A stretch of 42,715 nucleotides of DNA from Candidatus Peribacteria bacterium. GTDB lineage: Bacteria > Patescibacteriota > Gracilibacteria > UBA1369 > LOWO2-01-FULL-3. The stretch is from positions 1 to 42,715 of the forward strand of contig CALREX010000007.1 in NCBI GenBank assembly GCA_943356465.1, given 5' to 3'. Numbering within the stretch: the stretch's first letter is position 1; each line of letters begins with the position of its first letter. A program made the translations under genes and the position numbers. Positions 1 to 42,715 of this stretch are shown here, in pieces. Under the pieces are notes generated by a model, which ran no database searches, was not told where the DNA came from, and worked only from the letters and a program-made list of their open reading frames with translations.

Positions 1-752
1 TGATTAAAAACCTGAACATCGGTTTTTTTGTCATTAACAGCCACATCAAAAGCCGCTTTTTTTGCAGTGACATAAAGCTTATTTGCCTCAACAGTAAAAG
101 AAGAATGACTTTGCACAAGATTAAGAACCCTCGTCCAAAGTCTTCCCTCTTTCAAAGAAAGTTCTATATAACTTCTCACATTACTATCATCAACTTTATC
201 AAGTTTATTCAAGACAACAACAGTATCATTTGAAAGTCTGCTGACACTGTCATCAAAGAAATTTATCGCCGCATATCCATCATTTCCTGTAACAACTTGA
301 TCTTTTTCTTTAAGTTTCATGTTAAGAGAAAGAGGCATAGCCTTACCATCTCGCAAAACAGAAACATAACCTTTATAAGAATTTAAAACTGTGAAACTTT
401 CGGCTCTCGCAACACTCGCATCAAAACTCAAAAAACTGAAAACTGAGAAAGACATCAAAACACTAAGAACTCCTGCAAAAACTTTTTTCTGCAGAGCAAA
501 AAAGTTTTCCCAGAAAAACCATTTTTGTTTTTTCTGAGAAATAATAGCAAAAACGGCTTCCTTGATTTTAGCCGCATCGTATGGGCTCACGTGCGTGTTT
601 GAGGCTGCCTCCCTTAGACTTTCCGCTATTGGGTAGTCAAGGCGCATAAAAATACGATCCTTGAGTCGTGCTTTCGCACGAACGTCTAAGGAAGGCACCG
701 CAATCGCAGCGAGAATCTGCTCCACCCTGTCTGTTTCTTTTTCTGTTTCCAT
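1..752 (-). CDS. FecR-domain membrane protein, probable sigma-factor partner (partial, C-terminus off the left edge)
   Basis: The reading frame is open from an ATG at 752 to the window edge, giving about 250 residues without a stop. Residues 1-90 are soluble and charged. Residues 91-110 form one hydrophobic membrane segment. From about 125 to 245 the pattern fits FecR: a GYVSVLRDG strand, a VVTGNDGYAAINF segment, then FTVEAN and a final AAFDVAV strand. FecR-type proteins often act as membrane anti-sigma or signalling partners of ECF sigma factors. Here the gene starts 36 bases after an ECF sigma gene on the same strand, so I infer a sigma/regulator pair with its sensor domain outside the cytoplasm. 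The function of the missing C-terminus cannot be seen. Confidence 0.75.
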   Translation of the reverse strand, partial: METEKETDRVEQILAAIAVPSLDVRAKARLKDRIFMRLDYPIAESLREAASNTHVSPYDAAKIKEAVFAIISQKKQKWFFWENFFALQKKVFAGVLSVLMSFSVFSFLSFDASVARAESFTVLNSYKGYVSVLRDGKAMPLSLNMKLKEKDQVVTGNDGYAAINFFDDSVSRLSNDTVVVLNKLDKVDDSNVRSYIELSLKEGRLWTRVLNLVQSHSSFTVEANKLYVTAKKAAFDVAVNDKKTDVQVFN

Positions 753-788
753 ACTAACCTTTCAAACGGATTAAAATTTCATTTGTTA

Positions 789-1370
789 CTAAATTTCATA
801 CTTAACTCCCATTTGCTCAAATTCTTGTTTTAGAGCCTTTAGCGCACGGAATTGAAGAATTCTGATACTTCCCTCGCTCTGACCCAAAACCTCGGCAATT
901 TCTGCATTCGACAAATCATTTATAAATTTATAAATCAAAATATCCTGATATCCTTTTTTAAGCCTGTTCAAAGCGCTCCTCAAAACCTCCTGATCCAAAT
1001 GTTTTTCAATTTTTCGCAAAGGATTGTGTTCTCTATCCATATCAGGAATCGAAATATCAATCTCTGAAACCATGCGATCTTTGGAAGCCCTGTAATAATC
1101 CACTACAACATTGTGAGCTATTCTAAAAATCCATGACGAAAAATAAGTATCTTTTTTTTCTTTATAACTTTTTATATTTTCCCAAACTTTCAAGAAAACA
1201 GTTTCAGTAAGATCCTCACTGTCTTCATTTTTCACCCTGTAAAAAACATAACGATAAATAGCATCAATAAAGATGTCGTAAAGCTCGGAAAAAGCATCAT
1301 GACTGCCATTTTTCACTTCACGAACCAACACTTCGATCCTCTCTCGTTTTGCATTAATTTCATTCATCAA
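789..1370 (-). CDS. RNA polymerase sigma factor, ECF-type sigma-70 family
   Basis: The 193-residue product has the two-domain layout of ECF sigma factors. Region 2 lies around residues 25-95 (AFSELYDIFIDAIYRYVFYR, then DLTETVFLKVWENI and the FSSWIFRIAHNVVVDYYR helix). Region 4 lies around residues 125-185, with an HTH (LSNAEIAEVLGQSEGSIRILQFRAL). It directs RNA polymerase to alternative promoters. The next gene downstream encodes a FecR-like membrane protein, the common arrangement for a membrane-controlled sigma factor. It lies 27 bases after a GAPDH gene, so it may also be read from the upstream metabolic genes. The first two codons are both ATG; either could start. The regulon is unknown. 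Confidence 0.88.
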   Translation of the reverse strand: MMNEINAKRERIEVLVREVKNGSHDAFSELYDIFIDAIYRYVFYRVKNEDSEDLTETVFLKVWENIKSYKEKKDTYFSSWIFRIAHNVVVDYYRASKDRMVSEIDISIPDMDREHNPLRKIEKHLDQEVLRSALNRLKKGYQDILIYKFINDLSNAEIAEVLGQSEGSIRILQFRALKALKQEFEQMGVKYEI

Positions 1371-1397
1371 GCCCTATCTTTTAAGATCTGCCCTATA

Positions 1398-2399
1398 TTA
1401 TTTAAACCAGCTTATCAAATCCTTGATTCTGGAAACATAACCCCATTCATTATCATACCACGAAATAACTTTGATTTTGTTACCCATAAGAACCTTGGTA
1501 CTAAGCAAATCCACAATCGAAGACCTGCTGTCTCTCCTGAAATCCACTGAAACAACTTCATCACTCGTAGTTCCCAAAATTCCTTTCATTTTTCCGGTTT
1601 CGTATTTTTTAAACATATCGTTCACCTCTTGAGCTGTAATATTTTTACCAAGTTCCGCGACCAAATCAATACAAGAAACTGTTACAACAGGTACACGGAA
1701 AGCCATTCCATCCACTTTACCCTCAAGCTCGGGAATCACTCTTGAAATCGCTTTCATCGCTCCTGTGGTCGTAGGAATTATGGATTCCGTAGTCGCACGA
1801 GACCTCCTGAAATCTTCAGGATTTGAATTATCCAGCAAGTTCTGGGTAAAAGTAAACGCATGAATAGTCGTAACCAAAGAATAATTCACACCAAATTCAT
1901 CATTCAAAACTTTCAGCACAGGCGCAAGACAATTCGTCGTACAGGAAGCGTTTGAAACCACTTTGAAATCGGCGGGATTATAATCTTTTTCATTCACTCC
2001 GATCACAATATTAGGGATTTCTTTTTCCTTGCAAGGCGCAGTAATAAGCACTTTTTTCGCACCCGCTTTCAAGTGTTTCTCGGCATCAGCCATAGTCGTA
2101 AAATTTCCCGTAGCTTCAATAACAATATCGATATCATGCTTCCCCCACTCGATTTCCGCAGGATCTTTTATCTGATATACATAAGTTTTTTTGCCATTCA
2201 CGACCAAATCATTTCCATCAACTTTTATATCCGCATCAAGGATTCCATACAAAGAATCATACTTCAAAAGATACGCATGGGACTTCGCATCAGACCTCGA
2301 ATTTATCGCTGTAATCTCCATATCATCACGGCCGATAAGCTGTCTGTGAAGATCTCTTCCAATCCTTCCGTATCCGTTGATAGCAATTTTGATAGGCAT
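1398..2399 (-). CDS. gap: Glyceraldehyde-3-phosphate dehydrogenase, copy 1 (possibly NADP-preferring)
   Basis: A 333-residue GAPDH converting glyceraldehyde-3-phosphate and phosphate to 1,3-bisphosphoglycerate. The N-terminal INGYGRIGR dinucleotide-binding motif, catalytic Cys153 in [12 protein letters not shown], general-base His180 and the C-terminal WYDNEWGY motif are all present. Position 34, normally the Asp that binds the ribose of NAD, is Ser (AINSRSD), and the Leu-Pro pair usual in NAD-specific enzymes is replaced in LLDNSNPEDFRR. From known GAPDH structures this suggests NADP use or dual specificity (inference). It lies 18 bases downstream of the aldolase gene, so the two are probably co-transcribed. 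A second, NAD-type copy lies at 7123-8130. Confidence 0.95.
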   Translation of the reverse strand: MPIKIAINGYGRIGRDLHRQLIGRDDMEITAINSRSDAKSHAYLLKYDSLYGILDADIKVDGNDLVVNGKKTYVYQIKDPAEIEWGKHDIDIVIEATGNFTTMADAEKHLKAGAKKVLITAPCKEKEIPNIVIGVNEKDYNPADFKVVSNASCTTNCLAPVLKVLNDEFGVNYSLVTTIHAFTFTQNLLDNSNPEDFRRSRATTESIIPTTTGAMKAISRVIPELEGKVDGMAFRVPVVTVSCIDLVAELGKNITAQEVNDMFKKYETGKMKGILGTTSDEVVSVDFRRDSRSSIVDLLSTKVLMGNKIKVISWYDNEWGYVSRIKDLISWFK

Positions 2400-2417
2400 T
2401 TTTCAGTTTTTTAATAA

Positions 2418-3344
2418 TTATTTTGCGCTTTCATCCAGCATTTTCTGGAATTTTTCAATCATTTTTACCGCCTCGGCTCTTGGTCTTTTCCAGACATTTC
2501 TTCCAAAGATAAAACCGAAAGAATTCGCATCTATGCAGGCATTTGCATTTTCGATCAAATCCTCGTCTCCAATTTCAGACCCACCGGAAAAAAGAACAGG
2601 CACTCCTTGTGCCGCTTCCACAACACGTTTTGCACGTTCCCATTTTTGTTCTTTTGGAGAAAGTTCAGATAATTCTTTTTCAAGTTTTCTGTAATATTCG
2701 GGAATATTTTTATTATCAACAAAATCTGCATCACCTGCCACAGGCAAATTTGCTTTGATTATAGTCGCCCCCATTTCCATGGACATTCTGACAGCGGATT
2801 CTATGGCATAACTGCTCTCTTTTCCGCCTTTCGCATCGATAGCCTCTCCACGCGGATAGGCCCACACAATCAGAGGCAATCCAGTAGCTTCACATTCGCT
2901 TCGCACATTCGCCAATTGTGGCAAGTCCTCATCCTGCCTTGGTGATCCATAAAACATAGTATATCCGACCGCAGAGGCTCCGATTTTCGCCGCATCCTCA
3001 ACAAACGAAGTGTGAACGGAAAGAGCATGAGCTTGGGAAGGAATCGAGGTTTTACCGTTCACTTTCAGGATAAGCGGGATTTTCCCTGCATATTTAGTCC
3101 AAAATCTTTTCGCTACACCATAATGAAAAACAACCGCATTACACCCGCTTTCTATGGCAAGTTTCAGGATATAATCCGGATTTGCCGCTTCAGGATTCGG
3201 ATCTCTATGCCTGTTATCATGTTCAATAAATTGATCGTACGGAAGAATAATAGTTTTCCCGCTCGGTCGCACCAATCCCTTCACATGAGCAAGCTCTTCA
3301 CCCGAATAATGCAAATTTTGAAAAAAACTTAAACTTTTATCCAT
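2418..3344 (-). CDS. Fructose-bisphosphate aldolase class I (DhnA/FbaB type)
   Basis: A 308-residue protein of the archaeal/bacterial class I (Schiff-base) aldolase family, cleaving fructose-1,6-bisphosphate into glyceraldehyde-3-phosphate and dihydroxyacetone phosphate. Evidence includes the ILPYDQFIEH start of the barrel, WAYPRG near 161-166, the proposed Schiff-base Lys197 in TIIKANLP and the phosphate-binding FSGGSEIGDEDL loop near 252-263. It precedes a GAPDH gene by 18 bases on the same strand, which fits consecutive steps of glycolysis. No metal-binding histidine set of class II aldolases is seen. Distinguishing it from the related 2-amino-3,7-dideoxy-heptulosonate synthase would need an alignment, but the gap neighbour favours aldolase. 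Confidence 0.88.
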   Translation of the reverse strand: MDKSLSFFQNLHYSGEELAHVKGLVRPSGKTIILPYDQFIEHDNRHRDPNPEAANPDYILKLAIESGCNAVVFHYGVAKRFWTKYAGKIPLILKVNGKTSIPSQAHALSVHTSFVEDAAKIGASAVGYTMFYGSPRQDEDLPQLANVRSECEATGLPLIVWAYPRGEAIDAKGGKESSYAIESAVRMSMEMGATIIKANLPVAGDADFVDNKNIPEYYRKLEKELSELSPKEQKWERAKRVVEAAQGVPVLFSGGSEIGDEDLIENANACIDANSFGFIFGRNVWKRPRAEAVKMIEKFQKMLDESAK

Positions 3345-3417
3345 ATTTTTGAAAAATTAAATGCCCTTAAACTTACGAGCACTTTAGCACAAAAAGAAGG
3401 TTTTTAAAACAAAATTT

Positions 3418-3780
3418 TTACCTACTCGCAATAGAAGTCTCCCCACTCAAAAACACTACAGTGCTAGGATTTCGCATCTTAGATACACGAGGAAGTTCTT
3501 GAATGTGTCGCAATGAACGTGAATCTGAAAGCCTCATGTCCATCTGTTCACCACTTTTGATAAGAACCTGATGAGCATCTTCAAGGGAATTCAAAACATA
3601 TCCCTTTGTAACCTGTCTTGTTGAAAAAACAAGCGTTATCACTGTCACCAAAGCCACAAACGAGACCAATGAAAACATCAGGAAAAATGACCCGAACTCA
3701 ACGTTTGGGAAAAATTTTGTTAAAAGGTTTTTTACGCCTGATCTATATGGTGTTCCTCTTGAGAGGATAAGTTGTGACAT
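3418..3780 (-). CDS. ftsL: FtsL-like small bitopic division protein
   Basis: A 120-residue protein with a basic N-terminus of about 30 residues, one strong membrane segment at roughly 31-53 (FFLMFSLVSFVALVTVITLVF) and a helical polar C-terminus that could form a coiled coil. Sequence conservation is weak, as usual for FtsL. The assignment rests on topology, length and its place 28 bases after rsmH, which is the standard position of ftsL in division/cell-wall clusters. FtsL would join FtsB and DivIC-type partners in the divisome. No penicillin-binding protein or mraY follows; the next gene is an aldolase, so the cluster is broken up here. Confidence 0.6.
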   Translation of the reverse strand: MSQLILSRGTPYRSGVKNLLTKFFPNVEFGSFFLMFSLVSFVALVTVITLVFSTRQVTKGYVLNSLEDAHQVLIKSGEQMDMRLSDSRSLRHIQELPRVSKMRNPSTVVFLSGETSIASR

Positions 3781-3808
3781 TTTTTAGGAATTTAGTATTT
3801 TTTGTAAG

Positions 3809-4801
3809 TTAGCTTTGAGGAAGCTCTCTCACTTTCTTGTAAACTCGCAGTTTTGCGCTCCTGCTTCGCCTGTTTTGTGCTATTTCTTCATCTGTCGGGA
3901 CTACCGGTTTTCGTGTAATTGGTTCAAAAATGCTATCTCCATGGTTTCTGTAAATCGATTCTTGCATGCTCACTTGCGGCTGCTCCAATTTTTTAAAAAA
4001 TTGCTTCACGATACGGTCTTCAAGCGAATGATATGAAATCACCGCAATCCGACCACCTATGTTTAGCATTTCCGCCGCCTGATCTAGCGCGTCAGATAGA
4101 GCCTTAAGCTCATCATTCACAGCTATTCTAAGCGCCTGAAAAACTCTCGTCGCAGGATGGATTTTTTCCCTCCATTTCTTCCCTACTCCTCCACATACAG
4201 CCACTTCAATAAAAGTCGCTAACTGCAATGTAGAAGTGAATTTTTCAGTTTTTCTGTGAGAACAAATCTCTCTTGCGATCTTGCGGGCATATTTTTCTTC
4301 GCCATATTCATAGAAAATTCTCGCAAGGTCTTCTTCTTTCCATTCGTTTACCACAACTTCTGCTGTAAGCGAGTTTCTCTCGTCAAATCTCATGTCGAGA
4401 GGTCCATCATTCAGGAAAGAAAATCCCCTATTTGAGTCGTCAATATGAGGCGAGCTCAAGCCCAAATCAAACAAAATCGCATCTATCTTTTTGATTCCAA
4501 TTTCGGTAATCCTTTTTTTCAAGTAACGAAAATTGTCACTTATATAGAAAACATTTTTAGTTTCTCCTTTCGCAAACTCTTTTATCCTCTTCTTCGCCTC
4601 TTTAAGATTCCTTTCGTCCTGCTCAAACGCTACAAGTTTGCCGGTTTTCCCAATATTTTTGAGTAGCATCATGGCATGTCCACCAAGTCCGAGCGTCGCA
4701 TCCACCACAATCTCACCTTTCTTCAAATCCAGTAACTTTTCGACATCACTTTTTAACACAGAAACATGGTCCATATTGGCTTCGTATAAAGGAATTTTCA
4801 A
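3809..4801 (-). CDS. rsmH: 16S rRNA (cytosine-1402-N4)-methyltransferase RsmH (MraW)
   Basis: A 330-residue SAM-dependent methyltransferase that modifies C1402 in the 16S rRNA decoding centre. The family start HVSVLKSDV, the SAM-binding VVDATLGLGGHA near residues 32-43, the LFDLGLSSPHIDD motif, and the late AVISYHSLEDRIVKQFF motif are all present. Typical length is about 310, so this is near full size. Translation may instead start at the internal Met10, which sits just before the conserved HVSVL; the start is uncertain. It begins the rsmH-ftsL pair. No mraZ gene is seen upstream. Confidence 0.96.
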   Translation of the reverse strand: MKIPLYEANMDHVSVLKSDVEKLLDLKKGEIVVDATLGLGGHAMMLLKNIGKTGKLVAFEQDERNLKEAKKRIKEFAKGETKNVFYISDNFRYLKKRITEIGIKKIDAILFDLGLSSPHIDDSNRGFSFLNDGPLDMRFDERNSLTAEVVVNEWKEEDLARIFYEYGEEKYARKIAREICSHRKTEKFTSTLQLATFIEVAVCGGVGKKWREKIHPATRVFQALRIAVNDELKALSDALDQAAEMLNIGGRIAVISYHSLEDRIVKQFFKKLEQPQVSMQESIYRNHGDSIFEPITRKPVVPTDEEIAQNRRSRSAKLRVYKKVRELPQS

Positions 4802-5119
4802 TGTGCCGCATAAATCTCTTGTTCAAAACTTGTGCACAACGAGTGTATAACTTTTTTACACTCCATTTCTTAAAAGATAATAGGAGGAATCACGCAGGCA
4901 GTCAACAAAACATAGACGAACGGTTCAATAAAACTGAACAACAACCACCCAAAATCAACAAAAACAAGCATAAAGAAGCCAAAACCACCACATGTAAAAT
5001 AATATTGAACAAACTTTGATCTGTTGTGTAATTTTTTTGATCACAAAGTCTTTTTTTGAAAAATCTCTTTAAAACACATCAATAAAAAAGATAGAATATA
5101 AAGACATAAAGAAAAACCA
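4802..5119. other. Intergenic stretch between rsmH and the divergent membrane protein gene
   Basis: About 318 bases with no convincing gene; open frames here are short and low-complexity. It holds a 10-base perfect palindrome, TTGTGCACAA (4830-4839), and a 7-base inverted repeat GAGTGTA/TACACTC (4841-4847 and 4857-4863). Both lie 30-60 bases ahead of rsmH and could be operator sites. On the minus strand a TTATAC-type -10 overlaps the inverted repeat. The rest (4870-5110) is A-rich sequence in which I see nothing. Confidence 0.5.
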
Positions 5120-5587
5120 ATGCCACCGGAACTAATAGTATTTTTCACAGCAATGACACCATTCGCCGATATAAAATTATCGATTCCTTTGGGCATGAAA
5201 CTTGGCCTTACAGCCTTTAGTTCTGCACTATTCTCAATCGCAGGAACAATGACAATTTGCGCAATAGTATTGGCCTTACTCGGACCGGTCTCAAGATTTG
5301 GCATGAAAAAATCAAAATTCTTCAATAAATATTTTACAAAATTATTTGAGACCACACGCACCGCTCATGCCGAAAGAATCAGCAAATACGGGTCTGTCTT
5401 CATCCCAATATTTGTAGCATCCCCTCTTCCTGGAAGCGGAGTCGTCGGAGGCGCAGTCATGTCATTCATTTTCGGCATAGAATACTTCAAAAGCCTCGCG
5501 CTGATCTTCATCGGCACATCAATTCCGGCATTAGTGATAACACTCGGAGCAAAATCAGTATTTATGCTGGTACATCACATATTTTAA
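5120..5587 (+). CDS. Small multidrug-export-type membrane protein (COG2426 / PF06695-like)
   Basis: A 155-residue multi-pass membrane protein. Hydrophobic segments lie at about 4-14, 28-57, 90-116 and 125-150. It begins with MPPELIVFFTAMTPFADIKLSIPLG and carries the SPLPGSGVVGGAV loop near residue 96, features of the family named small multi-drug export protein. The true substrate of this family is not established. The reading frame ends inside the 3' end of tsaC on the other strand, a 26-base tail-to-tail overlap. No Shine-Dalgarno sequence precedes the ATG. Confidence 0.75.
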   Translation: MPPELIVFFTAMTPFADIKLSIPLGMKLGLTAFSSALFSIAGTMTICAIVLALLGPVSRFGMKKSKFFNKYFTKLFETTRTAHAERISKYGSVFIPIFVASPLPGSGVVGGAVMSFIFGIEYFKSLALIFIGTSIPALVITLGAKSVFMLVHHIF

Positions 5588-6164
5588 CATCCCCCTGCCT
5601 TAAAACAGTCACGCTGTCTCCATCAACCTTCACAATTGTAGATGGCTTGTTTAAAGGAATTTTCCCGCCATCGACAACCAAATCAATCAAATCTTTTGCC
5701 TTAAGTCCGCCTGAAACAGGCACATCAAATTTTGCCATATCAACTTCATACATCGCATCTTCACCGGCCAAATTCGCACTAGTCGTAACAATAGGTCTTT
5801 TGAGAGCCTTCACCAAATCTGTTGAAAATTTATCAGATGAAACCCTCATCGAAACAAATTTTTCATCTTTATTTAGAAACTTTGGCAATTTTTCAGTCCT
5901 TGGCACGACAATCGAAAGCGCTCCAGGCCAAAATCGTGCAGCCAAAGCTAAAGCCTTCTCACAAAAAACTCCATATTCCATAGCCATCTCAAGATCAGCA
6001 ACCAAGATCGCAAGCGGCTTACCGGCATCACGCCCCTTTATCTCATAAATTTTCTTAAGAGCTTTTTCGTTAAAAGCATCGCATGCCAAACCATAACAAG
6101 TCTCAGTCGGATGCAAAATAACGCCTCCGGAAGCCAAAACCTGATTTGCATTCAAAATATCCAT
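5562..6164 (-). CDS. tsaC: Threonylcarbamoyl-AMP synthase (TsaC/YrdC/Sua5 family)
   Basis: This enzyme makes L-threonylcarbamoyl-AMP from threonine, bicarbonate and ATP for t6A modification of ANN-decoding tRNAs. Motifs seen are HPTETCYGLACDAF near the start, KIYEIKGRDAGKPLAIL for nucleotide/tRNA binding, VTTSANLAGE and the late KPSTIVKV. The 200-residue size matches the TsaC form without the C-terminal Sua5 domain. I chose ATG at 6164 (protein MDILNANQ...) because it begins right before the conserved domain. A GTG at 6182 would add six residues. Its tail overlaps the convergent membrane protein gene by 26 bases. Confidence 0.93.
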   Translation of the reverse strand: MDILNANQVLASGGVILHPTETCYGLACDAFNEKALKKIYEIKGRDAGKPLAILVADLEMAMEYGVFCEKALALAARFWPGALSIVVPRTEKLPKFLNKDEKFVSMRVSSDKFSTDLVKALKRPIVTTSANLAGEDAMYEVDMAKFDVPVSGGLKAKDLIDLVVDGGKIPLNKPSTIVKVDGDSVTVLRQGDVKICDVPA

Positions 6165-6192
6165 CACCAAACAATTTATCACAAATCAAAAA

Positions 6193-7002
6193 TTATTTCG
6201 CCCCCCTTACTCCTGGAATTTTTAAACCAATAGTATCCAAATTAAATACAGGATTAGGCAGCTCAACTGATGACGCAGGAACCTTAATACCAAAAGGCCA
6301 TCCACGTTTAGTATGCATTCGCACTTCTTTTCCATCTTGAAGATCAATGCGCAATCTATCCATAGGCTTAAGAGCATCAGCATTCATAGTACCAGCACCA
6401 TCATGATAACGCCCGATTGCATTCAAACAACCATCACGCAACGCAGCCCTCAACTCAACTAAAGACACTTTTCCACTCTTAAGATCTTCGAAAGCTCTTT
6501 TTATCCAATCACGATTATCATCAATGCCGGAATAAAAACCACTTCGTAAAGCAGCAAGCGGCACATCTTTCGCATCACATCCAGACATCATTAACTTAAT
6601 AGCCTTTCCAGTGCCATACTCATCACCACCTACATCATAATTCTCACAATAAAGCTTATTTCCATTTCTAATAAATCTAGAAGCAGATTCCCCATAATAA
6701 AAACCCATATCTTCATCAATAACAGGCACAGGGAAAGCAGCTCCAGCAATAGAAAACTTTCGGCGTAATTCACTCAAAACCACTCTCGCCTCAGGGTTAT
6801 CAGCCTGACCATTGGCAACAGCATCAATCATTTCCGTAGTCCCATCCATAATATCACCAAGACTAGATTTCTGCCCCAAAAGCTTCACAAACCATCTGTC
6901 ACAAGGCATTCGTAATGGAACAGTCCTAGGAGGTTCTCCATATAAATCACCAATATCCGCAATACCATCTATATGTCCTTCACAATAAACAGTTTCACTC
7001 AT
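6193..7002 (-). CDS. Hypothetical protein, 269 residues
   Basis: I do not recognise the family. The product is soluble, with no membrane segment or signal peptide. It has scattered cysteines (Cys8, Cys34 and others) and ends with a strand-rich basic tail (VRMHTKRGWPFGIKV). The middle contains a GDEYGTGKAIKLMMSGCDAKDVPL segment and a helical stretch around 165-195. It lies upstream of tsaC on the same strand with an 11- to 28-base gap depending on the tsaC start, so the two may be co-transcribed. A TTGACG/TCATAG promoter candidate lies at 7055-7027. Codon use resembles its neighbours. Confidence 0.7.
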   Translation of the reverse strand: MSETVYCEGHIDGIADIGDLYGEPPRTVPLRMPCDRWFVKLLGQKSSLGDIMDGTTEMIDAVANGQADNPEARVVLSELRRKFSIAGAAFPVPVIDEDMGFYYGESASRFIRNGNKLYCENYDVGGDEYGTGKAIKLMMSGCDAKDVPLAALRSGFYSGIDDNRDWIKRAFEDLKSGKVSLVELRAALRDGCLNAIGRYHDGAGTMNADALKPMDRLRIDLQDGKEVRMHTKRGWPFGIKVPASSVELPNPVFNLDTIGLKIPGVRGAK

Positions 7003-7026
7003 AAAAAATATAAATATAAGACAAAA

Positions 7027-7055
7027 CTATGACACAGTAGGCACCAATACGTCAA
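7027..7055 (-). promoter_or_regulatory. Candidate sigma70 promoter for the 269-residue protein gene
   Basis: On the minus strand TTGACG (7055-7050) is followed after 17 bases by TCATAG (7032-7027), about 25 bases ahead of the ATG at 7002. The -35 is good and the -10 is weak. Confidence 0.4.
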
Positions 7056-7122
7056 GCCAATTTGAATACAAAATAAGTATAAAACCAATATAATTTATCA
7101 GAAAAAACTAACCCCTCAAAAA

Positions 7123-8130
7123 ATGTTAAAAGTTGCAATAAACGGTTTTGGAAGAATCGGTCGCCAGATTTTTCATATAAACTCAGAAAAAAAATATTTT
7201 GAAATAGTCGCAATAAACGACTTGGGAGACACAAAAACACTCGCCCATCTGCTGAAATATGATTCAAATTATGGAATCGCAAAACAAGAGATTTCTTCAA
7301 CGGAAAACGAAATAGTCGTAGACGGACAAAAAGTGAAAATCTTCAAAGAAATGGATCCAGAGAAATTGCCATGGAAAGACCTTAAAGTGGATTTAGTAAT
7401 CGAATCAACAGGCGCATTCACAAAAAAAGACGGCGCAGATAAACACATAAAAGCCGGTGCAAAAAAAGTAATTGTAAGTGCCCCAGGTGAAGACCTAGAC
7501 CTAACAATTGTACTTGGTGTAAACGAAAACATGTACGACACAAAACTACACAATATAGTTTCGAACGCATCATGCACAACAAACTGTTTAGCTCCGGTCG
7601 CAAAAGTCCTAAATGATAATTTCGGCATAGTAAAGGGTTCCATGACAACAGTACATTCATATACAAACGACCAGAGAATCCTGGATTTGCCGCACAAAGA
7701 CTTGAGAAGAGCACGCTCAGCAGGCCAATCAATCATCCCGACTACAACCGGTGCAGCAAAAGCAATCGGCTTGGTAATTCCTGAATTAAACGGAAAACTA
7801 AATGGAATCTCCATCCGCGTCCCTACTCCAACAGTTTCAATTGTTGACTTGGTTTGCGAACTTAAGAAAGAAACTACAGTCGAAGAAATAAACGCCGCAC
7901 TCAAAAAAGCCTCAGAAACATCAATGAAAGACATACTCGGCTATACAGAATTACCACTTGTTTCAATAGATTTCAGAGGAAATCCTCTCTCATCAATTGT
8001 CGATTCACTTTGCACTCAGGTCGTCGAAAAAAATCTGGTCAAAATCTACGCTTGGTACGACAACGAATGGGGCTACAGCAACAGAGTAGTTGATTTAGTA
8101 AAGTTCATGGGAGAGAAAATGGCGAGGTAG
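7123..8130 (+). CDS. gap: Glyceraldehyde-3-phosphate dehydrogenase, copy 2 (NAD-type)
   Basis: A 335-residue GAPDH with the INGFGRIGR nucleotide-binding motif, Asp33 in AINDLGD at the NAD ribose-binding position, catalytic Cys151 ([12 protein letters not shown]), His178 and the [15 protein letters not shown]-terminal motif. It retains the [11 protein letters not shown] segment whose Leu-Pro pair marks NAD-specific glycolytic enzymes. It is clearly a divergent paralogue of the copy at 1398-2399, not a recent duplicate. It stands alone, ahead of hrcA. A TATAAT hexamer lies at about 7089-7094, roughly 30 bases before the ATG, without a clear -35. Glycolytic use is the likely role, with copy 1 serving NADP or gluconeogenic flux (inference). 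Confidence 0.96.
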
Positions 8131-8174
8131 CCTGCCATAGGCGTAGAGTGTTTTAGCTCCGCGAGATCACACCC

Positions 8175-8216
8175 TTGCCAAACCTGCATTTAGCACTGTA
8201 TAATCGCAACTGCTAA
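8175..8216 (+). promoter_or_regulatory. hrcA promoter with degenerate CIRCE operator
   Basis: TTGCCA (8175-8180), 18 bases, TATAAT (8199-8204). The -10 sits in the spacer of a CIRCE-like repeat, TTAGCACTG-N9-AACTGCTAA (8190-8216). The consensus is TTAGCACTC-N9-GAGTGCTAA; the right arm has three changes and the left one. Same geometry as the perfect site before dnaK, so HrcA likely autoregulates weakly here. Confidence 0.85.
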
Positions 8217-8249
8217 GTTATTTTGAACAAATTTTGACAACGCCAAACT

Positions 8250-8966
8250 ATGTCGGAAGACCGCAAAAAACAAGTACTGCAAGCCATTATCAATCATTTC
8301 ATCCAGACCGCTGAACCAGTCGGATCAAACACGATTTTGATAAGTTACAAATTTCACGTATCCCCTGCAACCATCAGAAATGACATGATGGAGCTCGAAA
8401 ACGAAGGATATATCTCTCAACCACACACGTCCGCAGGAAGAGTACCGACAGACAAAGCATACAGACTTTTTGTAGACGAAATGGCCGACTACGAAAAAGC
8501 CCGAAAAGAAGCCCTAAAAACTCTCGCGCTTATCCAAGGGAAATACGCAGCGGAAAAAGTCAGAGAAAATCTTCACGATGCAGTTTCAGTGCTTTCCAGA
8601 GCCACAAATCAAGTGAGCTTTTCAACAACTCCAGACAATCCACGAACATTTTTTTTGGGAATGAGTAACGCATTTCTTCAACCGGAATTTGCAAACAATC
8701 CTATAAATGCCAGCGAAGTTTTCGAAGTTCTTGAAAGAAGCGACAAATTCGTAAAAACTCTCGCAAATCTTGATATTTCAGATCAAATAAAAGTATTCAT
8801 CGGAGACGAAAATATTATTCCGCAGGCACAATCTTGCAGCATCATCGTAACAAAATATCACAAAAACGGATTCGACGGATTCATGGGAATCCTCGGCCCA
8901 AAACGCATGAACTATGCATTTAACATCGTGATTTTGGAAGAAATTAAAAAACTTTTAGAACAATAA
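8250..8966 (+). CDS. hrcA: Heat-inducible transcription repressor HrcA (short form)
   Basis: A 238-residue HrcA. The N-terminal winged helix includes the conserved VSPATIRNDMMELENEGYISQPHTSAGRVPTDKAYR block (about residues 36-70). The C-terminal region ends in the family's SIIVTKYHKNGF...GILGPKRMNY stretch. Usual length is about 340, so roughly 100 residues of the middle/GAF-like region are missing although both ends are intact; this looks like a compact natural form rather than a truncation. HrcA binds CIRCE elements and represses chaperone genes. A degenerate CIRCE lies over its own promoter and a perfect one over dnaK's. grpE follows after 12 bases. Confidence 0.92.
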   Translation: MSEDRKKQVLQAIINHFIQTAEPVGSNTILISYKFHVSPATIRNDMMELENEGYISQPHTSAGRVPTDKAYRLFVDEMADYEKARKEALKTLALIQGKYAAEKVRENLHDAVSVLSRATNQVSFSTTPDNPRTFFLGMSNAFLQPEFANNPINASEVFEVLERSDKFVKTLANLDISDQIKVFIGDENIIPQAQSCSIIVTKYHKNGFDGFMGILGPKRMNYAFNIVILEEIKKLLEQ

Positions 8967-8978
8967 TTTTTACTTAAA

Positions 8979-9545
8979 ATGGCTGACAAAAAAGACGACA
9001 AAAATCAGAAAAACGAGAAAGTTGATTTAAAAAAGAAACTCGAAGAAGCGCAGAAAGAAGCCGAAAAACTTGACGAGGCTATTTCAAGCGAACAAGGTTC
9101 AGACACAACTCAGTCAGATGAACTTTCACAAATGACAGAAACCGCAAAACGCACGATGGCGGATTTCCAAAACTACAAAAGACGAGTTGAAGAAGAAAAA
9201 AAATCTTGGGCGATTTTTGCAAATCTAGAATTGATAAAAAATCTTTTACCAATTTTTGACAACTTCAAAAGAGCGCAGACACATGCGCCAAAAGACGCAA
9301 ACGAAGAGACCCTGAAGTGGCTTCAAGGAATCGGAATGTCTATAAACCAACTTGAGAAATTACTTCAAGATTTCGGCGTCAAAAAAATCGAAGCCCTTGG
9401 TCAAAAATTCAATCCGGACTTCCACGAAGCCCTAGCCCAAGACAAAGGCGAAAAAGACATCGTCATAGAAGAACTCGACGCCGGCTACATGATGGGCGAC
9501 AAAGTCCTAAGACATGCCAAAGTGAAGGTAGGAAACGGGGAATAA
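8979..9545 (+). CDS. grpE: Nucleotide exchange factor GrpE
   Basis: A 188-residue GrpE, the ADP-release factor for DnaK. Residues 1-60 are a highly charged, probably disordered tail. Residues 45-100 form the long dimer helix (TAKRTMADFQNYKRRVEEEKK). The C-terminal beta domain carries the family signature NPDFHEALAQ and ends GYMMGDKVLRHAKVKVG. It is in an operon with hrcA (12-base gap) and therefore under the degenerate CIRCE site. Its stop lies 5 bases from the end of the opposing fusion gene, leaving no room for an intergenic terminator. Confidence 0.95.
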   Translation: MADKKDDKNQKNEKVDLKKKLEEAQKEAEKLDEAISSEQGSDTTQSDELSQMTETAKRTMADFQNYKRRVEEEKKSWAIFANLELIKNLLPIFDNFKRAQTHAPKDANEETLKWLQGIGMSINQLEKLLQDFGVKKIEALGQKFNPDFHEALAQDKGEKDIVIEELDAGYMMGDKVLRHAKVKVGNGE

Positions 9546-9549
9546 GGTT

Positions 9550-12500
9550 TTACTCCTGCACCCTGCTTATTAGGGGTCTATTTGGATTAGCAGAAAGAGC
9601 TTTATCTATCACCATAGCAATCTTTGCAGCTACAGCTACAACAGTTTTTATGGTCATATTTGGGGAAGCATAAAGACGGAGTGTCTCTTTAGAGTAAGGC
9701 CCATATCCACCACCAAGCTCAGCAATATCAGTTGCATCATGCCTGATTGCACCTTGATCTCGATCCACGGCTGTAGCATGAAGAAGCACGTCAGAACGAT
9801 CTCTCGAATCATGAACTGCATAAGAAAGATGTTTCACTTCAGCAGAAGAAGTCGGCGCACGATTTCCATTATCTGTTTCATAATCAGACAAAAGAGCAGC
9901 GGACAAAAGACGAATTTTCTGCTTTGTTTCAAATGCAATATGGTCAATTCCACCCCTTAAAATAAAATCATCGAGCGCTCTTTCAACTTGCAAAATTCCC
10001 CTCAAATTATGAAATTTTCCAGCTTTAGCTTCTTCAAGCATCTTCACAAAAGTGCCATACTGCGGAGCTTCAGGTAAAGCAACTTGTTTTTTACCTTTTA
10101 CATTAGGATTTCTTTCGGAATGATATTCTTGAGCCCTCCTCATAGCACGAGGAGAAACAACCATAAAACCAATACCGGAAGGTACTCCAAAAAATTTTTG
10201 GAAAGATCCAAAATAAATATCCATGTCTTCAAAAGTTCTGGAAACAGCTCCAGCCTCAGAAGTACCATCAACAATTTTTAAAATACTTGGATCAAGCCTC
10301 TTAGAAAGCGCTGAAACATCAGCCTGTACGCCAGTTGAAGTTTCATGACCTGTCATAAAAAATCCACAATTTGATTCTCGAAGAGATCTAGGCTGGTTAC
10401 TCCTCACCTCGCCAACAACAGTATCCATTCTACTATTCGGCCCTGTTCCCCATCTCATTTGAATATTTTTAACCTTGGATCCTGGTTTTGAAAATTTACC
10501 AACAACAGACTGTTGCCTATCACCAAAAGCCCCCATACTAAGCACAATAGAATGATCCAGCCCAAGACTTGCCACAATTTGCTCCATAGATTGAGTGGCC
10601 GAACCACTAAAAAATATTTCGTAATCTTTCGGAATTTGTAAAAATTCACGAAGCTTGGCCTTAACAGCTTCAACTTTTGCTATTCTAGTTTCAATACTGG
10701 CAACACGGAACGAATCAGCAGAAGCATTTATCTCTTTAGCATTTTTTATAATATCAGGATGTATTTGAGAAGGACCTGGATTAAAAGTAACAAAACTTTC
10801 CTGTTTTTGAAGTTTTTCAGCATCAACTTGAGGAGAAATATCTCTAGTCTGTCCATTCATTTCCGCAAGCGCAAGACCCAGTTCAGCAATAACCTGCATT
10901 TTCGGAGTCTCAATCGTAGAATGAGGCATCTTATTTAAACCGTCAAAAGCATGAACATATCCAACATTATTCCCTTTCTTGGCTAGCTCTCTCGAATACT
11001 TCACGGCAGCCATAGAAGTAATAATAATTCCCATTTCTCCGCCCGTCCCAAAAGATTCAGCACTATAAACAACAACATCAGCTTTTTTCCTGTCTTCAAC
11101 AGAAATAGCCACAGAACCATCAATACATAAAACCTTCTTCATACCCGCAAATCTTTCATCATCAAGAGCTTTTGTGTCAGACAAAACAACAGTAGAAACA
11201 CCTTTCAAATCAGCAGAATCAGAACTCCTCAAATCCGCTACCTTTCCTCCATTTTTATAATCAGTAAGACTAACAAGCGCCATATGCAAAGCTTTTTCCG
11301 GAGACTGCGCATAAAAAATTCTGTCATCAAAATCAAGATTAAAATAATCACGCAAAAGACCAATAACTTCAGTAAAAACATTCATGGCTTCCGGACTTCT
11401 GTGAGAATTTTGACACCAAAGAGTAATAGATTTTGCAAGTCTTGCCCGCAAAGAAGGATTTTCATGTACACCCTCATCGGCCGCAAAATAATTCAAAAGT
11501 CCTCCAGGCATTCTTATAGGACGCGCATGAAGTTTAAATTTATCATTTCTTGCACCAAAAGTAGCACCACCATATTGTTCAATATAATCAAAAATATCCG
11601 CCGCTTCTTGAGGTTTCTTCTCTTCCAAAAACCTCGTATACTCGGTGGAAGAAACATTTCCTTTTTCCCCAGCCGCAATAGTAATTCCAGATTCTCCATC
11701 AAGAGAAATCAACCCTTCATACATCTTAGCAAGACGACCTTCCAAAAATGCCATATTTTCAGCAGCTCTACTCTGATGATCCTGTTCCTTCAATGGGAAA
11801 GTTACACGAATATGTGCATCGACTCCTCCCCCGCCAATTTTATCACTATTTCCGGGATAATTATGTCCATAAATATAAATCTGGGCATCACGGGCATCAG
11901 CATCTTGAACATAAGCATGATAAATAGCCCAAATTTTTTGGTAAGCAATTTTCGCCATTGCAGGATCTTGAAGAGAAACCTTCAAATTTAAATCAGTCGA
12001 TTTTGTAGGACCTTCTTTTTTTGATTCTCTTGCCGCAACAGCAACGCCTTCTCTTGCCTTTCTGAAATCATTCATATCTCCATCACTAAATGGAATAACT
12101 CCATCAATATTTCCATCATCATCGACAGGCAAGAGACCTGTACCAACGAATTCTCTTAAATCATCAACAAATTCACCTTGAGAAATATCCGTCTCTTCAT
12201 ACAAACGTCCAAGATATTCTTCCAATTGTACACGCGGCATCGAGGTACGACCATTTATCATAAGCCCTGTTTCACATCTTCTATCCCTCATAAATTGCAA
12301 CATAGAACCAACCCCACCTTTTCCATCAGCACCTTCCTTCATCATATCAAAAGTAGCATGAATACCTTTTCTAGTGACAATCTCAAATCCCTTAACATGT
12401 AAATTTTTATCATGTTTTCCACGTAAAATTCCGTCACCTACTGCACCTTGCACATTACGTTTCTCAGATTCTGTGAATTTTCCCATCGCAGCCATAAAAC

Positions 12501-13308
12501 TCGGGAAAGCCTCAGTCAAACCATGCTCAAGACTTCCGGGAAAAGGAATAAAAAGTCCAAATTCATAAGGTTGTTCCTTCACAATTTCCATATCAACTTC
12601 TGAAATTGCACCAGCAAGACCACCAAGTCCAACCTGTCTTTTCGCCTCCTGTCCTTTCAAATGATGAATTTTTCCATCTTTATCAATAACAATAAGTCCA
12701 TGTAAATTAAATCCTGCATCCTCTCTCACAGGCCCCTGCCCTCCAGTTGCAACAACAGCAGCAATACGGGCAGAATCACGAGTAGTAAGATCAAGATAAA
12801 TACTATGACCCTTACCAAGATGCTTTACCAATTCATCATTGATGTCATCCGGAATCGTCCCACCCCAAACCTGAACCCTATTAGGAACTCCGGCACTCTT
12901 GCTCTTTAAAATTCTTCCTTGTCCTTTTAAAATAGAAATCGTTTCATAAACATTTCCATCAACCTCGATTTTTTCAAATTCATCAGGTCTTCCCTCTCCG
13001 TCTATCTTTATACCAACCCATCCTTTAAGCCCGTGTGTCGCAGCAGACTTAAAAGCGCTTACAGCGCTTGTCAAAGACCCAATCGGCATCACGCCATAAC
13101 CCATTTCCTTTGCAATTTCAACAATTGTTGCTATATCGGATGTAGATTTAACATTACAAGTACATTCCACTTCAACTCTATTTCCACCATCATCAAGAAG
13201 AGGATCGTTAGAATGAAAAATCCCAGCTTGTTCAAGTGCCTCTATCATATTCTTAGGAACTTTGGTCTCTATATCTGCATTTCCTAAATCAGGAACATCA
13301 TTTGCCAT
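9550..13308 (-). CDS. FAD-linked oxidase / degenerate PLP-fold / class V aminotransferase fusion protein
   Basis: A 1252-residue protein with three parts. Residues about 45-240 resemble the FAD_binding_4 fold (VMPIGSLTS, VVATGGQGPVREDAGFNLHGLIVID). Residues about 290-595 resemble FAD_oxidase_C of the glycolate/D-lactate/2-hydroxyglutarate oxidase family, including a modified GEKGNVSSTEY in place of GEHGIG. Residues 600-820 look like a class V aminotransferase fold (NSHRSPEAMNVF, IDGSV) whose PLP lysine position reads YSAESFG, with no lysine. Residues 838-1245 form a second, intact class V domain: FNPGPSQIHP, HETSTGV (988-994), Asp1014 in IVDGTSE and PLP Lys1038 in SFQKFFG. Oxidation of a 2-hydroxyacid followed by transamination is a reasonable guess (glycolate to glycine, or a serine route), but the substrate is inferred. 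It lies opposite to and between grpE and dnaK. Confidence 0.8.
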   Translation of the reverse strand: MANDVPDLGNADIETKVPKNMIEALEQAGIFHSNDPLLDDGGNRVEVECTCNVKSTSDIATIVEIAKEMGYGVMPIGSLTSAVSAFKSAATHGLKGWVGIKIDGEGRPDEFEKIEVDGNVYETISILKGQGRILKSKSAGVPNRVQVWGGTIPDDINDELVKHLGKGHSIYLDLTTRDSARIAAVVATGGQGPVREDAGFNLHGLIVIDKDGKIHHLKGQEAKRQVGLGGLAGAISEVDMEIVKEQPYEFGLFIPFPGSLEHGLTEAFPSFMAAMGKFTESEKRNVQGAVGDGILRGKHDKNLHVKGFEIVTRKGIHATFDMMKEGADGKGGVGSMLQFMRDRRCETGLMINGRTSMPRVQLEEYLGRLYEETDISQGEFVDDLREFVGTGLLPVDDDGNIDGVIPFSDGDMNDFRKAREGVAVAARESKKEGPTKSTDLNLKVSLQDPAMAKIAYQKIWAIYHAYVQDADARDAQIYIYGHNYPGNSDKIGGGGVDAHIRVTFPLKEQDHQSRAAENMAFLEGRLAKMYEGLISLDGESGITIAAGEKGNVSSTEYTRFLEEKKPQEAADIFDYIEQYGGATFGARNDKFKLHARPIRMPGGLLNYFAADEGVHENPSLRARLAKSITLWCQNSHRSPEAMNVFTEVIGLLRDYFNLDFDDRIFYAQSPEKALHMALVSLTDYKNGGKVADLRSSDSADLKGVSTVVLSDTKALDDERFAGMKKVLCIDGSVAISVEDRKKADVVVYSAESFGTGGEMGIIITSMAAVKYSRELAKKGNNVGYVHAFDGLNKMPHSTIETPKMQVIAELGLALAEMNGQTRDISPQVDAEKLQKQESFVTFNPGPSQIHPDIIKNAKEINASADSFRVASIETRIAKVEAVKAKLREFLQIPKDYEIFFSGSATQSMEQIVASLGLDHSIVLSMGAFGDRQQSVVGKFSKPGSKVKNIQMRWGTGPNSRMDTVVGEVRSNQPRSLRESNCGFFMTGHETSTGVQADVSALSKRLDPSILKIVDGTSEAGAVSRTFEDMDIYFGSFQKFFGVPSGIGFMVVSPRAMRRAQEYHSERNPNVKGKKQVALPEAPQYGTFVKMLEEAKAGKFHNLRGILQVERALDDFILRGGIDHIAFETKQKIRLLSAALLSDYETDNGNRAPTSSAEVKHLSYAVHDSRDRSDVLLHATAVDRDQGAIRHDATDIAELGGGYGPYSKETLRLYASPNMTIKTVVAVAAKIAMVIDKALSANPNRPLISRVQE

Positions 13309-13352
13309 ATAAAAAAGTTATATTTACCCGCTTTTGAACAAACAGGAAATGG

Positions 13353-13382
13353 ATAATAAGTTAAGCACAGCACATTCGTCAA
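13353..13382 (-). promoter_or_regulatory. Promoter for the FAD/PLP fusion gene
   Basis: On the minus strand TTGACG (13382-13377), 18 bases, TATTAT (13358-13353), 45 bases before the ATG at 13308. It is divergent from the dnaK promoter; the two -35 boxes are about 12 bases apart, so HrcA binding at CIRCE might also affect it. Confidence 0.6.
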
Positions 13383-13394
13383 CGAAAATTTCTC

Positions 13395-13435
13395 TTGACC
13401 ATTCTTTTTTAGCACTCTATAATTACGAGTGCTAA
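13395..13435 (+). promoter_or_regulatory. dnaK promoter with perfect CIRCE operator
   Basis: TTGACC (13395-13400), 17 bases, TATAAT (13418-13423). The -10 box lies within the nine-base spacer of a perfect CIRCE element, TTAGCACTC-N9-GAGTGCTAA (13409-13435). HrcA bound here would block RNA polymerase directly. Confidence 0.97.
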
Positions 13436-13489
13436 TAACGACGATGACCATAAACATCGTAATCACATAAAAATTTAACTTTAAAAAAC

Positions 13490-15484
13490 ATGTCAAAAAT
13501 AATAGGTATCGACTTAGGAACAACAAATTCCTGTGTTGCAGTAATGGAAGGAGGCGAAGCGATCGTCATCCCAAACTCTGAAGGTGGACGTACAACTCCA
13601 TCAATTGTTGCGATCAAAGACGGCGAAAGACGCGTCGGAATTTCAGCAAAAAACCAATCAGTCACAAATCCTGAAAACACGATCTACTCAGCAAAACGTT
13701 TCATTGGTCGCCAATTCGGCGAATCTACAACTGACATAAAAAGAGTTTCATACAAAACAGTAAAAGGAGGAGATGGAGAAGTAGAAATAATTCTTGATGG
13801 AAAACAAAGAAGACCTGCCGAAATTTCCGCAATGGTCCTTCAAAAACTAAAAGCAGACGCAGAAGCGTACCTTGGATATGAAGTAAAAGAAGCGGTCATC
13901 ACAGTTCCTGCATACTTCAACGATTCTCAAAGACAAGCCACAAAGGACGCCGGAAAAATCGCCGGACTTGATGTAAAAAGAATCATAAACGAACCGACTG
14001 CCGCAGCACTTGCATACGGAGTTGATAAAAAAGGAGGTGAAAAGAAAGTCGCAGTCTACGACTTTGGTGGAGGAACTTTCGACATCTCTATTTTGGAGCT
14101 TGGAGAAGGCGTTTTCCAAGTAAAATCTACAAACGGAAACACTCAACTTGGAGGAGATGATTTGGATGCAAGAGTCGCAAAATGGCTAGTAGATGAATAC
14201 AAAAAACAATACGGCGCAGACATTTCTACGGATAAATTGGCAATGCAAAGAATCAAAGAGTCGGCAGAAAAGGCAAAAATCGAACTATCATCTTTGCACG
14301 AAACTACAATTTCACTTCCATATATCACTGTCGACAAAGACGGTCCAAAAAACTTTGAAGCAAAATTAACTCGTTCAAAACTTGAGGATTTGGTTATGGA
14401 CTTGATTGAATTAACAGAAGAACCATGCCGAAAAGCGATGGAAGATGCGAAAATTTTCGAAAGCGACATTGACGAAATTATCCTTGTTGGAGGTATGACT
14501 CGTATGCCGGCTATCCAAGAAAAAGTAAAATCAATCTTCGGAAAAGAGCCTAGCAGAGGATCAAATCCTGATGAAGTCGTTGCACTTGGTGCGGCTATCC
14601 AAGGAGGAATTTTGCAAGGAGACTCCAACGTAAAAGACATTTTGTTGGTCGACGTGACTCCCCTTTCACTTGGAATCGAAACACTTGGTGGAGTTAACAC
14701 AATTTTGATTGAAAGAAATTCAGCGATCCCTACATCAAAATCACAAGTTTTCTCAACAGCCGCCGACAATCAAACATCTGTGGAAATCCATGTTGTCCAG
14801 GGTGAACGTCCGATGGCAATTGATAATAAATCACTTGGAAAATTCGTACTCGACGGAATCCCACCGGCTCCACGAGGAATGCCACAAGTTGAAGTTTCAT
14901 TCGACATCGATTCAAACGGAATTTTGAATGTAAAAGCGATGGATAAAGCCACAAATAAAACACAGCACATCACGATCGCCGGAAGCTCAAACATGAGCAA
15001 AGAAGAGGTCGAACAAAGACGCAAAGAAGCTGAAAAATACGCAGAAGAAGACAAGAAAAAGAAGGAAATGATTGAGATGAAAAACCAAGCAGAAAGCCTG
15101 ATAATTCAATCCGAAAAAGCGATCAAAGATGCCGGAGATAAAGTCTCTGACGAACTTACAAAACCAATCAAAGAAAAGATTGAAACTTTGAAAAAAGTTT
15201 TGGAAAACAAAGATGCTTCAGTCGAAGAAATCAAAACACCTTACGAAGATTTGAGCCAAGAGATCCAAAAAATCGGTGCTGAGCTATACAAGAACGCCCA
15301 AGCCAGCGGAGCCCCTGCAGGCGCAGAAGGCAGCGAACCTAGCCACGACGCAGGTGGAACAGAAAATGCCGACGATGACGTCAAAGTCTACAAAAAAGGT
15401 GACAAAAAGAAAGGCAAAAAAGGTGCTGATGATGTAGTGGAAGCGGAAGTTGTGGATGAAGAGAAAGAGGACAAGGAGGACTAA
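13490..15484 (+). CDS. dnaK: Chaperone protein DnaK (Hsp70)
   Basis: A full-length 664-residue Hsp70. The ATPase domain carries [17 protein letters not shown] at the N-terminus, [22 protein letters not shown], the [13 protein letters not shown] phosphate loop and [13 protein letters not shown]. The substrate domain follows from about residue 390 ([14 protein letters not shown]). The C-terminal 60 residues are a charged Lys/Asp/Glu-rich tail. It refolds and protects proteins with GrpE and a J-protein; no dnaJ lies in this window. Expression is controlled by a perfect CIRCE operator, separate from the hrcA-grpE unit. The ATG has no Shine-Dalgarno sequence. Confidence 0.98.
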
Positions 15485-15503
15485 AGGGAACAACAAATAA
15501 AAT

Positions 15504-16091
15504 ATGTCTACAACCAAAATAGAAGGATCAACTCTTGTAAACAGTCCTATAATCACGGATTCACACAACATCTCCACAAGAGAAAAAACTAAAAAGAAAA
15601 AATCTTTTTGGTACAACCCTTGGACCATCGGAATTACGACAGTTATACTTAGCGCAATTCTTGGGATAATATTTGATAATCCATTCCAAATGTCAAAAGT
15701 TAACATTCAAGATTCACAATTACAAAACAGCCCAGTAATAAATGAATCACCAGGAGCAAAAGTAAATTATAATCTTCTAAATTTTTTTACAGACAAAGAC
15801 TCATTTGACGAGGCTACAGGCATCAAAGATCCGTTAGGAATATACCTAAACGGTAAAAAAGTTGGAACAGTAATAAATCCAACATTTAACGAAGCAAAAA
15901 AAACTTTTGTATTTGAAGAAGTAAGGTTTAGTCAACCAATACCAAACAATGACTTATCTTATCTTGCTTCAGAATTTCAATTCAACAAATATACAATTAA
16001 AGGAAACCACATTGATTCAGCCCTAAACACAGGATTTTCGCCAATCATAAAAAACATGCAAGGCTCAATTCTTGATGATACGAAACAATGA
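15504..16091 (+). CDS. Hypothetical single-pass membrane protein
   Basis: A 195-residue protein I do not recognise. Residues 1-38 are polar with a basic stretch (TREKTKKKK). One membrane segment lies at about 42-60 (TIGITTVILSAILGIIF), and the remaining 135 residues are polar and strand-rich. The positive-inside rule puts the N-terminus in the cytoplasm and the C-terminal domain outside. It ends in TGA, rare in this window, and the ATGA overlap with the next gene (DUF1643) indicates translational coupling. It starts 19 bases after dnaK. The A/T-richer codons and lack of recognisable homology fit an accessory gene. Confidence 0.65.
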   Translation: MSTTKIEGSTLVNSPIITDSHNISTREKTKKKKSFWYNPWTIGITTVILSAILGIIFDNPFQMSKVNIQDSQLQNSPVINESPGAKVNYNLLNFFTDKDSFDEATGIKDPLGIYLNGKKVGTVINPTFNEAKKTFVFEEVRFSQPIPNNDLSYLASEFQFNKYTIKGNHIDSALNTGFSPIIKNMQGSILDDTKQ

Positions 16092-16633
16092 CCACACACT
16101 GGATCTATTCCAAAACCTCCAACAACAAAGCAAGATTTTTACTTGGGGAAAAAGGTAACAGAACTTTAATCTGTATTGGCATAAATCCAAGCACCGCTGA
16201 ACCTGACAATTTAGATAGAACCTTGGCAGTTGTAAAAAGATTTTCTCGTGATTTGGAATACGATTCATGGCTTATGTTAAACGTATATCCGCAAAGAGCC
16301 ACATATCCAAACAATTTGGATATAGAAATTAATAACGATTATCATTCAGAAAATTTAAAACAAATTGAAACTTTCTTGAATACTGGAAAATTTGATATTT
16401 GGGCGGCATGGGGAACAAACATAAATAAAAGAAAATATTTATTTCAATGTTTAAAAGATATCGTTTCCATAACTAAAAAACATTCAATAAAGTGGCACAC
16501 AATTGGTGGAAAAAGCAAAGAAGGTCATCCACATCATCCATTGTATTTAAACAAAAATTCAAAACTAGATTCATTTGATATTGATAAATATTTAATTTTA
16601 CAAAAACTTTATCTTTTTTTAACAAAAATTTAA
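16088..16633 (+). CDS. DUF1643 family protein
   Basis: A 181-residue protein with the DUF1643 pattern: ICIGINPSTAEPDNLDRTLAVVKRFS near the N-terminus, LMLNVYPQRATYPNNL, then AAWGTN and a C-terminal IGGKSKEGHPHHPLYL segment. The biochemical role of this family is unknown; it is often found in phage and accessory regions. The start overlaps the preceding stop (ATGA). It is noticeably AT-rich at the 3' end, ends in TAA and is followed by a structured RNA locus rather than a gene. Confidence 0.8.
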   Translation: MTTHWIYSKTSNNKARFLLGEKGNRTLICIGINPSTAEPDNLDRTLAVVKRFSRDLEYDSWLMLNVYPQRATYPNNLDIEINNDYHSENLKQIETFLNTGKFDIWAAWGTNINKRKYLFQCLKDIVSITKKHSIKWHTIGGKSKEGHPHHPLYLNKNSKLDSFDIDKYLILQKLYLFLTKI

Positions 16634-16656
16634 TCTCCGCCTGTTACATTCACCTC

Positions 16657-16748
16657 GACTGTTAAAATGGGACTAGGATGGTTCCGCAGGTAGGGTCGAC
16701 ACCTGCCTTGCCGGGGTTCGATTCCCCGTAGCTCCACATCTAACAGTC
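16657..16748 (+). ncRNA. Compact tRNA-like/tmRNA-like RNA with extended acceptor stem
   Basis: The core (16669-16736) can be drawn as a small cloverleaf. GGGACTA (16669-16675) pairs with TAGCTCC (16729-16735). GGA-TGGT-TCC is at 16676-16685. A six-base stem, GCAGGT/ACCTGC, has a nine-base loop (16686-16706). CTTGC acts as a variable loop. A perfect T arm follows, CGGGG-TTCGATT-CCCCG (16712-16728). Outside it, GACTGTTA (16657-16664) pairs with TAACAGTC (16741-16748). No canonical seven-base anticodon loop fits without shortening the D arm, and CCA is not encoded. The ends resemble those of tmRNA (3' AGCTCCA; 5' GG-TTCCGCAGG compared with GGTTTCGACAGG) but no mRNA-like region lies between. It could be a novel RNA, a deleted tmRNA or a tRNA remnant. 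Confidence 0.5.
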
Positions 16749-16750
16749 AA

Positions 16751-16785
16751 AGAGCCCTTCCACACAATGTGAGAGGGCTCTTTTC
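16751..16785 (+). terminator. Rho-independent terminator after the tRNA-like RNA
   Basis: AGAGCCCT (16751-16758) pairs with AGGGCTCT (16774-16781), with further CACA/TGTG pairing inside, followed by TTTTCT. Placed two bases after the extended stem of the RNA, it supports a discrete transcript. Confidence 0.85.
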
Positions 16786-16881
16786 TAAAATGCTCGCTAG
16801 GCAGGATCGACACCACAAATATTATACAAAAAACACCAAAAAAATTCAACAAGCACGCAAGAAAGAAGCTCTCCACCAATT

Positions 16882-16924
16882 TGTGGCTTATTCAATTGCC
16901 ACACCAAAAATTCCGGCATATGAT
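16882..16924 (+). promoter_or_regulatory. Promoter with inverted repeat before the 59-codon ORF
   Basis: TTGCCA (16896-16901), 17 bases, TATGAT (16919-16924), 24 bases before the ATG at 16949. A six-base inverted repeat, TGTGGC (16882-16887) and GCCACA (16898-16903), overlaps the -35 and could be an operator. Confidence 0.55.
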
Positions 16925-16948
16925 ATCTAGGACATTAACCATAATCAT

Positions 16949-17128
16949 ATGAACGCAAAAATTCAAAGTGTACTAGCAGAGCTTAAAGAAGCCAAAGCTC
17001 AAAAATTACCAAACGCAGAAACAGTTGAAATTGCTGAAAATGGTAAAACATGGAGTGGCAAAAAATCAAATGGAGACATATGGATCCTTACCAAAAATAG
17101 CGAAGACAGTTTCAATTGCACTTGCTAA
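16949..17128 (+). CDS. Small hypothetical protein, 59 residues
   Basis: A short reading frame from ATG 16949 to TAA 17126-17128. The product starts MNAKIQSVLAELKEAKAQKL, a predicted amphipathic helix, then NGKTWSGKKSNGDIWIL, probably a beta hairpin, and ends with the unusual tail Phe-Asn-Cys-Thr-Cys. No family is recognised. Support comes from normal codon use, a promoter with good spacing just upstream and the absence of another gene between 16786 and 17155. It precedes a DUF2000 gene by 26 bases on the same strand and may be co-transcribed. Confidence 0.5.
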   Translation: MNAKIQSVLAELKEAKAQKLPNAETVEIAENGKTWSGKKSNGDIWILTKNSEDSFNCTC

Positions 17129-17154
17129 GAGTATCATAAAAAATTCATAACTAT

Positions 17155-17589
17155 ATGCAAAATTTACCAGACGAAAATTCAAAACGTTTCATCGCCGTAC
17201 TAAACAAAAAAGTTGAACCGGGCCGCATAATGAATGCACTTGGCCACATGACAGCAGGTCTCGCAGGTAATTCAGTAAAAACAGAAGATATGTGTTTTTT
17301 GCAGTACGAAGACAAAAATGGCGGAAAGCATCCAAATATCTCACACTTTCCATTCATCATTTTAAAAGCGGATAATTCAAACAAAATTCGCACAGTACGA
17401 AACGAATGTATAACTCGTGGCATTCCATTTACCGATTTCACCAGCACAATGACTATCGGAAAATCGCAGGAACAAATGGACGCCACTCGCGCAACACCGG
17501 AAGAAGAACTCGAATACTATGGTATTGTAATGTTCGGAGAAACAAACATTTTACGAGAATTCACAGGGAAATTTTCGCTGTATCAATAA
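17155..17589 (+). CDS. DUF2000 family protein (PTH2-like fold)
   Basis: A 144-residue protein with the DUF2000 start KRFIAVLNKKVEPGRIMNALGHMTAGLAG, which is related to the peptidyl-tRNA hydrolase 2 fold. A middle segment (FPFIILKADNSNKIRTVRNEC) and the late EYYGIVMFGETNILREFTGKFSLY match the family's typical ending. The biochemical activity of DUF2000 is not established; peptidyl-tRNA hydrolase activity should not be assumed. The SMR-type gene follows after 14 bases. Confidence 0.8.
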   Translation: MQNLPDENSKRFIAVLNKKVEPGRIMNALGHMTAGLAGNSVKTEDMCFLQYEDKNGGKHPNISHFPFIILKADNSNKIRTVRNECITRGIPFTDFTSTMTIGKSQEQMDATRATPEEELEYYGIVMFGETNILREFTGKFSLYQ

Positions 17590-17603
17590 TTTAAAAAACA
17601 TTA

Positions 17604-17921
17604 ATGTCCAAATTTTACCTGCTCATAGCGGCGATGAACATATTTGATTTAATAGCCGTCATGTGCGCAAAACTTTGGAATACAAATAAAAATCCGATTT
17701 TTCTTGCACTAACTGCATTATTTTTTTGTGGTGCAGGACTATTTTTTGCACTCTCTCTCAAATATGAAGGCGTAGCAATAACTAACATCCTATGGATCTC
17801 GATTTCAGTAATTCTAATAACACTTGTAGGATATTTTTTCTTCAAAGAAAATATCACGACTCTCCAATTCATCGGGATCGCATTAATCACGACAGGACTG
17901 GTGCTTGTAAATTTAAAATAA
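17604..17921 (+). CDS. SMR/EmrE-like small multidrug transporter family protein
   Basis: A 105-residue protein with four hydrophobic helices at about 3-20, 30-50, 57-78 and 86-104, the size and layout of small multidrug resistance proteins. Helix 3/4 features fit the family (GVAITNILWISISVILITLVGYFFFKENIT, then FIGIALITTGLVLVNLK). The essential membrane Glu of helix 1 in EmrE appears replaced by Asp15 (MNIFDLIAVMCAK). SMR relatives also export guanidinium or act in lipid-linked sugar transport, so the substrate is open. The promoter of the following pgi unit begins just past its stop. Confidence 0.7.
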   Translation: MSKFYLLIAAMNIFDLIAVMCAKLWNTNKNPIFLALTALFFCGAGLFFALSLKYEGVAITNILWISISVILITLVGYFFFKENITTLQFIGIALITTGLVLVNLK

Positions 17922-17983
17922 AACTTTTCTTTTAAGAGCGAAATCCGCTATATTAAGACAAGAAATTAATACTTGTTTTCCAT

Positions 17984-19183
17984 ATGCTCACTCTCGATCT
18001 GAAAAATACAAAACCGGCAGAAAAAAAAGAGCAAAAAAAAATCCAGGATTTTTTGAAAAACATCGAGAAAAAAAATCAAGGATTTTACAAAGTTATCGAC
18101 GATAAAAAAGCATTTGAAAAAATCGAAGCACTCGCGAAAAAAATAAAAAATAATTTTGAGTTTTTTGTAGTTCTAGGAATCGGCGGCTCGGCACTAGGGA
18201 CAATTTGTCTTAAGAATGGACTAAAACCAACCAATCACGAAAAACTTTTTATCATCGACAACATAGATCCGGATTTCATAAAAGAAATAGAAAATAAAAT
18301 AGACATCAAAAAAACACTCTTCATCGTAGTATCAAAATCCGGAGATACGCTGGAAACATTGTCACAGTTTTTTTATTTTCAAAAAAAGATAAAAGATAAA
18401 AAATTAGAGGTAAAAAAACATTTTATTTTTATAACAGATGCGGAAAAAGGTTACCTTAGAGAACTTGCAAAAAAAGAAAATTATCAAACACTAGACGTCC
18501 CGGAAAACGTGGGAGGAAGATTCTCGGTTTTGACAGCAGTAAGCCTTTTTCCAGCAGCATTAATTGGGATTAATATCAAAAAAATTATCAATGGCGCAAT
18601 AAAAACACGCGACATGTTTTTATCAAAAGACACAAAGAAAAATCTGCCATTTTTACTCGCAAAAACGCAATACGATTTTTACAAAAAAGGATTTAAAACA
18701 AATGTTTTATTTCCTTATTCAAATTCTCTTTCGAGTTTTTCAGACTGGGCAAGACAACTAATTTGTGAAAGCACTGGTAAAAAATCCACAGGAATAACAA
18801 TAGTCTTTAGCCTCGGCGCGACAGATCAGCATGCGCAAAGTCAACTTTTTCACGAAGGCCCGAATGATAAACTTATAATATTTTTTGAAATAGAAAAATT
18901 CAAAAACACACTAAAAATTCCAAACAAAACTTTAAGAAATATCACATTTAACAAACTTATAAATATCGAGAAAGCATCAACAGAAAAATCATTACAAGAA
19001 GCAAACCGTCCGACAATAACAATAAAATTATCGGAAATTTCCGAAGAGACTTTTGGTGAATTATTTATTTTATTTGAAGGAGCAACAGCATTCTTAGGAG
19101 AATTTTTCGATATAAATGCATTCAATCAACCTGGAGTCGAACATTCAAAAAAACTTACAAAACAAGCCATATTAAAACTATAA
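17984..19183 (+). CDS. pgi: Glucose-6-phosphate isomerase
   Basis: A 399-residue isomerase interconverting glucose-6-phosphate and fructose-6-phosphate. Signature segments are VLGIGGSALGT (about residues 63-73), VVSKSGDTLET, ENVGGRFSVLTAVSLFPAAL, SLGATDQHAQSQLFHEGP containing the catalytic His region, and the C-terminal NQPGVEHSKKLTK with the catalytic Lys. It is shorter than most bacterial enzymes (about 450 or 550), matching the compact type. It opens a seven-gene run with 3- to 24-base gaps. A TATATT -10 candidate lies at 17949-17954, without a convincing -35. Confidence 0.95.
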   Translation: MLTLDLKNTKPAEKKEQKKIQDFLKNIEKKNQGFYKVIDDKKAFEKIEALAKKIKNNFEFFVVLGIGGSALGTICLKNGLKPTNHEKLFIIDNIDPDFIKEIENKIDIKKTLFIVVSKSGDTLETLSQFFYFQKKIKDKKLEVKKHFIFITDAEKGYLRELAKKENYQTLDVPENVGGRFSVLTAVSLFPAALIGINIKKIINGAIKTRDMFLSKDTKKNLPFLLAKTQYDFYKKGFKTNVLFPYSNSLSSFSDWARQLICESTGKKSTGITIVFSLGATDQHAQSQLFHEGPNDKLIIFFEIEKFKNTLKIPNKTLRNITFNKLINIEKASTEKSLQEANRPTITIKLSEISEETFGELFILFEGATAFLGEFFDINAFNQPGVEHSKKLTKQAILKL

Positions 19184-19199
19184 AAGATATAAATTTTTT

Positions 19200-19886
19200 A
19201 TGAAAAAAATAAAAAAAACAATTGCAGGAAATCCATTTCTGGATCACGCCAGCGTTGGAGAATTATTAAAACGTAATGATTTCAGAGTTACAATTTTCGG
19301 ATCAGCAAGAATAAAAAAAGACGACAAAGTTTACAAGCAAATCTATCATCTTGCAAAAAAAATCGGACAAGAAGGCTTTGATCTTGTAACAGGTGGCGGC
19401 CCGGGGCTTATGGAAGCCGCAAATGCAGGGCATGAAGCCGGAGACAAACCACGCCGCGCCCAATCAATCGGTCTAACAATTCACCTTCCATGGGAATCAG
19501 AAAAAAATAAATACCTTGAAGTCCACAAACATTTCGCAAAATTTTCAGACAGATTGGATCACTTCATGGCGCTATCCAGTGTCGTCATCATAACACCGGG
19601 AGGAATCGGAACAACACTCGAACTCATGTACACTTGGCAACTTGAACAAGTCAAACACATCTGTCCTTTACCAATAATTTTAGTCGGACGAATGTGGGAA
19701 CCTTTGATCAAATGGTTTAAAAAATATCCATTAAAACACGGCCTTATAAGCGAAGGAGACATGGATAACATTTACATAGCACGCAGTAACAAAAAAGCCA
19801 TGGAAATAGTAAATAAAACATACAAAGTTTTCCAGAAAGAAGGCAAAAACTACTGTTCAAATATCAGAAAATACAAACTGGATTAA
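19200..19886 (+). CDS. LOG-family (TIGR00730) nucleotide hydrolase-like protein
   Basis: A 228-residue Rossmann-fold protein of the lysine-decarboxylase-like/LOG family. It starts its fold with FRVTIFGSARIKKDD, followed by FDLVTGGGPGLMEAANAGHEAG and the hallmark PGGIGTTLELMYTWQLEQ. Characterised members release free cytokinin bases or hydrolyse nucleoside 5'-monophosphates to base and ribose-5-phosphate; the exact substrate here is unknown. It is 16 bases after pgi and 16 before epmA. A longer, divergent family member lies at 24717-25835. Confidence 0.87.
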   Translation: MKKIKKTIAGNPFLDHASVGELLKRNDFRVTIFGSARIKKDDKVYKQIYHLAKKIGQEGFDLVTGGGPGLMEAANAGHEAGDKPRRAQSIGLTIHLPWESEKNKYLEVHKHFAKFSDRLDHFMALSSVVIITPGGIGTTLELMYTWQLEQVKHICPLPIILVGRMWEPLIKWFKKYPLKHGLISEGDMDNIYIARSNKKAMEIVNKTYKVFQKEGKNYCSNIRKYKLD

Positions 19887-19902
19887 TTCTTGAAACGACA
19901 AA

Positions 19903-20895
19903 ATGATTTACGACAAAAAGACAGCAATAGAGAGAAATAAACTCACTAAATCATTAAGAAGTTTTTTTGAAAAAGAAAAATTTTTGGAAGTCGAAACTCC
20001 TATAATGGTGAAAATTCCCGGCATGGAACCGCACTTAAACGTATTTGAAACAGACCTGATAGTACAAAATAAAAAAACAAAACTTTTCCTAAATCACTCT
20101 CCTGAACTTCAAATGAAAAAACTTTTAGGAGCAAATTTTGGAAATATTTTCACACTGACAAAAACTTTCAGAAATGGTGAAATTGGTGGAAAAACACACA
20201 ATCCGGAATTCACAATGTTGGAATGGTATCGCATAAAAGCAGACTACAAAGACTTGATGAAAGACTGTGAAAAATTAGTAAAAACGCTCGCAGGAAAAAC
20301 ACAAATAACATACCAAAACCAAAAAATAGACATAAAAACTCCATGGGAAAAACTTTCATGTGAAGAACTTTTTAAAAAATACTGCAAAATCTCACTTGAC
20401 CAAAATCGCACATTCAAACAGCTAAAAAATGCAGCAGAAAAAAAGAATTTAGACACAAAATTTTGCAAAGATTGGGACGATATTTTTTTCAAAATTTTCT
20501 TAAATCACATAGAACCACATCTAGGAAAGAAAAAACCGACTTTTGTCTATGACTACCCATCCACACAGGCTGCACTTGCAAAAAAATCATCAAAAAATCC
20601 ATTTTTTGCAGAGCGTTTTGAGCTCTACATCGGAGGCATAGAAATAGCAAATGCATTTTCGGAATTAACAGATTCAAAAGAACAAAAAGCACGACTTGTA
20701 GAAGAACAGAAAATGAGAAAAAAACTAAAGAAAACGATATTTGATATTGACGGGGAATTTTTAGCTAGTCTAGAATCCATTCAGCAAAATTGCGCAGGCA
20801 TCGCGCTCGGAGTAGATAGATTGTTCATGATTCTCATGGATAAAAAAAATATAGAAGAAGTTTTGCTCTTTCCACTAAACAAAATTCTTAACTAA
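19903..20895 (+). CDS. epmA: EF-P lysine lysyltransferase EpmA (PoxA/GenX-like)
   Basis: A 330-residue paralogue of the class II lysyl-tRNA synthetase catalytic core lacking the N-terminal anticodon-binding domain. Motif 1 is near residues 30-45 (FLEVETPIMVKIPGMEPHL), motif 2 is FTLTKTFRNGEIGGKTHNPEFTMLEWYR and motif 3 is GIALGVDRLFMIL. Size and domain loss match EpmA, which attaches beta-lysine to a conserved Lys of elongation factor P. The efp gene follows after only seven bases, which strongly supports the call. An EpmB aminomutase gene is not in this window; whether the genome has it cannot be told. Confidence 0.92.
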   Translation: MIYDKKTAIERNKLTKSLRSFFEKEKFLEVETPIMVKIPGMEPHLNVFETDLIVQNKKTKLFLNHSPELQMKKLLGANFGNIFTLTKTFRNGEIGGKTHNPEFTMLEWYRIKADYKDLMKDCEKLVKTLAGKTQITYQNQKIDIKTPWEKLSCEELFKKYCKISLDQNRTFKQLKNAAEKKNLDTKFCKDWDDIFFKIFLNHIEPHLGKKKPTFVYDYPSTQAALAKKSSKNPFFAERFELYIGGIEIANAFSELTDSKEQKARLVEEQKMRKKLKKTIFDIDGEFLASLESIQQNCAGIALGVDRLFMILMDKKNIEEVLLFPLNKILN

Positions 20896-20902
20896 AAAGA
20901 TT

Positions 20903-21460
20903 ATGGCAATGACAACAGACATCAAAAAAGGACTCGCAATAAATTTCAAAAACGGCACATGGCTTGTTATTGAAGCACAATTTGTAAATCCCGGAAAAGG
21001 CGGAGCTTTCACAAGAGCGAAGATTCGCAACCTAAAAAGCAATCAAGTAATTGAATACACTTTTAAAGCCGGTGAATCGGTTGACGAAGCAGACATCAAT
21101 AGAAGACGTTGCCAGTATATGTACAACGACGGCTCAAATTTTTATTTCATGGACAATGATACTTACGAGCAATTTTCTCTTCCTGCAGACGTAATCGGCA
21201 CAGATAAAAAATTTTTGATAGACGGAATCTCATGCTATGCAATGCATATCGACGGCGTTCCTGCTAGCATCGAATTACCTCCAAAAATGGACTTCAAAGT
21301 GATAACAACAACTCCTGGAATAAAAGGAGATACCGCAACAGGAGGCTCAAAAGAAGCTATTATTGAAACAGGTGCGGCAATAAGAGTTCCATTATTTATC
21401 AAAGAAGGAGAATTGATAAAGATTAATACAGAAGATGGATCTTATGTAAGCAAAGCCTAA
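20903..21460 (+). CDS. efp: Elongation factor P
   Basis: A 185-residue, three-domain EF-P that relieves ribosome stalling at polyproline stretches. The N-terminal KOW-like domain carries the modification loop NPGKGGAFTR with Lys32 at the tip, the residue lysylated by EpmA in other bacteria. The middle and C-terminal OB domains follow (QFSLPADVIG, TTPGIKGDTATGGSKEA, GAAIRVPLFIKEGELIKINTEDGSYVSKA). The loop retains Lys, not Arg, consistent with the EpmA pathway and not EarP rhamnosylation. It is seven bases after epmA and 22 before serS. Confidence 0.97.
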   Translation: MAMTTDIKKGLAINFKNGTWLVIEAQFVNPGKGGAFTRAKIRNLKSNQVIEYTFKAGESVDEADINRRRCQYMYNDGSNFYFMDNDTYEQFSLPADVIGTDKKFLIDGISCYAMHIDGVPASIELPPKMDFKVITTTPGIKGDTATGGSKEAIIETGAAIRVPLFIKEGELIKINTEDGSYVSKA

Positions 21461-21482
21461 AATCACATCACCTCAAAATCTT

Positions 21483-22748
21483 ATGCAAGACGTAAAACAT
21501 ATTATCGAAAATCCAGAAAAATTTATCGACGGGGCAAAAAATAAAAATGTCGACGTAGATATCAAGAAATTGCTAAAACTCTACGAAAAAAGAAATAAAT
21601 TAATACAGGATTTAGAGAGTCTTCGCGCACGCCAAAATGAAGTTTCAAAAGAAATCACAAAAACTACAAACAAAGATGCTCTTTTGGAAGAAATGAAAAA
21701 AGCAAAAGAGGAAATAAAAAATCTTGAACCGCAAATCGAAGAATTGGAAAAAGAAATAGATGAAATCGCAATAAGAATTCCAAATCCGACTCTTGAGTCG
21801 ACACCACACGGAAAAGATGAATCAGAAAGTGTAGTCGTCAAAACGCATGGCAAGAAGCCAAAATTTGACTTTAAGCCGCTGGATCATATAGCCCTTGGAA
21901 AGTCACTCGACATAATCGACATCGAAAGAGGAACACGAACATCAGGAGCAAGATTTTATTATCTGAAAGGCGACGCCGCACTTTTAGAATTCGCACTTCT
22001 TCAATACGTAATGAACAAATTGGCACAAAAAGGTTTCACTCCTGTGATTCCGCCGGTTTTAGTAAAAGAAGAAGCGATGTATGCAACAGGTTTTTTCCCT
22101 GCAGATAGAAACGAGATCTACTCTGTAAATCCGGGCGAAGACAATCTTTTCCTTGTCGGAACATCAGAAGTCCCACTAACAATGCTTCACGCAACAGAAA
22201 TTCTGGAAGAAAAAAAACTGCCAACCAGATATGCAGGATTTTCAACATGTTTCAGACGCGAAGCAGGTTCATACGGGAAAGACACAGCAGGAATAATCCG
22301 CGTTCACCAATTTGATAAAATAGAAATGTTCTCATTCTGCGATCCGGAAAAATCAGAAGAAGAACACGAACTTATCAGAGCAACAGAAGAAGAAATCATG
22401 CAGGAACTTGGATTTCATTATCAAGTTTTAAATATTTGTGATGGCGATTTAGGTTATCCTGCAGCGAAAAAATACGACATCGAAGTTTGGATTCCAACTC
22501 AGGAACGCTTTCGAGAACTTACCTCTTGCTCAAACTGTACAGATTTCCAGGCAAGAAGATCAAAGATAAAATACAAAGATAAAGAAGGAAAAAACGAGTA
22601 CATCCACACACTAAACGGAACGGCTATGGCGAGCGCAAGGACACTTGTCGCTATTATCGAAAATTATCAGACAAAAGAAGGAAACATAACCATCCCCGAA
22701 GTACTACGTCCATACATGGGAGGTCGTACAGAAATCACAAAAAAATAA
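21483..22748 (+). CDS. serS: Seryl-tRNA synthetase
   Basis: A 421-residue class II synthetase charging tRNA-Ser. Residues about 25-110 form the long antiparallel coiled-coil arm that contacts the tRNA long variable arm. Catalytic motifs follow: TSEVPL near 225, motif 2 STCFRREAGSYGKDTAGIIRVHQFDK, the ELTSCSNCTDFQARR segment and motif 3 NGTAMASARTLVAIIENYQ. Full length for the family. It lies within the pgi-to-permease run, 22 bases after efp and 24 before the ABC ATPase gene. Confidence 0.98.
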   Translation: MQDVKHIIENPEKFIDGAKNKNVDVDIKKLLKLYEKRNKLIQDLESLRARQNEVSKEITKTTNKDALLEEMKKAKEEIKNLEPQIEELEKEIDEIAIRIPNPTLESTPHGKDESESVVVKTHGKKPKFDFKPLDHIALGKSLDIIDIERGTRTSGARFYYLKGDAALLEFALLQYVMNKLAQKGFTPVIPPVLVKEEAMYATGFFPADRNEIYSVNPGEDNLFLVGTSEVPLTMLHATEILEEKKLPTRYAGFSTCFRREAGSYGKDTAGIIRVHQFDKIEMFSFCDPEKSEEEHELIRATEEEIMQELGFHYQVLNICDGDLGYPAAKKYDIEVWIPTQERFRELTSCSNCTDFQARRSKIKYKDKEGKNEYIHTLNGTAMASARTLVAIIENYQTKEGNITIPEVLRPYMGGRTEITKK

Positions 22749-22772
22749 CACACGACAAAGTCGCGAAAACTC

Positions 22773-23438
22773 ATGATCGTTCTTCAAGAAATTTACAAAA
22801 AATTCTCATCCGGAAAAATAAAAACGGATGCACTAATTGATGTAAACATAAAAATCAAGGAAGGCGAATTCGTGGCATTAACAGGGCCTTCCGGCTCAGG
22901 CAAAACAACTCTTCTAAACATAATAGGCGGACTTGATTCACCTACCAAAGGAAAAGTGCTCATCAATGATTTTGATTTGAAACACATGACAGACGATGAA
23001 CTTTCATCATACAGAAACAAAGAAATTGGATTCATTTTTCAGGAATTTTATCTGCAGCCATTTTTAAATGTAAGAAAAAACATCCTACTTCCAACACTTT
23101 TCGACGGACACACACACGACGTAGAGTCTTACGCAGACGAACTTTTGAAAGAAGTAAAACTTCTCAAAAAGTCACACTCAAAAGCAAATGAATTATCAGG
23201 AGGTGAGAAACAAAGAACCGCTATAGCAAGGGCTTTAATCAACAAACCAAAAATTATAATTGCAGATGAACCAACAGGAAACTTAGACCAGGAAACAGGC
23301 GAAGCAATAATAAATTTGCTGAAAAATTTACAAAAAATGCACTCTGTAACTCTTATCATAGCTACTCACGACAAAGAAATTGCAAAACTTGCAGATCGTA
23401 TAATTCACATTGAAGACGGAGTAATAAAACGCCATTAA
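22773..23438 (+). CDS. ABC transporter ATP-binding protein, MacB/LolD type
   Basis: A 221-residue ATPase. Walker A is GPSGSGKTTLL (about residues 38-48), the Q-loop is FIFQEFYLQPF, the ABC signature is ELSGGEKQRTAIARALI, Walker B is IIIADEPTGNLD, and the switch His is in IIATHDKE. The MacB/LolD/FtsE subgroup works with FtsX-fold permeases as mechanotransmission machines exporting lipoproteins or peptides. The permease gene follows after three bases. The cargo is unknown. Confidence 0.93.
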   Translation: MIVLQEIYKKFSSGKIKTDALIDVNIKIKEGEFVALTGPSGSGKTTLLNIIGGLDSPTKGKVLINDFDLKHMTDDELSSYRNKEIGFIFQEFYLQPFLNVRKNILLPTLFDGHTHDVESYADELLKEVKLLKKSHSKANELSGGEKQRTAIARALINKPKIIIADEPTGNLDQETGEAIINLLKNLQKMHSVTLIIATHDKEIAKLADRIIHIEDGVIKRH

Positions 23439-23441
23439 AAT

Positions 23442-24710
23442 ATGATATCAATCGCACTAAGAAGCATCATCGCACATCGTTCACGCACACTACTTTCAAT
23501 AATTTCGATAGCAATCGGTGTAGCCTCGGTTTTCCTTTTTGTAAGCTTGATAAACGGCATCAACAAGGCGTCAACAGAAGCAACTGCAAAACAAAATCCA
23601 TTAAATCAAATCATTGTCAGACCACGCCTCGACAAAACCGGTCTGGTTTCATTTTTAACAAAATCCGAGAAAGGACGCCTCACAGATCAAACGATTGAAG
23701 ACATCAAAAAAATTAATGGAATAAAAAATATTTATCCGGAAATTCAATTTGGAAATTTCGCATCAATAGAAGTAAAACTGGCAGGCATCGGCGTGCTCAC
23801 AGACTCAATGATTTTCGGAGTTCCATACGAATTCATAAAAGAAGAAATTCCAAGCGAATCAACTTGGAAAACAAGCGAAGAACCATATCCAGCAATTCTT
23901 CCACGAAAAATTCTCGAATTATACAATCTCTCTGTCGCCTCTCCGCAAGGTCTTCCATTGCTTTCAGAAAAAGATTTGATTGGAAAAGAAATGATTTTTT
24001 ATCCAAGATATTCAACATTTTTCGGATCAGGAGAAAATGACAAATCAGAAGAAGTTATGTTAAAAGTCCTAGGTTTTTCAGACAAAGCAAGTTTGCTTGG
24101 TCCGACACTTTCGATAGAAGCATTAAAAACATTGAATAAAATTTACGCACCATCAGGAAACAATTCTTACACAGAGCTTTTTGTTGAGACATACGACCAA
24201 AACAGGACTACACAAATTGCACAAGAAATAGAAAATCTGGGACTTTCGACACAATATTTCACAAAAGACATGAAAGAAGTTCAAGCAAAAATTTCATACT
24301 TATCAATGGGATTGGCACTCATCAGTTTCATAATTATTGCACTTGCAGCAATCACAATAATCAGCACATTTTTGAGCCAAATTGCGGAACGAAAAAAAGA
24401 ACTCGGACTTCTCCGCGCAATCGGATCAACACGCAAACAAATCAAACTTCTCATAATGTATGAAGCCGCAATAATAGGATTTATCGGAAGCATTTTGGGA
24501 ATTTTAGCAGGCATTCTAGCCGCAATCGGATTCGATAAATACGTGACAGTACAGCTGAAAAATACGATTCTGCTTCCGGACACACTCTTTCAAATCACTC
24601 CAAGCATAATCATCACAGTTCTCGCATTCGGCGTATGTCTAAGCATAATAACATCCTCTATTCCTGCAAATATCGCATCAAAAATTGATCCGATAACAGC
24701 GTTGAAATAA
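23442..24710 (+). CDS. ABC transporter permease, MacB/FtsX family
   Basis: A 422-residue permease with the MacB layout: one N-terminal membrane helix at about 12-33 (RSRTLLSIISIAIGVASVFLF), a large extracytoplasmic MacB_PCD-like domain (about 40-275) and three C-terminal helices near 285-310, 335-362 and 385-410. The first two of these helices flank the coupling segment ERKKELGLLRAIGSTRKQI typical of the family. It partners with the ATPase encoded three bases upstream. Absence of an adjacent MacA-like adaptor means a tripartite pump is not indicated here. Its stop is six bases from the opposing LOG-family gene. Confidence 0.9.
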   Translation: MISIALRSIIAHRSRTLLSIISIAIGVASVFLFVSLINGINKASTEATAKQNPLNQIIVRPRLDKTGLVSFLTKSEKGRLTDQTIEDIKKINGIKNIYPEIQFGNFASIEVKLAGIGVLTDSMIFGVPYEFIKEEIPSESTWKTSEEPYPAILPRKILELYNLSVASPQGLPLLSEKDLIGKEMIFYPRYSTFFGSGENDKSEEVMLKVLGFSDKASLLGPTLSIEALKTLNKIYAPSGNNSYTELFVETYDQNRTTQIAQEIENLGLSTQYFTKDMKEVQAKISYLSMGLALISFIIIALAAITIISTFLSQIAERKKELGLLRAIGSTRKQIKLLIMYEAAIIGFIGSILGILAGILAAIGFDKYVTVQLKNTILLPDTLFQITPSIIITVLAFGVCLSIITSSIPANIASKIDPITALK

Positions 24711-24716
24711 ACTTCA

Positions 24717-25835
24717 CTACTTCACCGGTGGATGTTCGACAATAAACTTAACCACTTCATCTCTGTCGTCAGAAATGGCTAGCATATCATGATATTTGAA
24801 TCCTTTAGACAAGTCCTCAACCAATTCATAAACTTTTGAGTCCTCACTCCAAAATTTCTTTCCAAAGAAAATCATGGGACTAACCCATCCAAAACTCACA
24901 TAGTGATCCTGCGCCGCATCAGTAAAGACTTCCTGAACAGTGCCCGCGCTTCCTGGCGCATAAATAATTCCATGCAAAGCAACCGCCAATAAAATATCTT
25001 CACGAATCGCATTTGAAAAATATTTTGCAATACCGGTCGCAAAAAGGTTTGAAGGCTCATGTCCATAAAACCATGTAGGAATGGCAATATTCTCCGCACC
25101 GGTAGGATACATCTCCATGATTTTTTCGGATTGTTTTACAAAATTTTCATCTTTATAACTAGGTGCAACTTTCAAAATTTCAACAGCTTCCTTTAATTGA
25201 GCCTCAGTTTTTCCTCCAAGATAAGCCCCAAGATTCGCCGCCTCCATAATTCCAGGACCTCCACCGGACAAAATCAAATAACCTTTTTCAGTCAAAATTT
25301 TCGCGATCATTGCAGTTTTTTCATAAGCCGGATCGTCACGCAAAATGCTGTGCCCACCCATGATTCCAACACATTTTTTTTGAGTCATTCCATCCTCATC
25401 CATCCCAATAATATTATAAAGCGCATCATCAATCGCATGGTCGTGAATCCTCTCGCAAAGGGATTCATTTATATCTCCGGAATTTTTAAACGACAAAAAA
25501 TGATTATAAATTTTTAGATCCAAAGTATTATCATTTTTTATATCATATCCATCCATCAATTCTTGCCAAGTATAAAGACTTTTCCTGTATGGATCATATG
25601 GAAGCCCGACCATTTTCGGATAAATTATCGCTCCCCTCTTTCTTAAAATCATTTCTGTTTCATCGTCCATTTTACATCCAAGAAAAGTCGTATTTCCCAA
25701 TTTGATATTCGCCCAATCGAGTTTTTCCTTTTTAAAATCCAAATCAAGAATAGTCAAATTCAAAAGCGTATTCCCCTCACTCAAAAGATCTTTCACAGAT
25801 TTTATTTCTTTTATTAATTTTTTTGGAGCTGGCAT
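24717..25835 (-). CDS. LOG-family protein with N-terminal extension
   Basis: A 372-residue protein. The C-terminal half (from about residue 150) is a lysine-decarboxylase-like Rossmann domain with VGIMGGHSILRDDP, LILSGGGPGIMEAANLGAYLGG and the PGSAGTVQEVFTDAAQDHY motif, a variant of PGGxGTxxE. The first 145 residues are an extra domain I do not recognise; they include a strand pattern and a helical segment with HDHAIDDALYNIIG. Such long LOG-like proteins are annotated as Rossmann-fold nucleotide-binding proteins; activity on nucleotides is plausible but not shown. It converges on the ABC permease gene. Confidence 0.8.
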   Translation of the reverse strand: MPAPKKLIKEIKSVKDLLSEGNTLLNLTILDLDFKKEKLDWANIKLGNTTFLGCKMDDETEMILRKRGAIIYPKMVGLPYDPYRKSLYTWQELMDGYDIKNDNTLDLKIYNHFLSFKNSGDINESLCERIHDHAIDDALYNIIGMDEDGMTQKKCVGIMGGHSILRDDPAYEKTAMIAKILTEKGYLILSGGGPGIMEAANLGAYLGGKTEAQLKEAVEILKVAPSYKDENFVKQSEKIMEMYPTGAENIAIPTWFYGHEPSNLFATGIAKYFSNAIREDILLAVALHGIIYAPGSAGTVQEVFTDAAQDHYVSFGWVSPMIFFGKKFWSEDSKVYELVEDLSKGFKYHDMLAISDDRDEVVKFIVEHPPVK

Positions 25836-25885
25836 TTATTAAAAGTTAGATTTTATGAACAAAGTATAGTCCACAAGACGAAATC

Positions 25886-25914
25886 TTGACATATAAAAAT
25901 TACAGCACTATATT
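25886..25914 (+). promoter_or_regulatory. Strong sigma70 promoter for the 215-residue hypothetical gene
   Basis: TTGACA (25886-25891), 17 bases, TATATT (25909-25914), 33 bases before the ATG at 25948. Near-consensus, suggesting strong expression of an otherwise unknown protein. Confidence 0.75.
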
Positions 25915-25947
25915 TAGCCTCCGTTTAATTAATTCAAAATCAAAAAT

Positions 25948-26595
25948 ATGACAGGAACCAATATAGCACGAGCAACTATCGATGGAGGTTACGAAGATGG
26001 AATGGGTGATTTCATCGCAAGCACACTGGATTATAGTAAAGGCGGACAAAACGCAAAAACAAAACATAGGATGGAAATGAAAATGCAGCCCGATGGAAGA
26101 ATGGACATAACCGTGGAAGGCATGGACGACCAAACATTGGCAAAAATATTGACCAACTTAGGCCTTAGGCTTACACAAACTTCCACTCCTGAAGAATCAA
26201 CTCAACCACAAATGCCTACACCAACACTTAGCGAAAATACGGAATTAGTTCCCACCCTAAAAATAGGCTGGAACATAGTTGAATGTTTAAATTGGGTTGA
26301 AGCAGTTGTTGCATCAGCAACAGATAAGAGGCAAGCGTATAAAAATGCAGTAAAAGAATTGGTGGGAAATATTAAATCTCAAGTTTCAGCAAAATATCAG
26401 CAACACACCCCGGAAGATCAACTCCAATCAAGTTTTCATACAGCTTTTGCACAAGAAATTTCCAGACGCGGTGGAGATGAAGCATGGAAACACAAACACG
26501 GAATAGAACTTCCAGCATATCCACACCAAGAAGCACCTCAACAAAGACAATTAGACCATGGGGACAGATTAGCAGCAAAATTTCTAGGGCAATAA
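25948..26595 (+). CDS. Hypothetical protein, 215 residues
   Basis: Not recognised. Residues 1-75 are polar with a Met-rich basic stretch (KTKHRMEMKMQPDGRMDITVEGMDD). A Pro/Thr/Glu linker covers about 85-108, and the rest is mainly helical and charged (IGWNIVECLNWVEAVVASATDKRQAYKNAV) with a Gln/His-rich end. No membrane segment or signal peptide. A near-consensus promoter precedes it, and the rpoB promoter starts about 30 bases after its stop, so it appears to be a single-gene unit. Confidence 0.65.
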   Translation: MTGTNIARATIDGGYEDGMGDFIASTLDYSKGGQNAKTKHRMEMKMQPDGRMDITVEGMDDQTLAKILTNLGLRLTQTSTPEESTQPQMPTPTLSENTELVPTLKIGWNIVECLNWVEAVVASATDKRQAYKNAVKELVGNIKSQVSAKYQQHTPEDQLQSSFHTAFAQEISRRGGDEAWKHKHGIELPAYPHQEAPQQRQLDHGDRLAAKFLGQ

Positions 26596-26627
26596 TCCAG
26601 TCATAAAAAATCATCTTTAAAATTCTC

Positions 26628-26655
26628 TTGACTTCCTGTCAAAATAACATAGAAT
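26628..26655 (+). promoter_or_regulatory. rpoB operon promoter
   Basis: TTGACT (26628-26633), 16 bases, TAGAAT (26650-26655). The upstream context TTCTCTTGACT resembles the -35 regions of the dnaK, tuf and rpsJ promoters here. Predicted start of transcription is near 26662, giving a leader of about 100 bases. Confidence 0.75.
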
Positions 26656-26665
26656 CAAACGGTGA

Positions 26666-26685
26666 TTAGTCGCGACGGCGATTAA
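26666..26685 (+). promoter_or_regulatory. 5'-terminal hairpin of the rpoB leader
   Basis: TTAGTCGC (26666-26673), GACG loop, GCGATTAA (26678-26685): eight pairs with one G-U. It lies within a few bases of the predicted transcript start, as do related GTCGC-containing hairpins before rpsL and tuf. Confidence 0.55.
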
Positions 26686-26715
26686 ACGACAAAGACCTCC
26701 AGATATGAATGTGTT

Positions 26716-26762
26716 ATGGCAAGTTTGGTCTTGATAAATACGCAAACTTTGACCATTTTTTT
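26716..26762 (+). terminator. Attenuator-like terminator in the rpoB leader
   Basis: ATGGCAAGTTTG (26716-26727) pairs with CAAACTTTGACCAT (26743-26756): 12 pairs with two single-base bulges, and the pairing arm runs directly into seven T's (26756-26762). The U-run ends four bases before the rpoB ATG. A competing pairing, AAGACC (26693-26698) with GGTCTT (26727-26732), would disrupt the stem. A nine-codon frame MNVLWQVWS (26705-26734) overlaps the 5' arm. Confidence 0.6.
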
Positions 26763-26765
26763 ATT

Positions 26766-29700
26766 ATGCCAAAAGCAAAAAAAACACTTAAAAAATCTCC
26801 AAAGGAGCTTTCAAAAAAAGATTCAAAGACGAAAAAAACCGCTGTAAAGAAAACAGTCAAGAAGGCGGAAAAACCTTTGAAGAAAGCGGAAAAAAAGACT
26901 CAGAAAGTTTCAAAGAAAGAGTCTGCAAAACAACCTAAAGTAGTAGCTCCACCAAAGAAGAAAGATATGGTTTTGCCATCAGAAATTTTGATTAAGCAAG
27001 ACTTGATTATTCAAAGGAGCAAAAGAAAATACATAACTCCACAAATCGACAGAAATGTAGCGATTCCAGGACTTATCGAAGTACAGACAAATTCATACAA
27101 ATGGTTTTTGGAAGAAGGAATTCGTGAACTTTTAGACGAAATCTCCCCTATCCAAGATTTTTCGGGGAAAAAACTTGAACTTCAATTTTTGGAACATTCT
27201 CTAGGCGAAATCAAATACAACGCCGAAGAGGCAATGAAAAAAAACATCACTTTCGAAGCTCCATTAAAAGTACACGTACAGCTTATCAACAAAGAGACAG
27301 GTGAAATCAAAGAGCAGGATGTATTCTTGGGAAATATTCCACTCATGACAAATCGTGGAACATTCATCGTAAATGGAATTGAAAGAGTCGTGGTGAGCCA
27401 AATCGTACGTTCACCAGGTGTTTTCTTCTCAAGAAATCCGGCAGCTCCTGGAATGCACAGCGCAAAAATTATTCCAAAACGTGGAGCATGGCTTGAAATC
27501 GAAACAGACAAAAAAGGAATTATCACGGTAAAAATCGACAGAAAGAGAAAAATCCCAATCACTTCCCTACTTCGAGTTTTCGGATACAAATCAGACAAAG
27601 AGATTGGGGACCTATTCAAAGACGACATCAAAGATATAGAACATGATCCGATCACATTAACACTTGAAAAAGATCAGGCTGCAACACCTGAAGAAGCATA
27701 CCAAAATATCTACAAGAAGATCCGTCCTGGAGATTTGGCAACAGCTGAAAACGCTAAAAACCTTATAGACTCAATGTTTTTCGACTATCGAAAATACGAC
27801 ATGGGACCGGTTGCAAGATACAAATTAAACAAAAGATTTAACCTAAGCCTTCCAAATAAAAAACAGAATCACACTTTCCAAGTCAGTGATTTGGTACAGA
27901 TTCTTAAACATTTGATCAAATTAAACAACGGCGAAGGTGCTCCGGACGACATCGACCACCTTTCAAACAGAAGAATTCGACCGGTTGGAGAGCTTGTACA
28001 AAACAAATTCCGCGTTGGACTTCTAAGAACAGATCGAATCGCAAAAGATAGAATGACTGTTATGGATCTTGAAACTGTAACTCCTACACAGCTTGTAAAT
28101 TCACGTCCTATCACAGCGGCACTAAGAGAATTTTTCGCAAGCTCACAGCTTTCACAGTTCATGGATCAAACAAATCCACTTTCAGAACTTGAACACAAAC
28201 GAAGACTATCAGCGATGGGTCCCGGAGGACTTTCAAGAGAAAGAGCATCATTCGATGTTCGTGACGTGCATCCTTCTCATTACGGAAGAATCTGTCCTAT
28301 CTCCACTCCTGAAGGACCAAATATCGGTTTGGTTGTCCATTTGGCGACATACGCAAAAGTAAACGAATATGGCTTCATTGAGACACCTTTCCGTGAAGTT
28401 TCAGATATTAGCAAAAATGGCGAAAAAGCTCTTGTCGGAAGAATTCTACGAGAATCAATCGACGACAAAGGCAAAGTAATCGCAAAAGCCGGAGACGTTG
28501 TCACGGAAGAATCAGCAAAAAGAATTGCAAAAGTAAATATTGAACAAATCAAAGTTCGTCCATACATCACAGATCGTATCAAATATTACGATGCTGATGC
28601 GGAACAAGAGCTTATTATCGCACAGGCGAATTCAGAATTGGACGAAATCGGACAATTCACATCAACTCGTGTTTCAGCCCGAAAAAACGGAGAACCTACT
28701 CTTGCACACGTAAATGACATTACACATATCGACGTATCTCCAAAACAGATTATATCAATCACTACAGCGCTTATTCCATTCCTTGAGCATGATGATAATA
28801 CTCGTGCATCCATGGGTTCAAACATGCAACGTCAGGCCGTCTCTTTGGTCTCTCCAAAGGCACCTATCGTCGGAACTGGTATTGAAGAAATAGCAGCAAA
28901 AAGCTCAGGACAAATCATCCTGGCTGAAATGGATGGAACGGTTTCATACGTTGACGCAAGCCAAATCACAATCGTGTATGAAAACGGAAAACAAGTTACA
29001 TATAAAGTTACTACATACCAAAGATCAAATCAGGGAACATGCATTCACCAGAGATCAAAAGTTGAAAAAGGACAACAAGTAAGAAAAGGAGACGTCTTGG
29101 TTGACGGACCTGCTATCGACAACGGAGAGCTTGCTCTAGGGCAAAACCTACTTGTCGCTTATCTTCCATGGGAAGGTTACAATTTTGAGGATGCAGTAAT
29201 TTTATCAGAAAAAATCGTAAGAGACGGACTTTATGACTCAATTCACATCGAAACATTTACAGTAGATGTACGTGAAACAAAACTTGGAGCTGAAATCATC
29301 ACAAGAGATATTCCAAATGTCGGAGAAACAAAGCTAAAAGACTTGGATGAAGATGGAATTGTCAGAATCGGAGCAACAGTCCATGAAGGAGACATCCTTG
29401 TAGGTAAAATCACTCCAAAAGGAGAAACAGAACTTACCGCTGAAGAAAGACTTCTTCGAGCAATTTTCGGGGACAAGGCAAGAGATGTAAAAGATACATC
29501 TCTAAGACTTCCGGGAGGAGAAGGAGGAAAAATCGTTGGAATCCAATTATTCACAAAAGAAAACGGAGACGAATTACAAACAGGAGTGCTAAAACAAATC
29601 AGAGTAGACGTTGCACAGACAAGAAAAATCTCAGTTGGAGATAAGATGGCAGGACGTCATGGAAATAAGGGAGTTGTGTCTATCATAGTTCCACAGGAAG

Positions 29701-30530
29701 ACATGCCATTCTTGCCTGATGGAAGACCTGTAGACATTGTACTAAATCCACTTGGAGTCTCCTCTCGTATGAATATCGGACAGATTCTTGAGACACATTT
29801 GGGATGGGCGGCAAAAGAACTTGGAATCACAGTTGCAACTCCTGCCTTAAACGGAGTTCCAACCGCGGAAATCACAAAAAAATTGAAAGAAGCAGGACTT
29901 CCTGAAGACGGAAAAATCACACTTTATGATGGAAAAACAGGAGAAGCATTCGACAGAAAAGTCACGGTCGGAATTGCGTACATGATGAAACTTCATCACT
30001 TGGTTGAGGACAAGATTCATGCAAGATCAGTCGGACCATACTCTCTTGTCACACAACAACCACTTGGAGGAAAAGCTCAACATGGAGGACAAAGATTCGG
30101 AGAAATGGAGGTGTGGGCGCTTGAGGCATATGGAGCGGCACACGTTCTACAGGAAATGCTTACGATAAAATCAGATGACGTTTATGGAAGATCAAAAGCT
30201 TACGAATCAATTGTAAAAGGAGAACTCATCAAGAAACCACGTATCCCTGAATCTTTCAACGTTCTTGTGAAAGAGCTTCAGAGTCTTGGACTTTCTGTCA
30301 GACTTCTTCAAACAGGAGAAATCGAAGAAGAAATGGATGAAGAAGAAATACTTGAAGAAGATCCTGAAATCAGAGATGAAGTTCCTGAATCAATAAGAGA
30401 CGAAATCGCTCTAGAAAGCGACGATACGTCATTTGGAGAAGGAGCACTTGAAGGAATGGATGAAAATAATATAGACGAAGAACTGGGGCCTTTAGCCGAA
30501 GATTTAATGTCTGACGAAGAAGAGAAATAG
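26766..30530 (+). CDS. rpoB: DNA-directed RNA polymerase subunit beta
   Basis: Beta subunit of RNA polymerase, 1254 residues from the ATG at 26766. I prefer this start to the ATG at 26709, whose extra 19 codons run through the leader terminator. The conserved protein begins about 75 residues in ([22 protein letters not shown]). Rifampicin-region residues ([36 protein letters not shown]) and the C-terminal [15 protein letters not shown] and [18 protein letters not shown] segments are present. The first 75 residues are an unusual Lys-rich tail, and the C-terminal 80 residues are strongly acidic. ssb follows after 38 bases. Confidence 0.98.
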
Positions 30531-30568
30531 TTTTCATTCTTAAATCCACATAAAATAACATCAAAATA

Positions 30569-31039
30569 ATGAGATCAATAAACAAAGTAATCATCATAGG
30601 AAACCTTACACGCGACCCTGAAATGAGACAAACTCCAAACGGACAAAGCGTAACAACATTCGGAGTTGCGACAAATCGCCAATGGGTTACAAAAGGAAAT
30701 GACAAAAAAGCATCAACAGAATTCCACGAATGTGTAGCATGGGCGCACCTTGCTGAAATCTGCGCAAACTATATCAGGAAAGGAAATCTTGTTTATGTTG
30801 AAGGATACCTAAAAACAAGAAGCTGGGACAGCCCGGAAGGAATAAAAAAATTCAAAACAGAAATCGTAGTTCAGGATCTTGTAATCTTGGAAAAGAGAAA
30901 AACAGGAGAAGGAGAATATATTCCAAGTGAGGAAGAAGTCGCTACAGGCACGCATTATGAATCATCATATGAGCCTTCCGACGAAGAAACTCAAAGCATC
31001 CCAAATAATAATGATATCGACAAAGACTTAGGTCTTTAA
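30569..31039 (+). CDS. ssb: Single-stranded DNA-binding protein
   Basis: A 156-residue SSB with the OB-fold pattern SINKVIIIGNLTRDPEMRQTPNGQSVTTFGVATNRQW, then EFHECVAWAHLAEICANYIRKGNLVYVEGYLKTRSW and a C-terminal acidic tail from about residue 112. The last residues are DIDKDLGL, related to but not matching the DDDIPF tip that recruits partner proteins in model bacteria. It lies between rpoB and rpoC, 38 and 30 bases from each, an uncommon place since rpoB and rpoC are normally adjacent. This would couple ssb expression to RNA polymerase synthesis. Confidence 0.95.
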   Translation: MRSINKVIIIGNLTRDPEMRQTPNGQSVTTFGVATNRQWVTKGNDKKASTEFHECVAWAHLAEICANYIRKGNLVYVEGYLKTRSWDSPEGIKKFKTEIVVQDLVILEKRKTGEGEYIPSEEEVATGTHYESSYEPSDEETQSIPNNNDIDKDLGL

Positions 31040-31069
31040 TTAAAAAGCCATTAAAACCTTATAAACATT

Positions 31070-34000
31070 ATGGTTAAAGAAAAAACAACCAAAGAACAGA
31101 TTTCAAAGGATAAAAATCCAAGGAATCAAGACAGGCATCAAGATCAGAACAAAAATCAGAAACCGGAAATCTTCAATGCGATTACACTTGCAGTCGCATC
31201 ACCTGAAGAAATTCTCGGATGGTCTCACGGTGAAGTAAAAAAACCGGAAACCATAAATTACCGCACACAGAAGCCGGAAAGAGACGGCTTATTCTGCGAA
31301 AAAATATTTGGTCCTACAAAAAACTGGGAATGTTATTGTGGCAAATATAAAAGAATAAGATACAAAGGTGTAGTGTGTGAAAAATGTGGAGTCGAAGTCA
31401 CAAAATCCGCAGTAAGAAGAGAAAGAATGGGCCACATCAAATTGGCTGTACCGGTTACACACATCTGGTTTTTGAGATCCACTCCTAGCAGAATCGGCCT
31501 TCTCTTGGACCTTCCGATAAAAACTTTGGAGCAAGTTGTATACTTTGCGGCATACGTAGTTTCTCAAGTCGATGACAAAGAAAGGCTTTCAGCACTTGAA
31601 ATGGTTCACAACGAATACAAGACTCAGAAAAAAACAATCCAAAAAGATTTCAAAGACGAACTTTTGACTGCAGAAAGCGCAAAAACAGCAGACGAGAAAA
31701 AGAAAAAAGAAATAGAAATCGAAAAAGAATTTGCAAAAAGAACTGAAGAATTGGACTACCAACATTCAGAGATGAAAGAAGCTTTGGAAAAATTAAAAGT
31801 TGGAAAAGTTTATTCAGAAATTGAATACAGAAAACTTGCGATGAAATTCGGACATGTCTTCAAGGCCGGAACAGGAGCCGAGACATTACGCGAAATCATC
31901 GGATCGGTTGATCTTGAAAAACTTATTGAAGAACAAAAGAAAGAATCAAAAAAATCAACAGGACAAAAACAGAAAAAAATCATCAAGAGAATCAAATTAG
32001 CAGGAAGTCTTCTAAAGGCAGACATAAGGCCTGAATGGTTCATCATGACAGTTCTTCCTGTAATTCCGCCTGATCTTCGTCCTATGGTACAGCTTGATGG
32101 AGGAAGATTCGCAGCTTCGGATCTAAATGATTTATACAGACGTGTAATCAACAGAAACAATCGTCTAAAAAGACTTCTATCAATCGGCGCACCGGAAGTA
32201 ATCTGCCGAAATGAAAAAAGAATGCTTCAGGAAGCGGTAGACACACTTCTAAACAACAGTGCAAGGCAAGGAAAAACAGTATTCTCATCAGGAGATAAAC
32301 GAAAACTACGTTCGCTTTCAGACATGCTTAAAGGAAAACAAGGACGTTTCAGACAAAACTTGCTTGGAAAACGTGTGGATTACTCAGGACGTTCAGTTAT
32401 TATCATTGGACCAAAACTAAAACTACATCAATGTGGAGTTCCGAAAATTATGGCTCTTGAACTATTCAAACCATTCATTATCGGAAGACTTATACGCGAC
32501 GGATACGCTCACAACATTAAAAACGCAGAAAGACTTATCCAATCATCAAAACGTGAGGTTTGGGATATTCTTGAAGAAGTTACAAAAGATCATTACGTAC
32601 TTTTGAATCGTGCTCCTACGCTTCACAGACTTGGTATTCAGGCTTTCCAACCGATTCTTATCGAAGGTAAAGCTATTCAGGTTCATCCGCTCGTTTGTGC
32701 AGCCTTCAATGCCGATTTCGATGGAGATCAAATGGCTATCCACGTACCACTTTCAAAGAACGCACAGATTGAAGCAAAAGCGCTTATGGTTTCTACAAAG
32801 AACCTGCTTAAACCATCAGCTGGAGAACCTATCGTTACTCCGATCCAAGATATGGTCTTGGGATGCTACTATCTAACAAGACTCATCAAAGATGCAAAAG
32901 GAAAAGGAATGGTATTCGCAAATGTTGAAGAAGCAGTTTTCGCTTACCAAAGCGGTCACGTAGAACTTCATGCGCCTATCAAAGCAAGATTCGATGGAGA
33001 AATAAAAGAAACAACAGTAGGAAGACTTATCTTCAACAGCTTCCTTCCAAAAGGACTTCCATATTGCAATGAAAATATGGGAAAGAAACAGCTTTCCAGT
33101 CTCGTCACAGATTGTTTTGAATACCTCGGAGAAGCAAAAACTGCAATCCTTGCGGATAATTTGAAAGACATCGGATTCAAATTTGCAACAAAATCAGGAA
33201 TTTCAATCGCTCAAAACGATATGGTAATTCCAAAAGAGAAAACATTGATAATCGACGACGCGTCAGAAACTGTAAAACAGATTAACAACCAATACTGGAA
33301 AGGTCTTATTACAGATGACGAAAGATATCTGCACACAATCAAGATCTGGACAAAAGCAAAATCAGACATCATGGCCGTCATGGTCAAAAGTGTTGAGGAA
33401 TCAAACAGTATTTACTACATGATCGACTCCGGAGCCCGTGGTAACTGGGGACAAATCACTCAGCTCTGCGGTATCAAGGGACTCGTTGCAAATCCTGCCG
33501 GAAAAACTATCGAACTTCCTGTAAAATCAAACTTGAAAGAAGGATTTACAATTCTTGAGTACTTCATCGCCACTCATGGAGGACGTAAAGGTAAATCAGA
33601 TACGGCTCTTAAGACCGCTGAAGCAGGTTACCTTACACGTCGTTTGGTGGACTCAAATCAGGATACAGTCATCAGGGAATACGATTGTGGATGTTCACAC
33701 CCACATAAGATTACTCGTGAAGAATCAGAAAAGATCGGAGAGAAATTTGAAACAAGAGTTTACGGAAGAACACTTGCTGAAGATCTAAAAGATCCAAAAG
33801 GCAAAGTGATCCTAAAAAAGAGCTCAATTATTGAAAAAGACACTCTAAAAGAAATAAAAGAATATGGAGTAAACGAAGCATTGGTCCGTTCAATCATGAC
33901 ATGTCAGACAGAAGGGGGAATTTGTATGAAATGTTACGGAAAAGATCTTGGAACAAACAAAGAAGTTGATCTTGGAACAGCTGTTGGAATCATCGCCGCT

Positions 34001-35056
34001 CAAAGTATCGGTGAACCTGGAACCCAGCTTACTATGAGAACCTTCCACATGGGAGGAGTTGCGGAAGGAGGAGATATCACGCAAGGTTTGACTCGTGTTG
34101 AAGAATTATTTGAAGCACGAACACCAAAAAGACCTGCAGTTATTTCTGAAATTGCAGGAAAACTAAGGGTTTCACAAAAAGGAAAACAAACAGAGCTTAC
34201 AGTAACATCTCTAGACTCAGTTGAAGTTGAATACATAATGACAGGAGATCTTGAACCGATCGTAAAAAAAGGAGACAAAGTAAACGAAAAGACAATCATC
34301 GCAAAAGCCGACGGAGCAAAAAACACAATCAAAGCTGATGGAAGCGGAAAAGTTGTAGAAGCAGATGCTGAAAGAATCGTAATCAGAAGTGAAGGTCCTA
34401 TAGAAAAAATATACAAGGTTCCAGCCGGAAGAAGCGTTATCGTAAAAGACAACACTCTTGTAGCAAAGGGCCAACCACTTACAAACGGACATCTTGACCT
34501 AAAACAACTGCTAAGACTTACAGACACATATACGGTTCAAAAATATATTGTCACTGAAGTACAAACAATTTACGCATCACAAGGACAAAGTATCAATGAC
34601 AAACACATCGAAATCGTTGCACGACAAATGCTTTCAAAAATGCGTGTTATTGACAGTGGAGACACAGAATTCCTACCTGGAGAAATTTCAGACATCATAA
34701 AATTCAATAGAGTAAATGCGAAATCAAAGTCAAAAGCAAAAGGAGAACGTCTACTTCTTGGACTTACAAGAGTGGCGCTTCATACAGACAGTTGGCTTTC
34801 TGCCGCATCATTCCAGGAAACAATTCGTGTACTCGTTGAAGCATCTACAACAAGCAGAATGGACAACCTAGAAGGATTAAAAGAAAATGTAATCATCGGA
34901 AAATTAATCCCTGCAGGAGAAACATTCCGAAGAAAGAACAAAGAAATGGTGGAAGAAGTAAGAAAAAAGATAAAAACACTCGAAACACTTGAAGAAAGAG
35001 CCGAAGAAGTGGAAGAAGTAATTGAAGAAGAAAAGAAAATGTTACCTGTAATCTAG
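31070..35056 (+). CDS. rpoC: DNA-directed RNA polymerase subunit beta'
   Basis: A 1328-residue beta' subunit. After a polar Lys/Gln-rich 35-residue start come the first zinc site [20 protein letters not shown] (about residues 85-104), the catalytic Mg loop [16 protein letters not shown], the bridge/trigger-helix region [18 protein letters not shown] and [20 protein letters not shown] with the second zinc cysteines completed by [35 protein letters not shown] completes the signature set. It is separated from rpoB by ssb. The rpsL promoter begins within 10 bases of its stop. Confidence 0.98.
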
Positions 35057-35063
35057 TTTTGTC

Positions 35064-35090
35064 TTGCTTTTAGGAAAAACTTAATATAAA
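35064..35090 (+). promoter_or_regulatory. Candidate promoter for rpsL-rpsG-fusA
   Basis: TTGCTT (35064-35069), 15 bases, TATAAA (35085-35090) just after rpoC. The spacing is short, so strength is uncertain. Transcripts would start near 35097. Confidence 0.45.
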
Positions 35091-35105
35091 TTAGCCGAGC
35101 ATTAA

Positions 35106-35125
35106 GCGAGTGTCGCAAAGACGAC
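35106..35125 (+). promoter_or_regulatory. GTCGC hairpin element in the rpsL leader
   Basis: GCGA (35106-35109) can pair with TCGC (35113-35116), or GTCG (35112-35115) with CGAC (35122-35125). The two are mutually exclusive. Similar GTCGC/GCGAC sets lie at the 5' ends of the rpoB and tuf leaders. Confidence 0.4.
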
Positions 35126-35165
35126 CAAGCATAAAACCAGGCATCACTATAATTATTAAATTCAC

Positions 35166-35579
35166 ATGCCAACAATAAATCAGCTGATCAGGAAGCCAAG
35201 AAGGAACTCTTCAGCAAAAAGCAAATCACCAGCCCTTCAATCAATATTCAACCATTTGAAGACAAAAGCAAATGCATTAACATGTCCACAAAAACGTGGA
35301 GTATGTACAAGAGTTACAACAATGACTCCAAAAAAACCGAACTCAGCTTTACGTAAAGTTGCCAGAGTTCGTCTCACAAATGGTATGGAAGTATCAGCAT
35401 ACATTCCAGGAGAAGGTCACAATCTTCAAGAACATTCAGTCGTGATAGTAAGAGGAGGAAGAGTAAAAGATTTACCTGGAGTTAAATACCATATAGTTAG
35501 AGGAAGCCTTGACGCACAAGGAGTACAAAAAAGAAACAAGAGTCGTTCAAAATACGGCACTAAGAAACCTAAGAAATAA
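35166..35579 (+). CDS. rpsL: 30S ribosomal protein S12
   Basis: A 137-residue S12, decoding-centre protein of the small subunit. Conserved stretches are [32 protein letters not shown] and [32 protein letters not shown], including the PKKPNSA lysines where streptomycin-resistance changes arise in other bacteria; they are wild-type here. It heads the str unit rpsL-rpsG-fusA. There is no Shine-Dalgarno sequence before the ATG. Confidence 0.98.
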
Positions 35580-35605
35580 AACCCATAAAATAAAGAAAAT
35601 CCAAT

Positions 35606-36067
35606 ATGGCAAATTATAAGGCAATTAGAAAATTTATTCCGGAAGAATCTTCTCCAATGCAGGAGAAATTCATCAACTACATTATGCTTGCTGGTAAAAA
35701 ATCTACAGCAAGAAAAATTTTCAATGAAACATTAAAAATTATCAGCAAAAAAACTTCAGGAGATCCTGAGAAAGTATTCAAAGTTGCGATTGAAAATATC
35801 AAACCTCAGCTTGAGATCAAAGCAAAGAGAATTGGAGGTGCGGTTTACCAGATTCCGATGGAAGTTAAACCGGACAGACAATTGGCCGTAGCGTGCAGAT
35901 GGATCATTCAGGCATCAAGAGGAAAGAAAAGCGGAACTATGGCACAACGCTTGGCAAATGAGCTCGTTGAAGCATCGAACGAACAAGGAACAGCCTTCAA
36001 GAAAAAAGAAGATACACACCGAATGGCGCAGGCAAACAAAGCATTCGCTCATTTAGCGAAATACTAA
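35606..36067 (+). CDS. rpsG: 30S ribosomal protein S7
   Basis: A 153-residue S7, primary binder of the 3' major domain of 16S rRNA. Family segments [67 protein letters not shown] and the C-terminal [21 protein letters not shown] are present. It is 26 bases after rpsL and 34 before fusA, the standard str order. S7 is the usual feedback regulator of this operon in enteric bacteria; no matching site was identified here. Confidence 0.98.
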
Positions 36068-36101
36068 AAAACTTTTTTTAAACTTTAATATCCCACAAAC
36101 A

Positions 36102-38192
36102 ATGGCAGATGAGTTAAGAAATTTACGCAATATTGGTATTATTGCCCATATTGATGCAGGAAAGACAACCGTTTCAGAACGTATTCTATTTTACACAGGA
36201 AAATCATACAAAATCGGAGAAGTTCACGAAGGAGCAGCTGTAATGGACTGGATGGAACAGGAAAGAGAAAGAGGAATTACTATCACATCTGCCGCAACAA
36301 CTTGTTTTTGGACTCTGCCTAACGGTGAAAAATACAAAATCAACCTTATCGATACTCCAGGACACGTTGACTTCACTGTTGAAGTAGAACGTTCTCTTCG
36401 CGTACTTGATGGAGGTGTCTGCGTTTTTGATGGAGCCATGGGAGTTGAACCACAATCCGAAACAGTATGGAGACAAGCGGATAAATACGATGTTCCACGT
36501 ATCGCTTTCATAAACAAAATGGACAAAATAGGAGGAGATTTCTACATGAGTTTAAATTCAATCCACACAAGATTAAATCCACATGCTGTAGCAATCCAGC
36601 TTCCAATCGGATTTGAAAAAGAATTCATGGGAATGGTCGATCTTATCGAAAGAAAAGCATACACATTCGAAGGAGATAAAGGAGAAAAGATCATAGAAAT
36701 TCCGGTTCCTGAGGACATGAAAGACAAGATGGAAGAGTATCGTGCAGTACTTGTCGAAAAAGTTTCAGAACACGACGATGCATTGATGGAAAAATTCATC
36801 AACGGACAGGATATTTCAGTTGAAGAAATCAAAGCAGCTTTAAGAAAAGCCACAATTCATACAAAACTTTTCCCTGTTATGTGCGGAACAGCTCTGCAAA
36901 ACAAAGGTGTTCAATTACTTTTGAACGCAGTTTGTGCATACCTTCCAAGCCCACACGATCTACCTCCAATCAAAGGAACAGACGTAAAAACAGGTGAAGA
37001 AATTTTGAGACATCCTGACAGTAAAGAACCGTTCTCAGCATTAGCATTCAAGATCGCAACAGATCCATTCGTCGGATCACTTTGCTACTTCCGTGTTTAC
37101 TCCGGAACACTTGAGTCAGGAAGCTATATCTTAAACGCATCAAAAGACAGCAAGGAAAGAGTAGGACGTATTCTTCAAATGCACTCAAACAATAGAGAAG
37201 AAATCAAAGTCGTACATGCCGGAGATATTGCAGCATTAGTCGGACTAAAAAGCACAACAACAGGAAACACACTTTGTGATCCTGCTCATCCCCTACTACT
37301 TGAATCAATCACATTTCCAGAACCTGTTATCAGAATCGCAGTCGAACCAAAAACAAAAGCCGATCAAGAAAAAATGGGACTTGCTCTTCAGAAACTTGTT
37401 GAAGAAGATCCAACACTAAGAGTAAATTCAGATCAGGAAACAGGACAAACAATCATTGCTGGAATGGGTGAACTTCATCTTGATATCATCATTGATCGTA
37501 TGAGAAGAGAGTTCAAAGTTGAGGCAAACATCGGTGCACCACAGGTTGCATACAGAGAAACAATTACAAAAGAAGTAAGATGTGAAGAGAAATACGCAAA
37601 GCAATCAGGAGGACGTGGACAATACGGACACGTAGTTCTTAAACTTTATCCACAAGCTCCTGGAACAGGATATGAATTCGTAAATTCAATTGTTGGAGGA
37701 AAGATTCCTAGAGAATTTATTCCAGCCGTTGATAAAGGTATTCAAGAAGCACTTACAAGAGGAATCTCTGCAGGATATCCTGTAGTAGACATCAAAGCAG
37801 AACTTATCGATGGAAGTTTCCATGAAGTGGATTCATCAGAAATGGCGTTCAAGATTGCCGGTTCGATGGCTTTCCAAAGTGGAACAAAAGCAGCTAGCCC
37901 GGTTATTCTAGAACCTGTGATGAAAGTGGAAGTGGTTGTTCCTGAAAATTATTTTGGAGATGTAATGGGAAATATCAGCTCACGTCGTGGACAAATCCTT
38001 GAAACTGGAGACAGAACAATGGTTAAGTTCATCAAAGCAACTATCCCATTGTCTGAAATGTTCGGTTACGCAACAGACCTTCGTTCAATGACACAAGGCC
38101 GCGGTAATTACACAATGGAATTCGGTTTCTACGAAAAAGTTCCAAACTCTGTTGCTGAAACAATCATCGCAAAGAGAACAGGAAACAAATAA
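36102..38192 (+). CDS. fusA: Elongation factor G
   Basis: A 696-residue translocase GTPase. G1 is AHIDAGKTT (residues 15-23), G3 is [10 protein letters not shown]4 is NKMD, and switch I contains [17 protein letters not shown]. Domains II-V follow, including the domain IV loop and [12 protein letters not shown]-like [15 protein letters not shown] and the late [22 protein letters not shown]. It is full length and has no second-copy features. It ends the str unit, followed by a strong terminator, so tuf is transcribed separately. Confidence 0.98.
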
Positions 38193-38210
38193 AGAAAACC
38201 AATCTATTAA

Positions 38211-38245
38211 AAAGTGTCGTTGGGTAACCAATGACACTTTTTTTT
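38211..38245 (+). terminator. Strong rho-independent terminator after fusA
   Basis: AAAGTGTCGTTGG (38211-38223), GTAA tetraloop, CCAATGACACTTT (38228-38240): 13 pairs with one G-U and a GNRA-type loop, followed by T's to 38245. Confidence 0.95.
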
Positions 38246-38303
38246 GTTGACCTACAGAAAAACCAAGTCCATAATTACAACCAACCTTTTAACAATATAC
38301 CAT

Positions 38304-38687
38304 ATGGAAACAGACGCAAAAGGTCCACTCCCAAAAAATCAGGAATCTCCAAAACTCAAACTGCCAAAAACCCCTGAAACAATTAACAAATTACGTGACA
38401 AATTAACATGTTACAGGGACATTCTATCAACAGATAAAGCACTTCACGAAATAGGCATGGGCAAAAAATTAAGCCCTTTCTTAGCACCAGAACAAGCATT
38501 TCAAGTATTTCCAAATATTAATAACAATCATTATATCGTTTATATATTGGAAAAATTGCTTGCAGAAGGAGTAGTTGATACACAGGCATGCTCGAGAGAT
38601 CTAGCTGCAAAAGACTATGGATCGTTTGACGCACAAGCTTTTAATCATGCTTGTGCAGAAATTGATGCATTAATAGCGGAAACATAA
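38304..38687 (+). CDS. Hypothetical helical protein between fusA and tuf
   Basis: A 127-residue protein from ATG 38304 (an upstream start at 38244 would add 20 residues but overlaps the terminator). Not recognised. After a polar N-terminus with several prolines, the sequence is predicted to be mostly helical (TINKLRDKLTCYRDILSTDKALHEIGMG; NHYIVYILEKLLAEGVVD), with three cysteines. No membrane segment. It lies after the fusA terminator and has no clear promoter, so its expression mode is unclear. Confidence 0.6.
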   Translation: METDAKGPLPKNQESPKLKLPKTPETINKLRDKLTCYRDILSTDKALHEIGMGKKLSPFLAPEQAFQVFPNINNNHYIVYILEKLLAEGVVDTQACSRDLAAKDYGSFDAQAFNHACAEIDALIAET

Positions 38688-38746
38688 GAAAATATTCTTC
38701 AAATATACCCAACATTCTACCAACACAAACAAGACAAAAATTTCTC

Positions 38747-38775
38747 TTGCATTACCCTAAATTCTCGTATATATT
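38747..38775 (+). promoter_or_regulatory. tuf promoter
   Basis: TTGCAT (38747-38752), 17 bases, TATATT (38770-38775). The upstream TTTCTCTTG context matches the rpoB and dnaK promoters. The predicted transcript starts near 38782. Confidence 0.7.
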
Positions 38776-38784
38776 TCCGGAGCT

Positions 38785-38806
38785 GTCGCGTGCGACTAAT
38801 CGTCGC
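38785..38806 (+). promoter_or_regulatory. Three-part GTCGC/GCGAC/GTCGC element in the tuf leader
   Basis: GTCGC (38785-38789), GCGAC (38792-38796) and GTCGC (38802-38806) allow two alternative five-pair hairpins sharing the middle arm. The first would have only a two-base loop, so the second (loop TAATC) is favoured. It is within a few bases of the predicted transcript start. Confidence 0.45.
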
Positions 38807-38858
38807 AAATTTAAGTCGACATCAAATTATTTTATATATTATTTTAACAATTACCAAT

Positions 38859-40052
38859 ATGGCAGAAGGAGTATTTGTGAGAAATAAGCCACACGTGAAC
38901 GTTGGTACAATAGGCCACGTTGATCACGGTAAGACTACACTCACAGCCGCAATCACTACAGTTGCAGCAAAAAACTTCGGAGGCGGAAACAAGGCTGTAT
39001 CATATGCCCAAATCGACAACGCTCCTGAAGAAAAAGCTAGAGGTATCACGATCGCTACCTCACACCAGGAGTACGAAACAGCAAAGAGACATTACGCTCA
39101 CGTTGACTGTCCTGGACATGCCGATTATGTAAAGAACATGATCACTGGAGCTGCTCAAATGGATGGAGCGATTCTAGTAGTATCAGCCGCAGACGGTCCT
39201 ATGCCACAAACTCGTGAACATATCCTTCTTGCCCATCAGGTAAACGTTCCATACATCGTTGTTTTCTTAAACAAGATGGACATGGCGGATCCTGAGATCG
39301 CAGACCTTTCAGAAATGGAAGTTCGTGAACTTCTAAAAAAATATGAATATCCTGGAGATGATGTACCTATTATCAGAGGATCAGCTCTAAAAGCACTTGA
39401 GAATCCAGAGGATCCGGTTGCAGCAAAACCAATCCTTGATCTTCTTGACGCTTTGGATACATACATCCCGGAACCTGTTCGTGAATTAGACAAACCATTC
39501 TTGATGTCAGTTGAAGATGTATTCTCTATCAAAGGTAGAGGAACAGTTGCAACTGGAAGAGTTGAAAAAGGAGTTGTTAAAGTAAATGAAGAAGTTGAAA
39601 TCGTTGGTATTAGAGATACAAGAAAAGTTACAGTTACAGGTGTTGAAATGTTCAAGAAGAGTCTTGATCAAGGACAAGCCGGTGACAATGTAGGTCTACT
39701 TCTACGTGGAATTGAAAGAGAAGAAATTGAAAGAGGACAAGTTATTGCAAAACCTGGATCAATCACTCCTCACACAGCATTCGAAGCCGAAGTTTACGTA
39801 CTTACAAAAGATGAAGGTGGAAGACATACTCCATTCTTCAAAGGATACAGACCACAATTCTACATCCGAACGACAGATGTTACTGGAGCATTTGAGCTGC
39901 CAGCAGGTGTTGAAATGGTCATGCCTGGAGATAACGTAAAAGCGGTTGTTACTCTTGGAGCTCCTATCGCTCTAGACGAAGGAACACGTTTCGCTATCCG
40001 CGAAGGTGGAAGAACAGTCGGAGCAGGAGTAGTTGCTAAGATTATCAAATAG
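38859..40052 (+). CDS. tuf: Elongation factor Tu
   Basis: A 397-residue EF-Tu delivering aminoacyl-tRNA to the ribosome. I place the start at ATG 38859 ([28 protein letters not shown]); an in-frame upstream ATG at 38790 would run through the leader. G1 is GHVDHGKTT, switch I has [20 protein letters not shown]3 is [12 protein letters not shown] and G4 is NKMD. Domains II and III are complete, ending in [20 protein letters not shown]. It is transcribed alone, from its own promoter to a strong terminator. Confidence 0.98.
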
Positions 40053-40078
40053 TCTTAGAGAACAAAAACTCACAAATC

Positions 40079-40111
40079 AAAAAGACCTTCCCTAAAAAGA
40101 AGGTCTTTTTT
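40079..40111 (+). terminator. Rho-independent terminator after tuf
   Basis: AAAGACCTTC (40081-40090), eight-base loop, GAAGGTCTTT (40099-40108), continuing into T's to 40111. Confidence 0.95.
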
Positions 40112-40122
40112 GTTGTATAAAA

Positions 40123-40605
40123 TTAAACACTAAAACTCATACTATCATCATCACTTTTACCTCCACCTTCAGGTACAGATGGCGGCGGAACCAAAGCAGA
40201 AGCCTTATCATTAACACCTTTAGATATAGATCCTGGAGTTATCGCTGGCAAAGCCGGTCTAGTCAATCTCGTAAGTTCACCACCGGGTTGCTGAGACACA
40301 GAAATAGGCTTTTCTTCAAAAACATCAGTGGAAACTTCCAAATCAAAAACACCATTTTTTGGTTGCGTAATCCTAAATCCCTCCGCGGAACAAAGGACAG
40401 AAAACAAAACATCATGTCCTTCAACATGAACGACATGATCATTCAATCCCTCTATTCTCAAAAATTGTCCGCTCTCACCATTAATCGAAGAAAATTTTAA
40501 ATTTTCAAAATTAACCTCTATAGGGGCAGTTTTAAAAATTCTTGAAATAAAAGACTTAAAACGTGAAACTAATACACTTTTTGCAGCATCAATCCTTCTA
40601 CACAA
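40123..40605 (-). CDS. 3' piece of a UGA-interrupted ORF, hypothetical
   Basis: A 160-residue reading frame that could begin at TTG 40605, but is in the same frame as, and separated only by a single UGA codon and 12 sense codons from, the ORF at 40642-40869. The content is not recognised: a basic helical start (RRIDAAKSVLVSRFKSFISRIF), a strand-rich domain (ENLKFSSINGESGQFLRIEGL; VVHVEGHDVLFSVLCSAEGFRIT) and a Pro/Ser/Gly-rich tail. No ATG lies near the proposed start, which argues that this is the C-terminal part of a longer protein. It converges on the tuf terminator. Confidence 0.5.
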   Translation of the reverse strand: MCRRIDAAKSVLVSRFKSFISRIFKTAPIEVNFENLKFSSINGESGQFLRIEGLNDHVVHVEGHDVLFSVLCSAEGFRITQPKNGVFDLEVSTDVFEEKPISVSQQPGGELTRLTRPALPAITPGSISKGVNDKASALVPPPSVPEGGGKSDDDSMSFSV

Positions 40606-40641
40606 TTCAGCTACTCCAACATCGGAAGAAATAGTCTCGAC

Positions 40642-40869
40642 TCATCTATCACCAAGATCAAGTCTTGGAGGAGGTATCGGAGTCCCCCTTTGAGTACTAT
40701 ATTCATGTGCAGCCTCAACAGGAAAACCGGCACTCGACGGCATACTTAAACGCCCGGGCTGCTCTTCTCCATTGGACACATCGGCATCAATAGCACCTGG
40801 AGCAGTAGGATGCGCTAAATCTTCACCACCGGTTCTTCCGGTAGGACTTTCTTCATCTCCAGGCTTCAT
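40642..40869 (-). CDS. 5' piece of the UGA-interrupted ORF, hypothetical
   Basis: The 75-residue product (MKPGDEESPTGRTGG...) starts at ATG 40869, five codons inside the longest frame (40884). Here an AGAGGT Shine-Dalgarno-like sequence stands seven bases ahead, a rarity in this window. It is Pro/Gly/Glu-rich and probably disordered, ending IPPPRLDLGDR then TGA (40644-40642). The same frame stays open after the TGA for 172 more codons. Read through, the protein would be about 248 residues: disordered N-terminus, folded middle, disordered C-terminus. Nonsense mutation, recoding or a sequence error are all possible. Confidence 0.5.
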   Translation of the reverse strand: MKPGDEESPTGRTGGEDLAHPTAPGAIDADVSNGEEQPGRLSMPSSAGFPVEAAHEYSTQRGTPIPPPRLDLGDR

Positions 40870-40964
40870 AAGATTACCTCTCATAACATAAGCTTAATAA
40901 ATACCATAGGGTATTATACCACAAAATAGCAAAAAGGTAAAGACGCTGAAAATCAATATTTTTC

Positions 40965-40993
40965 TTGACTTAAGCCTTTAATACATATATAAA
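40965..40993 (+). promoter_or_regulatory. rpsJ promoter
   Basis: TTGACT (40965-40970), 17 bases, TATAAA (40988-40993), with the same TTCTTGACT context as the rpoB promoter. The predicted transcript starts near 41000 with a leader of about 125 bases. Confidence 0.8.
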
Positions 40994-41007
40994 TCCACTA
41001 CAAAATT

Positions 41008-41104
41008 GATTTCCTGTTTTTAGGAAATCGCTCGCAATGCGGGACAGCTCAAATTCATGTTAAGGATCAAACCTTTGACCGAGCTGTACAATCTCGGTTT
41101 TTTT
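41008..41104 (+). promoter_or_regulatory. rpsJ leader with terminator/antiterminator switch
   Basis: Hairpin 1: GATTTCCT/AGGAAATC (41008-41015, 41022-41029). Antiterminator candidate: ACAGCTC (41044-41050) with GAGCTGT (41081-41087). Terminator: CCGAG (41079-41083), nine-base loop, CTCGG (41093-41097), then seven T's (41098-41104). The last two pairings share bases 41081-41083 and exclude each other. An eight-codon frame MRDSSNSC (41037-41063) covers the antiterminator's first arm. Confidence 0.7.
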
Positions 41105-41126
41105 AAAATTATTAACCCACAAAACC

Positions 41127-41450
41127 ATGGCAACAAAGCAAAAAATCAGAATCAAAATCAAATCATTCGACCATAGAGTAATAGATGAAACAACAAAACT
41201 TATCATCGACACAGCTGAAAGAACAGGAGCAATGATTGCAGGTCCGATTCCGTTGCCAACAAAAATCGAAAAATTCACAGTAAACAAATCAACATTCGTT
41301 CACAAAAACGCACGTGAACAATTCGAAATCAGAACTCACTCACGCCTTATCGACATCCGCGAAACAACACCAAAAACAATCGAATCTCTTTCCAGCCTAA
41401 ACCTTCCGGCTGGAGTACAGATTGAAATAAAAATGTTATCAGAAGAATAA
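41127..41450 (+). CDS. rpsJ: 30S ribosomal protein S10
   Basis: A 107-residue S10 (NusE). Family landmarks are [70 protein letters not shown] and the C-terminal [12 protein letters not shown]. Besides its ribosomal role, S10 acts in transcription antitermination with NusB. It is followed by a convergent membrane protein gene, so rplC and the rest of the usual S10 operon do not follow. Its own promoter and an attenuator-like leader precede it. Confidence 0.97.
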
Positions 41451-41466
41451 ATCGGCTGATTTAGCC

Positions 41467-42579
41467 TTACTCTTCACTTTTTGGGACATCGGCCTTATCA
41501 GCTTTCTCATTTTTCGGAGCATCAACTTTAGCTCCGTTTTTCGCCATTTTAAACATTGTCGCAGTAAAAGCTGTATCCAATACCGCAATAGATGCAGGGC
41601 TTAAATCCATTTTAAAAGTACCATTCATCAAGGCATTCGTACCAAAATAGTTCAAAGCCAATGATTCAACAAAAAGCAATGGACGATCCATTTTTCCAAG
41701 TTTTTTATCAATATCTTTCGATCCCTCATCTCCATATTTTTTATGAAGCATTTCCGCACCCTTAAGCGCCAAAGCCGCAACAAGTGAAACAGTAAGACCA
41801 CCAATCACAATACTTGTAAGAATATTATTGTGTCCCCATTTTGCAGTTCTAGCCTGCTCCCATTTTGCCGGACCTGAAATAGCTGCATCAACAGAAACAG
41901 ACCAAACCGCAGCAATATATTTCAAAAAAGACGCATCCAGAGAACCTATCACATCCACATCTTCGCCCTCGCCTTCTTCATCCCCTTTAATTTCACCATA
42001 CAAAAACTTCGCCAAGATAGCAAAACCAGCGGCAGAAAGCCCTCTTTGGGCAATTTCACCGTAACCGATTTTTTCACCACCTGTTTCAGCACCGGCAGTG
42101 GCCGCACCAGAAAGTACAGGCAAAAGAATATGACTCGCCCCTACTCCAAATATCCATGCTGACTTCGCCCTCGAAGATCCAAATTTTCTATACATCGCAA
42201 GCGTAGCAACGGCTACATCTACAGCAATTCCAAGCCCCATCATTACAGAAACACCATAAAAATAAGCATCACGGGTTTCAGCACTATCTTCAGGAATAAC
42301 CACACCAGATTTTTCAACAACTTTCACGTCCTCAGGAGTCAAAGCCGGAGTTTTACTTTTCATGGAATCTTCCAGAGAATCTCCAGATGGCTTATCTGCA
42401 GTATAAGCAGGCAAAAGAGTACCCATAGCCGCAAGTCCGACACCTTTACCAAGCCAACCCAAAAATTTGCGCCTTGAATTATCAACAGCACCTTTAATCA
42501 TATCACCGCCTTCAGTAGCTTTTTCAATACCTATGCTACCCTCCACTACACCCTTTTTTACTCCATCTAAATCTCCCAT
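41467..42579 (-). CDS. Multi-pass membrane protein with twin-arginine motif, function unknown
   Basis: A 370-residue protein I cannot assign. Residues 35-41 read SRRKFLG, a good Tat motif, followed by a hydrophobic stretch to about 58 and a possible cleavage region near AYTADK. The motif comes after an unusually long 34-residue N-region. Further hydrophobic segments lie near 107-130, 141-162, 180-195, 219-238 and 251-272, with weaker ones near 300-318 and 325-345. Two segments repeat a VD-x-A pattern (GLGIAVDVAVATLAM and VWSVSVDAAISGPAK), suggesting an internal duplication as in LysE/MntP-like transporters; this is a loose resemblance only. The C-terminus is Lys/Glu-rich. It is convergent with rpsJ. 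Confidence 0.65.
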   Translation of the reverse strand: MGDLDGVKKGVVEGSIGIEKATEGGDMIKGAVDNSRRKFLGWLGKGVGLAAMGTLLPAYTADKPSGDSLEDSMKSKTPALTPEDVKVVEKSGVVIPEDSAETRDAYFYGVSVMMGLGIAVDVAVATLAMYRKFGSSRAKSAWIFGVGASHILLPVLSGAATAGAETGGEKIGYGEIAQRGLSAAGFAILAKFLYGEIKGDEEGEGEDVDVIGSLDASFLKYIAAVWSVSVDAAISGPAKWEQARTAKWGHNNILTSIVIGGLTVSLVAALALKGAEMLHKKYGDEGSKDIDKKLGKMDRPLLFVESLALNYFGTNALMNGTFKMDLSPASIAVLDTAFTATMFKMAKNGAKVDAPKNEKADKADVPKSEE

Positions 42580-42601
42580 ACTATTTTTAATTAAGTTTTA
42601 T

Positions 42602-42630
42602 ATTAAATCATGAAGCGAAGATATTGTCAA
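42602..42630 (-). promoter_or_regulatory. Promoter for the Tat-motif membrane protein gene
   Basis: On the minus strand TTGACA (42630-42625), 17 bases, TTTAAT (42607-42602), 22 bases before the ATG at 42579. Consensus -35 and good spacing. Confidence 0.7.
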
Positions 42631-42690
42631 GGCCGTTGGGTAATGTGCACACACTTTTTGCACTTTTTTGGGAGAGAAGTAGGCTGAGGG

Positions 42691-42711
42691 CATGACAAAA
42701 ATCATGCCAAA
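42691..42711. repeat. Inverted repeat at the right edge
   Basis: GGCATGA and TCATGCC, seven perfect pairs around a short A-rich loop. On the plus strand an ATG at about 42693 lies inside it and stays open for the remaining eight codons, so a gene could start here. Too little sequence is available to decide. Confidence 0.35.
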
Positions 42712-42715
42712 CACA

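Follow-up and report, generated by a model that had tools for sequence, protein, structure and literature searches.

The window, a 42,715-nucleotide stretch of DNA from a candidate-phylum bacterium with a tiny genome, carries a single gene whose product consists of an FAD domain followed by two class V aminotransferase-like copies, which we refer to as M and C in their order along the chain (Table 1). An initial annotation had read the 1252-residue frame as an FAD oxidase with two class V aminotransferase-like domains, a reading that our analysis confirmed. Homologous fusions were found in seven further genomes, six at 77, 72, 41, 28, 25 and 22% identity to the protein of the window and the seventh in a decayed state. 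Because homologous fusions occur in these seven genomes, we ruled out both a chance join and the possibility that three separate genes had been brought together by an assembly error. The fusion is retained in three families of the order and in one outside that order, and the trees of M and C have identical branching; a single origin of the fusion is likely. A viral origin was rejected after a search for a viral relative found none, as was a plasmid origin, since plasmid matches covered the C domain only. A description of this domain layout was not found in the open-licence papers that we searched, which is weak evidence of novelty.

Table 1. Positions in the window of the fused gene, its domains and residues discussed in the text
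Feature	Position	Strand	Description
Whole fused gene	9550..13308	minus	1252 aa, ATG start at 13308, stop 9550-9552
FAD domain, residues ~1-600	11509..13308	minus	VAO/PCMH fold, D-2-hydroxyacid dehydrogenase-like
R419	12052..12054	minus	Putative counterpart of substrate-carboxylate Arg (D2HGDH Arg386), mapped by motif
H482 ... H499	11812..11865	minus	Counterparts of two metal-binding His, mapped by motif
E548-K549	11662..11667	minus	Metal-binding Glu kept; Lys in place of catalytic-base His
M, residues ~618-822	10843..11457	minus	Cut-down, lysine-less class V aminotransferase large domain
S635-H636-R637 in M	11398..11406	minus	Counterparts of SerC His41'/Arg42' (partner-subunit residues)
T798-x-x-T801-P802 in M	10903..10917	minus	Counterpart of AtAGT1 Thr250'-Pro251 loop
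C, residues ~838-1240	9589..10797	minus	Predicted live class V aminotransferase, SerC/AGXT-like
K1038	10195..10197	minus	PLP lysine of C
D1014	10267..10269	minus	PLP ring-nitrogen Asp of C
R1211	9676..9678	minus	Substrate-carboxylate Arg of C, invariant in stand-alone relatives

Domains of the fused protein

The assignment of C to the class V aminotransferases is supported by its fold and by a match to Pfam Aminotran_5 over residues 842-1147 that exceeded the cut-off (E 3.8e-9). The SerC structure 3ffr was its best sequence match in the PDB and aligned with it over 354 residues in a fold search (Z 42.3, 2.1 A). C also contains the PLP lysine, ring Asp, ETSTG loop and substrate Arg of this class (K1038, D1014, HETSTG at 988-993, R1211). 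These positions had been read correctly in the initial annotation, as had D730 in IDGSV and YSAESFG (748-754) in M. However, the His-Arg and T-x-x-T-P residues that a partner subunit lends are found in M and are missing from C, so C is not an ordinary homodimeric member of the class.

M alone had no match in Pfam. Its profile nevertheless aligned over 191 columns with that of 18 class V enzymes that stand alone (hhalign, 99.4%, E 8.8e-22) and also with 3ffr (E 1.1e-5), while in a control the match between the M and FAD alignments was confined to 22 residues common to both. The predicted model of M has a strand and helix order resembling fold type I, contrary to the possibility that residues 600-830 might not adopt this PLP fold. 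We rejected M as a fully independent active site: the PLP lysine is absent from five of six M copies (that of genome G342 retains a Lys, in SAEKFG, close to the ancestral lysine column), and M has neither a small C-terminal domain of its own nor the GPS segment or HETSTG loop. K189, E138, R336 and most other residues invariant in the stand-alone enzymes are likewise missing from M. One lysine-less and one lysine-bearing copy of the same fold are thus present in a single chain; of the earlier claim of two class V domains, the first without its lysine, the missing lysine and the class V homology stood, but M is not a full copy.

Pfam FAD_binding_4, which is present in 14 of 16 relatives, matched the FAD half of the window's protein weakly, just under the cut-off (E 2e-5). 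Since a profile of this half gave nothing at 0.01 against PDB sequences (best 0.084), its identification rests on a fold search, in which mouse D-lactate dehydrogenase (mLDHD; Z 26.9 over 424 residues) and D2HGDH (Z 26.6) place it closest to LDHD/D2HGDH within the VAO/PCMH fold. The AF2 model of the domain was of middling confidence (pLDDT 76, pTM 0.77). R419, H482, H499 and E548, mapped by motif and not by residue-level structural alignment, are invariant in 16 of 16 relatives and match the carboxylate Arg and the metal-binding His, His and Glu, the role of Arg386 in binding the substrate carboxylate having been described for D2HGDH (PMC7801405). All 16 relatives also have Lys at position 549, beside the Glu, where D2HGDH has the catalytic-base His476. 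The sequence suggests that the FAD half works like a D-2-hydroxyacid dehydrogenase, and because of Lys549 we do not claim its identity as D2HGDH or LDHD; the proposed GlcD/D-lactate type agreed with the fold and metal triad but not with the residue at the usual catalytic His.

Partition of active-site residues between M and C

Class V aminotransferases work as dimers, and each of the two active sites is completed by residues of the partner subunit. We compared 21 residues that are invariant in 18 stand-alone relatives with their counterparts in six lysine-bearing fusions. H34, R35, T238 and T241 are absent from every one of the six C copies, and P242 is also gone from C in five (the sixth, G362, has Pro at that column). 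M carries all five residues in 6/6 of these fusions, and the same His-Arg and Thr..Thr-Pro residues are kept by 18/18 stand-alone relatives. In known enzymes SerC His41'/Arg42', AtAGT1 Tyr35'/Arg36' and AtAGT1 Thr250' are supplied by the other subunit, Thr250' binding the PLP phosphate of its partner (PMC6797613). The five partner residues do not represent five independent events because they are confined to two loops, and the loss of His-Arg from C could, taken alone, reflect specificity. Human AGT has no counterpart of the His-Arg pair.

In both fusions with a lysine-less C (G341 and G612), M has lost the His-Arg pair and its Thr-Pro motif is broken. The M of G341 has PVGSPE and DVPN, and its C has ALRSSAS and Ser in place of R1211; the M of G612 has HPDSLE and DTLQ, and its C lacks both Lys and HETSTG. 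As these fusions sit in different subclades, the losses are two independent events. Decay of M at the partner residues was seen only where C is dead. This decay is partial, with the second Thr retained in G612 and the Pro in G341.

An AF2 model of M and C together reached pLDDT 87.9 and pTM 0.89 over 653 residues, a pTM that would be hard to reach unless M were placed on C. The reciprocal residue loss, the correlated loss in two independent lineages and this confident placement all support the earlier proposal of a dimer partner built into the chain in the form of the inactive copy, and we consider it highly probable that M serves C in this way, giving one hybrid active site. C would supply the PLP lysine, the ring-binding Asp, the phosphate loop and the substrate Arg. 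M would contribute His636-Arg637, directed at the side chain of the substrate, and Thr798/Thr801-Pro802, facing the PLP phosphate. Each M-C pair would therefore contain one hybrid site where an ordinary dimer contains two.

The predicted packing of M on C may occur within the same chain or be swapped between two chains, in which case a homodimer of chains would hold two M-C' sites. Residue complementation is silent on which chain is involved, and the P-protein of glycine decarboxylase is a homodimer of two-half chains (PMC7259800), but AF2 packs M on C within one chain, albeit in a single-chain prediction that cannot display the swapped form. We regard swapping as rather unlikely; it is a variant of the built-in-partner reading with the same residue roles, and our confidences in the two overlap. 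M could instead be a decaying remnant or spacer, with C pairing with the C of another chain. C-C pairing is the rule in the family, and M has been stripped of its small domain and of most catalytic residues, but a remnant would hardly keep the very partner residues that every lysine-bearing C has lost and every stand-alone relative has kept, nor would a spacer decay at those residues only beside a dead C. We consider this alternative very improbable.

Candidate substrates and possible coupling of the two halves

With less confidence, we infer that the FAD domain would oxidise a small D-2-hydroxy acid, using a metal bound by H482, H499 and E548, and that the resulting 2-oxo acid would be a natural substrate of C. 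The initial annotation had proposed that a 2-oxoacid (glyoxylate, 2-oxoglutarate or phosphohydroxypyruvate) is passed straight to the transaminase; this part of its reading, the direct transfer as well as the three substrates, is conjectural. The window's genome has adjacent glyoxylate/hydroxypyruvate-reductase-like and glycerate 2-kinase-like genes, a pair that adjoins a class I aminotransferase gene in G121 and G341. Glycerate kinase was associated with the fusion (Fisher p 0.003, with shared ancestry ignored), and is absent from G342. This absence and the presence of Lys549 at the site of the catalytic His weigh against a coupling of the two halves. The only other strong class V match in the window's genome was one full-length enzyme of cysteine-desulfurase size. 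Our best guess, a tentative one, is conversion of D-glycerate to hydroxypyruvate and then to L-serine, which would bypass the phosphorylated pathway to serine. The fusion may, at a similarly low level of confidence, be a self-contained converter of a D-2-hydroxy acid to an L-amino acid (D-glycerate to L-serine being the probable case), in which an FAD domain with Lys for its His base hands a 2-oxo acid to a live/dead transaminase with one hybrid site.

The two halves are not strictly interdependent, because the transaminase has been lost twice with the FAD motifs kept (G341 and G612) and FAD-only relatives exist. Both observations would fit halves that were joined only for co-regulation or stability, the FAD product not being the transaminase substrate. 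This is a serious possibility, although we favour it less than even; a fusion of one likely origin that is kept in three families and beyond the order, and the chemical aptness of placing a 2-oxo acid maker beside a 2-oxo acid user, speak against it.

Other substrates appear unlikely. Phosphohydroxypyruvate had been suggested as one of three possible 2-oxoacids, and the phosphorylated route in one protein would take 3-phosphoglycerate, a D-2-hydroxy acid, through phosphohydroxypyruvate to phosphoserine. C is closest to SerC, and the His-Arg kept by M is of the SerC type, which binds phosphate or carboxylate. However, no SerB over cut-off was found in the window's genome, which disfavours this substrate there, and the NCBIfam SerC equivalog model, whose cut-off is 477 bits, gave a score of 50.6. 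The stretch GYGPYSKE also replaces a His-Arg that we take to be part of the gate loop of E. coli-type SerC. That loop is described in PMC6043687. We hold equally doubtful a one-protein salvage of glycolate to glyoxylate and glycine. The fusion adjoins AMP phosphorylase and ribose-1,5-bisphosphate isomerase-like genes in G342, G341 and G121, RuBisCO, whose oxygenation reaction yields glycolate, is present in G342 and G341, and one relative weakly matches glcD. Yet RuBisCO was looked for and is absent from the window's genome, G121 and G362, and the G342 neighbours include a gene resembling pyruvate formate-lyase, an oxygen-sensitive enzyme.

Comparison with known systems

If the built-in-partner reading is true, this would be, to our knowledge, the first class V aminotransferase shown to have replaced its homodimer by an asymmetric pair of one chain and one site. 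It would provide a clean test of the route from an obligate symmetric dimer to asymmetry, with a natural control in the fusions where loss of the catalytic lysine is accompanied by loss of the partner residues in the other copy. The fusion may, in addition, reveal the way in which serine or glycine is made by an organism that has few amino-acid pathways.

By analogy, the principle would have precedents in the glycine decarboxylase P-protein and serine palmitoyltransferase. P-protein (GcvP) has two fold-type-I copies per chain that elsewhere are the alpha and beta subunits GcvPA and GcvPB (PMC7259800). It belongs to another subfamily with another reaction and is likened here from its published description; in the fusion, by contrast, M is cut down to part of the large domain, and an FAD enzyme sits in front. 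In serine palmitoyltransferase, the LCB1 subunit lacks the lysine. LCB1 and LCB2 are fused in one chain in most Emiliania huxleyi viruses (PMC5371807), but this enzyme is of the alpha-oxoamine synthase family, not class V, and has no FAD domain.

The SerC/AGXT-like enzymes (3ffr; AtAGT1, 6pk1) resemble the fusion in fold, in the active-site residues of C and in the partner-borrowed residues, yet they are homodimers with two identical sites, whereas the fusion has the borrowed residues in a second, lysine-less copy. The FAD-dependent D-lactate and D-2-hydroxyglutarate dehydrogenases (LDHD, D2HGDH, GlcD) share the fold and, by motif, the metal-binding H/H/E and the carboxylate Arg with the FAD half, which differs in Lys549 for the catalytic-base His, a wider His-His spacing and the attached transaminase. 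A class V aminotransferase domain is likewise joined to another enzyme in the Mycoplasma penetrans MetRS and Treponema PntC-AEPT fusions (9os7, 6pd1; PMC13215547), but these have a single aminotransferase copy per chain and form their dimer between chains, unlike the fusion of the window.

Composition of the fused protein

The initial annotation had described this protein as a FAD enzyme followed by a lysine-less and a live class V aminotransferase copy. Pfam, profile and fold comparisons bore out this layout, but the lysine-less domain, M (residues 618-822), is not a full copy. The lysine-bearing domain, C (residues 838-1240), is a class V aminotransferase with an Aminotran_5 match above cut-off, and its best PDB match both by sequence and by fold was SerC 3ffr (Z 42.3, 354 residues, 2.1 A). 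Pfam returned no match of M's own; its profile aligned with 18 stand-alone class V enzymes across 191 columns (probability 99.4%) and also matched 3ffr (E-value 1.1e-5). This alignment extends from the SHR motif through the TP motif; M lacks the N-terminal GPS segment, a central part that includes the ETSTG loop, and the small domain at the C-terminus. At fusion locus L030 (genome G342), M reads SAEKFG, placing a lysine, possibly a relic, at or beside the ancestral PLP-lysine column. Three other fusions (L027 in G121, L028 in G362 and L029 in G341) carry ~190 residues after C that are absent from the window's protein.

Genomic setting and origin

The fused gene lies antisense between grpE and dnaK in a 1.08-Mb genome (98% complete), and its closest named relative (77% identity) is in a Candidatus Peribacteria MAG, which places the window in that candidate-phylum group. 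As a perfect CIRCE (HrcA operator) adjoins dnaK and the fused gene has a promoter-like site, heat-shock co-regulation of this gene is possible.

Coordinates of features in the window
Feature	Position	Strand	Remark
fused gene	9550-13308	minus	1252 aa
grpE	8979-9545		
dnaK	13490-15484		
promoter-like site	13382-13353		for fused gene
CIRCE, perfect	13409-13435		between fused gene and dnaK
CIRCE, 3 mismatches	8190-8216		upstream of hrcA

Homologous fusions occur in seven other genomes (G325 and G326, of the same genus, G342, G341, G121, G362 and G612), which argues against unrelated genes having been joined by assembly error, the flaw that the initial annotation had thought could undo its reading. 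With the window's own, they come from three of the order's families (f1, f6 and f4), except for G612, which lies outside the order; the fusion is absent from G226, a genus mate. A FAD-only gene of 567-644 aa is found in eight genomes of the order. All eight fusions fall on one side of a branch in the FAD-domain tree (support 94/96), making a single fusion origin likely, with the rooting and the long G027 branch compatible with either gain or loss of the aminotransferase tail. Next to the gene in G362, and in every FAD-only genome but G027, is a divergent TrmB-like regulator (two checked with Pfam), suggesting that they share an ancestral locus. Sampled genomes of the phylum outside the class held no fusion, solely stand-alone C-like genes; for other phyla, coverage consisted of a single pattern scan aimed at close relatives. 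C-like matches in five class members (G485, G443, G451, G478 and G484) carry many in-frame TGA codons, which suggests that TGA is recoded in their lineage.

The FAD half and substrate context

FAD_binding_4 matched the FAD half weakly in the window's protein and was found in 14 of 16 relatives. The predicted fold, of middling confidence (pLDDT 76, pTM 0.77), resembled mouse D-lactate dehydrogenase (LDHD; Z 26.9) and human D-2-hydroxyglutarate dehydrogenase (D2HGDH; Z 26.6). R419, H482, H499 and E548, invariant in the 16 relatives, correspond by motif to the carboxylate Arg (R419) and metal ligands of these enzymes (PMC10589216, PMC7801405), whereas all 16 have Lys in place of the catalytic-base His that follows the Glu. 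We propose that the FAD half functions like LDHD/D2HGDH in outline and, because of this replacement, do not assign it to either.

A glyoxylate-reductase-like 2-hydroxyacid dehydrogenase gene (377.8 bits; cut-off 455) adjoins a glycerate 2-kinase-like gene in the window's genome, and in G121 and G341 a class I aminotransferase precedes the same pair (named by family search in G121). No SerB scored above cut-off in the window's genome. Glycerate kinase is present in 5/7 fusion genomes of the order versus 13/82 others (Fisher 0.003, explained in part by ancestry, as family f4 has the kinase throughout) and absent from the fusion genome G342. The gene pair, the lack of an above-cut-off SerB and the kinase association weakly favour a hydroxypyruvate/D-glycerate/serine context. 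SHMT is present (the initial annotation had proposed checking glyA), and besides the fusion the sole strong class V match is a single full-length enzyme similar in size to a cysteine desulfurase. A paper on aquifer Peribacteria reported synthesis of serine, glycine and alanine to be possible in the class (PMC4736985). AMP phosphorylase-like and ribose-1,5-bisphosphate isomerase-like genes lie beside the fused gene in L030 (1149-12974), L029 and L027; in G342 it follows pta-ackA-pflB-pflA-like genes (pta and ackA judged by eye).

Division of active-site residues between M and C

We compared the six fusions with a PLP lysine at 21 columns invariant among 18 stand-alone relatives. C lacked His34, Arg35, Thr238 and Thr241 (alignment columns) in 6/6 and Pro242 in 5/6, G362 having Pro there, while M had counterparts of all five in every case; these residues sit in two loops and so count as two coincidences. 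Conversely, M lacked most of the remaining invariant residues, including the Lys, the Glu of ETSTG and the Arg that binds substrate. C of G121 and G362 deviates at two or three further columns. In SerC, His41'/Arg42' extend to the substrate from the other subunit, as do their equivalents in Arabidopsis AGT1, Tyr35'/Arg36'; Thr250', likewise from the other subunit, binds the PLP phosphate (PMC6797613). In Arabidopsis PSAT, too, this His-Arg pair is found at the phosphate of the substrate (PMC6043687). M thus retains the partner-lent residues and C those of the active-site owner. The M and C trees of these six fusions branch identically.

In G341, C lacks the Lys, Gln, GP and substrate Arg, and M has PVGSPE for SHRSPE and DVPN for ETPK. 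C of G612 has a large deletion and lacks the Lys and HETSTG, and its M has HPDSLE and DTLQ at the partner motifs. As these genomes fall in different subclades of the FAD-domain tree, the partner residues decayed twice, each time where the served active site was lost. This decay is partial (Pro retained in G341, the second Thr in G612), and FAD-domain motifs are retained in both.

The structure prediction called for by the initial annotation (AlphaFold2, residues 600-1252, 26 sequences) gave pLDDT 87.9 and pTM 0.89, a pTM hard to reach with C only ~2/3 of the model unless M is confidently placed on C. The partition and twofold correlated decay support the idea that the inactive copy is a built-in dimer partner, and we consider an asymmetric M-C dimer very probable; the evidence for it is evolutionary and does not come from measurement. 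Glycine decarboxylase P-protein and fused serine palmitoyltransferase provide precedents of principle for such a built-in asymmetric pair, making this layout a variant on a known principle.

Follow-up and report, generated by a model that had tools for sequence, protein, structure and literature searches.

We have analysed the region upstream of rpsJ in the window, by which is meant the whole 42,715 nt stretch of DNA, belonging to a host genome of 1.08 Mb that is 98% complete. The encoded ribosomal protein S10 has its nearest named relatives in MAGs labelled Candidatus Peregrinibacteria, Peribacteria or Gracilibacteria. As the initial annotation had indicated, rpsJ stands alone, the gene downstream being on the opposite strand and opposite-strand ORFs flanking it on both sides in the window's ORF list; tuf is located ∼1.1 kb upstream, again with opposite-strand ORFs in between. 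Four ORFs near tuf and rpsJ (40123-40605, 40642-40884, 38244-38687 and 41467-42579) have no Pfam match. Shine-Dalgarno sequences are essentially absent at the start sites of 33 window genes, and AT-rich stretches, often with TTAAC, are observed upstream of many window start codons. The features of the rpsJ leader, all on the forward strand, are as follows.

40965..40993, +, rpsJ promoter, TTGACT and TATAAA separated by 17 nt (by sequence and by matches before other leaders)
41000..41007, +, conserved 5' end of the leader, ACAAAATT (alignments of 20 and 43 leaders)
41008..41029, +, P1 hairpin, arms GATTTCCT (41008-41015) and AGGAAATC (41022-41029), loop GTTTTT, the proposed ligand-recognition element (two-sided changes)
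41031..41043, +, P2 hairpin, arms CTCGC (41031-41035) and GCGGG (41039-41043), loop AAT, which is variable elsewhere (two-sided changes)
41037..41063, +, eight-codon frame MRDSSNSC, from ATG at 41037 to TAA, not conserved and considered not to belong to the switch
41044..41050, +, 5' arm of P3, the putative antiterminator, ACAGCTC, directly abutting P2 with no spare base
41081..41087, +, 3' arm of P3, GAGCTGT, of which 41081-41083 is common to P4
41077..41099, +, P4, the putative terminator hairpin, GACCGAG/CTCGGTT (covariation, own-versus-swapped pairing and sequence)
41098..41104, +, U-tract of the terminator, seven T (by sequence and by U-runs in other leaders)
41127..41450, +, rpsJ, ribosomal protein S10 (uS10/NusE), 107 aa (NCBIfam PRK00596 / TIGR01049 equivalog; Pfam PF00338)

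From the position of the promoter the rpsJ transcript is expected to start near 41000, and all parts from P1 to the U-tract fit within the first 105 bases of this expected transcript. The terminator CCGAG/CTCGG with its seven T's, and its overlap with the alternative stem ACAGCTC/GAGCTGT, had been recognised in the initial annotation with correct sequence and coordinates; the P1 and P2 hairpins, which precede the switch, are additional to that description. The core of P4 pairs CCGAG at 41079-41083 with CTCGG at 41093-41097 and extends to seven pairs through A41078-T41098 and G41077-T41099. P3 and P4 cannot coexist, because GAG at 41081-41083 is common to both stems. P4 was missing from the output of a generic terminator scan, its loop being longer than the scan permits. 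The leader folds better than 200 of 200 shuffles (z −3.5), and a U-tract terminator with an overlapping antiterminator arises in 6 of 2000 dinucleotide shuffles, a switch at least as long as that of the window arising in 2 of 2000.

Occurrence of the leader was investigated at increasing phylogenetic distance. rpsJ was found in 27 of the 30 genomes of the window's family, and 20 of these 27 loci were aligned, L005, L008, L010, L019, L023, L024 and L026 being excluded as they have no full leader. A covariance model of P1-P2-P4 built from the 20 family leaders (R1) matches 34 of the 89 genomes of the order at one place each, and all 34 matches are upstream of rpsJ in the same direction. Fourteen matches lie outside the training set, all before rpsJ, four in the window's own family and ten in five others (f1, f2, f3, f10, f12 and f13 together). 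Overall, 43 of the 79 rpsJ upstream loci of the order give a leader at E up to 0.01 (alignment A3), spanning seven families (f1, f2, f3, f6, f10, f12 and f13). A second model trained on these 43 leaders (R2) was searched in 353 genomes of the class, in which matches at E 2e-4 or better were observed in 44 genomes, each belonging to the window's order and each with its match at rpsJ; the training set accounts for 43 of these, and one, G008, is new. In addition, an R2 match in G082 (f15, E 0.001) immediately precedes an rpsJ fragment and appears to be a genuine leader that has degenerated. None of the 14 other weak R2 matches (E about 0.002-0.01) is at rpsJ where that gene could be located, and the six that were inspected are terminators or coding sequence. 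Of ten inspected genomes of other orders with weak R2 matches, rpsJ was located in eight, in none adjoining the match, and no rpsJ was found in G218 or G219. Across 379 genomes of the phylum, the search recovered no more than 12 genomes of the order together with two weak matches, in G493, where rpsJ is on another contig, and in G450, where no rpsJ was found. The leader is also present, at E up to 6e-5, in 28 of 80 named rpsJ loci; the MAGs concerned are almost all labelled Peregrinibacteria, Peribacteria or Gracilibacteria, with L134, L140 and L154 labelled otherwise. L140 (JAACEU010000024.1), labelled Nitrospirae bacterium, contains a Peregrinibacteria-type rpsJ together with the leader, and this MAG is likely mislabelled or contaminated.

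Presence of the leader corresponds with the transcriptional setting of rpsJ. In 31 loci the tuf stop codon lies within 112 nt of rpsJ, and a leader is found in none of them; in the remaining loci it is found in 43 of 48. The five of these 48 without a leader (L010, L024, L060, L088 and L102) contain degenerate remains as judged by eye, and the genome carrying L024 is G008, which R2 recovered. In 39 of 41 cases the leader is immediately preceded by a promoter with at least 9 of 12 matches, as opposed to 6 of 121 control stretches, a count from which L107 and L080 were excluded as having too little upstream sequence; the leaders without a promoter of their own are L019 and L063. Since its own promoter is present, and since it is absent where rpsJ follows tuf, the leader belongs to an independently transcribed rpsJ. 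Leader-like elements lacking a clear promoter of their own are observed between tuf and rpsJ in L019, L024 and L063, as though they function within a transcript of tuf and rpsJ. Of the 31 leader-bearing loci that could be assessed, 8 have rplC as the next gene after rpsJ and 23 do not (motif within 450 nt), counts which exclude L005, L010 and L024, having no leader, and L124, where the contig ends. Thus, L3/L4 is not a constant partner of the leader. In three loci (L006, L007 and L011, of G003, G004 and G029) an extra small gene lies between leader and rpsJ, both of which are retained, making the leader the head of a two-gene unit; the products inserted in L006 and L007, from the same genus, appear similar by eye.

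The initial annotation had proposed covariation analysis of rpsJ leaders in related genomes, and this analysis indicates that P3 and P4 are both conserved and covary. RNAalifold, given a plain MAFFT alignment of the 20 family leaders, returns P1, P2 and P3 unaided, with two-sided changes in 12 of 19 pairs. In the same alignment, P1-P2-P3 and P1-P2-P4 each beat 500 of 500 shuffles in both paired cells and two-sided changes; the number of further pair types is not above that of shuffles, 81 and 228 of 500, respectively, reaching the observed count. Across the 43 leaders two-sided changes affect 8/8 pairs of P1, 4/5 of P2, 5/5 of P4 and 4/7 of P3, the model used to align these rows having contained P1, P2 and P4 but not P3, and 93.9% of P2 cells are paired. 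The P3 and P4 strands change in step, as in CAGCTC/GAGCTG, CATCTC/GAGATG, AATCACG/CGTGATT with P4 ACCGTGAT/GTCACGGT, and CCCGG/CCGGG. When arms were swapped between genomes in 40 leaders, leaving out L008, L023 and L026, which have no P4, own P3 arms formed 6.4 consecutive pairs versus 4.7 for swapped arms and own P4 arms 7.0 versus 6.0, in both cases equalled by 0 of 10000 permutations, a statistic which ignores kinship. An equally large gap is observed among the 19 leaders from other families (6.6 versus 4.7 for P3 and 7.8 versus 6.0 for P4).

Individual leaders vary in the completeness of the switch. Of the 43 leaders, 36 have a P3 with at least five pairs that overlaps P4, and 39 have a P4 with at least five pairs, some of the latter, in truncated leaders, being spurious. 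The 8 nt following P4 contain at least five U's in 34 of the 43 leaders and at least six in 25; the U-tract is weak or missing in the other nine (e.g. GGTAATTTAAC), three of which are truncated. By sequence, an expression platform of exclusive P3/P4 stems and a U-tract is therefore present in most leaders, and conservation and covariation of both exclusive pairings support the proposal of an attenuator-type switch. On this comparative evidence the leader is a real, conserved RNA family that has no match in Rfam and is new both as a family and in its lineage.

The two states are predicted to differ little in energy, with a median difference of 0.8 kcal/mol favouring P4 in the 35 of 43 leaders in which both stems have at least five pairs, a set that includes L023, whose leader is truncated and whose P4 is spurious. 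P3 is predicted to be the more stable in 15 of these 35, and by about 3 kcal/mol in the window. As P3 and P4 are close in energy and P3 is favoured in only 15 of 35, the energies do not set the direction or default state of the switch; the closeness would fit a switch decided during transcription.

In three family members (L008, L023 and L026) P1-P2 and the start of P3 are kept and P4 is gone, the end of P2 being located about 25-30 nt upstream of the start codon. By eye, the degenerate loci L060 and L088 have likewise lost the terminator, with P1-P2 remaining. Attenuation is consequently unusable in some lineages, as the terminator is gone. Protein bound to the truncated leaders L008, L023 and L026 could block translation directly, and it is possible that these three, together with L060 and L088, represent an attenuator converted into a translational operator.

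The loop of P1 has the form GNUUUU in 33 of 43 leaders while the P1 stem is freely replaced, a pattern that a protein-recognition site would be expected to show. S10 is the sole product common to all leader units, from which we infer it as the sensor, and it is the likeliest candidate also because, at most loci bearing the leader, rplC is not the next gene after rpsJ. In the proposed mechanism, P1 and P2 would fold in the nascent RNA and form a binding site for free S10. When S10 is absent, the strand following P2 would pair with the middle strand as P3, blocking the terminator and allowing polymerase to read into rpsJ. When S10 exceeds its rRNA sites, it would bind P1-P2 and destabilise P3, releasing the middle strand to pair downstream as P4, which with the U-tract would end transcription before rpsJ. 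Because P3 abuts P2 without a spare base, a ligand on P1-P2 could plausibly compete with P3. We infer that the ligand is S10, that its binding favours P4, giving feedback repression, and that termination occurs in the cell. The separate parts of this reading differ in strength. The leader is almost certainly a regulated switch, its mode of action in the window's lineage is very likely transcription attenuation, and S10 is likely the direct sensor; the complete proposal, an autoregulatory transcription attenuator sensing free S10 through P1-P2, appears reasonably probable. A more specific version, in which S10/NusE would directly read the P1 loop UGNUUUUA and P2 without NusB or boxA, deciding termination of its own mRNA, and in which loci that have lost the terminator would reuse the sensor half for purely translational control, is tentative and, taken as a whole, doubtful.

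The leader belongs to a known kind of element, the ribosomal-protein leaders, although no Rfam family (release 15) matches it. The L20 leader of B. subtilis is a ribosomal-protein leader with transcription attenuation, and in leaders of the L20 type a protein-binding element lies upstream of exclusive antiterminator and terminator hairpins, as in the layout proposed for the rpsJ leader. The sensors in known attenuation systems are mostly primary rRNA binders whose leaders mimic rRNA, mimicry being frequent and not obligatory. The rpsJ leader differs from those of primary binders in lacking 16S sequence mimicry, and S10 is late-assembling, as indicated for yeast uS10 (PMC10695388), which stabilises the contact between helices 39 and 41. 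Sequence mimicry of 16S rRNA, with helix 41 suspected first, was rejected in local alignments with the genome's own 16S, which are no better than those of shuffles (171/500 and 500/500 of which reach the same level).

Other RNAs of rpsJ 5' UTRs have been described. The S10 r-leader of Firmicutes, obtained by comparative genomics (PMC7247131, where it is credited to previous studies), and the rpsJ motif of Peptostreptococcaceae (PMC11109978) are structured RNAs in the rpsJ 5' UTR; the Firmicutes S10 r-leader and rpsJ motif RLC-47-1 resemble the present leader as candidates for S10 self-control in this position and differ from it in lineage. In the S10 operon of E. coli attenuation likewise takes place in a leader of the rpsJ transcript, ahead of the first gene, and is controlled by L4 (PMC10931766); there the sensor is encoded in its own operon, whereas here rpsJ is usually apart from rplC, and R2 finds nothing up to E 10 in the rpsJ region of E. 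coli K-12. The same review describes suhB of E. coli, in which NusB-S10 boxA control allows S10 to regulate an mRNA through binding to the 5' UTR; in contrast, the rpsJ leader lacks a boxA. No Patescibacteria ribosomal-protein leader, and no rpsJ leader beyond the Firmicutes and L4-controlled E. coli types, was found in Rfam or in the literature searched, which covered few subscription papers.

A boxA/NusB-S10 element in the leader was rejected, as the best matches to the rrn boxA of the window's genome lie for the most part in the U-tract or shortly ahead of the start codon; the best match averages 7.79/11 versus at most 7.47 in 40 shuffles, and the window's leader scores 8. In the window's genome (L029, own contig C6) a good boxA, GTTCTTTAACA, is observed upstream of the single 16S gene found, and NusB-S10 antitermination is probably used there.

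Two alternatives accept that the leader regulates rpsJ. The switch may be real and its sensor something other than free S10, such as a small molecule, L4 or a different ribosomal protein, or a complex of S10 with NusB or NusG on the polymerase. S10 is identical to NusE, an antitermination factor (PMC10931766), and rplC still follows rpsJ in eight assessable loci, which would suit such a sensor; the element nevertheless follows rpsJ and not rplC in the other 23, has no boxA and has no counterpart in the E. coli rpsJ region, and we regard a different sensor as unlikely. The leader could also be mainly translational, P4 or a protein bound to P1-P2 blocking ribosome entry and the U-tract being secondary. 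Retention of P1-P2 near the start codon after loss of the terminator in L008, L023 and L026 fits this idea, as does the presence in several leaders of AATTTAAC instead of a U-run after P4. However, the seven T's of the window and the U-runs after P4 in most leaders argue for termination, and the window's genes have no Shine-Dalgarno sequence to sequester, so that a mainly translational leader is distinctly improbable.

The two remaining explanations carry very little weight. The initial annotation had offered translation of MRDSSNSC as an alternative sensor, that is, leader-peptide attenuation, and the eight-codon frame does exist and covers the P3 arm. Yet an ATG frame of at least five codons over that arm is present in only 11 of 43 leaders, with differing positions and lengths, the ATG of the window sits in the variable P2 loop and no run of one regulatory codon is present; the unconserved frame was thus not borne out as a sensor and can hardly drive the switch. 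Short stems are cheap and a five-pair terminator alone is ordinary, which speaks for a terminator near the promoter that acts constitutively, is overlapped by a stem only by accident and regulates nothing. The rarity of such a switch among shuffles (6/2000) and the covariation of P3 and P4 across seven families make an accident scarcely credible. An attenuator sensing free S10 is the reading retained, in which the leader is able to end transcription early, most likely to confine S10 synthesis to times of need.

If this reading is right, streamlined, mostly uncultured bacteria retain feedback control of ribosome parts, and the leader provides a compact system in which to ask if S10 can regulate its own mRNA. 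The loci would form a natural series in which the same sensor occurs with a terminator, without one, or is lost when rpsJ joins the tuf transcript. If S10 reads its own leader directly, an RNA switch would set the pool of a ribosome part that doubles as a transcription factor.

In the course of the rpsJ searches, in-frame TGA codons were observed in rpsJ of L197, L198 and L199 (G177, G117 and G132), which belong to other families of the class, and none in the rpsJ matches of the window's order; their presence is in keeping with TGA being read as a residue in those genomes.
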